Notes under the pieces: generated by a model
The model's input: only the letters and a program-made list of their open reading frames with translations
The model's database searches: none
What the model was told of the DNA's origin: nothing
Position numbers and translations under genes: made by a program
From: Sacculina carcini
Taxonomy: Eukaryota; Arthropoda; Thecostraca; Sacculinidae
NCBI GenBank assembly: GCA_916048095.2
Contig: OU696570.1
Span: forward strand, 5,881,518 to 5,945,517
Direction of reading: 5' to 3'
Length of the DNA stretch: 64,000 nucleotides
Part shown: one piece after another, positions 1 through 64,000 of the stretch
How the letters are laid out: each line of letters opens with the position of its first letter
Position numbering within the stretch: position 1 is the first letter of the stretch

Positions 1-253
1 AGCGTGAGCCGTTGTTCCGAGCTCCATTCAGCTACACCGATAAGCCGTGTAACTTGACACCGTCACGACTATCGACAAACACGTGACACGTGTGAACAGA
101 ATAGATATATATAGAGAAAGAAGCGAAACGATTAAAAGTTGAGATAAAGTGCAAGAAGCGGTCCATGATTTCAAGTGGATTATAACCTAATAAAATCAAA
201 AAGTAATTTTACAATACATAAAATCATTTATTTCATCGAAATGTATTTCATAT

Positions 254-1631
254 TATAGTCATTTGGGGCAAATGGCGATTTGGTTATTTTGGGGGTAAAA
301 AATGATTTTGACCTTAGGAGAGTTGAAATCACTATGTACGAGAAATGAGTGGATAAACTATTAGATCATTCGTTTGCGGTCATTTCAGTGTATGAATCGT
401 CTTTCTACGTTAAAAAATGAATGTGTGACACAATTTCTCCCAAAACCTTTCAAAACATGTTGCACAAAACATTTGCAATGTTTCAGAAAATTTGTCATAA
501 TTCACCACATGGACAAATTTTGGGGGCAATTCGGGATCGCTTCAAGAAACTGGGGCAATTGGCTATAGCTATCTCTTCCATAGCATTTATATGCAAGTAT
601 TAAAGACACCACATCATTCTGAAAGTGGGGCATATTACGATCGGTGTGGGGGTAATTGACGATCAGTGTAGCGATCGTCAATTGCCCCACACCGATCGTA
701 ATATGCCCCATCCCCGATTTCTATTTACCCCATAGCGATCGTCAATTGCCCCGTGGTGCACCACGTGCGACGACGTCTTGCATTACTTCGAGGAAATGTA
801 CTTCGCGGAGCCCGCCAGGAGCCATAGTCGACTAGAATACCGCGGCGGTCATGCAAACAACTTCACTTGGCTTGCATAGAGACTGTCCTACACTCCAGAG
901 GACGTGGTGCGACCCCCTCACAAAAAAGAGGAGAGTCATTCCCATGAGCTGTAATAACTGATGAGAATTGCCACCAAAAGATTGCAGAGATGAACAAGTC
1001 TAAGACAAGACCTCGCAAGTAGGGAGCTCCTACTCAAACTGAGAAGTCTAGCAAGGAATAACCAAAGAAAATGGCAAAAGTGAAAAAGAGAAAGTCGAAA
1101 GGGGATGATGAGGACTCGGAATCAACAGTGTCGCAATAACTGAAGCAAATACATACAGTGATTTATCTCTGGAAGACCTGCTGAGAGATGGCATTGAAAC
1201 CATGCTATAACGGAAGAAAACACTTCTTTTCGTGGAGTGTATTATGTATCAGCCTTAAGGCCAGGCTAAGTAAGCTAGCATTGTAATGTGAGCTAGTTCA
1301 TCTTTGTTTTTCGTTTGAATATATTTAGTTGATAATATCTGTCTTTATCTATCATCTAAAATGCCAAATTACCTTCAAATTAACGAATTACGGATCGATC
1401 GTTAATTACCCTACGAAAATCGTCATTTACCCCAGTGGGGTAAATGACGATCGCACCACTAAATTCGATCTGTATTTGAAAAAACAAAATTTTCAAAAGC
1501 TTTCAATACGGGGATAGAAGCACAGTGTACCAACACACTATGTGGTACTTAGTATGTTTTGCTATCGTCATTAGTATAAGCTCTGGTTAGATGTTAATGA
1601 AAACGATCGTCATTTGCCCCGAATGACTATA
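254..1631. mobile_element. Non-autonomous DNA transposon with terminal inverted repeats
   Basis: The ends are imperfect inverted repeats of about 28 bp: left 254-282 reads ATAGTCATTTGGGGCAAATG and the reverse complement of 1603-1631 reads ATAGTCATTCGGGGCAAATG. The interior repeats the motif GATCGTCAATTGCCCC in both orientations (near 650, 680, 735, 1405, 1435) and holds no convincing transposase. Superfamily not identified. A target duplication is unclear because the flanks are AT-rich (possibly just TA). Confidence 0.6.
626..710. repeat. Long hairpin (inverted repeat) inside the 254-1631 element
   Basis: Arms 626-664 and 671-710 are near-perfect reverse complements around a 6-base loop. Each arm holds the GGGGCATATTACGATCGGTG-type sequence that recurs elsewhere in the element. 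Confidence 0.8.
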
Positions 1632-2519
1632 TATTTATTTGTATTTATATCGTTAGTGTTTGCATATGATCGTTCCGTAGACAGTGTGTAAAATACACAA
1701 ATTGATTGCACAGAATAAGTTAAAATAAAACTTGCCTTATTGAAATAGCTAGCCGATTTTAAACAATGATTTTATAAACCGATTTTCAGAGTAATACATA
1801 TACTACTAAATTTATCAATCGAATATATCGGGTGCAGTTTCCGTTTCCACAAACGTACAACTTACTTAAAGAAACTTAATATATAACTTACTTAAAGAAC
1901 AAAATATTCTTTTTCCTTTTTTCACTAATATAGTTTTATATTTTTAGTTTTTTATCCTTCATTCAATTTCAATCATCCTTCATTTCCTGCCATTATTCTA
2001 CCCACAATTTCCATTCAATTTCACAATTACAGAATCCCAATTAAGCAAGAATGGTTTATAACAATACTTAACTACAATTACATTACTTAATAACATAACT
2101 AACACTAACATTGGAATTTATTCAAAGTTCCCTTAATGATTACAACTTTGCAATTTAATTTGGTGTAGGCCAATTGCTATTTATTTCCTTTCATTCTTAC
2201 AATTATTAATTAATAATATTAATATTATTATTATTATTACTATTATTACTTGAGTCAATAAGAAGGGTGGAATTGGAAGAGCGCGAACGCTATAAATTGC
2301 GTGAGTAAACTGAATATTTTGTAAGTTTTGTCAATAACACTATTTTGCATTTTCCATATTTTATATTCCATATTTTCCATATAAGACTCTTTTGCATTTA
2401 TTTTGCATTTTCATTTATGATATTCGTCAATCGTGTGTGTGTTAATTTTTGGACCAGTATTGGCGAGATTTAGTGTTTATATAATGTTTATATATTATAT
2501 GTTTATGTATTATATATTT

Positions 2520-2564
<45 letters not shown>

Positions 2565-2645
2565 GGGTGCATTAACACTCACATTCACTATGGAAGCTGC
2601 GTGGGCGAGCGCTTACATGACGGCGGTATGTACATGAACGACAAA
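1632..2645. other. AT-rich non-coding DNA with a TA microsatellite
   Basis: No coding signal seen. A pure TA tract lies at about 2521-2558, and ATT/TTA runs lie around 2205-2250. Confidence 0.6.
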
Positions 2646-7020
<4,375 letters not shown>

Positions 7021-7028
7021 GTTATCAC

Positions 7029-8141
7029 TAGAGTTGGGAATTTTATGTGATCAGTGATCACATAACAAATATTTCTTCACATTAAATGCTGTTTTTTAGC
7101 AAATATAACATAAAATGCCATTTTCAGTGAAAAATACTGTTCAAATTTGTAATTCTGTAGGTTGCCCCGGAAATAATATATTCTGTTAATAATTGTAATT
7201 ACACAGATGAGGGATTCAACACGCTATAATACACTCAAGCACTGCATATACGTACAATATTAACACCATCAATGTTAACAATGGAAATATAGCAACTTTC
7301 CTGATAGCTTCTCAAGTCCGGACACCATGAACGTCGCACGGAGTACCCTTGGATAACTACAGTATGGGTTGTGGGTGTGGCTTAATTGGTGTGATCCAAT
7401 CGCTCCAAGCTAGGTACATGTGCCATTGGCTTTTTGGGAAGATAGGATCATGCATGCATGTACTTCATATTTCTATTTTCCGGAATTAACACGAATTGTT
7501 GAAATGGCGTCTGTACTGTCACGCTCAAAAGGTTGAAGAAATTCAATGTGACGTCGAATTTTCCCAGAAAAATATAGGAAGAGAATGTCTTGCGTTGCAT
7601 GTGAGAAAAATTTGTCCGCTGGTCACAAGTCGCAACTCAATCCACACAACAAATCGGCTGCTCACTCGAAAAGCATCATATCAGCTATACATGCAGAATC
7701 GAATCTTGGGACTATTGCGCCTCGAAGCAAAAGTCCAAAAATGACACCACTACAGTGCCACCTCTTCCATGAACATTTCGAGTGTGGTTTCTCATGTTTC
7801 GCAGGGCCCCCACATATTTTCCTGAACCCCCCTCAACCCCCCCCCCCTCCCGGAAAAACTCTGGTGCCGCCACGGCATCTCTACCTTATCGGAGGGTTCT
7901 ATCAAGGTGAAACTTTTGCTATGTAGTATGAACATTTCGCCTCTCTAATGGTGGTTCTCCAATGGAATGTCGCTGGATACACGCATAAAATGTAAATAAT
8001 CTATGAAACAGTCCAAAGTTCACATATTATATGGCAATTTAATAACATATTTTGGGACTTTTGACAACATATTTTGAAATTTTTCGTCACATAATAAAAA
8101 CATAAAACACCAAAAATTATCACATTAAGTTCCCAACTCTA
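7029..8141. mobile_element. hAT-type DNA transposon with 8-bp target duplication
   Basis: The ends are inverted repeats: left TAGAGTTGGGAATTTTATGT, right (reverse complement) TAGAGTTGGGAACTTAATGT. Both sides are flanked by GTTATCAC (7021-7028 and 8142-8149), a perfect 8-bp duplication as made by hAT transposases. Near 7585-7690 a frame encodes a C-x2-C ... H ... H pattern like the zinc finger at the start of hAT transposases, so this looks like a deletion derivative. A C/G-rich segment ending GGTGCCGCCACGG (about 7800-7876) may be a nested second element. Confidence 0.82.
7585..7740 (+). pseudogene. Remnant of a transposase zinc finger within the hAT element
   Basis: The frame reads MSCVACEKNLSAGHKSQLN and continues with two histidines (NPH, SAAH) and KSIISAI, a BED/C2H2-like finger of the kind found at hAT transposase N-termini. 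No dimerisation or catalytic region follows; the frame runs into a C-rich repeat. Read as a fossil, on family resemblance alone. Confidence 0.4.
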
Positions 8142-8149
8142 GTTATCAC

Positions 8150-8640
8150 ATATAAATTATAAGTACATATTTCATAAATCAATGTTTACCAAATAATGAT
8201 TTGTGTGTCAATTATTAATTAGTGAAATCAGAGAAGCAGAATATTGAACAGACAAAATGTGCGGTTATGATAGGAATTTGTATATGCTCAAAATATACCA
8301 ATCAATCTACAATATATTATTTTGTCTAGTCTTGTGTGATTTTGCAAATGAAATGGTGATAGTTGTGAAAGTTTGATTACATTTGCTCTATTTTGTATAT
8401 ATGTTGTGTATATTTATACGCGTAGCCATTGCGGGATATTTTCACAATGGAATTGTCCAATGCGCAACAACTGCCGATCAGCAAGTGAACATTCTAACGC
8501 CACAGCGACACCAACAACCTCCCCATCTCTGTGCATCTCTCCTCGTATTTATTTTCCTTTCTATCTCGCTCATTGTACCGCCGAAATCTGTTGAGTTTGT
8601 CAGGCTGTTGGCACAATGGAATATAGAAGAAAAAGAGCTC
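8150..8640. other. Non-coding flank
   Basis: AT-rich sequence grading into mixed composition. No gene or repeat boundary recognised. Confidence 0.45.
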
Positions 8641-9266
8641 TCCCTCTCGCGGAGATGAAGATTTGTGCTGGAGAACGATTTGACATTTCCGTGGAAGCCA
8701 TGATGTTGGGCCGCATCGGAATGGCTGCGTCGCTGCGTATCAGGTTGCCTTCGCTGAGACGTCGTGGCTTTGTTCGACGGAAAACACGCCGTCGTTCGAG
8801 CCAGCGTTCATGCGCCTCGCCCTGCTCTCACGGCCGTCCGTCACGCATTCAGCAGCCGCCGTCCTCGACTCAACCGAAACTAAGTGAATCCGATCGGTGT
8901 GCGTCGAGACGCTGACCATCACAATCCGACGGTCCGAAGCGCTCCAAACAGCCCGTTGGCTTCTTTTGTGTACAGTCGGGCGACGCCATTTTGCCCGGCT
9001 GGCTGTGACCTGAAAAGGCGGCTTTGTCAAGCGTCGCGTCGCAAAGCTGAAACGGCACAGCAGAGGGAGTGGCCTCGATGTTTGTGTGGGCGGAGTCAAA
9101 CGGCCAATAGCCAATAAGCGCGCTTCAACTTCGACCTGACAACTTGGCAGTGATTTATGACGCCTGGTAGTCAGTCATTCGCCAAGTGATTGTGCTGCCG
9201 TATCGAAGACTCCATCGCTCACCAGCTTGTCCGAGTCACGGCGAGTGGAGACCATTCAGAACTATC
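8641..9266 (+). promoter_or_regulatory. GC-rich 5' flank and promoter region of tailless
   Basis: CpG content rises sharply against the surrounding AT-rich DNA. A GC box (GGGCGG) lies at 9088-9093, two CCAAT boxes at 9104-9108 and 9111-9115, and an arthropod-type initiator TCAGTC at 9171-9176, which would start transcription near 9173 and leave a short leader of about 94 bases before the ATG at 9267. No TATA box at the expected distance. Inferred from motif content and position only. Confidence 0.5.
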
Positions 9267-9312
9267 ATGGACCTCAGTCTGAACATCAGCAGACCGTCTA
9301 GTACTTCAACCA
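9267..9312 (+). CDS. tll: tll exon 1 (start codon)
   Basis: Encodes [15 protein letters not shown] and the first base of codon 16. The donor A|GTGAGT at 9313 leaves phase 1, which matches exon 2 and recreates the SRIL sequence seen in other TLX/Tll proteins. It is the only ATG fitting that phase just upstream. Confidence 0.85.
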
Positions 9313-12300
9313 GTGAGTCTCCTTCTATACTGTTTGTACAATGGCTTCGGGATTAACTCTCCTGGAAGTTGTTGACTTTATGCTTAATTTAATCATATTA
9401 TGACGTAATCATAAACGTTGTTATAACATATAATCGGTTCTTAATGTAATCAAATCTGCATTTACGTGGCTTGAATATTCAAAAAGTGTCATAAAGTAAG
9501 ATATTGAATTAACTCTTCATAATAACATATCGATCAGATTAAAATATTTATCTTTTAATTCATTAAATATTCTGCATTGAAAGTCAATACATTGTAATCG
9601 CGTCAAATACAATGCTTGGCAAAAGTGTGTTGTTAATTGCAATTGGAATATGTTTTTGTAATTATAATTGAGTCAGTCTTAATAAGTTGGCTGTTATATA
9701 TTTTCAAACATATGTGTACATTTCACAACTAATTTATGTGGTTCATCTGCATGTGTCTTGTTTATCATTCTTCCTGTCTTCGTCTCACTGATTTCATTCT
9801 CAAACATCATTAGTATCATGGGCGTAAGTCCTGGGGGGTATGGGGGGTATATATATCCCCCGACAAATTGGGTGGGAGTATGAATATGCAATTATACCCC
9901 CCGATAATTCTGCTGAGCTCAGTTCATTGGGTATATTATCATCAAAATTAGCATAGAATGCAAATGACAATAGGCCAAAAATGCAAGAAATTTTATATAT
10001 GTGAAGAGTTATATTACGCAATACACTTTTCATTGGGGTATATATGTGCATTGGGGCATATCATTGGGGGTATATGTGTGCTGTAATTGAATAGGCTGAA
10101 AATAGTTGAGGGTACCACGCAATTGGCCAACTGAGTTAACTTTGAACACTAATACATGATGGCTGTCATCCCCCCGAGCCTCGACATAAATCTACGCAGA
10201 TGATTAGTATATCATCAATATATATGTTTGCCTAATTCATTCTGTTCTCTCATTGCTAGTGAGGATCAACGTGAAGGGACCGGTGACTCACATAAGCTAT
10301 ATTATTTTTTAAGGGATGTCAAAAAACTATTTGAGTAGTTTTGAGCATGAGTATAGATCCTGGGGGTATGGGGTATATATACCTCGTCGAATCGGCTGGG
10401 GGTATGAATATGCAATTATACCCCGATAATTCCGCTGAGTTCAGCTCATTCAAGGATATATTATCATCAAAATCAGAATAGCAAAAGAATAGCAATATAT
10501 GAAAAATATAATCAATTATAAATAAATAAATCATAAATTATGTGAAGGCTATACTTAACGCAATATACTTTTAATTGAGGTATGTGTGTTGTAATTGAAT
10601 AAGCCGAAAATGGCTTAGGGTCTCATGCAATTGACCAACTGAGTCAACTTTGAACACACTAAGGCATGATGGCTGTTATCCTCCCGAGTCTCGACACATA
10701 TCTACGTCCCAGGTGTTTAGTCTTGTACAATATCCATTTTTTGTGTTTTCAGGAAATCAGCAGTGTGGATAATTTTTCAATTAATGTCAATGTTTAGTAT
10801 AGAATGAACAAAATCAATTTTAAACTAATAACTTTAAAATTTCATTCTTCAATTTTTCCTAAAGAGCAAAACACACACAGCATTGAAAAGTGTCTTCAAG
10901 TCTACTTATGTTATCAATAATCAAACACTTTTGGTTGATAAACGAAATATATTTCGTTGAAAATAATTTTTGGCGTAAATTTGGATATCGCATTATATAT
11001 ATGGCTTGAACAATTGCATGCCTAGCTAAAACTATATATATTTAGCAATGACATATCCCACTTGTACTCAACACGAACATTTTCACTCACTTTGGTGTGA
11101 TTTAAATCAAAAGCAACACCATTTGATTCCTAGTCAACTATTGCTGTATTATCTACATTTTGATTCAGACAGAGCCAGTGTCGTACAACGCAATCTACAA
11201 ATGTCAATGAGCAAAGATAAAAACCTAACAGATTGGCCATCATTTGGATTGTTCCGAGGAGCGCCATTGTCAGCACCAATTCAACCTCGTTCCATTCAGC
11301 CATCCTTGTGTCTCTGAGTGTGTGTGTATGTATGTGTGTGTGTGCGTGTGTGTGGGTGGGTGGGTGTGTGTGCGCGACTGTGATATGATTGCACACTAGA
11401 TGGGGTGCTTTTATTGTAATTTTCCCTGTAGCCATCGGTCCGCCCATACACTCCATGCATCCACACCCAGCTCTGATGTCATTCACTCAACTACAGATGC
11501 AGTGCCACAATCACACACACACACACAAGCACACACACACACACACGCACACACATGTTGCCAGTTCCAGACCGGGCACAATAACCCCGCGTGACCAGGT
11601 GGCGTCAACTGTGTGTCAGTCGGCCCAGTGCTGAATAACTGCTATTACCCAGTTGACAATGCATGCGAACTTGCGTGCGTGGGTGTGTGCCTGTATGTAT
11701 GTGCGTGGGTGTATGCCTGTTTGTATGAGTGTGTGTGTGCACGTATGTGCATGCGTGTGTAATTTTGGCTCTGTCAGATTCATCTCATTCCTCCTGGGGC
11801 AACATCCCCTGTTCCACAGGGACTCCAGCTCCCCTGCGAGTGTTGTGTTCAATGCGTGTGATGCAAAAATCCGACACCGAGTGTGACCTGCCGTACGTGA
11901 TCAGATACTGGCGTATACTTGCAGCTCGTATACTTGTATACGGGCATACAAAACCATACGAAAATTGGTAGCATGCAATATAATTGTATAAGCTCCGATA
12001 TGGAAATATCACGTTAGGCATGCAGACTCAATGCAGCCAACATATGGGCAACGTGCAATCGAGTAAGCTTGTTGTGGTCTAATATCAAGAGCGGACCTAA
12101 ATGAAGAGATGTCCCTACTAGCGGATAATCAATAGAAAATTGCGACCAATTACCATACAAATATATGTATTTTAATTGTCTATTATTCAATAAAATGTAA
12201 TGATTCTGTAACGAAAGGATGATATTCAGTTGAGTCATACTTTTCACTTTGAGTAGCACATATGAAATTCAGCTATTTGAAAGTTTATTAACAACTTCCC

Positions 12301-15300
12301 TGAGCAATCGTCACTCTAAATAACAGTGGTATTCAATATATAAGCATCCAAATAATTGTTATTTTTGATAAAGTTTATTGATATCAAGGGAAATTAGCAT
12401 GGTGATATAGTGATACAAACTCAGCAATAACTCCTAGCACGCCCTCTCTATAAATCTCTGTCTCTTTTTTCCTGGTTCTTGCTTAGGTTTGATAATTGTT
12501 TTCTCTAATTGTTTGTCACTTGTGTTGTGCGCTCGTTCAGGTCGAATTCTCTACGATATCCCCTGCAAGGTGTGTCAGGATCACTCGTCAGGCAAACATT
12601 ACGGAATTTTCGCATGCGACGGATGTGCGGGATTTTTCAAGGTGAGCTCGATAATCCTGTTGATCACCAGTATAGGCTCCAAATTATCTGAATAATTAAG
12701 CGATATCTTAATGTTATCAATTGTTATGTAAATATTTGCACTTATTGTTATGAAATTATCCCAAGTAGTTGTTAAATGGCACAGTTACAATACACACTAC
12801 AAATGTTATTAAAACGCGATTTTTTACCAAAAAATGTATAAATTTTCGTAGAATCGCATACACATTTCCAATTTTCATACACTCACAATTTACATGCACT
12901 CATCGGATTATTTGGAACACTTTCTGATTGGGTATTAATTATTCATGTCACTAGGCTTCAACGCCTTCAATTTTAAATTAAGGAATAAAAAACTGTTATC
13001 TTATCGTTTTGCTTTCATACTGACTCACACACAAACAATCGCATTTGCGTCACAGAGGTCAATTCGTCGCAACAGACAGTACGTGTGCAAGGCCAAGGAA
13101 GTGGGTCTGTGCTTGGTGGACAAGACGCACCGCAACCAGTGCAGGGCATGTCGTCTGACCCGCTGTGTGGAGGCTGGCATGAACAAGGACGGTGAGTGAA
13201 GCCCGGATTTCGCCTCATCTTGCTAAATATCCACTGTTATTCTCCATTCCAGTCCAATTGTTCTTCTGTCTCTATGTTTCTTCACGATCAAATAGCATGG
13301 TCATTGGCTCCAGCGTTTTATTGAGCTCACACACTTCCTACTTCATTATATATTGCATTCATTTTAGTAATAATAATAATACGAATAATAGTAATGAATT
13401 GACAAATAGTTTTCCTCAAATTAATTGATTCGTAATAGCATTTCATAGCCGCATTTGAGCTGGCTATCATGTCGCAGTGCTGTTTGGTATTGGAATTTTA
13501 CATATAACAAATGAATGTAATATAAATATGGTCATAGTTGTGGATGCAATGTTAACGCGAATGATTTACTTATGAATGACAGAGAAGAAATAAGTATGAA
13601 ATTGTTTGCTGAACTATTTTAAAAGTTCGTGATTATTGTTGTTGGGGCTTTCTATGTTTAGCCTTTAGATTTTTCGTGACTTTGTTTCACAAATGAGAGT
13701 TTCAATAGCCTAAAATATATTATCCAACGCTCAAAACTGTTCTGACAATCTGAAAATATCAGACATTCAATATGAAATCGTATAAAATCGTCAATATGAA
13801 CTAGCAATAATTGATTAGAGATATACATTACCTCAACGAGCCGGGGCTCGTCCAAATGTCAAATGGTGAGGGTGACAGGCTTCTCTACAGGCTACAGGTA
13901 GGCTTCTCTTCATGAATTGATAAACGTTAATACAATTTCTTGCTAATTCATTCCAAATTGAGAAAATACGTTAACTACAATATTACCAACTCTGCTTCGT
14001 ATGTAATATTTGAACAGATATTAAGTCTTCATAGATCCTAACCTATATCTTCTAATATAATATATTTTTGGTATACACTCTGATCTGACTTGTGTCATAA
14101 ATATTATTATTTTGGCATCTCGCCATCATATCAGCATCATGTCATGCTTCCTGCTATCAAAAGAGATTCGCATGTAACTCACTTCAGTTAGTAAGATCGC
14201 TGAGAATTTCACTGTTCAAGGTCTTCTCTCACAAACGTCTTGAATGCACGCATATCATGCGGTTGCTGCATTGTCTTGGCATGCCTGGATCTCATATTGT
14301 TTCATGCAGAGGAGTGGCCTTCAATGGCTGCGACCCGTTTGAGTGTGTAGTTGTTTGTCGGCCCGAATTGTGAACTGCTCAAGCGTTGGCGGCTCGGAGG
14401 TCGCGCGCGGCTGTGTGTGAAACACTTCATTGTTAGCGAATATGACAGTGTGTTTCACAGCTGATTTGGCGCTAGCAAAAACGAAGCACACACGCACACA
14501 CACACACACACACACCGGCTGTGGTGCCTTCACAGGTAATTACCGTTTGTGCCCCGAGGATTTGCTATGTCGTTCACCGAATAGAACGAAATGTTGAAAA
14601 TGCTGATGCTTTAGCAAAACATCTCTTGTAGTTTGGTAGCTGGTGGACAGTAGGAATGATTTAGAATATTACAAGCAATATTAGCTTATATGGAGACTGA
14701 AGTTGAATTTGAGCGACCCGACCGACCCTAACACAGTGCTAATTACTCCGGAACTACTGGACTAGTTACTCCGGAACTACTGGGCTAATTACTCCGGAAC
14801 TACTGGACTAGTTACTCCGGAACTACTGGGCTAATTACTCCGGAAATACTGGGCTAATTACTGCTGTATTTCTCCATTATATGCAGAAATATATTAAAAA
14901 ATTCAATTGATTCTTGTATATTCAATGTTGTGATATGCGAGAGTCATTAAGTTATGTTTGTTATGTGTATTAGGAAAACTATATTTTAGAAGGGTTTTTC
15001 AATTCATTCATTTTCATTTCAGTATTTTATAGCTTCATAACCAGCCCAGGCCCATTTCAAGCTAGCCCAGTCCCAACACAGCCCATTTCAAGCAAAATTG
15101 CAAGCAAAATGTCTTCCATTTTATAGACAGAATTGTATAGTGCAGAATTGAGCAAAATTCTATCATCCTCCATATATATAAATATATCCACCATATACCA
15201 TCCTTCAAAATAAGTGTCGATTGATCAAAAGACAGTCCAAATCATGTGGACGCACTGTGTAAACGTGTATGTACTCTGTTTTTCTTGTATTCGATACGAA

Positions 15301-16020
15301 CCAGTTGTATCAACCAGCAGTGAATGCAATGAAAGCATCTCTACAATAATATTATTTTAAGCTTAGACACTTGAGAATGAAAGTAACCACTTTCCGTCTG
15401 AATGTTGATTTTATAAACAGCAGTTCAGCACGAACGGGGACCTCGAAACTCGACCATTCGTCGCCAGATGTCGCTGTTATACGGCGAGGGCGTGGGTTCG
15501 CCAGGAGGGGCCGGAATTGCGTTGTCTCCGCCTAGTCTGCTGGCGCATGCGCAGTCGGTAGCTGCCACCAGTGCGCGTCTATCAGCAACTTCGACCGCCT
15601 CTCCGACCGCCTCACCTCAGCCTAGCGAGGCGCACACCTCGCAAGCCAATTGGACTCCAGCAGACGAGGGCTCAGACCGAGCCTCGTCGCCAGAGGCCAG
15701 CGAGACTGCAGCAGGCGCTGAAGCCTCAACGGCGGCCTCCCAGCCTCTGCTGCCCTCACATCCCCTACCACTCACCTGCCTCACCTTGCCCAAGGTAAAT
15801 TACCAGTAGGGACGCTGCATTTCTTCTTCATATTAATCACATACATAAATCATACAGTTTCTCAAGATCTTTCTTCAATTGCATTTCTACAAGAATTGTA
15901 TAGTACAATTTTGGAATCGCTTGCACTCAAAATTCAACCAGTCGTCATATCACATACTCGTACAGCACAACACAGTCTGAAACCAGATCGATAGAAGATT
16001 AAGATATATAGTCTGAAGCA

Positions 16021-16067
<47 letters not shown>

Positions 16068-19000
16068 GGCGAGCAGTGCGGTGGAGTGAGACTTGAGGGA
16101 GGAGGTCTGTGTGAGTCTGCCGCTCGCATTCTCTTCGGCAATGTCGAGTGGGCCAAATACCTACCAGCATTCAGCAGTCTGCCTCATAAAGACCAGGTGA
16201 CGCCAGCCTGTTCATATGCACAAGTACAAGAGCAAAACGATAAATACGAAGCATGCATCAGCTAAAGCGATCCGTAGATATGTATCAGCTAAGTGATTTG
16301 AGATATTTTTCCCTGATTCCATATTTCTCAATGATCAACATCTTCATTTTTCAAAACAGCGCTTATAAATCTAATGATTTTAATTTTCCCACTGAATTAA
16401 AGGTCAAGAAGTCAATAGAAACGAAATTACACGAATTCGGATTGATAAAACAAATTTTTTCTTTCTGTTCGATCTTCAATTTCCCAATTAGGTACCACTC
16501 CATTCGCACGGGTGGAGAATTATCCACTGGTTACAGACCACTGAGCAAAAGAAAGAATTTGAGTAATATAAAAAAACACTCGGCAATTGAAGCCTTGTTG
16601 ACTCTTATGACGATAAACACGATTGGTCAAGTCAAGTCAAACAAGTCAAGTCATTTATTCATTCGAAACAGCGGCTCATATATGAAGAGTAAAATCAGCG
16701 GTGAATAATCCGTGTACATGAATAGCTATATTTCTAGGCTCCAATGTGAGACATTATCTTGCATACACGTATGTGTTTGTGTGTCTGTGTGTATGCCTGA
16801 ATCACACGGTGTGCTAAATTTGCAGATGAATGAAACGGTATGTACGTGTGTGGTGTGCGTGTATTTTTGGACATAGTTGTGAGTTATGAAGTGCTATATG
16901 AGTTATGCTACAGCCTGATCAATATATTATCATTTATTTTGTATGTCACTTTCAGAGAGTGAACCTTGATTCTAAATTTCACCAGTCGTGGAAAAATTCA
17001 TGTAGATGCATGCAGCGCAGGTGTCATACGCTGTCGTGTCATTTGTCACAGGTCTAGTTAATGCACGCACTGTTATCTCACAACCACTACGCCACTCATA
17101 ATAACACAAAAGACTTGGTGTTTGCATTCAGACTGTGTTGCTACAGAACAGCTGGCGTCAGCTGTTTGTGCTGAGTCTGGCGCAGACGCTGCTTCCCGTC
17201 GAGGCTGATCAGCTGCTGCAGCTGGTGTCTCGCGACGGCTGCCAGCTGCCAGCCACCTGCGACCAGCAGCTACTCGAGCTGCTGCAGAATATTGGTCATC
17301 TGAGAGACACCGTTTGTCGACTGCGCGCGCTGCAGGTGGACGCCACCGAGTACATGTGTCTCAAGTGGATCGTGCTGTTTCACACAGGTGAGTCTATGAA
17401 AACGTCACATGATAATTCATGCCTTCCTCCTAGCTGCACTGTACATATAGACACTACTAGTTTCAACACATACGTGAGAGCATAGGTAATATATGCCTAG
17501 CATAGGTAACATTCTCCAATATTATAGCAAAAACTTAAATATCCTGAGGATAGAAAGGTGAAGAGATATAGAAAGCAATGAAGCCACCATTTACTTATCG
17601 GCATGTTTTTATTGAACCCATAATTATAGGATAAGTACTCAATATAACTCTCTTTATGATTTTGCAAAACCCCACGCTAATAAACATAGATTCATCCAGC
17701 GGAATACAGGGCCAACCTTAGATGACCGGAGGACCTAGGCAATTAAATTATTCGCGGTCCCAGATGAAATGAAAAATTATGAAATGAATACCCAAAGATA
17801 AAATTATGCAATTTATAAAGTGTTTGGAAATTTATCCAGATTAACCAATAACTGAAATTTAGACAACAATATTCATATAGATGACAAACTTTCTACAAAA
17901 ATCAATTTGTTTATTCTTTGATGGTAGCAGACTCGTGTGTAATTCAGAGACTCTACGATATATTTCTGATAGATAACATTGTCAGGATATAAGGCTGAAA
18001 TAGTTTATATAAAATTCAAATCGTAAAACTCGATGTTATACTAAGGGCTATATTCCTGCGTAATTTATGTATTAGGCCAATCGGAGGCTTTAGGAGGCCC
18101 CCTAGTTTTTCTATGTCCATGACTGTCCCTACTGAAGGGTCCGCACAAGGTCATCGAGTCTCATGCTTAATTATAAACACAACAAAGATATCGTACTGAT
18201 TTTAGCGCAGACAAAATGAGAAGCTGTAAAGGATTTCGGCTGATTAATAGGGATGTTAAAGAAGTAACGTAAAAATCAGAAAAAGTACCTTTATTTTCGA
18301 GAACAATTAACCTAAAGAAGCAACCTAAAATATGAAAAAAACATTTTTATTTTTGAGAAAAAGTACCCTAAGAAGTAACCTGAAAATCTATGAGTTTTAA
18401 TGATAGTATCACTTTTATATCTCTTTATCACATGTGTAACACGCCTTTGCTCATTAGTGCGCTATATGAAATACACGGTTTTTGTTGTTTGTTTGTGAAC
18501 CTAAAAAAGTAACCTAATAAACTACAAGAAGTAACCTAATAACCTATAAACAGAAACCTAAAATAACCCAACCTTCGTAAAAATAACCTCCTTCAATAAA
18601 GGTCAACTTCTGTTTGCAGTTCCGAAGGAGGAAAATACACCAGTCCTTCTCTTCTATCCTCTTTCCGAGTTGGTACTATTTTTCCACCCTATTTTCACAA
18701 CAAACTACCAAAGTGACTTAATATTATTAGGCTAACATCGCAAAAAGGAGCATAACCATCAAAATGCAATTTTATGTGGAAGGCTAATCCAAAAGTGAAA
18801 TACACTATTTGCAAATGTAAATATTTTTTAGTAATGGTCGCAATAATGTTCTTTATATTGTTTCAATGGAATTTTTTTATCAAATAAGCACGTACTACAG
18901 CTTGTATATTAGTGTGAGCGTAAACACTGCATGTGTGAATGCTACCCGTCCTCCCATATGTAGCAGACTGTGAGCATAAGTAAGACTGCATATATATGAC

Positions 19001-20124
19001 TGATGTATGTAGAGCATATGAAAGACTGTGAGCACCCTGTGCTCACAGTCTTATAAATGTCAAACGTGGGAAATGGCGCTATCTCACGCCCTGAAAATCA
19101 AGTATCGGCGTACTGCTAAGTGCTACAGTGCAGTATCGGGTATAGAGAGCTCACACATCGTACTATACCACGCTCCAAACATCTCACGACACCCTTCGTG
19201 GACATTTGGAAGAAAATGGAAGAACGCTATCCTGCGTACCCAAAAACGTATAAATATCGAGTAGCACAGATATTAAGGTGAATATCAATTGCTAAATCCT
19301 AACAGCAGAAATTTTTACATTTATTGATCTTCAGACCTAATATTCCATCTCTTTTCCTATTTAATCCTCATATATACCGTTTTTGTGCCTCTTATCTGCA
19401 AAAAGTCACCTCACTTTGTGGTAAACTTTCCTAATAACAAGATAAATTACAAAAGCTAACCTGACGATAAAAAAGTAACCTAAAAGCAAAGAAAAGTAAC
19501 CTAACGATGAAAAGCAACTTTTGGTAACCTAATAACTTTTTTTACAATTATCGTACACAACTTTTTTATGCAGTTTTAGGTAGCTTATGAAAAAGTGACC
19601 TTTAGGTGAAAAAGTAACTTGATTAACTTTTGACAGCCCTACTGATTAATAAATTAGCCTTGCATGCACCAAGACGCTTGTCGTAAAATAGTTCTATGTC
19701 GTATAATTATATATATAATTACAGGTCACAAGCGTTGAGTTTCAAAATGAGTTTGAATTGAGTGGCAGCATCTTAGTGACCAATCGGCTAATTGGTTGAA
19801 AAATCTATTCATGATATGAACGTGCTGTTCGTCGGTGATGTGTCGATAGATTTGGGCAGCTGTTCGGCCCTGTCCGGCCAACAGCTGCACCAGCCGGCAG
19901 CCGTCAGCTTACTGCAGGACCAGGCTCAACTGGCGTTGTTCCGCTACGTCACGGCCGCTCATCCTTGCCAGCCAATCAGACTGTCGCGGCTACTGCTATT
20001 GACGGCCGCTCTCAAAGACACGGCCTCCAGCGGCGTCCTAGAGAGGTTGTTCTTCGAACGTACCCTGCGCAACTTCACTGTCGAGAGGCTCATCGGTGAT
20101 ATGCTGAAGAAAAACGACTCATAG
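9267..20124 (+). CDS. tll: Tailless/TLX orphan nuclear receptor (NR2E1), seven exons
   Basis: A transcription factor of the NR2E1 family, usually a repressor, with roles in terminal patterning, optic lobe and neural stem cells in studied animals. Exons: 9267-9312, 12541-12641, 13056-13191, 15421-15794, 16068-16196, 17132-17387, 19850-20124. All phases agree and give 438 aa, longer than human TLX (385 aa) because of the hinge. Residues 16-94 form the two-zinc-finger DNA-binding domain: C24, C27, C41, C44 in finger 1 with P-box CDGCAGFF, and C60, C68, C78, C81 in finger 2, followed by the [18 protein letters not shown] box typical of this subfamily. Residues 115-219 are a Ser/Ala/Pro-rich hinge. 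The ligand-binding domain starts near residue 233 (CESAARILF ... WAKYLPAF) and ends [11 protein letters not shown]. Exon 7's acceptor is the least certain junction. Introns 1 and 6 hold transposons. Confidence 0.95.
9817..10202. mobile_element. hAT-like MITE, CATGGACGTAG family, in tll intron 1
   Basis: 386 bp, opposite orientation to the 33248 copy. Flanks 9809-9816 and 10203-10210 are both ATTAGTAT. It contains the family's GGGGGTATATATATCCCC and GAATATGCAATTATACCCC blocks. Confidence 0.88.
10345..10712. mobile_element. hAT-like MITE, CATGGACGTAG family, second copy in tll intron 1
   Basis: 368 bp, same orientation as the copy at 9817. The putative 8-bp duplications GTTTTGAG (10337-10344) and GTGTTTAG (10713-10720) match at 6 of 8 positions, so this looks like an older insertion. 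Confidence 0.75.
10713..12540. other. Rest of tll intron 1
   Basis: Contains GT/CA clusters at about 11318-11375, 11510-11555 and 11670-11760. No exon found. Confidence 0.6.
12541..12641 (+). CDS. tll: tll exon 2 (first zinc finger)
   Basis: The acceptor is ...GTTCAG|GT and the donor AAG|GTGAGC. It encodes [11 protein letters not shown] through GCAGFFK, residues 16-49, with the four zinc-binding cysteines of finger 1 and the P-box. Confidence 0.95.
13056..13191 (+). CDS. tll: tll exon 3 (second zinc finger)
   Basis: The acceptor is GTCACAG|AGG and the donor G|GTGAGT. It encodes [11 protein letters not shown] through MNKD with the [12 protein letters not shown] finger-2 core. Intron 2 (12642-13055) is only 414 bp and shows no repeat. 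Confidence 0.95.
13192..15420. other. tll intron 3
   Basis: Non-coding. It holds a CA tract at about 14488-14514, a 23-bp minisatellite at 14739-14862 and otherwise AT-rich sequence. Confidence 0.7.
14739..14862. repeat. 23-bp minisatellite, about 5.4 units
   Basis: The unit is CTAATTACTCCGGAACTACTGGG. Alternate units carry CTAGTTA and GGA in place of CTAATTA and GGG, giving a 46-bp higher-order period. It lies in tll intron 3. Confidence 0.9.
15421..15794 (+). CDS. tll: tll exon 4 (T/A boxes and hinge)
   Basis: The acceptor is AAACAG|CA and the donor AAG|GTAAAT. It opens with [15 protein letters not shown], diagnostic of tll/TLX, then a Ser/Thr/Ala/Pro-rich hinge of about 100 residues, longer than in vertebrate TLX. 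Confidence 0.93.
16024..16067 (+). promoter_or_regulatory. (TG)n 3' splice site of tll exon 5
   Basis: About 20 uninterrupted TG repeats run directly into CAG|GGC, so the usual pyrimidine tract is replaced by a UG repeat in the pre-mRNA. UG repeats are known binding sites for TDP-43 and CELF proteins. Confidence 0.8.
16068..16196 (+). CDS. tll: tll exon 5 (start of ligand-binding domain)
   Basis: Encodes [20 protein letters not shown] and continues through helix 3 ([16 protein letters not shown]). The donor is CAG|GTGACG, phase 0. Confidence 0.9.
16197..17131. other. tll intron 5 with a degenerate repeat
   Basis: About 16360-16543 matches, in opposite orientation, the repeat at 59492-59780 and ends CCACTGGTTACAGACCACTG, resembling a hAT terminus. 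A 151-aa open frame at 16253-16708 comes from this repeat and is not considered a gene. Confidence 0.5.
17132..17387 (+). CDS. tll: tll exon 6 (ligand-binding domain core)
   Basis: The acceptor is GCATTCAG|ACT and the donor G|GTGAGT. It encodes [16 protein letters not shown], the helix 4-5 signature of the receptor superfamily, through [16 protein letters not shown]. Confidence 0.93.
18248..19641 (+). mobile_element. hAT-like element, TAGGG-TGTCAAAA family, copy 1
   Basis: 1394 bp within tll intron 6. The ends are TAGGGATGTTAAAG and (reverse complement) TAGGGCTGTCAAAAGTTA. The flanks 18240-18247 and 19642-19649 are both CTGATTAA, a perfect 8-bp target duplication. The subterminal parts are dense in AAAGTAACCTAA-type repeats and the middle is unique to the family. 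No transposase seen, so presumably mobilised in trans. Confidence 0.88.
19850..20124 (+). CDS. tll: tll exon 7 (C-terminal ligand-binding domain, stop)
   Basis: Encodes [20 protein letters not shown] and on to [11 protein letters not shown] and a TAG stop, colinear with the end of human TLX. The acceptor is placed at GTCGATAG|AT because it is the only AG in phase with exon 6; the stronger-looking GGCAG at 19855-19859 is out of phase. Confidence 0.85.
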
Positions 20125-20240
20125 AATATTCTTATTTGTCATCAGCGGCTTACAATCTCCCCATATCTCCGCAATTATCCCACAAATATCCCCTAACTTC
20201 TCCTGTGTGAACACCAACGGACAGAAGACGAGAATTGAAA

Positions 20241-20246
20241 AATAAA
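20241..20246 (+). terminator. Poly(A) signal of tll
   Basis: AATAAA 117 bases after the stop codon, the first canonical hexamer in the 3' flank. Confidence 0.6.
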
Positions 20247-20402
20247 TTAAAGTATTTTTCAGCGGAACTGCGTTGACGAGAGAGTGTATGTATATATAAC
20301 ATATTTGAGAATATGGGCACATTTAAGCTCAAAACAGTCATTAATTATTTTTTTAAGCCAGACTTTGGGCAGCAGTTTCTTCCGTCGCCTTGGTTTGGTA
20401 TT

Positions 20403-20419
20403 TGTGTGTGTGTTTGTGT

Positions 20420-20484
<65 letters not shown>
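20403..20484. repeat. (TG)n microsatellite
   Basis: About 80 bp of TG with a few interruptions, just downstream of tll. Confidence 0.9.
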
Positions 20485-20487
<3 letters not shown>

Positions 20488-20796
20488 TAAATGCCTTAAA
20501 TCTACGCTAATGAGTTTTTGACCACACTTTTGGAAATACATATGGAAAAATGGTGTATTGTATATATGAAGTCGCGAGAATGTTGCACTTTCGACACTGT
20601 ATGGAAATAGCATGCCAATTACGTCATATGTTGCAAGCAGACTGTTTTAGCCATGAGCTGTGGAAATACTTGAATGTCTGGATATTATTCTTATGGAGTG
20701 TACACGTGATGTATATACGAATTTAGCTATTGACTACTGAATACAATGTTATGCGTGCGATGTATCGATGTGTGTCCGTATTTGTGACGAAAGGTA

Positions 20797-20935
20797 GAAA
20801 ATGGGTTCAAAGGTTAAATGGTTAAAGACCCCAAGTGACAGCTGCTACACGGGAAGAAGCCGAAGCTTATGAACAGACAGGTGTACCTCGTGCAGCTCGC
20901 TGCCACCGCAGAGTCGAATAAAATTATTATTCCCA
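20797..20935 (-). repeat. SINE body fragment
   Basis: The block around 20833-20918 (AAGTGACAGCTGCTACACGG onward) is nearly identical to 45453-45530, which sits next to a tRNA-like head. This copy lacks the head. Confidence 0.55.
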
Positions 20936-21513
20936 TATATATAAAATTCCCAACTCTAATCATAATATTAGAATTCACCCTAAATGCATATACGCCTTTA
21001 TGTGCCGTATATGCACAAAATGCACAACATGCATATCTGAAAAACTAGAGGAGATGAGTAAAAATGGACTTCAAATTTGAATTCAGCACTCTGAAATTAG
21101 GTAAAATCGGGCGTTTTTGTGCTTGCCTAATATTCGTTGTAAATCAGTGTAATTAATCACAGTGCAACTTCAGGATGGGTTGTTGCCGTTTTTCGAGGAG
21201 CCGAATGTGTTCCGAGCCAATTATAACCAGCTCCTACAGAAAATAAACAAGAAACCGATTTGTGCGATACATAAATATTGATACATACACATAGTGCTAG
21301 AGCACTAGCAAAAACGTGACAGAAAAACTGTGCCTGTAATGAATACTATATTAGCGTGGTTATTTTGGAAAAGTATCGAGCTTGTAGTGTTATTGTCATG
21401 TTGTTTACGCCCATTGTTATATATGTGTGCATTTGGTTTTAGTATACAATGGTTTTGGTTTGTCTGTGTGTATGTGCGCGCGCGTGTTCGCAAGTGCAGG
21501 CTCGTGTTTGATC

Positions 21514-21720
21514 TGTGACGCACGCGGGTCATCGACCTCTGTTATGGGCGATAAATAGGAGCGTGTCTCTGTATGTATGCGCGTGTGCAGGGCAAGTGAC
21601 CAGTGACTTGAACAGTCCTGTCAGAGCTGGTCCTGGTTGGGGTCGCGTTGAGCATAGCGCTTGCTGCCTAATACAATGTGTGTGTGTTTTTCCTCACCTT
21701 TACGTGGCTTCATCGCCACA
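21514..21720 (+). repeat. 5' LTR of a Ty3/gypsy element
   Basis: A 207-bp segment from TGTGACG to CGCCACA, with a TATA-like ATAAATA near 21551 and immediately followed by a primer-binding site. Only one LTR is visible, so its borders rest on the TG...CA ends and the primer site. Confidence 0.6.
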
Positions 21721-24700
21721 CTGGTGACCCGAGTGAGGAGCTATTGTGATTTTTCCTTCGTTAAGGCAGCTTTTGCGCTATTTATCTGTAGCTTGCTAAG
21801 TGTTTTTCGACCAGTTTTTGTTATTAAATTTTCGACATTTACGATGGCGACAAGACCGATGCAAGTAATTCTACAAATCCCTTCGTTTTGGCTCATGTTG
21901 CTGTCAAAACACCGCCATTTCTACCGAAGTCGGTGAGCGGGTGGCTGGCTATATTGGAGGCGCAATTTCATCGGGCAAAGGTGACCGCTGAAGACACCAA
22001 TTATTTCATGCCATCTCGGCTCTCCCTGCCAATGTAGTCTCCAAGATTAGCCCCCTGCCAATGTAGTCTCCAGATTAGTCCAGAAGTATTGGCGGACCAC
22101 AAATACGTCGAACTGAAAGCGGCTCTAGAAAAAGCATTATCTCGTACAAAGACTGAACTCCTTGAGGAGCTTCTGTCGGGAACATCATTCAGTGGCCGAG
22201 CATCAGTAGTTATGACTGAGCTGAGACAAACAGCTGCAATGGCTGGGGTGGGAGACTGGTACGACATCGCTTCTTAAAAACCTTGTCCCCAGTGATCGCC
22301 ACGGCTCTTGCAGCTCAAATGGATTTGACATTGGAGAAACTCGGGTCGTTGGCTGACGATTTAAAGCATCTGTCACGTGAGGAAAACTGCCTAAGCGTTT
22401 CAATGCGTCGAAATATGTCCGGTGGTACAGATCGAGACCGAGGTGGCAGTCCAACCAGGTACTCCATTAGAGTGAATTCAGTTGAGCGTGGCAATCTTTC
22501 TCTGAATGTTCGTCCGTATCGTGCAGGTCAACGGCCTCAGGTGTGTCGGGGGCACCTGTATTGCGGGCGAGCTGCACGTACATACAAGCATTGGTGCCAA
22601 TGGCCCGACAAATCACAAGACTTGCAAAGTCTACCGCCATCAAGACCTGGCTCGCGAGCAGCTTCACCAGCAAATGACGAAGTACAGGAAAACTAGCAAG
22701 GCAGGCGGCTTCGATCCCGACTCACCGTCTGCCGCTGCTAAAAGTCGCCGCTAAAGTAGGAACAGTTGCTGCAAACTTCCTCGTCGACACATGGGTGGCG
22801 GTATCTTTTGTACCCCCTTCCCTGGTGTCTGGTGTGCCACTGCAGCACTGTGTAGTTAGAATTACATGGGCCAGTGGCGAGTTTATCCGAGTGCACGGTG
22901 AGGTTAAGCTGAGCGTCAGCATTCGACATTTGCGGCGGAGCTTTGTATGGCAGTTTGTTGTTGCCGAGGAAGTGCAGCCTTTGTTGGGGCAAGACTTCCT
23001 TTCAGAATTTGACCTGACAGTTGACTGTCGGCGTCGATGTCTCATAGACAGCGTCACTGGTGTTGCTGCGAAGTGTGTTGTTCTAGCTGACACAACAACA
23101 TGCGGAGTTGTCATGAATGATCTGTCCCACCTACCGTCGCAAGTGCGTTCTCTGTTAACACTGTACCCGTCATTGACGGCACCCTCTAGCGGAGAACGTA
23201 TTGTCAAGTCGCATGTATGTGATGTCACTCATGATATAGATACCGGCAGCGCGACACATACATGCGCATCACCACGTCGCATCAATCCAGAGCGTCAACG
23301 AGCAGCCAAATTGGCGTTCAATCAGCTGCTTCAACAAGGAGTGATTAGACCGTCAAAGTCACCATGGTCCTCATCGTTGCATTTGGTAGTGAAAAACACG
23401 CCTGGAGAGTGGAGAGTGCCCGGTGATTACCGCTCACTGAATCTTCTCACAACGCCGGATCACTACCCATTGCCTCCCATCAAAGATTTGTCTGCTCGTA
23501 TAGGAGGTAAGACTATTTTTAGCAAATTGGACTTGATAAAAGCATACTACAATATTCCCATGGCGCCACAAGACATCCAGAAAACAGCAGTAACAACACC
23601 ATTTGGCTTGTTTGAATACGTGTTTCTTCCTCTGGGTCTACGCAACAGTGGTGCAACGTTCCAGAGATTCATGGACGGAATCTTTCGATCTCTTTCGTGT
23701 GTGTTCGTCTATTTAGATGATATTCTTGTATTTTCCGAAAACGAACAACAACATGCTGCCGATCTTGAGGTTGTTTGTGCGCTGCTTCACCAGCACAAGT
23801 TACGTTTGGCGCTTAACAAGTGCGATTTTTTGTCGACTCTGTGTAATTTTTGGGACATCATGTGAGTAGCGGCGGTATACAACCTCCAGCCAGCCGTATT
23901 GATGTCATAGTAAGCCTATCCCAGCCAAAAGATACCGTAGGTCTCCGGAGGTTTCTGGGCATGGCTGGTTTCTACCGCCAAATGATGCCAAAGTTCGCCG
24001 ATGTGGTTTTCCCTCTGTCTAAGATGCTTAGACTGCAACCACAAAAGGGGCCAGTGAGACAACGGAGGCTTTCGCAGCCGTGAAGCGGCTACTCTCAAAT
24101 GCGTGCACTCTTGCCGGCTTGCATCCCATGTGTGGTGATTTTCAACTAGTTTCAGACTGTTCCGCGCGAGCAGCAGGGGCTGCGTTGCACCAGGTGATTG
24201 ACGGCGTACCGCATGTTATAGCGTTTTCAGCCAAAAGCTGTCGCAACAGAAGCGAAAGTACGCTACATTCGGCAGGGAGTTGCTGGCAGCCTACCTGGCG
24301 GTGCTCCACTTTCGCCACATTACCCAGGGTGGTCGGATAATTCCATTCACCGACCACAAGCCGCTGATAGGGGCGTTCAACAGCCAGAAACCTGCTAATC
24401 TGGATCGCCAACAGCGCCATTTGTCGCTGCTTGCAGAATTTGTATCCGAAGTACAATATATCAGAGGAGCCAACAATGTGGTATCCGACTGCCTGTCCAG
24501 ACCAGCCAGTAGTGTGGAGGTGGATGCTTGGAATTTGCCAGCGTCGGCGGCCGCCCAAGCCGCCGATGCTGAAACGCAGAGTATCCGATCAGGCTGAAAA
24601 AATATAGAGTCAGTGGAACACCCACTCCTTCGTGAGACTTCGCACAATCACCCAAAACCATTTGTTCCAGCTCAAGTGCGACATAAGGTGTTTGACAGCT

Positions 24701-25460
24701 TGCACAACATCTCGCATCCTGGGATCAACGGCACGTTACGGTTGCTGAAGTCGCGCTACTACTGGCCATCATTAGATCACGATGCCAAATCGTGGGTGCG
24801 GTTCTGTATTAACTGTCAGCGGGCATAATTCACCAGCACACGAAGCCTCCAGTCCAACAGTTTGCTGAAGCCGCTGGCCGGGGCGAGACCGTCCATATAG
24901 ATATCATCGGACCTCTGCCCGAGCAGGCATCGCTCTCGTGCTCTCTGCCGTTGCGCTGTGTTAACGTGCATAGATCGAGCCACTCGCTGGATAGAAGCAG
25001 TTCCGCTGTGTGACATTACAGCTTAATCTCTCGCTCGCTCCTTCTTTGCGAAGTGGGTTGCCCGCTTTGGTGTGCCAATCCACTGATAGAGAGAGACAAT
25101 TTGAAAGCGCGGTTTCAACATCTGGTCCAATGCATAGGTTTTCACAGGGTGAGCACCACTGCGTATCACCCTCAAAGTAATGGCAGGATTGAGCGACGCC
25201 ATCGTGTGCTCAAGGCGTCCATCATGGCACGAGGTAAAAACTGGCTGACAGCTCTACCAGTGGTACTTCTCGGCATAAGTATGCTGCCCACTGAAGCAAG
25301 CATATCACCGTTTAGTGCAGTGACGGGAACATAACTTGTATGCCCCCGCATAGTAGTTGAGCGTGACGCTCCTGCAGCTGTCCAGCAAGAGTTTGTGCGG
25401 GAACTAGCTCGCCGAATGACAGAGCTGGATTTCCGACGTCTGTCTGAGTCATCATTTAAT
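21721..25460 (+). pseudogene. Decayed Ty3/gypsy gag-pol (CsRn1-like)
   Basis: Domains in order: gag (about 21844-22754) with a capsid-like stretch (LADHKYVELKAALEKALSRT); protease (about 22770-23060); reverse transcriptase (about 23275-23850) with intact YLDDILVFS; RNase H (about 24075-24560) with SDCSARAAG and TDHKPL; integrase with zinc-binding HNISH ... CINC (24700-24825) and core traces including HIDIIGP, TDRERQF and NGRIERRHR to about 25335. The frame is broken several times (for example near 22277, 22750, 23850, 24070, 24285 and across 24829-25050). The protease active site DTG reads DTW. The pol C-terminus and 3' LTR are missing, so it is a dead copy. The tRNA-Trp primer site fits the CsRn1 assignment. 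Confidence 0.9.
21722..21733 (+). other. Primer-binding site matching tRNA-Trp
   Basis: TGGTGACCCGAG, starting one base after the LTR, is complementary to the 3' end of arthropod tRNA-Trp (…GGGTCACCA). tRNA-Trp priming is known for the CsRn1/Kabuki-like group of Ty3/gypsy elements. Confidence 0.6.
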
Positions 25461-25920
25461 GGATTCTTGATAGGTATACCAGAATATAGAAATACAAACG
25501 ACGTAATAACAGACCTTATTTATTTCATATTTATTCATACAACTCCTGCACGAGGATTAAGCAAAACTACGTTTTTCAGGAAAAATATAATACAGGGGTT
25601 ACACATATGATTTCTTCTAAAAAATCAGTAATACTGGCACCCCCTAGGAACCAAGCTCTTCCGCCTTAGGGGTGCGAGCACCCCCCATTAAGAGCCCCTA
25701 AGTTAACGTAAACTAACCAAAAATCACACTACTGAATTTTAGCATATTTTAAATGTCGGTAAATTTATACGTAAAATTGGCTATTTTTAACAGTCTAGCC
25801 AGCCATACAAACTTGACGTCGTACCAGAAATATGCCAATAAATCATAAAATTCATATTTTATTAAAATTAAGAGACCTTAAATGAAGAAATTCATATTGA
25901 CCACCTGGTCAATATAATAA
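25461..25920. other. Unassigned non-coding sequence after the gypsy element
   Basis: No LTR or coding segment found. AT-rich, with a short C-rich patch near 25638-25695. Confidence 0.4.
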
Positions 25921-26017
25921 AGGCGTAGATGTCTGTCGAGGCTCGGTAGGATGACAGTCATCATGCATTAGTGTTCAAAGTTGACTCAGTTGGTTGCATG
26001 GGACCCTCAACCGTTTA

Positions 26018-27855
26018 ATGCCTAGTCCCATCTCCCTTTCACACTTCTCCTACCGTCGATCTGTCCTCTAAGTATTACTTGATCTGTCCTCGGTTTTTGA
26101 TCTTGTTAGTCACTCTATTCTTATTCGTGATCTTTCCTGTTTGGGTTTATCTTCTTCCGCCTTTTCTCTTAGGAAATCTTACGTCAATGATCGTAGTTAC
26201 TCAGTTGACTTCAATTTCTCCCCTTCTGCTGACTTCTCCCTTGGATCTGGTGTTCCGCAAGGTTCCGTCCTTGGCCCACTACTATGTCATCTATATATGT
26301 CTTCTCTTTGCCCTGTTCTTCAAAAACATTCCATTACTTTCAACATTTATGCCGATGACATATAATTCCTCCTTCCTGTCACTCCTGATACTCCCTCCTT
26401 TCTCTCTGATATACTTTCTGAAACTTCCTTATGTGCCGCCTCTCGGCAGCTGTATTTGAATACTTCTAAGTCTGAGTTCATCGTCCCCCAACCACCCCGT
26501 ATCTCATCTTCTCCCATTTCCTATCTCTACTGATGTTCGCAACCTTGGCTCTATCTTTGTCTCTTCGATCTCCTGCTTTGACAATATCGTTTCTGTCGCT
26601 CGCACTGGTCATCTTATCAGTGGCGGCGCCAAGGGAGGGTTTGGGGGGCTGGATCGCCCCAAAATTAGGCCAAGCCCCCCTGAGCCCCCCAAAAAGCATA
26701 ATCATGGACATAAAAACTTGTTATCACTGTAAATGAAGTCCTGTAATTTTGGTTCAAGTTCGAGGACTCAATCAGTGCGCCCCAGTCCCTTATTCTATTA
26801 TGTGGTCAGCGTTCGAGTGTAGTTCTCCATGCTTCGCTAAACCCCCTCAACTTTTTCCTTAGCCACCCCTTCTCAGCCCCCCCCCCCCCTCCCATCGGAA
26901 ATATCCCGGCGCCGCCACTGCATCTTATTCTGCACTCTCTCTACCCTATACGCCCCCCTCTACCCTATACGCCTCTCTACCCTATCTTGAGAAAAATTCC
27001 ATCATCACTCTTGTTCATACTCTCGTTTTTCCCATATTAGACTACTGCACCTCGCTTTACTTTAGTGCTCCTCGTTTTCATCCTACCCTTTTTCGCCACA
27101 CTTCTCACCTCCTTTTTCAACTCCACTGGCTTCCTATCATCCCACGAATTAACTTTCGCATTTGGTGTCTCATTTACAAGCTTTTGCATGATCCTCACCA
27201 ACCTTTATATCTTGCTCATCTTCTGATCCCCACTGACTCATACTCTTATCGTCGCCTTCTTCCTCTCGCTTGTCCTCGTGCATGTAACGACTCTTCCTGG
27301 TGTTCTAAATCGCTCTTTTTCACGCTCCTCGCTTGTATAATTTTCTTCCCTCTCATATCAGCCGCGCCTCTACATTTTGGTCATTCCGCCGTTGGCTTCG
27401 TCTTTAGCTTTCCGACATTTCATTTGATCCTGTCTCTCATTCCCTCTCTCCTTTCGCTTCTCTGTGATATAGTTTCAACAATGTGTCCGTTTCATGTTTG
27501 CTTCAATTCTCCTCGTTGTCTTATTTTCCCTGTCTTGAGCACATTAGCCGCTTAATTTTCTTATTTACATTGAGAATGTTCTATGTAAAATTCAATTCTC
27601 TGTCGACTTTATTGTCGTGTGAATATACCACTTGATTTTTGGAATTCTGCTATTTGTGCTTGTGCCTGCTATTTACCCATTTTGGTTTATTTCGTGCCTT
27701 CCCGCTCATATATCTGCTGCTTTCTCCCTTATTCTTTACAATTGTCGTTTTGCCACAATTGATGATTGATCGTGTTACCACAATTGATGTTTTCCGTTTG
27801 TCGCGCTTGGGTTTTACCGGCGCTATAGCAAATACACGTTGTCGTTGTCGTTAGT
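26018..27855 (+). pseudogene. 5'-truncated LINE (CR1/L2-like reverse transcriptase)
   Basis: Fragments in several frames: SGVPQGSVLGPLLC and YADDI near 26250-26365 (reverse transcriptase motifs), VRNLGSIF near 26535, and a C-terminal domain near 26990-27480 with FQLHWLPIIPRINFRIW and AAPLHF. The 3' end is a GTTGTC microsatellite (27836-27853), typical of CR1/L2 elements. Frameshifted and interrupted by the 26618-26920 element. Confidence 0.8.
26618..26920. mobile_element. hAT MITE with perfect inverted repeats and target duplication
   Basis: 303 bp with 13-bp perfect ends CAGTGGCGGCGCC / GGCGCCGCCACTG, flanked by CATCTTAT on both sides (26610-26617 and 26921-26928). The 8-bp duplication and CAGTGGCGG terminus are standard for hAT. 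The interior is C/G-run rich. It sits inside the LINE. Confidence 0.92.
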
Positions 27856-28305
27856 CAATTACAACACACATACCTCAATTAAAAGTATGTTGCATATAAT
27901 TACATACACAAATACAATTTTAATGTGTGGCTACCTTTTGCCATGCTGATTTTGAAGACAATATACCCAATGAGCTGAGCTCAGCAGAATTCTCGAGGAA
28001 TGTAATTGCATATTCATATTCACCAGTCAATTTATCGGAGGGATTATACCCCCATACTCCTAGGATCTACGCCCATAAAAATACCACAAATTTTATTCAT
28101 GTTCTACGACCTAAAATGACATGAGTGAGATTCAGTAAACGCATTGATTTTTTCTTCAAAACATATCTACAGCTCAGCAATAATATATTCATCTCGAGTA
28201 AGCCTTTGCAGTATAACCATCTGCATTTACTGCGAATTAATTAATCACTTCAACCAGGATAAGAAGCCCACAAGGAAAGGGCTTCACATTGGACATGGTA
28301 TAATA

Positions 28306-28591
28306 CAGTGTTTCTCAATATTTTTCTTTCCTTGGCCCCTTCAACACAAAGTGAATCCTTGTGGTCCACCAGAAACAGTATTTGAGCCCCCTAGAAGTCC
28401 TTGTGGCCCCCATACGATTGAAATGTACATCATCAAAAGCAATTAGATATACAAATAAATTTATCCAACATAAGTCTGTCGTGTCCTTCGATTGAATATG
28501 GTGGCCCCCCATTTTTTAAATTCGGTTCTATGGTCCCTCAAAAAAATCCATGGTCCCCAAAGGGGCATATAGCCCACGTTGAGAAACACCG
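28306..28591. mobile_element. hAT MITE (CAGTGTTTCTCAA ends)
   Basis: 286 bp. Inverted ends CAGTGTTTCTCAA / TTGAGAAACACCG, flanked by perfect 8-bp GTATAATA duplications (28298-28305 and 28592-28599). No coding capacity. Confidence 0.9.
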
Positions 28592-28666
28592 GTATAATAC
28601 ATGGAAGCATACCTTTGTGAACGCACAATTTGAACTGGTCAATGTTAACGGCCAATTTGAAGCCAG

Positions 28667-29186
<520 letters not shown>

Positions 29187-29220
29187 TACACACACACACA
29201 CACACACATGCATACACACA

Positions 29221-30660
29221 GGTAAATAGTCATTCAGTCTCAACAATTTGTCTACGGTTCATCGACTGTATGTCTGTATGTACTGTATGTATATGTATTC
29301 ATGTGTACATGTGTATTCGCGTGTGTGCGAGTGTCGAGTTCGGGCGTATTTGTCAGTGGACAACGGCTTCAAGAAATCTGTGCCCGTTGTCATGGCAACC
29401 CAATCAGACAGCCTCCTAGCAGTTGCCTCCTGTTTAATGTTCTCTCCAAGCGGCGGCGTCATTTTCCAGCGGCGGCCTGTCAAAACGCCACATTCGCCAC
29501 TTCATAAACGACCTAGTGTGTGTGTGTGTGTGTATATGTGTATGTGCGTGTATTAGTGGTCGGCCTCTCAGATGACGGATAAGCCAGCCAGCGTTTACGG
29601 CTAATCGGTGGCCGAAGCTGTTTGGACAAATGAGCGAGCATGTCGATCAGCTAGCGGGTCGACGAGACAACAACACACCGCTTGTAAGATAACCAGTTGC
29701 GGCACGGCAAACACTAACACAGACATCACACAATAATCTTTCCCAGCAAATTACATTAAAGAATCACCCACAGGACATCCCCACTATTTCTAATATATTC
29801 TAATTGTTTAGTAATCTGTCGTATTTTTATATATCAACATTCAGGTCTTTGCAGCAAATTCTATTAGTTTTTCGGTATATAAATTGTTTTAATTTTGGTT
29901 ATAGATACCTTATCAAATACGGGTTTGGATTGAGAAAAACATACACACTATAAACATACCATGTAAGTATACTGTATACTGTATTGTCATTCCTTTGATA
30001 GTTAGGTATATCATTCCTCCGGTCAATATATTACTTATTTGAAAATGTAGTATATTTTGGAGACAGATGTAGCGGATTGGTAGATGAAACTTTGTAGACA
30101 ATCTTAAACAAAATTGTCAGACTAAGTTTTTCAATCAAATCCTACAATTAAATATTTCTACTTTCAGGAGCAGTCTGCGATGATTTAGAGTTAATACACA
30201 ACCACACACTCGCACACCCACACTCGCACACACCCACCCACACATACACACACACACAAACAAACAAACACACAATCCACACGCAATCACACACATGTTG
30301 GTGATCTTTGGAGGTAAGTGGTGCGCGCGTATGCGACGCGTATTTCTCTTCAGTGGGAGTCTCGATCGAATTCCGACCATTTCACAACATGGACAATACT
30401 TTATAACATACTGTGCCAGTACTCTAAGAACGCTTGATTGAAACGCATTTGGTGAGCTTAAGTAAAATAATGGCAAATAATGGACTGTGCGTGCAGGCAA
30501 AGATGATACGAAGATTAAAATAGTAGCTGATAATGACGACAGTATACGATTAATGGTCGGCAAACACCTGTTAATTCATGCCTTCCAATGGAACATGATC
30601 CAGTGGCACACGCCATTCACACTGCTGACGTCACGGGTGTATTTTCCTTAGAGAATATTT
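29221..30660. other. Mixed-composition non-coding DNA with regulatory-type motifs
   Basis: Short GT/CA tracts at 29515-29550 and 30195-30295. An X-box/CCAAT pair lies at 29386-29407 and a TGACGTCA site at 30626-30633. No exon recognised. Confidence 0.5.
29386..29407 (+). promoter_or_regulatory. Near-perfect RFX X-box next to a CCAAT box
   Basis: GTTGTCATGGCAAC (29386-29399) fits the RFX X-box palindrome with one mismatch between half-sites, and CCAATCAG follows directly at 29400-29407. No transcription unit is assigned, so function is inferred from motif alone. Confidence 0.45.
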
Positions 30661-30960
30661 TGGAGGATCATTGCCGTGTGACCGATTTGAATAAGGGTGA
30701 TTGTCCTCTCTAGCGGTCTCGACAAGAAGAACGGAGGAAGCCAAGATCCATTATTGCAAAGGATAGAGGGGAAGATGGAAAATAAGTTTTGTGTAACACA
30801 CTTTTTAACAATTACAATTTTCGGATTTGCTGTATTTTGAGTTGAATGACACTTGAAATAATGCAAAACAACAAATTGAAAGTTGCACATTTAATGAGCA
30901 TTTCCCTTCTAAATCAGCTTTCTCATTGTTTTTTTTCATCTCATGCTTTTATTTATATAC

Positions 30961-31537
30961 TAGCATATCAACCCGCCCGTCGTGCGGAGCAATTAATTAA
31001 GTAGACGTGCAGCTTTGTCTGGCCACAAACCAGATCCAAAGCTGCATACCCCCAATTCGGCCTTGATATCCTAAACCAACTACACATTATGGACAGATTA
31101 CATAAGAGGGTAAAGAAAAAGCAAAATGATGAAATAATTTGGGACCAGAAGATACTCAAAGCAATAAGTTATAATGCTTTTATTGTCTAGTACCTCCACA
31201 CAAACTCAACCCGACACAAACTCAACCCCTAGTTAGTGATCATTTCTTGACGTAACCTAACCTAAATGTCTAGCATATAAACCCGCCCGTTGTGGATCGT
31301 TTCGATCCGTTCTGAATCTTGAAGACAAATCCGTTAGTTTTGTATAATACTCCATTCTACACGGTGAAATTGAACGTTTTATTGTCTATAGTTGCTGTCT
31401 GCGGGACATATTTATTTCATAAAAATGATCCATCGGTTCTTTTACGTTTAAAACCACTGATCTATATCATTGAGCCCGCGCAGTTATTTTAACCTCATAT
31501 TCAAGCATACATACACACACAGACAGATGGAGAATTT

Positions 31538-31540
<3 letters not shown>
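30961..31540. other. Non-coding DNA with a repeated CCCGCCCGT motif
   Basis: TAGCATAT(C/A)AACCCGCCCGT occurs at about 30961 and 31270, a short direct repeat perhaps from transposon ends. Nothing else recognised. Confidence 0.4.

Positions 31541-31624
<84 letters not shown>
31541..31624. repeat. (TA)n microsatellite
   Basis: About 84 bp of TA, followed by AT-rich degenerate copies to 31715. Confidence 0.95.
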
Positions 31625-31628
<4 letters not shown>

Positions 31629-31796
31629 CTACAAATATATAAATATATTTATAAATATAATATATATATTATATATATAATAAATATATTACATATATAA
31701 ATATATATATTATACTACATTTACTACAAAACTCGAAAAACATACCAGTCGATTGTCAAGAATAGCTGCCTACCAAGGACCGAAGAGACGCAAAAA

Positions 31797-32213
31797 GTGA
31801 ACGTCGTGTATTCACATAAATGCCAAACTGGGGACTGCAGTCTCCGTAATTCTGAATACATCGGCCACACAACAACAACTTTGCACAAGCGACTCACTGC
31901 TCACTTGCACGACGGCGCTATTTTTCGGCACTACGCGCAAGAGCATAAGATCAAGCTCAACAGAACAATCCTCACTGACAATACATCCGTCATTTGCCAG
32001 GAGCATAACATCAGAAAGCTCAAAATGATAGAGGCAGTGTTGATTTGTACGCGGAAACCAACTATAAACGTCCAACAACAGCCTGACGTAATTCTTCCAT
32101 CTATTAGACAGCAAAACAACATCAACAACCAACAGAGAAGCGCATCACAACATCCTGCACCTAGCCAGAATTTATCTACATCAAACGGCAGTGCAAATGT
32201 GCACTCGGCATGA
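31797..32213 (+). pseudogene. Penelope-like element, GIY-YIG endonuclease fragment
   Basis: The 138-codon frame contains C-x4-C ... EYIGHTTTTLHKRLTAH, then HYAQEH, ILTDNTS and KMIEAVLICTRKPTIN, matching in order the GIY-YIG endonuclease that ends Penelope-like reverse transcriptases (YIG core, Arg, His, Glu, then P-x-IN). No reverse transcriptase lies upstream; the left border is the TA tract. A 5'-truncated insertion is the likely explanation. Confidence 0.75.
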
Positions 32214-32324
32214 ATTTTATATACTTTTATATTGGAATTTTCTAGAGTATTTAACGTCTCATTCAAATTTGATTTTCAGTTTAGTGTATATTTATTTACG
32301 ATTGTTATGTGTATATATATGCCC

Positions 32325-32352
32325 CTGAAGATGACATTAATATATGTCGAAA
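32325..32352 (+). other. Hammerhead-like stem-loop near the Penelope 3' end
   Basis: CTGAAGAT precedes a GACAT/ATGTC stem and then GAAA. This resembles the hammerhead core (CUGAUGA-stem II-GAAA) reported in Penelope-like elements, but with a substitution in the first box. Activity is doubtful. Confidence 0.3.
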
Positions 32353-33239
32353 GGTGCCTCGGGCAAAAATGAGTTTTGTGCGAGTGTATATGTGTGTATG
32401 AGCGATTGTGTCAAAGTGCGATGCGACTGTATTTGATTTTGTTGAGATACTGATTGAAACATATATAAGAACCGAACAATGTCAAATACTGTTCTTTCCA
32501 ATGTCAATCCAATAGCGAATGATGAGCGAATGATGCACACTTGCCGCAGAAAGTGCTGCGAATTCAATCGAATAAAACAATTAAATCAGTTCCACTTTCA
32601 TGGCGTATATTGCGCATGTTTTTGTTTGTAATGCTACTGCCCAAACATTTCCTGTATACGAGACAGGAATTTCCTGTACTTATGCTATCTCGTATAACGG
32701 CTGATTATATCTAAATTCAGCAACGCAGAGGTGGCATAGTACGTGACGAAATATCCCACATCCCAGCTCCTAACTTTCCCTGTTCATTTTCGTTTGATTT
32801 GTCAAGGCGAAGACTAAATTGAACGTGAACGACCTTGGCTGAGCGGTGAATACTTAGCACACGGACAGTGCCACACGGAGAGCAGGAGAAAGTGAGCGTG
32901 TTGAACGAGGCGTGTATTCAAGTCGGGTTGATCTTCCACTCCACTAACGATGGCTGTACAATTCACTGGGAAACACACCCAGGTAACCTAAGACACAACG
33001 CGCCGTTAATCTGGAGACAGAATTACACATGAATTATACCTTTATATGTCGATGTTTTACTAGACAAAAAAACAGATGGGAAAAAATCTATTTTAAATAA
33101 AAAACACTTGCTATAGCGCCCGTACAGCACGGATGCACACGACGTCAACGAAAAAATGTAAAAAGCAATAATGACCAAATAACTGAAGTGAAAAATGAGC
33201 AGATCAAGGAACGTGCATATATAAACGCCCAGAACCATA
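32353..33239. other. Non-coding stretch
   Basis: No coding exon or clear repeat recognised. Confidence 0.4.
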
Positions 33240-33247
33240 CACAAATG

Positions 33248-33599
33248 CAGGGGCGTAGATTTGTGTCGAAGCTCGGGGGATGACAGCCAACATGCATTAG
33301 TGTTCTAAGTTGACTTAGTTAGCCAATTGAATGGGGCCCACAGCTATTTTCGGCCAATTCAATCACAACACACATACCTCAAAGAAAAGTATATTGCGAA
33401 AAATAAAAACGTTCACATATTTATAATTGTTGACATTTTTCGTGTGTTGGTATTTTTTGCTATGCTAATTTTTATGATAATATATCCTTGAATGAGCTGA
33501 ACTTGGCAAAATTATCGGGGGTATAATTGCATATTCATACCCCAGCCAATTTGTCGGGAGGTATATATACACCCCATACCCCAAGGATCTACGTCCATG
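33248..33599. mobile_element. hAT-like MITE, CATGGACGTAG family, intact copy
   Basis: 352 bp. Ends CAGGGGCGTAGAT and (reverse complement) CATGGACGTAGATCC, flanked by CACAAATG at 33240-33247 and 33600-33607 (perfect 8 bp). Related copies: 9817-10202, 10345-10712 and 25921-28076. Confidence 0.9.
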
Positions 33600-33699
33600 C
33601 ACAAATGTATGCATACCAATACTAATGAGACTCAGAGCGGATTGATTCAAAGTCCAGTTTACTCTAAAACATCCATGTGCATGAATCAACTCTGTCTAG

Positions 33700-34374
33700 A
33701 TGTTAAAAATGGATCCATTGAGCACAATCAGCATCGGCATATCATATGAGCTATCGCTAATGATGTCAAGGATCCACTCCCGAGCATCACTCACTGGTGG
33801 ACTTCCTCTATGGCCAGTCAGCCGACCGCTTTTGGCACATCATCATGACACACACACACACACACACACACACTCCGTCAATCATCGGCCGTGTAATTTG
33901 CCCCTCATCTCCCCCTCCTCCCCCGGTGATAGCGCATGCCTCTTCTCCCACGATGTCTGTGTCACGTGCGGCGGCGCAGGCGGCGGCCATTTCAAATTAG
34001 CATTTGATGATGTGAACACAGCCGGCCGGAAAATCCACGCCAAAGCATGGCCATGTCCCGCCGCTCCTCACCACCTCGTGCTCACGGCGATCCATCGGGC
34101 CGCTTTCTCCACGCCACCTCTCTCTCATTCTGCCTATCTGTCTCTGTTGTTAGCTCCCCATGACTGGGTATCGCAGCACCCTCTGCTTGATTCTGGCGGG
34201 CAGCTGGCCGCTGGTGTGACGTCATCAAGCACATACACGCACACACACATGCGCAATGCTTTGTGGTATATGAACTCGTCACAATAGCGTGCTATGAACT
34301 CGTCGACAAAAGAGCGCTCACCGTTGACAAAGTCGCTGACATTCTTAGCTGGATCAATGTATGTGTGTGTGCCT

Positions 34375-34431
<57 letters not shown>

Positions 34432-34770
34432 ACAAATACTGGCGGCGACAAATAGGGCGTCGGATTAGTAGCTGGCACGTCACCGGACTGCGTGGAGTTC
34501 ATACACACACACGCGCGAGAGAGAGCGCGGCGGTAAGCCCCGTGTCGTGGCCCAGTGTCGGCCCGACTAATGGCCGTCATTCAGCCGAACAGTGTCAATC
34601 GCCGTTGATCCATGTGTCCGTCAGTCGTCGCCGCTGATCCGCTACGAAAACACGTTGACGTACGTCAAGTGACCGTGTCGGCATGGGCGTCGGCAAAGGG
34701 TAGCACGCCTTTCCGCGTCGCCAGTGAAATATCCAGTCGCCCGTGGACAGCTTTGACAAATTCACATGAG
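33700..34770. other. GC-rich non-coding block with CA/GT tracts
   Basis: Includes a CA tract at 33847-33872, a GT tract at 34371-34430, CpG-rich stretches around 33960-34100 and 34430-34720, and a consensus CRE at 34217-34224. Open frames are not supported by codon pattern or homology. It could be a promoter or enhancer of an unseen transcript. Confidence 0.4.
34217..34224. promoter_or_regulatory. Consensus cAMP response element TGACGTCA
   Basis: Perfect palindromic CRE in a GC-rich unrepeated block; a second lies at 30626-30633. Motif match only. Confidence 0.35.
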
Positions 34771-35124
34771 TAATTACGCTGTACATCTAGTAGAATGGCT
34801 GTACATTCGAGTGCTCAGACGGACAAAAACTTTGTGCGTCTACTTGTACGAATTTTGTACGTTACAGACTTCAATATAGTGAACGTTTGTAGGCTGGAAG
34901 TTTTCCCCGCAAACGCCTCTGCGAATCGGTATTCCAGTCAGCAGTTGAGACCAATCGAGACTCCTGAAAGCGCGCAAGTGGATGAGGTGTGTCCCCTATC
35001 TACACTACTTTTGATGTTTCCCTAACAACACAGCGAGAGAAATAGTAGAGAACGAGATTTTCAGCGAAACTGCAAGTTCAACAATGAGACAGGTTGATTC
35101 GTAATCGAGCAATTCACCTAAGCC

Positions 35125-35432
35125 AGGGGTCGGCAAACTTTTTTTGCTGATGGCCAGATAACTAAAAGAAACACCAGCGCTGGCCGCATAATACTCTTTT
35201 TCAATACTTGCAAGCCAGAACGAGGCGCTGGGAAATCAGACAACTAACTTGACATTTCATAGATGAGTTGCGTGCAATAAACGAAAACCAAAATGACTAA
35301 CATTCACTTAAAATTTATCAAAGAAGCTACGTGCATACATTTACCATGCAAACTCAGGTATCGTCGGCCGGCCGATTGAGCCAATCTCGCGGAACGGATC
35401 CGGCCTGCTGACAGTAGTTTGCCGACCACTTA
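35125..35432. mobile_element. Probable hAT MITE (CAGGGGTCGGCAAAC end)
   Basis: Inverted ends CAGGGGTCGGCAAACT and AGTTTGCCGACCACTT. The target duplication is not clear. Length and termini suit the hAT non-autonomous class. Confidence 0.55.
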
Positions 35433-36508
35433 GCCTATCTAAGCCGTTCGCATAATGATCAGATATATAAATGGTTGCTTTGTTTTTTGTCTCCTACAAA
35501 TACCCCGAGGAACGTGCGACATTTGTAATGTGGCATAAATCTTCCAAAAAACATTCCAGAGACTCCCAGAAGCTAATGGCTTACTGTGATTCATTCAGTA
35601 TTCTGATTTAAACATATAAGTCCGAATTTTAAACTGTATAAAATTTTACAATATGGTATTAATATAAATAATATATTCATTACAACAAATAATTCATATA
35701 ATACTAAAAATTGAGAACTAAACTACTGTAAACGTAAGACTTATGTTATAATGGTCCAGTAATACACCGCCATGCAACATTGACGTAGAAGCAGGCATCA
35801 AACATGATACAATCACCACTGCCTGATGACAAGATGATGGACATGATGGTGTCATCATGACATCACATCGACATTGTCTCGTTGTAGAACAGTGAAGGAA
35901 GCACCATGTCTCGCCCTGGTACAAATGGTGTGCTCGCCTTGGCTATTTGTGATATTCGGCCTGGCATAATGCTTCATCGACACTCAATACTTGTGACCAT
36001 TGAGACTTCGCCGTCCATACTTCCCGTGCGTTCAATTCGCCAGCTCCTTGACTCTGTACTCTGCATTCCCCTGTATGTCTGTCTGTCTTTCTTTCGTTTG
36101 TCGCTTAGAGAACTTCCTGCTGTTATGCATTGGAGCTGAATGCTGACGCGTCGAGCGTGTATGTCTGTGTGTTTGTGCATGTGTGTTTGTGCGTGTGTGT
36201 TTGTGCGTGTGTGTGAATTGCCGCTGAATTCCTGGTTGCTAACAAAGACACGTAGACATTTCACAGACTCTCTCGGAGCTTCGCTTAGGCATTGCGCTCA
36301 TTGGCCGGCGTAGAAATGATCTCGTCCTAGCGTAACATGTCAACATGTGTTGCGTCAAGACACTATGGGAACAGTGTGCATGCACAATTGCATAGGGAAT
36401 GTATCAATGCTATTGTCTAAGGTTGGAGATACTGAAAATATCAAACGACATAGAAGATTGTTAGCAGCTTATAAATTATAAGTTACTATAAGTATACGAG
36501 TACTCGTA
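35433..36508. other. Non-coding stretch
   Basis: No recognised gene. A short GTGTGTTT tract lies near 36165-36215. Confidence 0.4.
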
Positions 36509-36560
36509 TATATATATATATACGGGCATATATATATATACGGGCATATATATATATACG

Positions 36561-36600
<40 letters not shown>
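36509..36600. repeat. TA-rich satellite with CGGGCATATATATATA units
   Basis: Three copies of a ~20-bp unit (ACGGGCATATATATATAT) are followed by pure TA up to the mariner left end. Confidence 0.9.
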
Positions 36601-38264
<1,664 letters not shown>

Positions 38265-38282
38265 GTGTATTGTATATATATA

Positions 38283-38365
38283 CACCGGTGACTTATTGTA
38301 ACTTAAATTATATAAGTATATATATATATATATACTTATATAATTTAAGTTACAATACACCGGTG
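38283..38365. repeat. 83-bp palindrome with CACCGGTG ends
   Basis: Arms begin and end with CACCGGTG and share TTGTAACTTAAATTATATAA on opposite strands, centred on a short TA run. It can fold into one long hairpin; perhaps a tiny foldback transposon. Confidence 0.75.
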
Positions 38366-40116
38366 ATAGAAGTTTTATGACCAGAGGTTGTAAAAATTTG
38401 TGGTGAAAATGTTAAATTATATGATACAAGTTTTAATTATATATTTATTGCCAGATCATTGAAACAAAGAGAAAAGACAATAACATATTCGTGAATATAT
38501 ACACAGAATGTAATATACTTCATACATTAAATAGCATATGCAATGCATATGCTATACATGCATATTATGCATGTATGCAAAGGGAGTTGATGTGATATAC
38601 AGTGGCGGCACCAAGGGGATCATGGGGGGCTCACCATGAACATTTCCAGTGTAGTTCCTCATATTTCGCCTAGCCTCTACATCATTTTCTTAACCCATCC
38701 CCTCAACCCTACAAACCCTCCAACCAACCATTTGAATTCATTCAAATGGGCTCTTGTTGTAGCGCGTGGGGCTGCAATGCCCCAGCACGCCCGTCTTCTA
38801 ATATATCTTTTGTCTTATATGTTGGATGCTTTTACAAGCTAATAATCCTATAACAGTAAGTGACCATAAAACAGTTTACAGTGGAACAGGTCCTCTTGAC
38901 ATTCTCAAAATAAAAATATTCAGGAAAACAATAAGGTAAGTCGTTAAATGCCGGACATTTCAATGGGGAAATACTTAAATCTAATTGGGACAGTGTTAAA
39001 TTTAGTTGGGACAATTCTAAATTCAATTGAGACAATTTTGATTTCAATTGGGACAAATCAAATTGTAAAAGGTATAGACTGCATGCGAGGTGCCGTGGGA
39101 ATAATGGCACATTATATTATTTTAAAAATTCAGAATTCGCCACGATACATTTTTATGCGACACAACAATACTTGCTGTGACAAAATATAGTAGTTTCTCT
39201 GGTATTTGACTATTTGATAATGTATTTTGCCCATACACACGTGTCGCACGGTATTCAAACAGCTGTTTTGGCCTTCGTTGCTTGCTTGTCCCTCAACAAC
39301 TCAATCAATGCAGGTATGTCCAGCAAGCTTTTCGTGTTCATTAGAAATTTCAGTGTACAATACTACATAGAATAACGGTACATGTGAAAAGTAATTGATT
39401 ACACAGAAGCTATGCGCAGTGGCGTAAACCAGTGGCATATCCTGGGGGCACGGCCGGCGGGTCCGCCTCGGGCGGTACGTTCGAAGAGACGACCCAATGA
39501 CTGCTGAAGATGTTGCATTATCCCTACATCTGAGACGAATTTATGAATATAATACTTCATATTTGCTGTTTCAATTTCATATATCTAAGCGTTGAATGCT
39601 AGCAAGATCGATTGGAAATAATTATCTTCATCGATTATTTGACTGGAAGCATGCACAATTATAATACTCTCGTCTTTTTAGCTATGTCGACACATGGACA
39701 TGCTAATTCTCTTAAGTGGTGTTGAAATGTACTACGTACTGTTAACAATTAAAATATTCCTTCTATCACTATATAGATTTATAATTTGTTGTAAAAAGAA
39801 TTAAACATAGATTATACGGTATTAGCACATCGTTTTCACCTGTCATCAGGTGTGCGTTCAGAAACCGTGCTGCTGACTGGTCAATACATGACCAATTTTT
39901 CCGTGCATCAACTACGGGTGAGTGCATTAGCATTGACACAACACCAATAACGTGCACACTTAACATATTATTAACACAGGCGCGTTAAAGTAAAGGAAAA
40001 TAGCAGAGATAATAATAAAAATGCGCAACCGAACGGCAAACAACGAGGAATAACGAGGTATAACAATGTACAGAGGCGAATTTACTTGATTGACATTTCA
40101 TTGAATTGTGTGCTTC

Positions 40117-40156
<40 letters not shown>

Positions 40157-40218
40157 TTTCATTGCGCGCTCTGTGTATTGTTCTCTGTCTATACCCGTAT
40201 GTTCGTTCATGTGCGTGT
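38366..40218. other. Non-coding DNA with transposon fragments
   Basis: A partial copy of the CAGTGGCGGC(A/G)CC hAT family begins at 38600 (CAGTGGCGGCACCAAGGGG) and fades by about 38780. A CAGTGGCGTA terminus with GC-rich interior lies near 39418-39490. A GT tract lies at 40121-40156. No gene seen. Confidence 0.5.
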
Positions 40219-40226
40219 GTAATGGC

Positions 40227-41859
40227 TAGGGGTGTCAGAAAATTAACCTAAAAATAAGAAAAAAGAACTTTATTTTCGAGGAAAAAAAACCTAAAAATCA
40301 GAAAAAAGTAACTTTATTTTCGAGAAAAAATAACCTACAAATCATAAAAAAGTAACTTTATCTTCGAGAAAAGGTAACCTAAAAAGTAACCTAAAATAAC
40401 CTATGAGTTTTAATGTTATTATCACTTTTGTATCCCTTTATCACATGTTAATCCCTTTATCACATGTTTATCGCGCCTTTGCTCATTAGTGCGCTATATG
40501 AAATACACGGTTTATTTGTTGTTTGTTTGTGAACATAAAATGTAACCTAATAACCTATAAAAAGTAACCTAAAAATAACCTAACGTTCGTAAAAATAACC
40601 TACTTCAAAAAAGGTCAATTTCTGTTTGCAATTCTGAAGGAGGAACATACACCAGTCCTTCTTTACTATCCTCTTTCCGAGTTGGTACTATTTTTCCACT
40701 CTCTCTCCGATCTGGTACCATTTTTACAACAAAGCACCAAAAGTGACTTAGTAGTATTCGGCTAGCATCGCAAAAAGGAGCATAGCCATCAAAATGCAAT
40801 ATAAAGTGGAAAGCTAATACAAAAGTGAAATACACTAATTGCAAATGTAAATACTTTTAGTAATGGCCACAATAATGTTATTTATATTGTTTCAATGTAA
40901 CTTTATCAAATAGCGCGTAATACGGGTTGACGCTAAATGTGTAAGGATTCAAGAACATTATATTTTGAAAATTTGATTTAACGAATTTCTTCCAGTCCCT
41001 CGCCTCCTGCAAAGGCAGCACATTACATTAGAACGCTAAACCTAACCTAACCTGAAATATATGAAAAATATAGAAACGTTTTTGTGGGTTTTTGATAGAT
41101 TTTATATAAATTAGCATTTTTAATGTTCTTGAATCCTTACACATTTAGCCTAGACACGTACTACGGCGTGTATATTAGTGTGAGCGTAAACACTGCATGT
41201 GTGAATGACTCCCGTCCTCCCATATGTAGCACCCTGTGCTCACAGTCTTATAAATGTCAAACATGGGAAAATGGCGCTATCTCACGCCCTGAAAATCACG
41301 TGATAATTCCTGTTCAAGTAAATACGTACTGTCAAGTGCTACAGTGCAGTATCTGGTATAGAGAGCTCACACATCGTACTATACCACGCTCCAAACATCT
41401 CACGACACCCTCCGGTTCGTGGACATTTCCCAAAATCGAATGCCGCTATCCTGCGTACCCAAAAACGTATAAATATCGAGTAGCACAGATATTAAGGTGA
41501 ATATCAATTGCTAAATCCTAACAGCAGACATTTTTGACATTTCTTGATCTTCAGACCTAATATTCCATCTCTTTTCCTATTTTATCCTCATATATACCGT
41601 TTTTGTGCCTCTTATCTGCAAAAAGTCACCTCACTTTGTGGTAAACTTACCTAATAACAAGAAAAATAACAAAAGGCAACCTGACGATAAAATAGTAACC
41701 AAAAGCATACAAGTAACCTAACGATGAAAAAGTAACTTTTGGTAACCTAATACCCTTTTAAATAATTACCGTACACAACTTTTTCATGCAGTTTTAGGTA
41801 GCTTATGAAAAAGTGACCTTTAGGTGAAAAAGCAACTTGATTAACTTTTGGTAGCCCTA
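40227..41859 (+). mobile_element. hAT-like element, TAGGG-TGTCAAAA family, copy 2
   Basis: 1633 bp, flanked by GTAATGGC at 40219-40226 and 41860-41867 (perfect 8 bp). Same structure as copy 1, enlarged by a nested MITE at 40932-41149. A frame at 41123-41500 crosses the nested insertion boundary, so is probably not a real protein. Confidence 0.9.
40932..41149. mobile_element. MITE with perfect 29-bp inverted repeats
   Basis: 218 bp. The left repeat 40932-40960 begins GCTAAATGTGTAAGGATTCA and is exactly the reverse complement of 41121-41149. It is absent from the same position of the other family copies, which act as empty sites. Superfamily unknown. Confidence 0.88.
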
Positions 41860-41867
41860 GTAATGGC

Positions 41868-42160
41868 TTAGCTGTGTGTGCATGTGCGTGCGTGTTTTTG
41901 TGTTGTGTCCGTCTGCGTGCACGTGCTTGTCTGTGTGTCGTGTGTGCGTGTTCGTGCTGTGTGTCTGTCTGTGTGTGAAATGAAGAAAAAGAAATATATT
42001 GACGCTCAGACGTTAGTATGGAGCGTTGCTCCCGTCAACAACATACTAACAACAACACAATAACATAAAAAAATATGTAAAATTTGTATATGACAATCGT
42101 ATAATAATGACATAACAATAGGACGTGCACGTCATCACGAAGTATACGACAATTCCACAT
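41868..42160. other. Short intervening sequence with GT-rich tract
   Basis: A GT-rich stretch at about 41872-41980; nothing else recognised. Confidence 0.5.
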
Positions 42161-43448
42161 TTAAATTAACTGAACTACATATTTGAGGAATATGGACAGT
42201 TTGTTTACTTCTGGTTTTTTACTCTGCAATCATGAAACAAACTTTTATTTAATGAGTCTTAAATTGAATTTAGCTGGTATGTACTTGTTTCTGAGTTCAT
42301 TAATATACGTATTTTTACACACCATCACCATATGGTATTCATCCCCGATTGCTCTAATTTCACATTGGTCACAAATGCGGTGCTCCCTTGCAATCACGCG
42401 GTACTTGCCCTTAGTTATGAGCAAACGATTATTCCCGGTATACGTAGTTTGCATATCTGTTGACGATTGTTCCTCCTCAATCGTTGAAGATATTCTTCCT
42501 GTCCATACTCCTTGTTGATCCCACGATACATGTTGCATGTTGAGTTGGTGTACAACTTTGTTCTCCACTTACTGATCCGTATATCTCTCAAAGTGCATTG
42601 AGTGAAATACTTGACATGCTGTGGGCCATCGACGTGTTGTGAAATCCACAATCCAGACATGCCACATTCATTACATATCTCCCTAACGGCATCTATCCAC
42701 CGCGACTTATAAGCTCAACAAGTGAACAAATTATGCAAACATATATACATTATATACACTATTATACATTATTATCATACATACATACTACTATTATACA
42801 TATTGTATATATATATACATTATTTCGTAGTCGATCCTGTTAATATTTTACCCAATAATTTATCATCCTTCTTTTTATGCCTATCTCTATTGGATATGTA
42901 CCAAGATGATAGTAGTCGTCACTAGGATGGTACAGTAGCATACTACTGATTTCGTCAGATTTCTCTGCGTGTAAACCTGGAGGTACTCGGTGGTATATAT
43001 ACGCTGATTATCGTGATATCCTTGTCCAGCCCAAGATACAAAGAATTAATCGTCACGGACAACACGGATTCCTACTCGTTCCTCTGCACTTTCCATCTCA
43101 CTTTCAATGTTTTGTATTACACCTAGCAGTATACATCCTGATTGTTTTCTCAGAAATATCACTTCGATTTTTGAATTCAATATTCAAATTATTGAACACA
43201 CTCAATATTTTAACATCTACATTATCACATTTAGTTTCTGATAAACAGATTACGTCAAACTTGTTAATCAAATCCCGAAGTTCTTCTGACAGCAACTTTA
43301 AATTCCGCAAACATTGAGCGATAATACATTTGTTTTCCTACCAAGGTGATCAGGTTCCCTCCGTGATGAGCAAATGCTAATACCTTGTGCTTCAGATTCA
43401 TTTAGTCCGGCGCCGGCAAAATCATATTGCTGCTTATTATCAGCAATA

Positions 43449-43522
<74 letters not shown>

Positions 43523-44330
43523 TATAAGCAATATGCTTATAATATATGAGCAGCAATGCTAAAAAGCAGGTAATTATCGGCCATCTCCTCCATTCTCCAT
43601 CTGTCACTTCCACCAAATGAAGATCTGCTGCACCGTCCATCACATGTCCCCTTCGATTTTGTTGCCAGACCAGAATGTTTCCGTTCCTCGTCGTGACTCC
43701 ATTGAGGTCTTATCTTGTCCTCATCATCTTCAGTATTTCGACTCTACTGCGTGTCATGTCCTCATTCACGTAAACATTCACGTACTTGCATGTTTTTTGT
43801 ATTTAGTTGTTTTTTATTCTTCAACATTCCGTTTCAGTTCTACCTGTGACATAACCTCACTATAGTCGGTATGTTGCCACCGCCTCGCTTCCCTACTCTG
43901 TGCACGTGCGATATGTCCGCTGGGGTCAGCTCCACTCCAATGCCTTCCGCCAGTTGTATGACTTTTGTCTCCAGCTCTTCTTCGTCGTTCGACTCTGGCA
44001 GTCCCACGATGCGCAAGTCATCGCCTCTGCTTGCCTGTTCCATCTTTTCATTCTGGAACTCCATAATTCTTTTCATTCCATCAAGTTTTCCATTGAAATC
44101 ATTTGTAATTGCCACAACTCTTTCCATAGCGCCTGGAAACTCCGCCGACACAGCAGTGCCCTCAATTTGGGTTGTGGCCGCATAAGGGCATTGCACACAT
44201 CCCTCACGGTCTTTGTCAGAACCTTACTATCGTGCAACTCTAACGCCACGTCCTCAATCGCCCCTCTTACTTTTTTCCCATCACACTACGATGCATTTGC
44301 ACACCACACAATTCACTGAACGGGAGCACA
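42160..44330 (-). pseudogene. LINE with ORF1 and partial ORF2, internally deleted
   Basis: Reading the minus strand: ORF1 (44196-43840) carries DDLRIVGLPESNDEEELETK and HRVGKRGGGNIPTIVR, the RRM-type domain of L1-like ORF1 proteins, after a coiled-coil-like stretch. A start of endonuclease follows (about 43390-43120) with NVLSLNVCGI and FDVICLSETKCD. Then comes the C-terminus of ORF2 (42660-42245), with QICKLRI and REHRICDQCEIRAIGDEYHM, a Cys/His tail, in two frames. The reverse transcriptase core is missing between 43100 and 42700, and a TA tract sits at 43451-43515. Confidence 0.8.
43451..43515. repeat. (TA)n microsatellite inside the LINE
   Basis: About 65 bp of pure TA. Confidence 0.95.
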
Positions 44331-44835
44331 CTCGAACACAACCTTTCACAACCACAGTCAAAACAACAATGTGTGTATGTGTCTGTTTGTAAGTCGTTTG
44401 ATTATGAAATACAGTCAGTCAGTGTAGCTTGTATTGTGTGCATTGCGCATCTTGTGGTTATACGAACACCACAAGCCCTCTTGTCTAGCTATTCAGTGAG
44501 TATTACCAGATGCCATCAATAGGTGCGTACTTCATGGATCTCCTACCCCTGACGATGTTATTATCAAAATTTATTAACAAGGTGTAATGATAAGAGTGCG
44601 AACGCTATGTACCACATTACTGCAACTACCACGCACACATCATACAATAAATATGAATAAAATACGCACGCACGCACACATCATACAATAAATATGAATA
44701 AAATTAACACAAAACTCCTACAACATATTAGTATGCAATATGCAGCAACAATAATTCGCAACAAAGAAACAATAAACAAACCAGAGGGTCGTGAGAGTAG
44801 GCTAGTGGGCAAAAGCTAGCTGCTTATCACTATCA
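44331..44835. other. Non-coding stretch
   Basis: Contains a duplicated ACGCACACATCATACAATAA-type segment near 44632-44700. No gene seen. Confidence 0.45.
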
Positions 44836-44843
44836 CTGATGAG

Positions 44844-45806
44844 TAAGGCTGTCAAAAGTTAATCAAGTTAGTTTTTCACCTAAAGACCATTTTTCAGACA
44901 CTTAAAACAACACATAAAAGTTGTGTATGATGATTATTATAATAGTAATTAGGTCACCAAAAGTTACTTTTTCATCGTGACTGGTTACTTTTTTTCTTAA
45001 TGGTTATTTTTATAGATTATTTTTATGTTATTAAGTCACTCGATCAGGAGGTTTGTTACCTGTTTCCAAATATAAACACAAAAACTGCGTAAATCAGGGA
45101 AGAGAGATGGAATATCATGAAGTTCAAGAAATGTCAGATTACTGGCTGTTGAGATTTAGCACTTGTTCTTCACTTCACTCTCTGTACTACTGGCCATATT
45201 CCATATTTATGGAGCGCATCATATTGTGCTTCCATTTTTGAAAATGAAAACATATTCGCGCCTATAACTAAAATAAATAATTACATTAGCAAGGAGTGTT
45301 TTTCACCTTTGCATCAACTTTAAAAATTTTACATTTTGATGGGTATGCTCCAAATTTTGATGTTAGGAAATTGTTGGCGGATTGTTGTAAAAATGGTACC
45401 TAAGCGGAAAGGAGGTAGAATAGAGGGCAGCAGGGTTAAAGGTTGAATGCCTAAGTGACAGCTGCTACACGGGAAGAAGCCGAAGCTTATGAACACACAG
45501 GCGTGCCCCGTGCAGCTCGCTGCCACCGCAGAACCGACCCTCTCCACGCTATGGCGACACATGGATGTAAGACGTATTAGAGAGGGCCACCCCCAGAATG
45601 CATAACACAACACATGACTGACATTTGGTACCATCATTTACTGCTAGGTGGGTCCTCCCGCTTGTGAGGCGGGTGTGCTAACCACTACACCACGGAGTCC
45701 AAGGGACTGGGGTATATCCTCTTGCAGGAGTGCAACCAGAATATTACCTTTCTGAGACAGCATATGTTATTTTAGGTAAATTTTAAGTTACTTTTTGACA
45801 GCCCTA
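44844..45806 (-). mobile_element. hAT-like element, TAGGG-TGTCAAAA family, copy 4 (shortened)
   Basis: 963 bp, ends TAAGGCTGTCAAAAGTTA and (reverse complement) TAGGGCTGTCAAAAAGTA, flanked by CTGATGAG at 44836-44843 and 45807-45814 (perfect 8 bp). The middle is deleted relative to other copies and carries a SINE at about 45436-45700. Confidence 0.9.
45436..45700 (-). mobile_element. tRNA-derived SINE
   Basis: On the minus strand 45700-45645 reads like the 5' half of a tRNA-Val: an A box TGGTGTAGTGG, then CCCGCCTCACAAGCGGG forming an anticodon arm with CAC anticodon. The T-arm/B box is not present. The body (45530-45453) is shared with 20833-20918. Confidence 0.65.
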
Positions 45807-46340
45807 CTGATGAGTTTACAGTGGAGTTACAGATGAGTTTCCTCGTGGAATAGCTGCTATATTCGGTATACAAGTTTTAAACGTTAACCTTTATGAATCT
45901 GGGAATGCGCAATGATTGACAAGGTTCAGATGGAAATCGAGAGATTATATGACATAGATTATATATGTTCTACCATACTGTAATGCTAATATGAGATGTA
46001 TTTAGGCGTTCACGTGCAAAATATTAGAAAATTAAAATTCTGTTTAATTCTGATTTTCATATACGTTGGCTCAGGTCAAGTGTCAATATTTATTATAGAG
46101 TCAGTACTCCAAACAGTTTCTCGTTTCCTATCTTCTATCCAAGAAGGCAGAGCAAGGATGTAAAGATCCCCTCTCTCCAATTCTTGTGATTCAAACGGTG
46201 TTCCACAAGCATTCGGCACGAAAAAAGTAATACAGCGCATTTAATCTTGTAGATATTCGTTGAATAAGTGTGACAACTACTACCATTTGGCTACAAATAG
46301 TTCTTAGAATATATGCCTAATCTGCTATCTGTGTTCCCAG

Positions 46341-47793
46341 ATGCACGAAGCAATGGGTGCGTATACAAAAACCCAATTGGGTAATAATACAATCTACCGA
46401 CACGTTGTCAGACCAAATTACATAATAAACCAAAACCAGAGTAAAAGAATCTGGCATGTTGTAGCTCTTCTGACACCTGATCAGTCAAGTAATACTGAAG
46501 ACGCTCTTCACTCAGAAAATAAGGTTGAAAAAATCTTCCAAGGGCTCAGTCCAGATCTGACGTTGATGGGCATCATCGAATGGAAACAGTATTTCATTTA
46601 TGAAACTCCACCCAATATTAGCCTTGTGAAAGTTCCTGATGGATTCGGTCAATGTAGTACACGAACATGGATTGCTGAGAACATGGTGCTCACCAGTCAG
46701 GACATTGTCATTACTGACCGCTACTATATGCTAGAGCAGGTGAGAAACGGTGTGCCGATATATAAAGGAAGAACAACAGCAATCACAATGTCACCATCCG
46801 GCATTTGGAAAGTCACACATGACGACAATAACCTGGGACGATACGAATACCACTCAAGTCAGCCATCAGATTCGTTAGAAAACGTTTTTGCCTGGAAAAG
46901 ATATGACATTTTGAGAAATCAGTATGACATAACCACCGAATTCTCTTTACATTGCGAGTCAACACGCACCACAAGCGAGCAATGTGACAATAGAACATGC
47001 AACAAATACGCATGCATCACCTTCGACTCATCGCATTATCGCTGTTTATGTCCTTATCAGTTCATCGACGAGCACTGCACACATGAAAATAGATGTGGCC
47101 AGCCACAAGCACTACTCAACGGCAGCATGCACGGAGTTTTCGCCCAGTCAGCACTGTACACCTGTCACTGGGGTTTCAAGCTAAAGGATACCTCTATTTC
47201 GTCATCGGGATGGAGGGCGGATGTAGCGCGCAGTTTTTGTAGCGGTCTCAAGTGGTTCCCGAGCCCACAATGTATACCGGTTGAAGACGAACATTTCGAA
47301 GATCCGTGTATAGCAACATGCGACTTTACCGAGGACTTTTGCGGGTATCCCAATACCGGTATCGGCGAAAAATTCGGCATTGAGAAAAGATTCGTACTGA
47401 GGAAAAAGAACAGAATGTCGTATGCAGTCCTGGCAACAAACAACTCCAAAGTCTCGGACATGATATATATGCAAAGGCTGTATATGTTGACGCAAAACGG
47501 TTGCATTCGTTTACAAGCGAAAATCCAAGGAAACTCAGCTGTATATTTGAACAATAAACATGTGAAACTGGGACGTTTTACAGCATGGAAGAACAATACG
47601 TTCCAATCGCTCAGCGTTGCGATTCAGGGCGGAGACCTGAGACTGTTTTTAAAGGCAGTGGTGCAGGGCAGAATGAGTAGTGTCAGTATACGTCACGTGT
47701 GTGTCAGCCAGCTCATGTGCGAAAAACTGGACGCCATCTTCGATTCAAGAATCGCATCAACTGATGTCAACGAGAAAAATTTTGCAACACCAA
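46341..47793 (+). CDS. Ectodomain exon 1: N-domain, EGF, CCP, MAM
   Basis: The acceptor is TGTTCCCAG|ATG; the ATG is read as internal Met rather than a start, because the paralogous exon aligns through this point. Domains by residue from that Met: N-domain about 75-190; EGF C215-C246; CCP C252-C311; MAM from C327 to about 460. Donor A|GTGAGT, phase 1. Several N-x-S/T sites are present, as expected of an extracellular protein. Confidence 0.85.
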
Positions 47794-50700
47794 GTGAGTG
47801 TCTAAGTAGGAATTCAATTTAACTTATTTCAGTGGATTTTCAACAATAATTTAAGTACAAATTTTTAATTCCATCAAAAATATGCACTCCTCTTTAGAGT
47901 AATCGGCCGCGGTAACAAAAAAGTTACCGCCCGGGGCGGTAACTTTTTACGCCCCTCTCACAACGTATAAGGAGTCAAAAATGTAATCGATCAGTTGTCG
48001 TCAGTTGTGTAATCGATCAGTCGAAATATCCTAAATGAGCCAACATTTTTAACACTGAGAAATTCAATAAATTATATTGTTGAATCAAATGATATGCCAG
48101 ATTACTAGGAACGAAAAAAAACAGAATTCAGATTGATGAAAACACATTTGTACTACTGACCACATGTCCTCACAGGTACTACTGACAACACTACTGACCA
48201 CATCTAACAGGGACCCACCGTTTTGCGCTATCCCGTGAAGTCAACGTAAGCTAAATAGGCTCCGCCCACCGGATTAACCCAGGCGCGGCGAGAGGGATGG
48301 GGCTCCGCTCAGTGTGGTAAGAAAGAGTTTGGGAGCCGTCATTGCAGAGCATGAGTGCAACCCTTCAATTTCGCTGCGCGTTGCTTAGAATTTAGTGAAT
48401 TTCAAGACCAAAAGTAGCCTAGATTGTTCTTGTCGTTTTGACATGACCGTTCGAGCCTTTTTCTAAACATGACTCTTTGACGTGTTTTAGACAGTCTGGA
48501 AAATATAAATATATGCTTATTGATTTAATTGGAGTGTTAATAAAACCCTAGACATTCATTTCTTCACTTCGAATTAGAAATATGCTGGTTTAGCACGATT
48601 TTATGTACTGGGATTCCAATGTTCTCCAATGTACTAATTCAAAAATTACGTTCCGACAAATAACAACTTTTCAAAGATGATTAAGGCTTTTCTAGTGTGC
48701 AATTTTTAATATTTTTGAATTATATCTATCTATTTCGATTCTTGTCTCGCCGACAAAACAATATGAAATATACCTAAGTAACATTTATTATTGCAATATT
48801 ACTTTTTGAAAGTTATATTTATCAAAGCTAATCAACGCACTGTTCAAATATTATTTTTGACAAATGTCTTTTCGTTGTTAGCTTAGGTTAGCTTGGTTAT
48901 GTTAGGTTAGGTTAGGTTGGGTTGGGTTGGGTTGGTAAGGTTAGGTTAGGTTGGGTTGGTTAGGCTAGGCTGGGTTGGGTTGGTGAGGTTAGGTTGGGCT
49001 GGTTAGGTTAGGTGGGGTTGGGTTGGTTGAGTTAGGTTAGGTTAGTTACACTTTCCGCCGTTAGAGAGCGCCAGTATCGCATTGAACAGTGCCTGTTAGC
49101 TCCGCCTCCATTTTTTTAACTCACTTTGGAGCGATGCGCAAATAGGGTAGTATTTGGTATTTCACATAAATGGTGATGCTCATAGCCACCTATACACAAC
49201 GTCTAACACATGCTGAAATCCAACGACAAACGTCACTTGATAATGACAGTTTAAATTAGTATGTTAACATGAGTATTCCCGTTGTAGTCAAAAGTGAACA
49301 CATGCTACAAATTCCACCCTAGAATTATTCTAATCGATATATACATTTATCATATTGGCTGCCCTCTTTCTATGTTGTAACAAGCTTTCATTACTGTCGT
49401 ATGTCGTAACTTGTTGTTGCAGATCCCTTCATTTTCCTACATATGCCTCCATTGAAAACTGCTGTGGTCACTACCGGACAACTATTAGTAAGTTTGTCAT
49501 AAAACTGATTATTTTGATGCTAGGAGTTAACATCCATACCCAACTAAGCAACTCTTGAAATAATGATAGTGAAATTTTTCCAGCTAATTGACGATAGGTT
49601 GAAAGTTGTGACATTGAATATATTTAGCAAATGTATCACAATATTCATGTAATTGATATAAAAATAGCCACATTTTAGACATGCTCAAAAACAGATACAG
49701 TTGAAACTTGAAGTGGAGCAAAGAAAACTAAATCATTTAAACTTTAAGCGGTACATTCTATATATGAATAATTTTCATCATCATAATTCAAACCGTCTTT
49801 GTTGTATGCCTTGAATCAACACCTGACACTACTCGGGAGGGCGCTAAAAAGCGCACATGAAGAAAAATTAATTGTAGTTCTGAGAGGTCCGACACATACC
49901 ATTCTAACACATGTACCGTACCTGAAATGATTCATAGTTATATAGGTTCAATGGGCATTTATCTCAATATATTCTTCAATGGATTCCTCCTTACCGTCGT
50001 TGAATTAGATCAGGGGCGGGCAACCTCCGGCTCGAGAAAGGCCTAGCGTCCGGCACACAACCCTGCTATGTTTTATTATTGCAATCAGACCCGCATACCT
50101 CCCATTAAAAGTAGAGAATAAATTCCAATATATCTGAAGTTTAAAAAAAATTGATCTACTTTTACATTAAATTATTATTATTATTGTCACTATTATATTT
50201 AGTAGTAGTAGTAGTCTGGGATTTCATTTTTCACTCCGGCCCACGACCTCCTTCCAAGAGTCTCATCTGGCCCTCACTCTGAAAAGGTTGCCCGCCCCTG
50301 ACTTATATCTATGGAAACACCGTAATACACCTAATGCTGTTGTAGAAGCCATCCTGCCACGATTCGGCTTTTAAGATGAACGAATCCAACTGATTAAATC
50401 TAAAAATAACTCATGCCAGGTTCACCTGAGTTGAAAATAGTCTGCCCCGTCAACACTACATATCAATTGCTCTGCGACCAAACCAGATGAATCGAGATGT
50501 GTATGTTGTACTTGGCTGTTCATGTTTTTTTCAGCTGCATGGCTCTGTGGGCGGATACACTTTGCTGCCACGCCAGCTCAGCACAATACCAGTTTATAGA
50601 CACAACACTCGACCAGAATATCACCTAGTAAAAAACCTGCACGTATACCCGCAACCGTGGTGTGTGATCAGGCATGCAAAAGGAAACCAGGTCACTGAGA

Positions 50701-52554
50701 AAGAACTGTTGGCATTCGTTAACGCTCAGAACTCGCTGGCTTATGGTTTTGGCGATAGCGGACCAAGAAGCGTAGTTTATTGGTACACGCAAGACATCAA
50801 CAATCGACCACTGAAAGCTCCCATCACGGTGATCAAAGTCGATTCGGCCATATCAGAATGTCATTCGCAGCAATTAATTGTGACAGGATCATCAAACGAA
50901 AGACTGAATGGACATTACAACCTCGCCACATATCCCACAGATGGCCGAATATACTACTACAATGAATACGGCATTATAGAAGTTGATGACTCTAGCTACT
51001 GGTATATTTCTCCCATTGGCACATTTCCTCCTACGTTCTTATATCGATCTTCACAGCCGGCTGAAAGAGTGGAGCACGTTCTTAGCTGGCAACGGAATAA
51101 CAACGAATCGGAGGCAAACGCTGATCAGGACCAGCTGGAGGTTACTTGCTCCGAGGATGCAGCCAATGAAGAAACATCAGTGTGCCGTCAGCCCAGCGAG
51201 CACCACTTGCACGTACGTTACCACGGTAAGATTTACGGTCAGCAAGTATTCTCGTGCGACTTGGACTACGGATTCGACGCAGAAGAGGGGTCCGGCACTG
51301 ATCAGAAGCTGGGATTGGGTGGATGCTGGCGAGATCATTGGCTGAAATTGCCTCATTGCTTCCGCCTACGCAGACTGACCGAAAAAACCGACCTATTCCA
51401 GATGACATGTGATTTCAACAAAGATTGGTGTGGATTCACCGATCAACATCAAAGTTTCGGAAATCAATTCTTATGGAGCCGTGTGATAAAATCCAAGGAG
51501 CCACACAAAAAACTAAGAAAGCCAGCATATGATCCACTCGAATTGGACTTAGTTATCCAGATTCAACAGCAGAATCAATCTGAAAACGAAGCTGACCTTT
51601 TCTTTCCATTGATCACCACATTGCTACCAAATCAGTGTTTGCTATTTGACTTGCTCATCGACGGCCTAGCCGTGATATCACTATCCACAATCAAATCAAT
51701 CGTCTGGGACTACATCGGCAATACAAATGGAGCATGGATGACTCCGTCCATTACTCTCCCAAACGAAAGACTCGTCAGCTTGCACATGCAAGTGCTGTTC
51801 GGATCCAACTTGACTACTGTTCAAGTGGATAACGTACGAGTTAGCAGATTCAACTGCCAGCAAACAAAAGAAGAAATGGAGCGATACGACAGTACAAATA
51901 CAACAGGTGAGCTAACCGACGACGCACAACGTATCCGATAGTTGAACAAAGCTTATTATTGTATACAGGTAGACTTCATCGAACGCGAGTATAATTATGA
52001 ATGAATGATATGAATGAATGAATGATCTAAGCTCATATTGACAGGACGCAATACTTAACTCAAGTTCACTAAGCGAGGTAAACGACTATATAAATTCATC
52101 TAACCATATCATTAAATTAAAATTATCGAATAGAGAAATTATTTCAATCAAATGTCTATGGTTCCTTCTCATAATACGCGAACTCGATAAATAATTATTG
52201 CGATGATCACTGCAACCAATCAGTCCAACAAGCCTTGAATAACGTCGAGTGGTGCACAGAGGCTGATCAGCAGCTCAATAAAAGTACATTCCGCCCGGAT
52301 TGAAAATTTTTGTCGCAAGATAGTAAATCCGCATACACATACTTATATGCTGTTTGACAGAGCACGTCGATGACAAAAGCCAGCCCGGAGTCACGGACAA
52401 TGAAAACCTCCCCAAGGAGACCATGCCAACGCAGACTCTGCCGTTGACTCTGATTATGGCAGCGATAGTGTGTGTGGTGGTGGCGGCAGGTGTGTGTCTA
52501 GTGTACTTGGACTGTGTGGCGACTGGCGGCCGCAACAGACAAACACGCCGATAG
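46341..52554 (+). CDS. Type I membrane protein with duplicated CCP-MAM ectodomain (3' part of gene)
   Basis: Probable cell-surface receptor or adhesion protein. Exons: 46341-47793, 49423-49487, 50535-51906, 52361-52554; phases 0-1, 1-0, 0-1, 1 fit throughout and give about 1027 residues before the stop. Two paralogous units: an N-terminal domain with the shared pattern Y-x-SSQP-x4-E-x-V-x2-W-x-R, a CCP/sushi-like cysteine module, and a MAM module opening CDF-x3-(F/W)CGF/Y. Unit 1 also has an EGF module between the first two. The last exon has a ~20-residue hydrophobic segment (LTLIMAAIVCVVVAAGVCLV) and a short basic tail. The 5' exon(s) with the signal peptide were not found; the acceptor before 46341 is phase 0. 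I do not recognise the protein by name. Ligand unknown. Confidence 0.75.
47909..47948. other. Overlapping hairpins just inside the intron
   Basis: GCGGTAAC-A6-GTTACCGC (47909-47930) and AAAAAGTTACCGCC-CGG-GGCGGTAACTTTTT (about 47918-47948) share an arm, so the two stems are mutually exclusive. It lies about 115 bases after the exon 1 donor. Confidence 0.6.
48893..49048 (+). repeat. Degenerate TTAGG/TTGGG tract
   Basis: About 155 bp made of 5-bp units TTAGG and TTGGG with occasional variants, like an interstitial remnant of the arthropod telomere repeat TTAGG. It lies in the intron between ectodomain exon 1 and the micro-exon. Confidence 0.8.
49423..49487 (+). CDS. 65-bp micro-exon bridging the two ectodomain units
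   Basis: Preceded by TTGTTGTTGCAG and followed by GTAAGT, both strong splice signals. Entering in phase 1 and leaving in phase 0, it gives an open 22-residue linker (N-PFIFLHMPPLKTAVVTTGQ-LL) and is what allows exon 46341-47793 to be read into exon 50535-51906. Prediction from splice signals and frame only; no homology support. Confidence 0.55.
50011..50300. mobile_element. hAT MITE (CAGGGGCGGGCAAC ends)
   Basis: 290 bp. Inverted ends CAGGGGCGGGCAACCT / AGGTTGCCCGCCCCTG (one mismatch). Flanks AATTAGAT and ACTTATAT agree at 6 of 8 positions. It lies in the intron just before ectodomain exon 2. Confidence 0.8.
50535..51906 (+). CDS. Ectodomain exon 2: N-domain, CCP-like, MAM (no EGF)
   Basis: Aligns with 46341-47793 from the first residues (LHGSVGGYT versus MHEAMGAYT; VYRHNTRPEY versus IYRHVVRPNY). 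The acceptor is a T-run plus CAG at 50534, phase 0; the donor G|GTGAGC, phase 1, same phases as its paralogue. The EGF segment is missing; the CCP-like cysteines and MAM start TCDFNKDWCGF are kept. An upstream ATG at 50487 would give MNRDVYVVLGCSCFF, which resembles a signal peptide, so an alternative first exon here cannot be excluded. Confidence 0.83.
52361..52554 (+). CDS. Transmembrane and C-terminal exon
   Basis: The acceptor is TTTGACAG|AG, phase 1, accepting either ectodomain exon. A short acidic/Pro-rich stalk, then a ~22-residue hydrophobic helix, then YLDCVATGGRNRQTRR and a TAG stop. The cytoplasmic tail is very short, with no signalling motif. Confidence 0.8.
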
Positions 52555-52661
52555 AGACGAGATCAATTTCCAATGGTCAAAACACACACACTCGTACACA
52601 TACACACACATACATGTCACAGAAACGGTGTTAATGCAAAGCGGGTAGTTTTACTGAATCA

Positions 52662-52667
52662 AATAAA
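52662..52667 (+). terminator. Poly(A) signal of the CCP-MAM gene
   Basis: AATAAA 108 bases after the stop codon. Confidence 0.6.
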
Positions 52668-53572
52668 CATCAACCAGAAGCTGTGTGTTGAAAAAGCAAG
52701 CACGAGTTCAATTCTAATAGCATGTATGTATTTGATATTCCATACAACTGTGCAAGAAGTATATAACTGAACGTATGCATGCCAGTACAGTCGACACGCC
52801 GATATGATATAATCAACCATACCTGCCTGTATGAACGCAAAACAAAACCACAGAAGTCCAGTCACTATATGTTCATACTGATTGGCTGCGCAAAACAAAG
52901 CGTGTAATGAGAAATATTATACCACCGGTAATATTAGGTTTGAATCAGAAAAGTAAAATCAGAAAGCTACTCCGGTCTTGATTGCACCGTCAAAAACCAC
53001 TCACATTCGCAAGTTTAGTCGCCTCCGACAACATAGAAAAAATCCATCGAAATAAGCCAAAAATAAATATTTCACTCGATCCTGTAGTGACATGTATGCA
53101 ATACACAGGTAAATGCATACATACATACACACAACTTTTCGGCCGTGTATTGTGCAAATCAGAAGCAACCATCACATGACATGACATGTGGCATGAACAT
53201 CACAAAAGACAATAATTTGAAAACACAAATACTAGTGCGCCTCAGAATACAAACACATGCACACACAGCCACACACACGCACACATCAACACGCATAAAC
53301 AAATGATTCTAGTCACTGGTGCAAATAACACACCGATCAATACGCGCATAATGCACCTCAAAATTGAGATACACACTCATAAACAATTTGAGCACATGAG
53401 TATGCGTGTGCGTGTGAGTGTGTGTTTGAGAGCGTACGGACATATATACAGACAGAGAGGAAAACAGATAAAAATCCACCAGAATGAGTCACAGAAAGAG
53501 GAAGAGGCAGCACATACACACACATTGAGAGAAACAGAGAGAGCCCCTCCATGACCACTGTTGTCAATATGT
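52668..53572. other. Convergent intergenic region
   Basis: Separates the ends of the CCP-MAM gene (plus) and PRPF6 (minus). It contains CA and GA tracts and should hold the 3' UTR of PRPF6. No coding signal. Confidence 0.6.
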
Positions 53573-53897
53573 TCACGAGGGCACAGTCACCTTAGCGGCG
53601 GCTTTCAGAAGCACTTGTTCAGTGCTCAGACGCCAGTTACCAATGTGCTTGCTCACAGAACACCACAACTCACCGTGGCGGGGCTCGGCGGCCACGCACC
53701 GCTGCCGCACGCGCGCCAGCTGCTCCTCACCGCCGTCGGCAGCCATGTTGTCGGTCTCGTCGGCGCCGACGTTGCTGTGAGTTTGCTGCTCGAAACGATA
53801 GAGGTTGGCCCACGCGTCGCCCAGGTCCGGGTCCAGTTTGAGTGTGCGCTGAAACCAGTCACGCGCCTTCTGCACCTTGCGCTCGGCCCAAAACAAC
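53573..53897 (-). CDS. PRPF6: PRPF6 last exon
   Basis: The acceptor is a GTGTGTGTGTG run then GGGACAG|G (minus strand). It encodes LFWAERKV through AKVTVPS and the stop. The upstream UG repeat replaces most of the pyrimidine tract. Confidence 0.93.
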
Positions 53898-56800
53898 CTG
53901 TCCCACACACACACACAAACATTAAACACATACACACCAATCATACACACACACACACAAGCACATCAAACAGACACATACACATGCACGCACATATGCA
54001 TACATTTGTATATCTGTATATTCATGTGTCATGAGTAGGGCTGTCAAAAGTTAATAAAGTTACTTTTTCACCTAAAGGTCACTTTTTCATAAGCTACCTA
54101 AAACTGCATGAAAAAGTTGTGTACTATAATTATTAAAAAAGTTATTAGGTTACCAAAAGTTACTTTTTCATCGTTAGGTTACTTTTTTGCTTTTAAGGTT
54201 ACTTTTCTATCGTCAGGTTACCTTTTGTTATTTTTCTTGTTATTAGGTAAGTTTACCACGAAGTTTGGTGACTTTTTGCAGATAAGAGGCACAAAAACGG
54301 TATATATGAGGATAAAATAGGAGAAGAGATGGAATATTAGGTCTGAAGATCCAGAAATGTCAAACATTTCTGCTCTTAGGATTTAGCAATTGGTATTCAT
54401 CCTAATATCCGTGCTACTTGATATTTATACGTTTTTGGGTACGCAGGATAGTGTAATTCCATTTTAGGAAATGTCCACGAACCGGAGGGTTTCGTGAGAT
54501 GTTTGGAGCGTGGTATAGTACGATGTGTGAGCTCTCTATACCAGATACTGCACTGTAGCACTTGACAGTACGTATTTACTTGAACGTTTTTGGGTACGCA
54601 GGATAGTGTAATTCCATTTTAGGAAATGGCCACGAACCGGAGGGTTTCGTGAGATGTTCGGAGCGTGGTATAGTACAATGTGTGAGCTCTCTACACCAGA
54701 TACTGCACTGTAGCACTTGACAGTACGTATTTACTTGAACAGGAATTTGCACGGGATTTTCAGTGCGTGAGATCGCACCATTATCCCACGTTTGACATAT
54801 GGGAGGACGTGGGGCATTCACACATGCATTTACGCTCACAATAATATACAAACTGCAGTACGTGTTATTTGATAAAAAGTTCCATTGAAAATATATAAAG
54901 ATAATTATTGCGACCATTACTAAAAATATTTACATTTGCAATTAGTGTATTTCGCATTTGTATGTGCTTTCCACTTAAAATTATATTTTGATGGTTATGC
55001 TCCTTTTTCGATGTTAGCTAAATGATGTTAAGTCACTTTTGGTTGTTTTTTGTAAAAATGGTACCAGATTGGAGAGGGTGGAAAAGTAGTACCAACTCGG
55101 AAAGATGATAAAAAGAAGGACTGGTGTATTTTCTTCCTTCAGAACTGCAAACAGAAATTCACCTTTTTTGAAGGTTATTTTTACGAAGGTTAGGTTATTT
55201 TTATGTTACTTTTTACAGGTTATTATGTTACTTTATATGTTCACAAACAAACAACAAGCAAACCGTGTACTTCATATAGCGCACTAATCAGCAAAGGCGT
55301 GATAAACATGTGATAAAACGGTACAAAAGTGATAATAACATTAAAACTCATAGGTTATTTTTAGGTTACTTTTTTAGGTTACTTTTTCTCGAAAATAAAG
55401 TTACTTTTTTCTGGGTTTTAGGTTACTTTTTTGACAGCCCTAGTCATGAGTATGTGTGTACCTAGTCACAATCTTACACACACACATAAGCCGTGGTCAC
55501 ACGAGGCCAATTGTTGGCCAATCCAACTATCGGCCTAGCCAACAGTTGGCTTGCAGCGGACAACAGTTGGCTCGGCCAACAATTGGCTTGCGAGTGGTCA
55601 CACGAGGCCAGTAATTATCCAAGCCAATAGCTGTGGTGCAGTGTACGTCGGTGTGGTTTATTTCGCTCTCCTGACTATAGCATTTGGATTTTGATTTAAT
55701 CCAGGTATATTCTTGAGAGTTGAATTCGCTTCACGCGTTGCTTCAGCGCCATGTGGTGAAAAACGGAGGATCTAATATTTGCCTTGCGCGAGAATTATAT
55801 CATTTTCAGTGTGACAGTGAGCGTTCATTGCATGACTACGTAGCTCCCTCTTGAGGCAAGCGGCTGAAATGCAGGCCAATTGACTTGAAAAGTTGAACAT
55901 GTTCAACTTCGATTTTCGGGACAATTGTTGGCCAAGCCAACGATTGGCTTGGCCAACTGTTAGCTTATCCAACGATTGACCTCGTGTGACCACGGCTATA
56001 CGCATACACTGTGCAGAGTAGAAGATTGTTAACACGCGCGCTCTATATGCCAAAGTTGCACAACAAAACATTTTAAACACATATATATGCGCGTGCATAT
56101 ACGTTGAAATATAACAACAGACATATATAAGGGGATAACATAATTAGACACAGTAGTTAGCTAGCAGTTAAAATTCTGCAATCCAAATGCGTTGTATAAA
56201 CCAACAATTCTAGCATAAGAGCTGGTATGTTCAATATATACAAAACATTCAGCTATACAAATACACTATGGTAAAATTAAACTCAAGCGTACATTATCGC
56301 ATGTAGTGTTTGATAAGACTAGTGATGCAAAAAACACGTTTTTTGCGTTTTTGTGTGCAAAAAAACATGTTTTTTTATATATATAATTAGCCCCAATTGA
56401 CATCGGATGTTGGATTTTAGTACATAGAAACGAGTTTAATTGACGTTTTGTACATCTTTACGTGTCTTATTTCAAAGATAATTTGATAATAGTATAAAAA
56501 ACATAAATATTTATCAATAAATACCTCAGGAGACTGTTTGAAAGTGCATCCGGGTCCGTTGGTTTAGGTTTTTTTAATTGAGAAAACCCATGTTTATAAA
56601 GATGGTTTTGATGATGCGGATATTTGAAATCATTTGTCAGCAGAACAAAACAAATTTATTGAGTAATCATACATTTTTTAAAAGAAACCATGTTTTTTTA
56701 TGCAAAATGCAATGGTGTTTTTCAAATTGGTTTTAAATTCGTTATATTAATGTACAGATTCAGAAAATGTTGACAGCAGAACAAGACAAGTTAATTGGTT

Positions 56801-59098
56801 GGTCAAGTGTTTTTTGACAAACGTTCATTTAAACTAACGCTTTTTTAATGAAACAATGTTTTCTAAAACAGTATCTATGTAAGATAGATTGTATTGATGT
56901 ACGTTCAAATACCTTTTGTATAGCAAGTAGCCTGCTGGTACGTATAAGCGGCAGGTTAAACCACTTGATTTAAACTGTTTTTTTAAAGCTGTTTTCTCTG
57001 AATAATATTAAAAAACGGTTTTCGTAGATGTAGAGATGTAGAAAAAATGGCGGCAGATCAAGGAAAGTTGAACCAAATTAATTGGTTTTTCATTAGTAAC
57101 CTGTTTTTAGAACTGGTTTTATGGATGATGGTTTCTTTGATGTAGTTACTTGTGTTCAAATATCTTTTTGTACAGTAAATATATTCCCTCAGTGTTTTTG
57201 GTCCAGTGTTTTTTGACAAACGTTCATTTAAACTAACGCTTTTTTAATGAAACAATGTTTCCTAAAACAGTATCTATGTAAGATAGATTTGATTGATGTG
57301 CGTTCAAATATTGATGTTGATGATGTTGATGTTGAAAATACCTTTTGTATAGCAAGTAGCCTGCTGGTACGTATAAGCGGTTGGTTAAACCACCTGATTT
57401 AAACTGTATTTTTAAACTTTTTTTTTCAAAATAATATTTTTTTAAAACGATTTCGTAGATGTAGAGATTTAGAAAAAAATGGCGGCAGATCAAGGAAAGT
57501 AGAACCAAATTAATTGTTTTTTTTCAGAGCCGTAGCAACCGCCCCCCGTAACCCCAGCCGGGGGGGGGGGCGAATGTTGAGGGGCCCGTTGCTTCACGTA
57601 TTATGTGATTATGTCTAATAAATACATTCATTATTTGGTGATTTGTTTATAATGGGGGCCCCAAGTGTTGCCTTCGGGGGGTGGGCCCCATAATTCCTCG
57701 CAACGGTTCTGGGTTTTGTATGAGTAACCTGTTTTTAGAACTGGTTTTATGGATGATGGTTTCTTTGATGTAGTTATTTGTGTTCAAATGTCTTTTTGTA
57801 CATTTAATATATTTCCTTAGTGTTTTTTTCCTACACGAAAATATTGCCCGTTTTTCTGGTCAAGATTGCCACTCTGAATAATGCGACCCGCTTTTATTCG
57901 TAGTCTCATCAGGGATAATGAGTTTGTGTGCATATTTGTAGTATTTGTGTAAATATTTGCAGTTTTTGTACTTTTATATTTGCAAATAATTGATCTGCTG
58001 AATGATATGATGAAACTTATTATAACCAACGTAGTTCCTTTCTCGTAGGAAAAAAGTAATATGTAAAAAATAATAAAAAATTATGTCACCTGTTGTTTAT
58101 TTAAAACATTTTCAGATTTTAGCATAAAAAGGGTTCTCAAACTCTGCTTTCTTACACAATGATTAACTAATAATTGAATGCAAAGCTGTACTGTACATAG
58201 AAGTGTCGCACAGTACCGTGCAAACAATGGTATTAGGGCTTTCAGACACAGTACAACAAATATATTGCGCATATTTAATGATAATTCAATTTGATAGGGT
58301 CACTAATAGCATGAAAAACTCATGTGTCGATAAAAAATAATTCATTTAACATCCCAAATATATCATTTCCATAATTTGAATTATTTGCACGACTCTTCAA
58401 AAAAACCAAAAAAACGTGTTTTTGGTCCAGGTTTTTTGGCAAAAAAACGTTTTTTTACAAAAAACCGTCGGTTTTTTAGGTCGCATCTCTAGATAAGCCC
58501 ACCAATCACCGACCTCTAACGCTGGACCACACTATGCAGTGACATAACCCCAAACACGTGTGCGCTACACCTCGTCTCACGCAATCTGCCGTTTTGTTCA
58601 CCCTTCTCTCCTCTGTATTATCTCGTCTTACTTCGTCTTGTTAACACTGCCTTGAGTTACGTCTTCTTTCGTTTTCGTTCGTATTGTCTTTTGTTTGCTT
58701 ACTCATTGCTTTCTTTGTTTTGTTTCGACATTGTTTCTTGTTTGCCGCTCGACGCACCTGGACACGGCGAGCAGCACGGCCGCATCGTGTTCGCACTTCT
58801 TCAGCGCGTCGACCGACACTGTTTTGCGCCGGTGGCGGTCGGCCGTCGTGATCGCCTCGGCCCACAGCAAGCCAGCGCGCGGGCACTCCTGCAGCGCGCG
58901 TGCCAACACACTGGCGGCCACGTCAAACAGCGAAGCGCGCCACTCCACGCGCACCGCCTCCAGCCACAGTTGCGGCGTGCGCGGACACCGCAGTCGCGCC
59001 TTCTCGAGCACGCAGCGCGCGCGTGTCTGCACGCCGCACCGCTCCTCCAGCCTTGCCAGCAGTAGCCAGAGGGGCACTGCCGACGCACACTTCTTCAC
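53573..59098 (-). CDS. PRPF6: PRPF6 (U5 snRNP/tri-snRNP splicing factor), last two coding exons
   Basis: PRPF6 bridges U5 and U4/U6 snRNPs through HAT/TPR-type helical repeats in the nucleus. Two exons: 59098-58758 and 53897-53573 (minus strand), joined in phase 2 across a 4.86-kb intron, giving 221 residues plus stop that run colinearly to the human C-terminus: [62 protein letters not shown], then [48 protein letters not shown]. Upstream exons lie beyond the window's right end or were not recognised. A 10-15 residue acidic insert ([18 protein letters not shown]) sits where human has a shorter loop. Confidence 0.95.
54036..55442 (-). mobile_element. hAT-like element, TAGGG-TGTCAAAA family, copy 3
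   Basis: 1407 bp in the PRPF6 intron. Ends TAGGGCTGTCAAAAGTTA / (reverse complement) TAGGGCTGTCAAAAAAGT, flanked by GTCATGAG at 54028-54035 and 55443-55450 (perfect 8 bp). It has a roughly 140-bp internal direct duplication around 54422-54740. Confidence 0.92.
55489..55997. mobile_element. MITE built of GGCCAAC-TTGG palindromic units
   Basis: 509 bp. Ends AGCCGTGGTCACACGAGGCC and (reverse complement) AGCCGTGGTCACACGAGGTC. Inner repeats of the type CCAAC(A/G)(A/G)TTGGC recur at both ends. Target duplication not clear, superfamily unknown. Confidence 0.8.
56320..58491. mobile_element. 2.2-kb hAT-like element in the PRPF6 intron
   Basis: Ends TAGTGATGC / GCATCTCTA with A- and T-run rich subterminal sequence. 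Flanks GATAAGAC (56312-56319) and GATAAGCC (58492-58499) match at 7 of 8. The interior has a ~400-bp tandem duplication (about 56801-57199 and 57200-57830), the second unit enlarged by a nested MITE. No transposase recognised. Confidence 0.78.
57528..57716. mobile_element. Small MITE nested in the second tandem unit
   Basis: Ends CAGAGCCGTAGCAACC and (reverse complement) CAGAACCGTTGCGAGG; G- and C-run rich inside. The first tandem unit (near 57122-57145) shows the same sequence without it, so it is an empty site in the same molecule. Confidence 0.75.
58758..59098 (-). CDS. PRPF6: PRPF6 penultimate coding exon
   Basis: The acceptor is GTCGACCAG|GTG and the donor CCAG|GTGCGT (minus strand), phase 0 in and phase 2 out, 113 residues plus two bases. 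Very GC-rich compared with its surroundings. Confidence 0.93.
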
Positions 59099-59100
59099 CT

Positions 59101-59486
59101 GGTCGACAATCACGAGCACACACACACAAAATCAGTTTACATACACGTGAATGAATAAATGATAGACTATTCTGGCAATGAGCCTGGAGGAGTGACCTAC
59201 ACGAAGCCGTTCGAGAGTGAGAGCATAGCAAGGTGCCCATCGGCGAGCGAGTTACAAATTACCGCGCAAGGACAGGTTGTCTGGCTCATCAGAAACTCAG
59301 TGGAAAATACTTAGGTATCAAACTCGGCAAGGTACCAGCCCAAAGGAAGCAATCGACAGTGGTTCCGATACATAGAATAACACGAAATATATTGTACGAA
59401 CTACAGGCCGATTTTATCGATAGTATTTGACGAATGTGCTTTGCAAGATCAGTGAAGAGCTCATCAAGCATCACAGGGTAATTCAT
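59101..59486. other. Intron upstream of the PRPF6 penultimate exon
   Basis: A short CA tract and unrecognised sequence. No further PRPF6 exon identified. Confidence 0.4.
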
Positions 59487-59491
59487 CTAGA

Positions 59492-59780
59492 ACAGTCGTT
59501 CTTAACCTGTGGATAATTCCCCAATGGTGGGGGATGAAAGAGTTGCTAAATGGGAAGCTAAAGGTCGCACAGAATGGAAATGTGTTTTTATCAATTCAAA
59601 TGCATTTATTTTTGTTTCTAATGACGTCTTGACATTTACTTTAATGTAACAATTGAATTTATCAGCGTTGTTGTGGAAAATGAAGAGATGAATCATTAAG
59701 AAGTGGGGAATAATATAAAAAAGGTTAAGAAGATAGAAGATAACAAGATAGATCATCTCTATTTGTCAATACGGGTTGAA
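59492..59780. mobile_element. Degenerate hAT MITE
   Basis: Starts CAGTCGTTCTTAACCTGTGG, a terminus typical of hAT MITEs. Its interior resembles 16360-16543 in tll intron 5 in the opposite orientation. Right end degraded. Confidence 0.5.
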
Positions 59781-59929
59781 ACCAGTTGGCCGCCTATGTC
59801 CACATTGATAAGTTTTTATTACAATATTATAAACCATATGCAAGAAAGGAATCAATGGCTTGATCCCGCATTTATGGACATACGCGTTTATAGGGTACCA
59901 TTTAAAAGGCCGTTATGGAAATTGGAGCA

Positions 59930-60230
59930 TCAAGGTGTAGCAACCGTCAAACAAACAGACGGCGTTTGGTCACTGGATATGTGTCGGTGGTCCTCTCGAG
60001 ATATGCTGGTTTCAGTCTATCCACAGCGACAGTATCTTGGCGGCCTCATCGATCTAGCACACACGCTTTGCTGCCGCGGCTGATGATGGCGTACGGGCCC
60101 TGGTACGGTGGCGTAAGCAGTGGTTTGAGGGCGTCCACCCTCACGAACCCATGTGTCGCTGTAGAGAGGTCAGGAGAGATGAATGGCCGGTGTTGTTCGT
60201 GACGACAACATGGTCCACTGAGGTATTGCA
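59930..60230 (-). pseudogene. Ty3/gypsy pol C-terminal fragment
   Basis: The minus strand encodes VRVDALKPLLTPPYQGPYAI, then GSKACVLD and, after a stop, GRQDTVAVDRLKPAYLE, the conserved integrase-tail end of CsRn1-like pol proteins. This is the portion missing from the element at 21514-25460, but it lies on the opposite strand 35 kb away and is a separate insertion. Confidence 0.65.
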
Positions 60231-60269
60231 GACAATCCGTTTTCATGAAAGAAGGACTATCATTTTATC

Positions 60270-60820
60270 AATATATCTATCGTTTTCATGGATGAAGGAC
60301 TGCATGTCAAATGAGAGCCGTGAACCACAAGAGTCTACATTGAGACCGATTATGTTTATAATCTATGTCAATAGCATGGCGGGCGGGACGAACAACACGT
60401 CCACTTCATTGTTTTCACTAATGGCGTCAAATAATGAGCGATATATACAGCGCGAAAAACTGCAATAAATCGCAACGAGAATTGAGGATGCGATTTTCAA
60501 ATAGAGTCAGCGATGACGAATGGAATGCAAGTGCTATATCATCGACTTTCAATCAAAAATATCAACACCGACGGCTGTATACGGACTTGATGACCACCAA
60601 ATCAAACAAGTGGATAAATAACATCTGGGAGTGATCATACAGGACCATTGATGGCCAGGATCACACCTAAATGACGTGTACTCGAAGGCGTAAAACCTGT
60701 TGACAAAGATGAGATGCGTATTCCATCATGTGAACGGGGATATGCTGAGGAAAACAATAATGATTAGACCTAGACTGGAATATTCGGTTGTGGTCAAGAA
60801 ACCTCATTAGATGCAACACG
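60270..60820 (+). pseudogene. LINE reverse transcriptase remnant
   Basis: Fragments LRPIMFIIYVNSMAGGTN (around 60341-60395), GVIIQDH and GSHLNDVYSKA, then LLTKMRCVFHHVNGDMLRK and MIRPRLEYSVVV follow the order of a LINE reverse transcriptase from the GP-x-(M/L)F box to its C-terminal thumb. Multiple stops and frameshifts. Confidence 0.65.
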
Positions 60821-60867
60821 TTGCCAATATTGAAAAAATACAAATATGAAAACCAAAATGACTGATA

Positions 60868-61330
60868 CAGTGTTGTGCAAATTAGTTCGGACAGTGGTGA
60901 AATTTGCATAATATTTCGCATCAATCAAACTTTTTGGCTATTCTGCCTACGGTTTTCTTGTTTTCCAGATATATTATTGTTGTAGTGGTGTTTGGCAACT
61001 GATGTATATCGTGAAGACATTCTAATGGTGTTTGGCAACTGTTATATGTCGTGAAGACAAACTCTGTTGCTACGGACGTCCTGAGTCATATTATATTTCG
61101 ACGGATTATTCACCTACTTTTCGTGATGGATATCACTCCTAAGAAACGTGCATGCATTGTAGCACTTAGAGAACACAGTGGTTTCACTATTAGACAGATT
61201 TCTGACAAGATGAATGTGGCCAAGTCAACTGTTGGTGATATTCTGAAGAGACAAAAGGATAATGGTGAATCTTCAACACGACAGCAAGGAAGATGCGGAA
61301 GAAAACGCAAGACAACGCCTCACGATGACT
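60868..61330 (+). pseudogene. Truncated Tc1-like transposon
   Basis: The left end CAGTGTTGTGCAAATTAG follows a TA target at 60866-60867. The frame from 61126 encodes MDITPKKRACIVALREHSG, a helix-turn-helix (IRQISDKMNVAKSTVGDIL), and GRKRKTTPHDD, the N-terminal third of a Tc1 transposase. It stops abruptly where an LTR-like sequence begins. A 38-bp direct repeat (GGTGTTTGGCAACTG...) lies at about 60990-61062. Confidence 0.75.
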
Positions 61331-61478
61331 GTTGTATAGTCTATTTACATCTTGTGTTGTTGTATTGTCGTTTATTTTGCGCACTTGATTCCATTGTGGA
61401 GTATAGTGTGTGCATGTCGTGGTAAGAGCTTAATAAAGCCCATGCTTCGGTTGTATATGTTTTCTACAATTTATTAAG
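61331..61478 (+). repeat. Putative 5' LTR of the right-hand retroelement
   Basis: Starts TGTTGTATAG exactly where the Tc1 frame breaks, contains AATAAA (about 61432) and ends near TTTCTACA. The second LTR lies outside the window, so the border is tentative. Confidence 0.4.
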
Positions 61479-61528
61479 CTCTTAAACAATATTTTATGGA
61501 TCATAAATAAATCATTCAATCACTCAGT

Positions 61529-64000
61529 ATGGAAAATTTTTGTGTCCGGACAAATTAACTGTGGACCCGTCATCTGAAAACGCTGAGAAGGAGTTCAAAT
61601 ATTGGAAGCGAACGTTTGACAACTTTCTCGAGGAATGCGGTGATAATGCACCAAATAAACTCAGATGCCTTGTGAAATATGTGTCTTCGAATGTGTATGA
61701 GCATATCGCAGATTGTACTTCATATAATGAAGCCATATCAATGCTGGATAAACTCTATATCAGAAAGAAAAATGCCGTATTCGCTCGTCATCTACTGGTC
61801 ACTCACAAACAACAACCACACGTGAGCATTGACGATTTCTTTTCAGATTTACTCAGACTTAGCAAGGATTGCCAATTATTTGCCGTTTCTGCCGAGGAGT
61901 ACAGAAGGGAATTGGTTCGAGACGCTTTCATCAACGGCCTTCAATCGAGCGAAATACGTCAGCGACTTCTAGAGCGTGGCGAGCTCACGATGAATGAAGC
62001 TTTTGACATTGCCCGATCGCTGGACTTTGCTCGCCAAAACGCAGATTCGTATGTGAAGTCACAGCACCTCGTCGCTGCATCTAAAAGTGCTACAGCTAAC
62101 AATGGAGAAGCTCCTATTGATACTGCCGTAAACAGTGAACCAGGTGACGATGTTCCTAGCCTCGCTGCCGTTTCCCAGTTGAGGAAATGCTGGTATTGTG
62201 GAGGTCCAATGCACTGCAGAACCAAATGCCCGGCTCGTAACAGTGAATGCTCAACTTGTCACAAAAAAGGACATTGGGCAAAAGTTTGCCGGTCAAGATC
62301 GAAACCACAAGGAAGTGTAGCTGCTGCTGTCGCACAGGGATCATTGTGTGCGCTGTCCGCTATTCCGGGTCTAGCAGCTTCGACTATTTCGGTAACAGTG
62401 AACGGGCATCGAGTGTCAGCGATCGTTGATTCAGCAAGCTCAGGGAGTTTTATTGATTCCAAGTTAGTTGATGTTCTCGACCTGAAGGTGTTCAACTGCT
62501 AAAGATGTGATCATTAAAGGTCATTGCTTTTTGAAACTTGCGATAAATGGCAGGAAGTACAACAATAACCGATTAGAGGTACTAGATTATTTGTGCAGCG
62601 ACAATATTCTTGGTCTCGATTTTCAACAGCGACATGAGGCTGTATTGTTCCAGTTTGGCGGTCCAGAACCTACACTGAATGTCAAACCAAACGGTCAACG
62701 TCAAACGTGTAGTGTGGCTGTTGCCAATCTCCCAGAGCCACAGCTGTTCTGCAATCTGCAACCTGGTGCAAAACCTATTGCCACTAAATCGCGACAATAC
62801 AGTCCTCAAGACAAACAAGACAAAGTTCATTGAAGGACAAATTAACGGCCTTCTCGCTTACAAGATCATCGAGCCCAGCACATCACCCTGGAGGGCACAA
62901 GTGGTGGTGACCAAAGGAGTCAACCACAAAACAAGAATGTAAGTTGATTATTCAAATACCATTAATATATATACTTCTGCTGATGCGTATCCTTTGCCAA
63001 AAATTGATGACACCATAATAAATCTGGCCGCTTATCGAGTGTTTTCTACCTTTGACCTCAAAAGCGCATATCATCAAGTCGCAATCAATGAAGCGGACAA
63101 ACCATACACCACCTTCGAAGCGAATGGAAGGCTGTATCAGTTCACACGCCTACCATTCAGAGTCACTAATGGTGTTGCTGTTTTTCAGCGTGCAATAGAC
63201 AAATTTGTTGAAGAAGAGGGATTGGAGAACACTTTTGTTTACCTAGACAACATAACAATAGCCGGTAAAGACCAAATTGAACACGACAAGAATGTGAACA
63301 AGTTCATGGAGGCGGCCAAGCGCCGCCAGCTAACACAGCTAACACACAGCTAACAGCTCTCAATCATAAAAAGTCAATAATTTCTTCTTCAAGTATCAAA
63401 ATTATTGGCTACAAAATTAGCAATGGGTTAATTCAACCAGATGAGGAACGATTGCGGCCACTCATTCAACTAAATGCTCCCACCAATAAAGCGAAGTTGA
63501 AAACGGCCCTGGGCATGTTCTCTTACTATGCCAAATGGATACCGAAATTTTCGGATATTGTCCAGCCCCTTTTGTCAACGGAGACGTTTCCTATGAAGTC
63601 AAAAGCACTACAGGCATTCTCTTGTGTCAAGCAAAAGCTGATAAAAGCTACACTGATCGCTCCTGACTTCACTATTCCATTTGTTGTCGAGTCCGACGCT
63701 TCGGATGTTGCTATATCAGCAACCTTGAATCGGAATGGCCGGCCAGTTGCCTTCATGTCGCGGACGCTTGACAGCAATGAACGGCGGTACCCTGCAGTGG
63801 AAAAGGAGGCTACAGCCGTGATCGAAGCTGTACGCAAATGGCGCCATTTTCTGTCGAACAGGAAATTTATCATCATCACAGATCAGAGGTCAGTCGTCTT
63901 TATGCTTGATAACCGAAAACGTTCTAAAATAAAGAATGACAAAATTCAGGGATGGCGGATGGAGCAGGCCAACTTCTGCTATCAGATAAACTATCGACCA
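61529..64000 (+). pseudogene. Ty3/gypsy-type retroelement, gag to RNase H (truncated by window end)
   Basis: Gag (61540-62330) has CPDKLTVDPSSENAEKEFKY near its start and two CCHC knuckles, CWYCGGPMHCRTKC and CSTCHKKGHWAKVC. Protease-like IVDSASSGSFID follows (about 62425), with a stop at 62500. Reverse transcriptase runs from about 62780 (KIIEPSTSPWRAQVV, then TFDLKSAYHQVAI, RLPFRVTNG) with a stop at 62941 and the active-site motif YLDN in place of YLDD. RNase H (about 63640-63910) has ESDASDVAIS and TDQRSV. Likely ATG at 61529 with a small indel soon after. At least three frame breaks, so probably dead, although the 3' part is open to the edge. Confidence 0.88.

Follow-up and report, generated by a model that had tools for sequence, protein, structure and literature searches.

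The DNA analysed here (the window) is a stretch of 64,000 nucleotides, C1:5881518-5945517, within a genome of 264 Mb in 43 contigs, and its gene content identifies it as animal DNA. The window contains a nuclear-receptor ligand-binding exon at 17.1 kb and, downstream of the locus described below, PRPF6 on the minus strand; the PRPF6 exon at 58.7-59.1 kb matches human PRPF6 at E 2e-63, and a minus-strand ORF at 53.6-54.0 kb, for which 0 Pfam families were matched, resembles by eye a further exon of the same gene. An Rfam scan of the window at the gathering threshold gave 0 matches.

The locus comprises two large plus-strand exons, designated A and B, each of which encodes one ectodomain unit. 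Exon A (46341..47793; 1453 nt, 484 codons) has an open frame that runs from phase 0 to phase 1, with good splice sites and the donor CAA|GTGAGT, and exon B (50535..51906; 1372 nt, 457 codons) likewise runs from phase 0 to phase 1 and ends at the donor CAG|GTGAGC, a string of nine bases that is identical in the paralogues c5739 and c5545. Between the two lies a proposed micro-exon of 65 nt (49423..49487, plus strand), which leads from phase 1 to phase 0 and after A encodes NPFIFLHMPPLKTAVVTTGQLL. The best-scoring transmembrane (TM) terminal exon 3′ of B (52361..52554, plus strand) has a phase-1 acceptor and specifies a short stalk, one transmembrane helix, a short tail and a stop, with a poly-A signal, AATAAA, on its 3′ side at 52662. 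A tentative 5′ exon (45996..46079, plus strand), situated 261 bp before A and the strongest candidate near it, contains an ATG followed by the very hydrophobic core MYLGVHVQNIRKLKFCLILIFIYVGSGQ and ends in phase 0 at a weak donor, CAA|GTGTCA, with a score of 0.7. The ORF at 41099-41500 was rejected as an upstream exon, as this sequence is CCP-like by eye but belongs to a high-copy interspersed repeat of at least 150 copies (every one of the 150 candidates scored, out of 1905, matched).

A frame and splice-site check confirmed the exon borders, sizes and phases that had been proposed in a prior sequence-only reading of this DNA, and several other claims of that reading also stood. A and B are paralogous along their length, as established by an end-to-end alignment with about 20% identity (E 3e-14), and A cannot be spliced directly to B, the direct join producing 24 stops of which the first falls at codon 534. 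The frame running through A, the micro-exon, B and the TM exon is unbroken, amounting with the 5′ exon to 1056 codons with a single terminal stop, and both large exons fit the TM exon, the A-TM and B-TM splices being open throughout (the direct-join and single-exon models likewise include the tentative 5′ exon). With stretches containing long CA/TG runs skipped in the sampling, no other stop-free stretch of 484 codons was encountered on the plus strand in either flank of the gene (0/267 and 0/85) or on the minus strand (0/418).

The same reading had named the ectodomain CCP-MAM, a designation for which Pfam offered no support in A, in B or in nine family members. No Pfam family was matched by A or B at E<=1, and a scan of nine members including A and B returned only two single weak matches, to DUF6501 (E 0.17) and amfpi-1 (E 0.85); the CCP/sushi model was unmatched in A, B and the nine-unit set. 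The MAM model PF00629 gave eight matches on contigs C29 and C9 and none at the A/B locus. Those matches are arranged four per single exon, at C29:1407382-1409529 and C9:105648-107444 (minus strand), within frames that stay open for 808 and 948 residues, respectively. A CDF..D.CG motif, picked by eye, is presumably the sole MAM-like feature of the unit. An EGF-like stretch in the units produced weak matches only (E 0.1-0.6), and a profile of nine units compared with the PDB yielded four weak EGF matches and one unrelated weak match. AlphaFold models of A alone (pLDDT 30.6) and of B with A as the alignment (pLDDT 32.3) were too poor for a fold search.

A and B represent two of at least 13 related units, all of which reside in a 1.6-Mb stretch of C1 (4.32-5.93 Mb), namely c4321, c4396, c4536, c4790, c4853, c5020, c5263, c5407, c5545, c5739, c5759, A and B; A, B and three paralogues were used as queries against the same genome, and the unit counts are lower bounds. 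The A/B locus (window 46341-52554) is positioned at the edge of this cluster. An extra weak match to B on C36 (E 1.3e-4) covers part of a unit. Unit c5759 is truncated at its 5′ end, and the frame of c5407 (C1:5406700-5408102), which is 84-95% identical to c5545, is broken in two, this unit being likely a recent pseudogene. Units c4790 and c4853 sit in 9-kb blocks (C1:4787001-4796000 and C1:4850601-4859600) that are 99.9% identical and would stem either from a duplication in the very recent past or from a duplicate copy made by the assembly.

The exon phases of A and B recur throughout this family. A phase-0 start at the first aligned residue was found in A, B and all seven paralogues read at the DNA level, an AG being present directly before the codon of that residue in c5739, c5545, c5263, c5020, c4396, c4536 and c4790, and c4321 fits such a start by translation alone. 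Near the frame end, 7/7 paralogues possess a phase-1 donor scoring above 4, two of them also having a donor of another phase. Nineteen columns, occupied by Cys, Trp, Gly, Tyr and other residues, are invariant in nine aligned units including A and B. The paralogues read to the end carry a threonine-rich stalk after the last domain, very long in most, which A and B are without; we take this stalk to be a variable feature and its absence to be no ground for excluding A and B from the clustered family, to which both almost certainly belong. The family probably consists of type-I membrane proteins in which the entire folded ectodomain is encoded on one exon leading from phase 0 to phase 1. As the stand-alone paralogues show the same phases, the apparent incompatibility of A with B is a family trait, and one that probably did not evolve for the A/B locus.

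Estimates of dN/dS for four paralogue pairs were 0.45, 0.57, 0.60 and 1.55, the last based on only 14 changes, and clear diversifying selection was not found by this measure in these pairs. A and B form a pair (94/92) in a tree of the units, with very long branches and a long-branch warning; when either A or B was omitted, the other joined neither of the two clades that were left and kept its long branch. The top match of B is A, at 61.6 bits as compared to 43.1 for the next, and A matches c4536 (68.9), c5739 (67.0), c5263 (64.7) and c4790 (62.0), all slightly above B. The split between A and B appears to be about as old as the family and not the outcome of a recent exon duplication.

The TM exons of the cluster present a different picture from the ectodomains. 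When used as a query, the TM/tail exon of c5263 found itself and three others in the cluster at 57-70% identity, of which one follows c4536 by about 1 kb and the other two, assigned by position and strand only, lie downstream of c4321 and c4396 at a distance of 14-15 kb, while the ectodomains of c4536, c4321 and c4396 share only 24-26% identity with that of c5263. Some TM exons of the cluster thereby appear far more alike than the ectodomains that they would anchor. A phase-1 TM exon follows the unit in both paralogue cases that were read. No homologue of the c5263 TM exon was detected in the window at E<=10, and the TM exon of the A/B locus, used as a query in turn, matched only its own sequence and, weakly, two positions on C12 (E 0.13 and 0.68). 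For c5739, c5545, c5020, c4790, c4396 and c5759 no convincing TM exon was found in the 0.7-13.5 kb scanned for each; two candidates for c5545 resemble the frame of a retroelement, and a candidate for c5020 was weak and unconvincing.

The proposal that A and B form part of one gene gained support from scans for TM and signal exons, and we consider it likely that the two share a transcription unit, the alternative of two genes persisting at lower odds. In the interval of 2741 bp from A to B, no phase-1 TM terminal exon was detected by a scan that did recover those of c5263, c4536 and the A/B gene, nor was a phase-0 ATG signal-peptide exon detected, even at a donor score of 0 and a core hydropathy of 1.5. 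A shared transcription unit is favoured as the scans located no TM exon for A and no signal exon for B in this interval, as a strongly hydrophobic 5′ candidate precedes A, and as one TM terminal exon, followed by a poly-A signal, is found 3′ of B. The absence of these exons weighs less than it might, however, as the 5′ exons of the paralogues and, in the spans scanned, most of their TM exons also escaped detection, candidate upstream exons of the paralogues being scattered and unconvincing. With regard to the 5′ exon, and with hydrophobic-core thresholds that were chosen after the candidate at 45996-46079 was known, candidates with a core of at least 3.6 occurred in 1/182 segments of 350 bp per strand, the one on the plus strand being necessarily 45996-46079 itself, and candidates with a core of at least 3.0 in 6/182 plus-strand and 7/182 minus-strand segments.

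Under the alternative, the locus would hold two tandem genes, or a gene and a remnant, A having lost its TM exon (and being secreted or decaying) and B starting alone, perhaps at the ATG at 49443 inside the micro-exon. The other known units are dispersed, the cluster does include broken or truncated units (c5407 and c5759), and the in-frame ATG of the micro-exon would place MPPLKTAVVTTGQLL before B, all of which fit such an arrangement. Set against this, A remains open over 484 codons, with the 19 invariant columns and good splice sites, the scans of the interval returned neither a TM exon after A nor a signal-peptide exon before B, and the micro-exon ATG would give a poor signal peptide, its best 11-residue hydropathy being 0.72. 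We regard the presence of two separate genes, or of a gene and a remnant, as improbable.

The role ascribed to the micro-exon as the element that holds the frame is possible, its phase, frame and position all being suitable, but its occurrence, with a chance rate of 11-25%, is not above chance. The micro-exon is single-copy and unique in the genome. Scored with hand-set weight tables that were not trained on this species, its acceptor ranks in the top 4.2% of AGs in the window and its donor in the top 2.8% of GTs, values that are moderate, such that the strong splice signals previously attributed to it were overstated. It is nonetheless the sole open exon in the A-B intron that leads from phase 1 to phase 0 with both sites scoring at least as well. 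An equal or better exon of this kind arose in 106/1000 order-2 Markov simulations of the intron (11%), and was present in 34/135 plus-strand and 23/135 minus-strand 2741-bp stretches of the window, these stretches overlapping and a few on the plus strand necessarily containing the micro-exon itself. This evidence lifts the odds of a bridge between A and B a few-fold only, and we judge the chances that the micro-exon is used in splicing to be even.

The chance rate of 11-25% for such an exon also favours an explanation in which the micro-exon is a chance match and A and B are alternative exons between shared 5′ and TM exons, the gene thus producing two single-unit receptors that resemble the paralogues. 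The A-TM and B-TM splices each keep the frame, and the paralogues look like single-unit proteins. The sections of PMC3228551 that deal with mutually exclusive exons name identical phases, homology and similar length as criteria, of which A and B display the first two; in one test described there a length difference of up to 20 residues is accepted, and the 27 codons by which A and B differ make the length criterion borderline. The same sections name tandem gene duplicates as false positives. Moreover, there is no sign of a mechanism that would prevent joint inclusion of A and B, and at 20% identity neither exon comes close to being a recent copy of the other. Alternative use of A or B, with two single-unit products, is in our assessment an unlikely explanation, albeit a credible one.

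A splice order of A, micro-exon, B and TM exon is modestly favoured over a choice between A and B. According to this order, two old family members would have been placed in one transcription unit, with the signal (5′) exon and the TM (3′) exon common to both, and the likeliest mRNA would consist of the 5′ exon, A, the micro-exon, B and the TM exon. The predicted product would be a receptor in which two ectodomain units follow one another, joined by a 22-residue linker derived from the micro-exon. The frames and phases of the exons, the phases of the family, the TM and signal scans and the uniqueness of the micro-exon support such a serial arrangement, while the chance-level occurrence of the micro-exon, the weak 5′ donor and the fact that no other unit is known to pair with a neighbour weaken it, and we place its likelihood at just short of even. 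That the micro-exon might furthermore switch valency, its inclusion yielding a two-headed A+B receptor and its skipping only in-frame A-TM or B-TM, is a distinctly doubtful proposition. Should the bridge be real, exons of fixed asymmetric phase that cannot be joined head to tail would have been concatenated by the gain of one small exon.

Irrespective of how A and B are joined, the window occupies the edge of a cluster of receptors that went unrecognised by Pfam in the nine units scanned, and the pattern of this cluster, in which the ectodomains of some members have diverged and their TM/tail region is conserved, is worth testing for a function in recognition or immunity. A and B resemble the other 11 units of C1 in having one large ectodomain exon from phase 0 to phase 1, where this was read, and in their invariant columns, and differ in being adjacent and stalkless, with a TM exon that is not recognisably that of the family. 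Literature searches for duplicated exons, allorecognition clusters and micro-exons yielded no paper that was recognised as describing a matching system. With the mutually exclusive exons of Dscam type the locus shares homologous neighbours and identical asymmetric phases, the similarity in length being borderline, whereas A and B are about 1.4 kb long, very diverged and different in length by 27 codons, and their alternative use is only putative. In clustered protocadherins large ectodomain exons are able to share a downstream exon; the dispersed units of C1 differ from these in showing no evidence of promoters of their own or of an exon used in common, while the A/B locus is similar to them in its large ectodomain exons and in the downstream exon that these may share.
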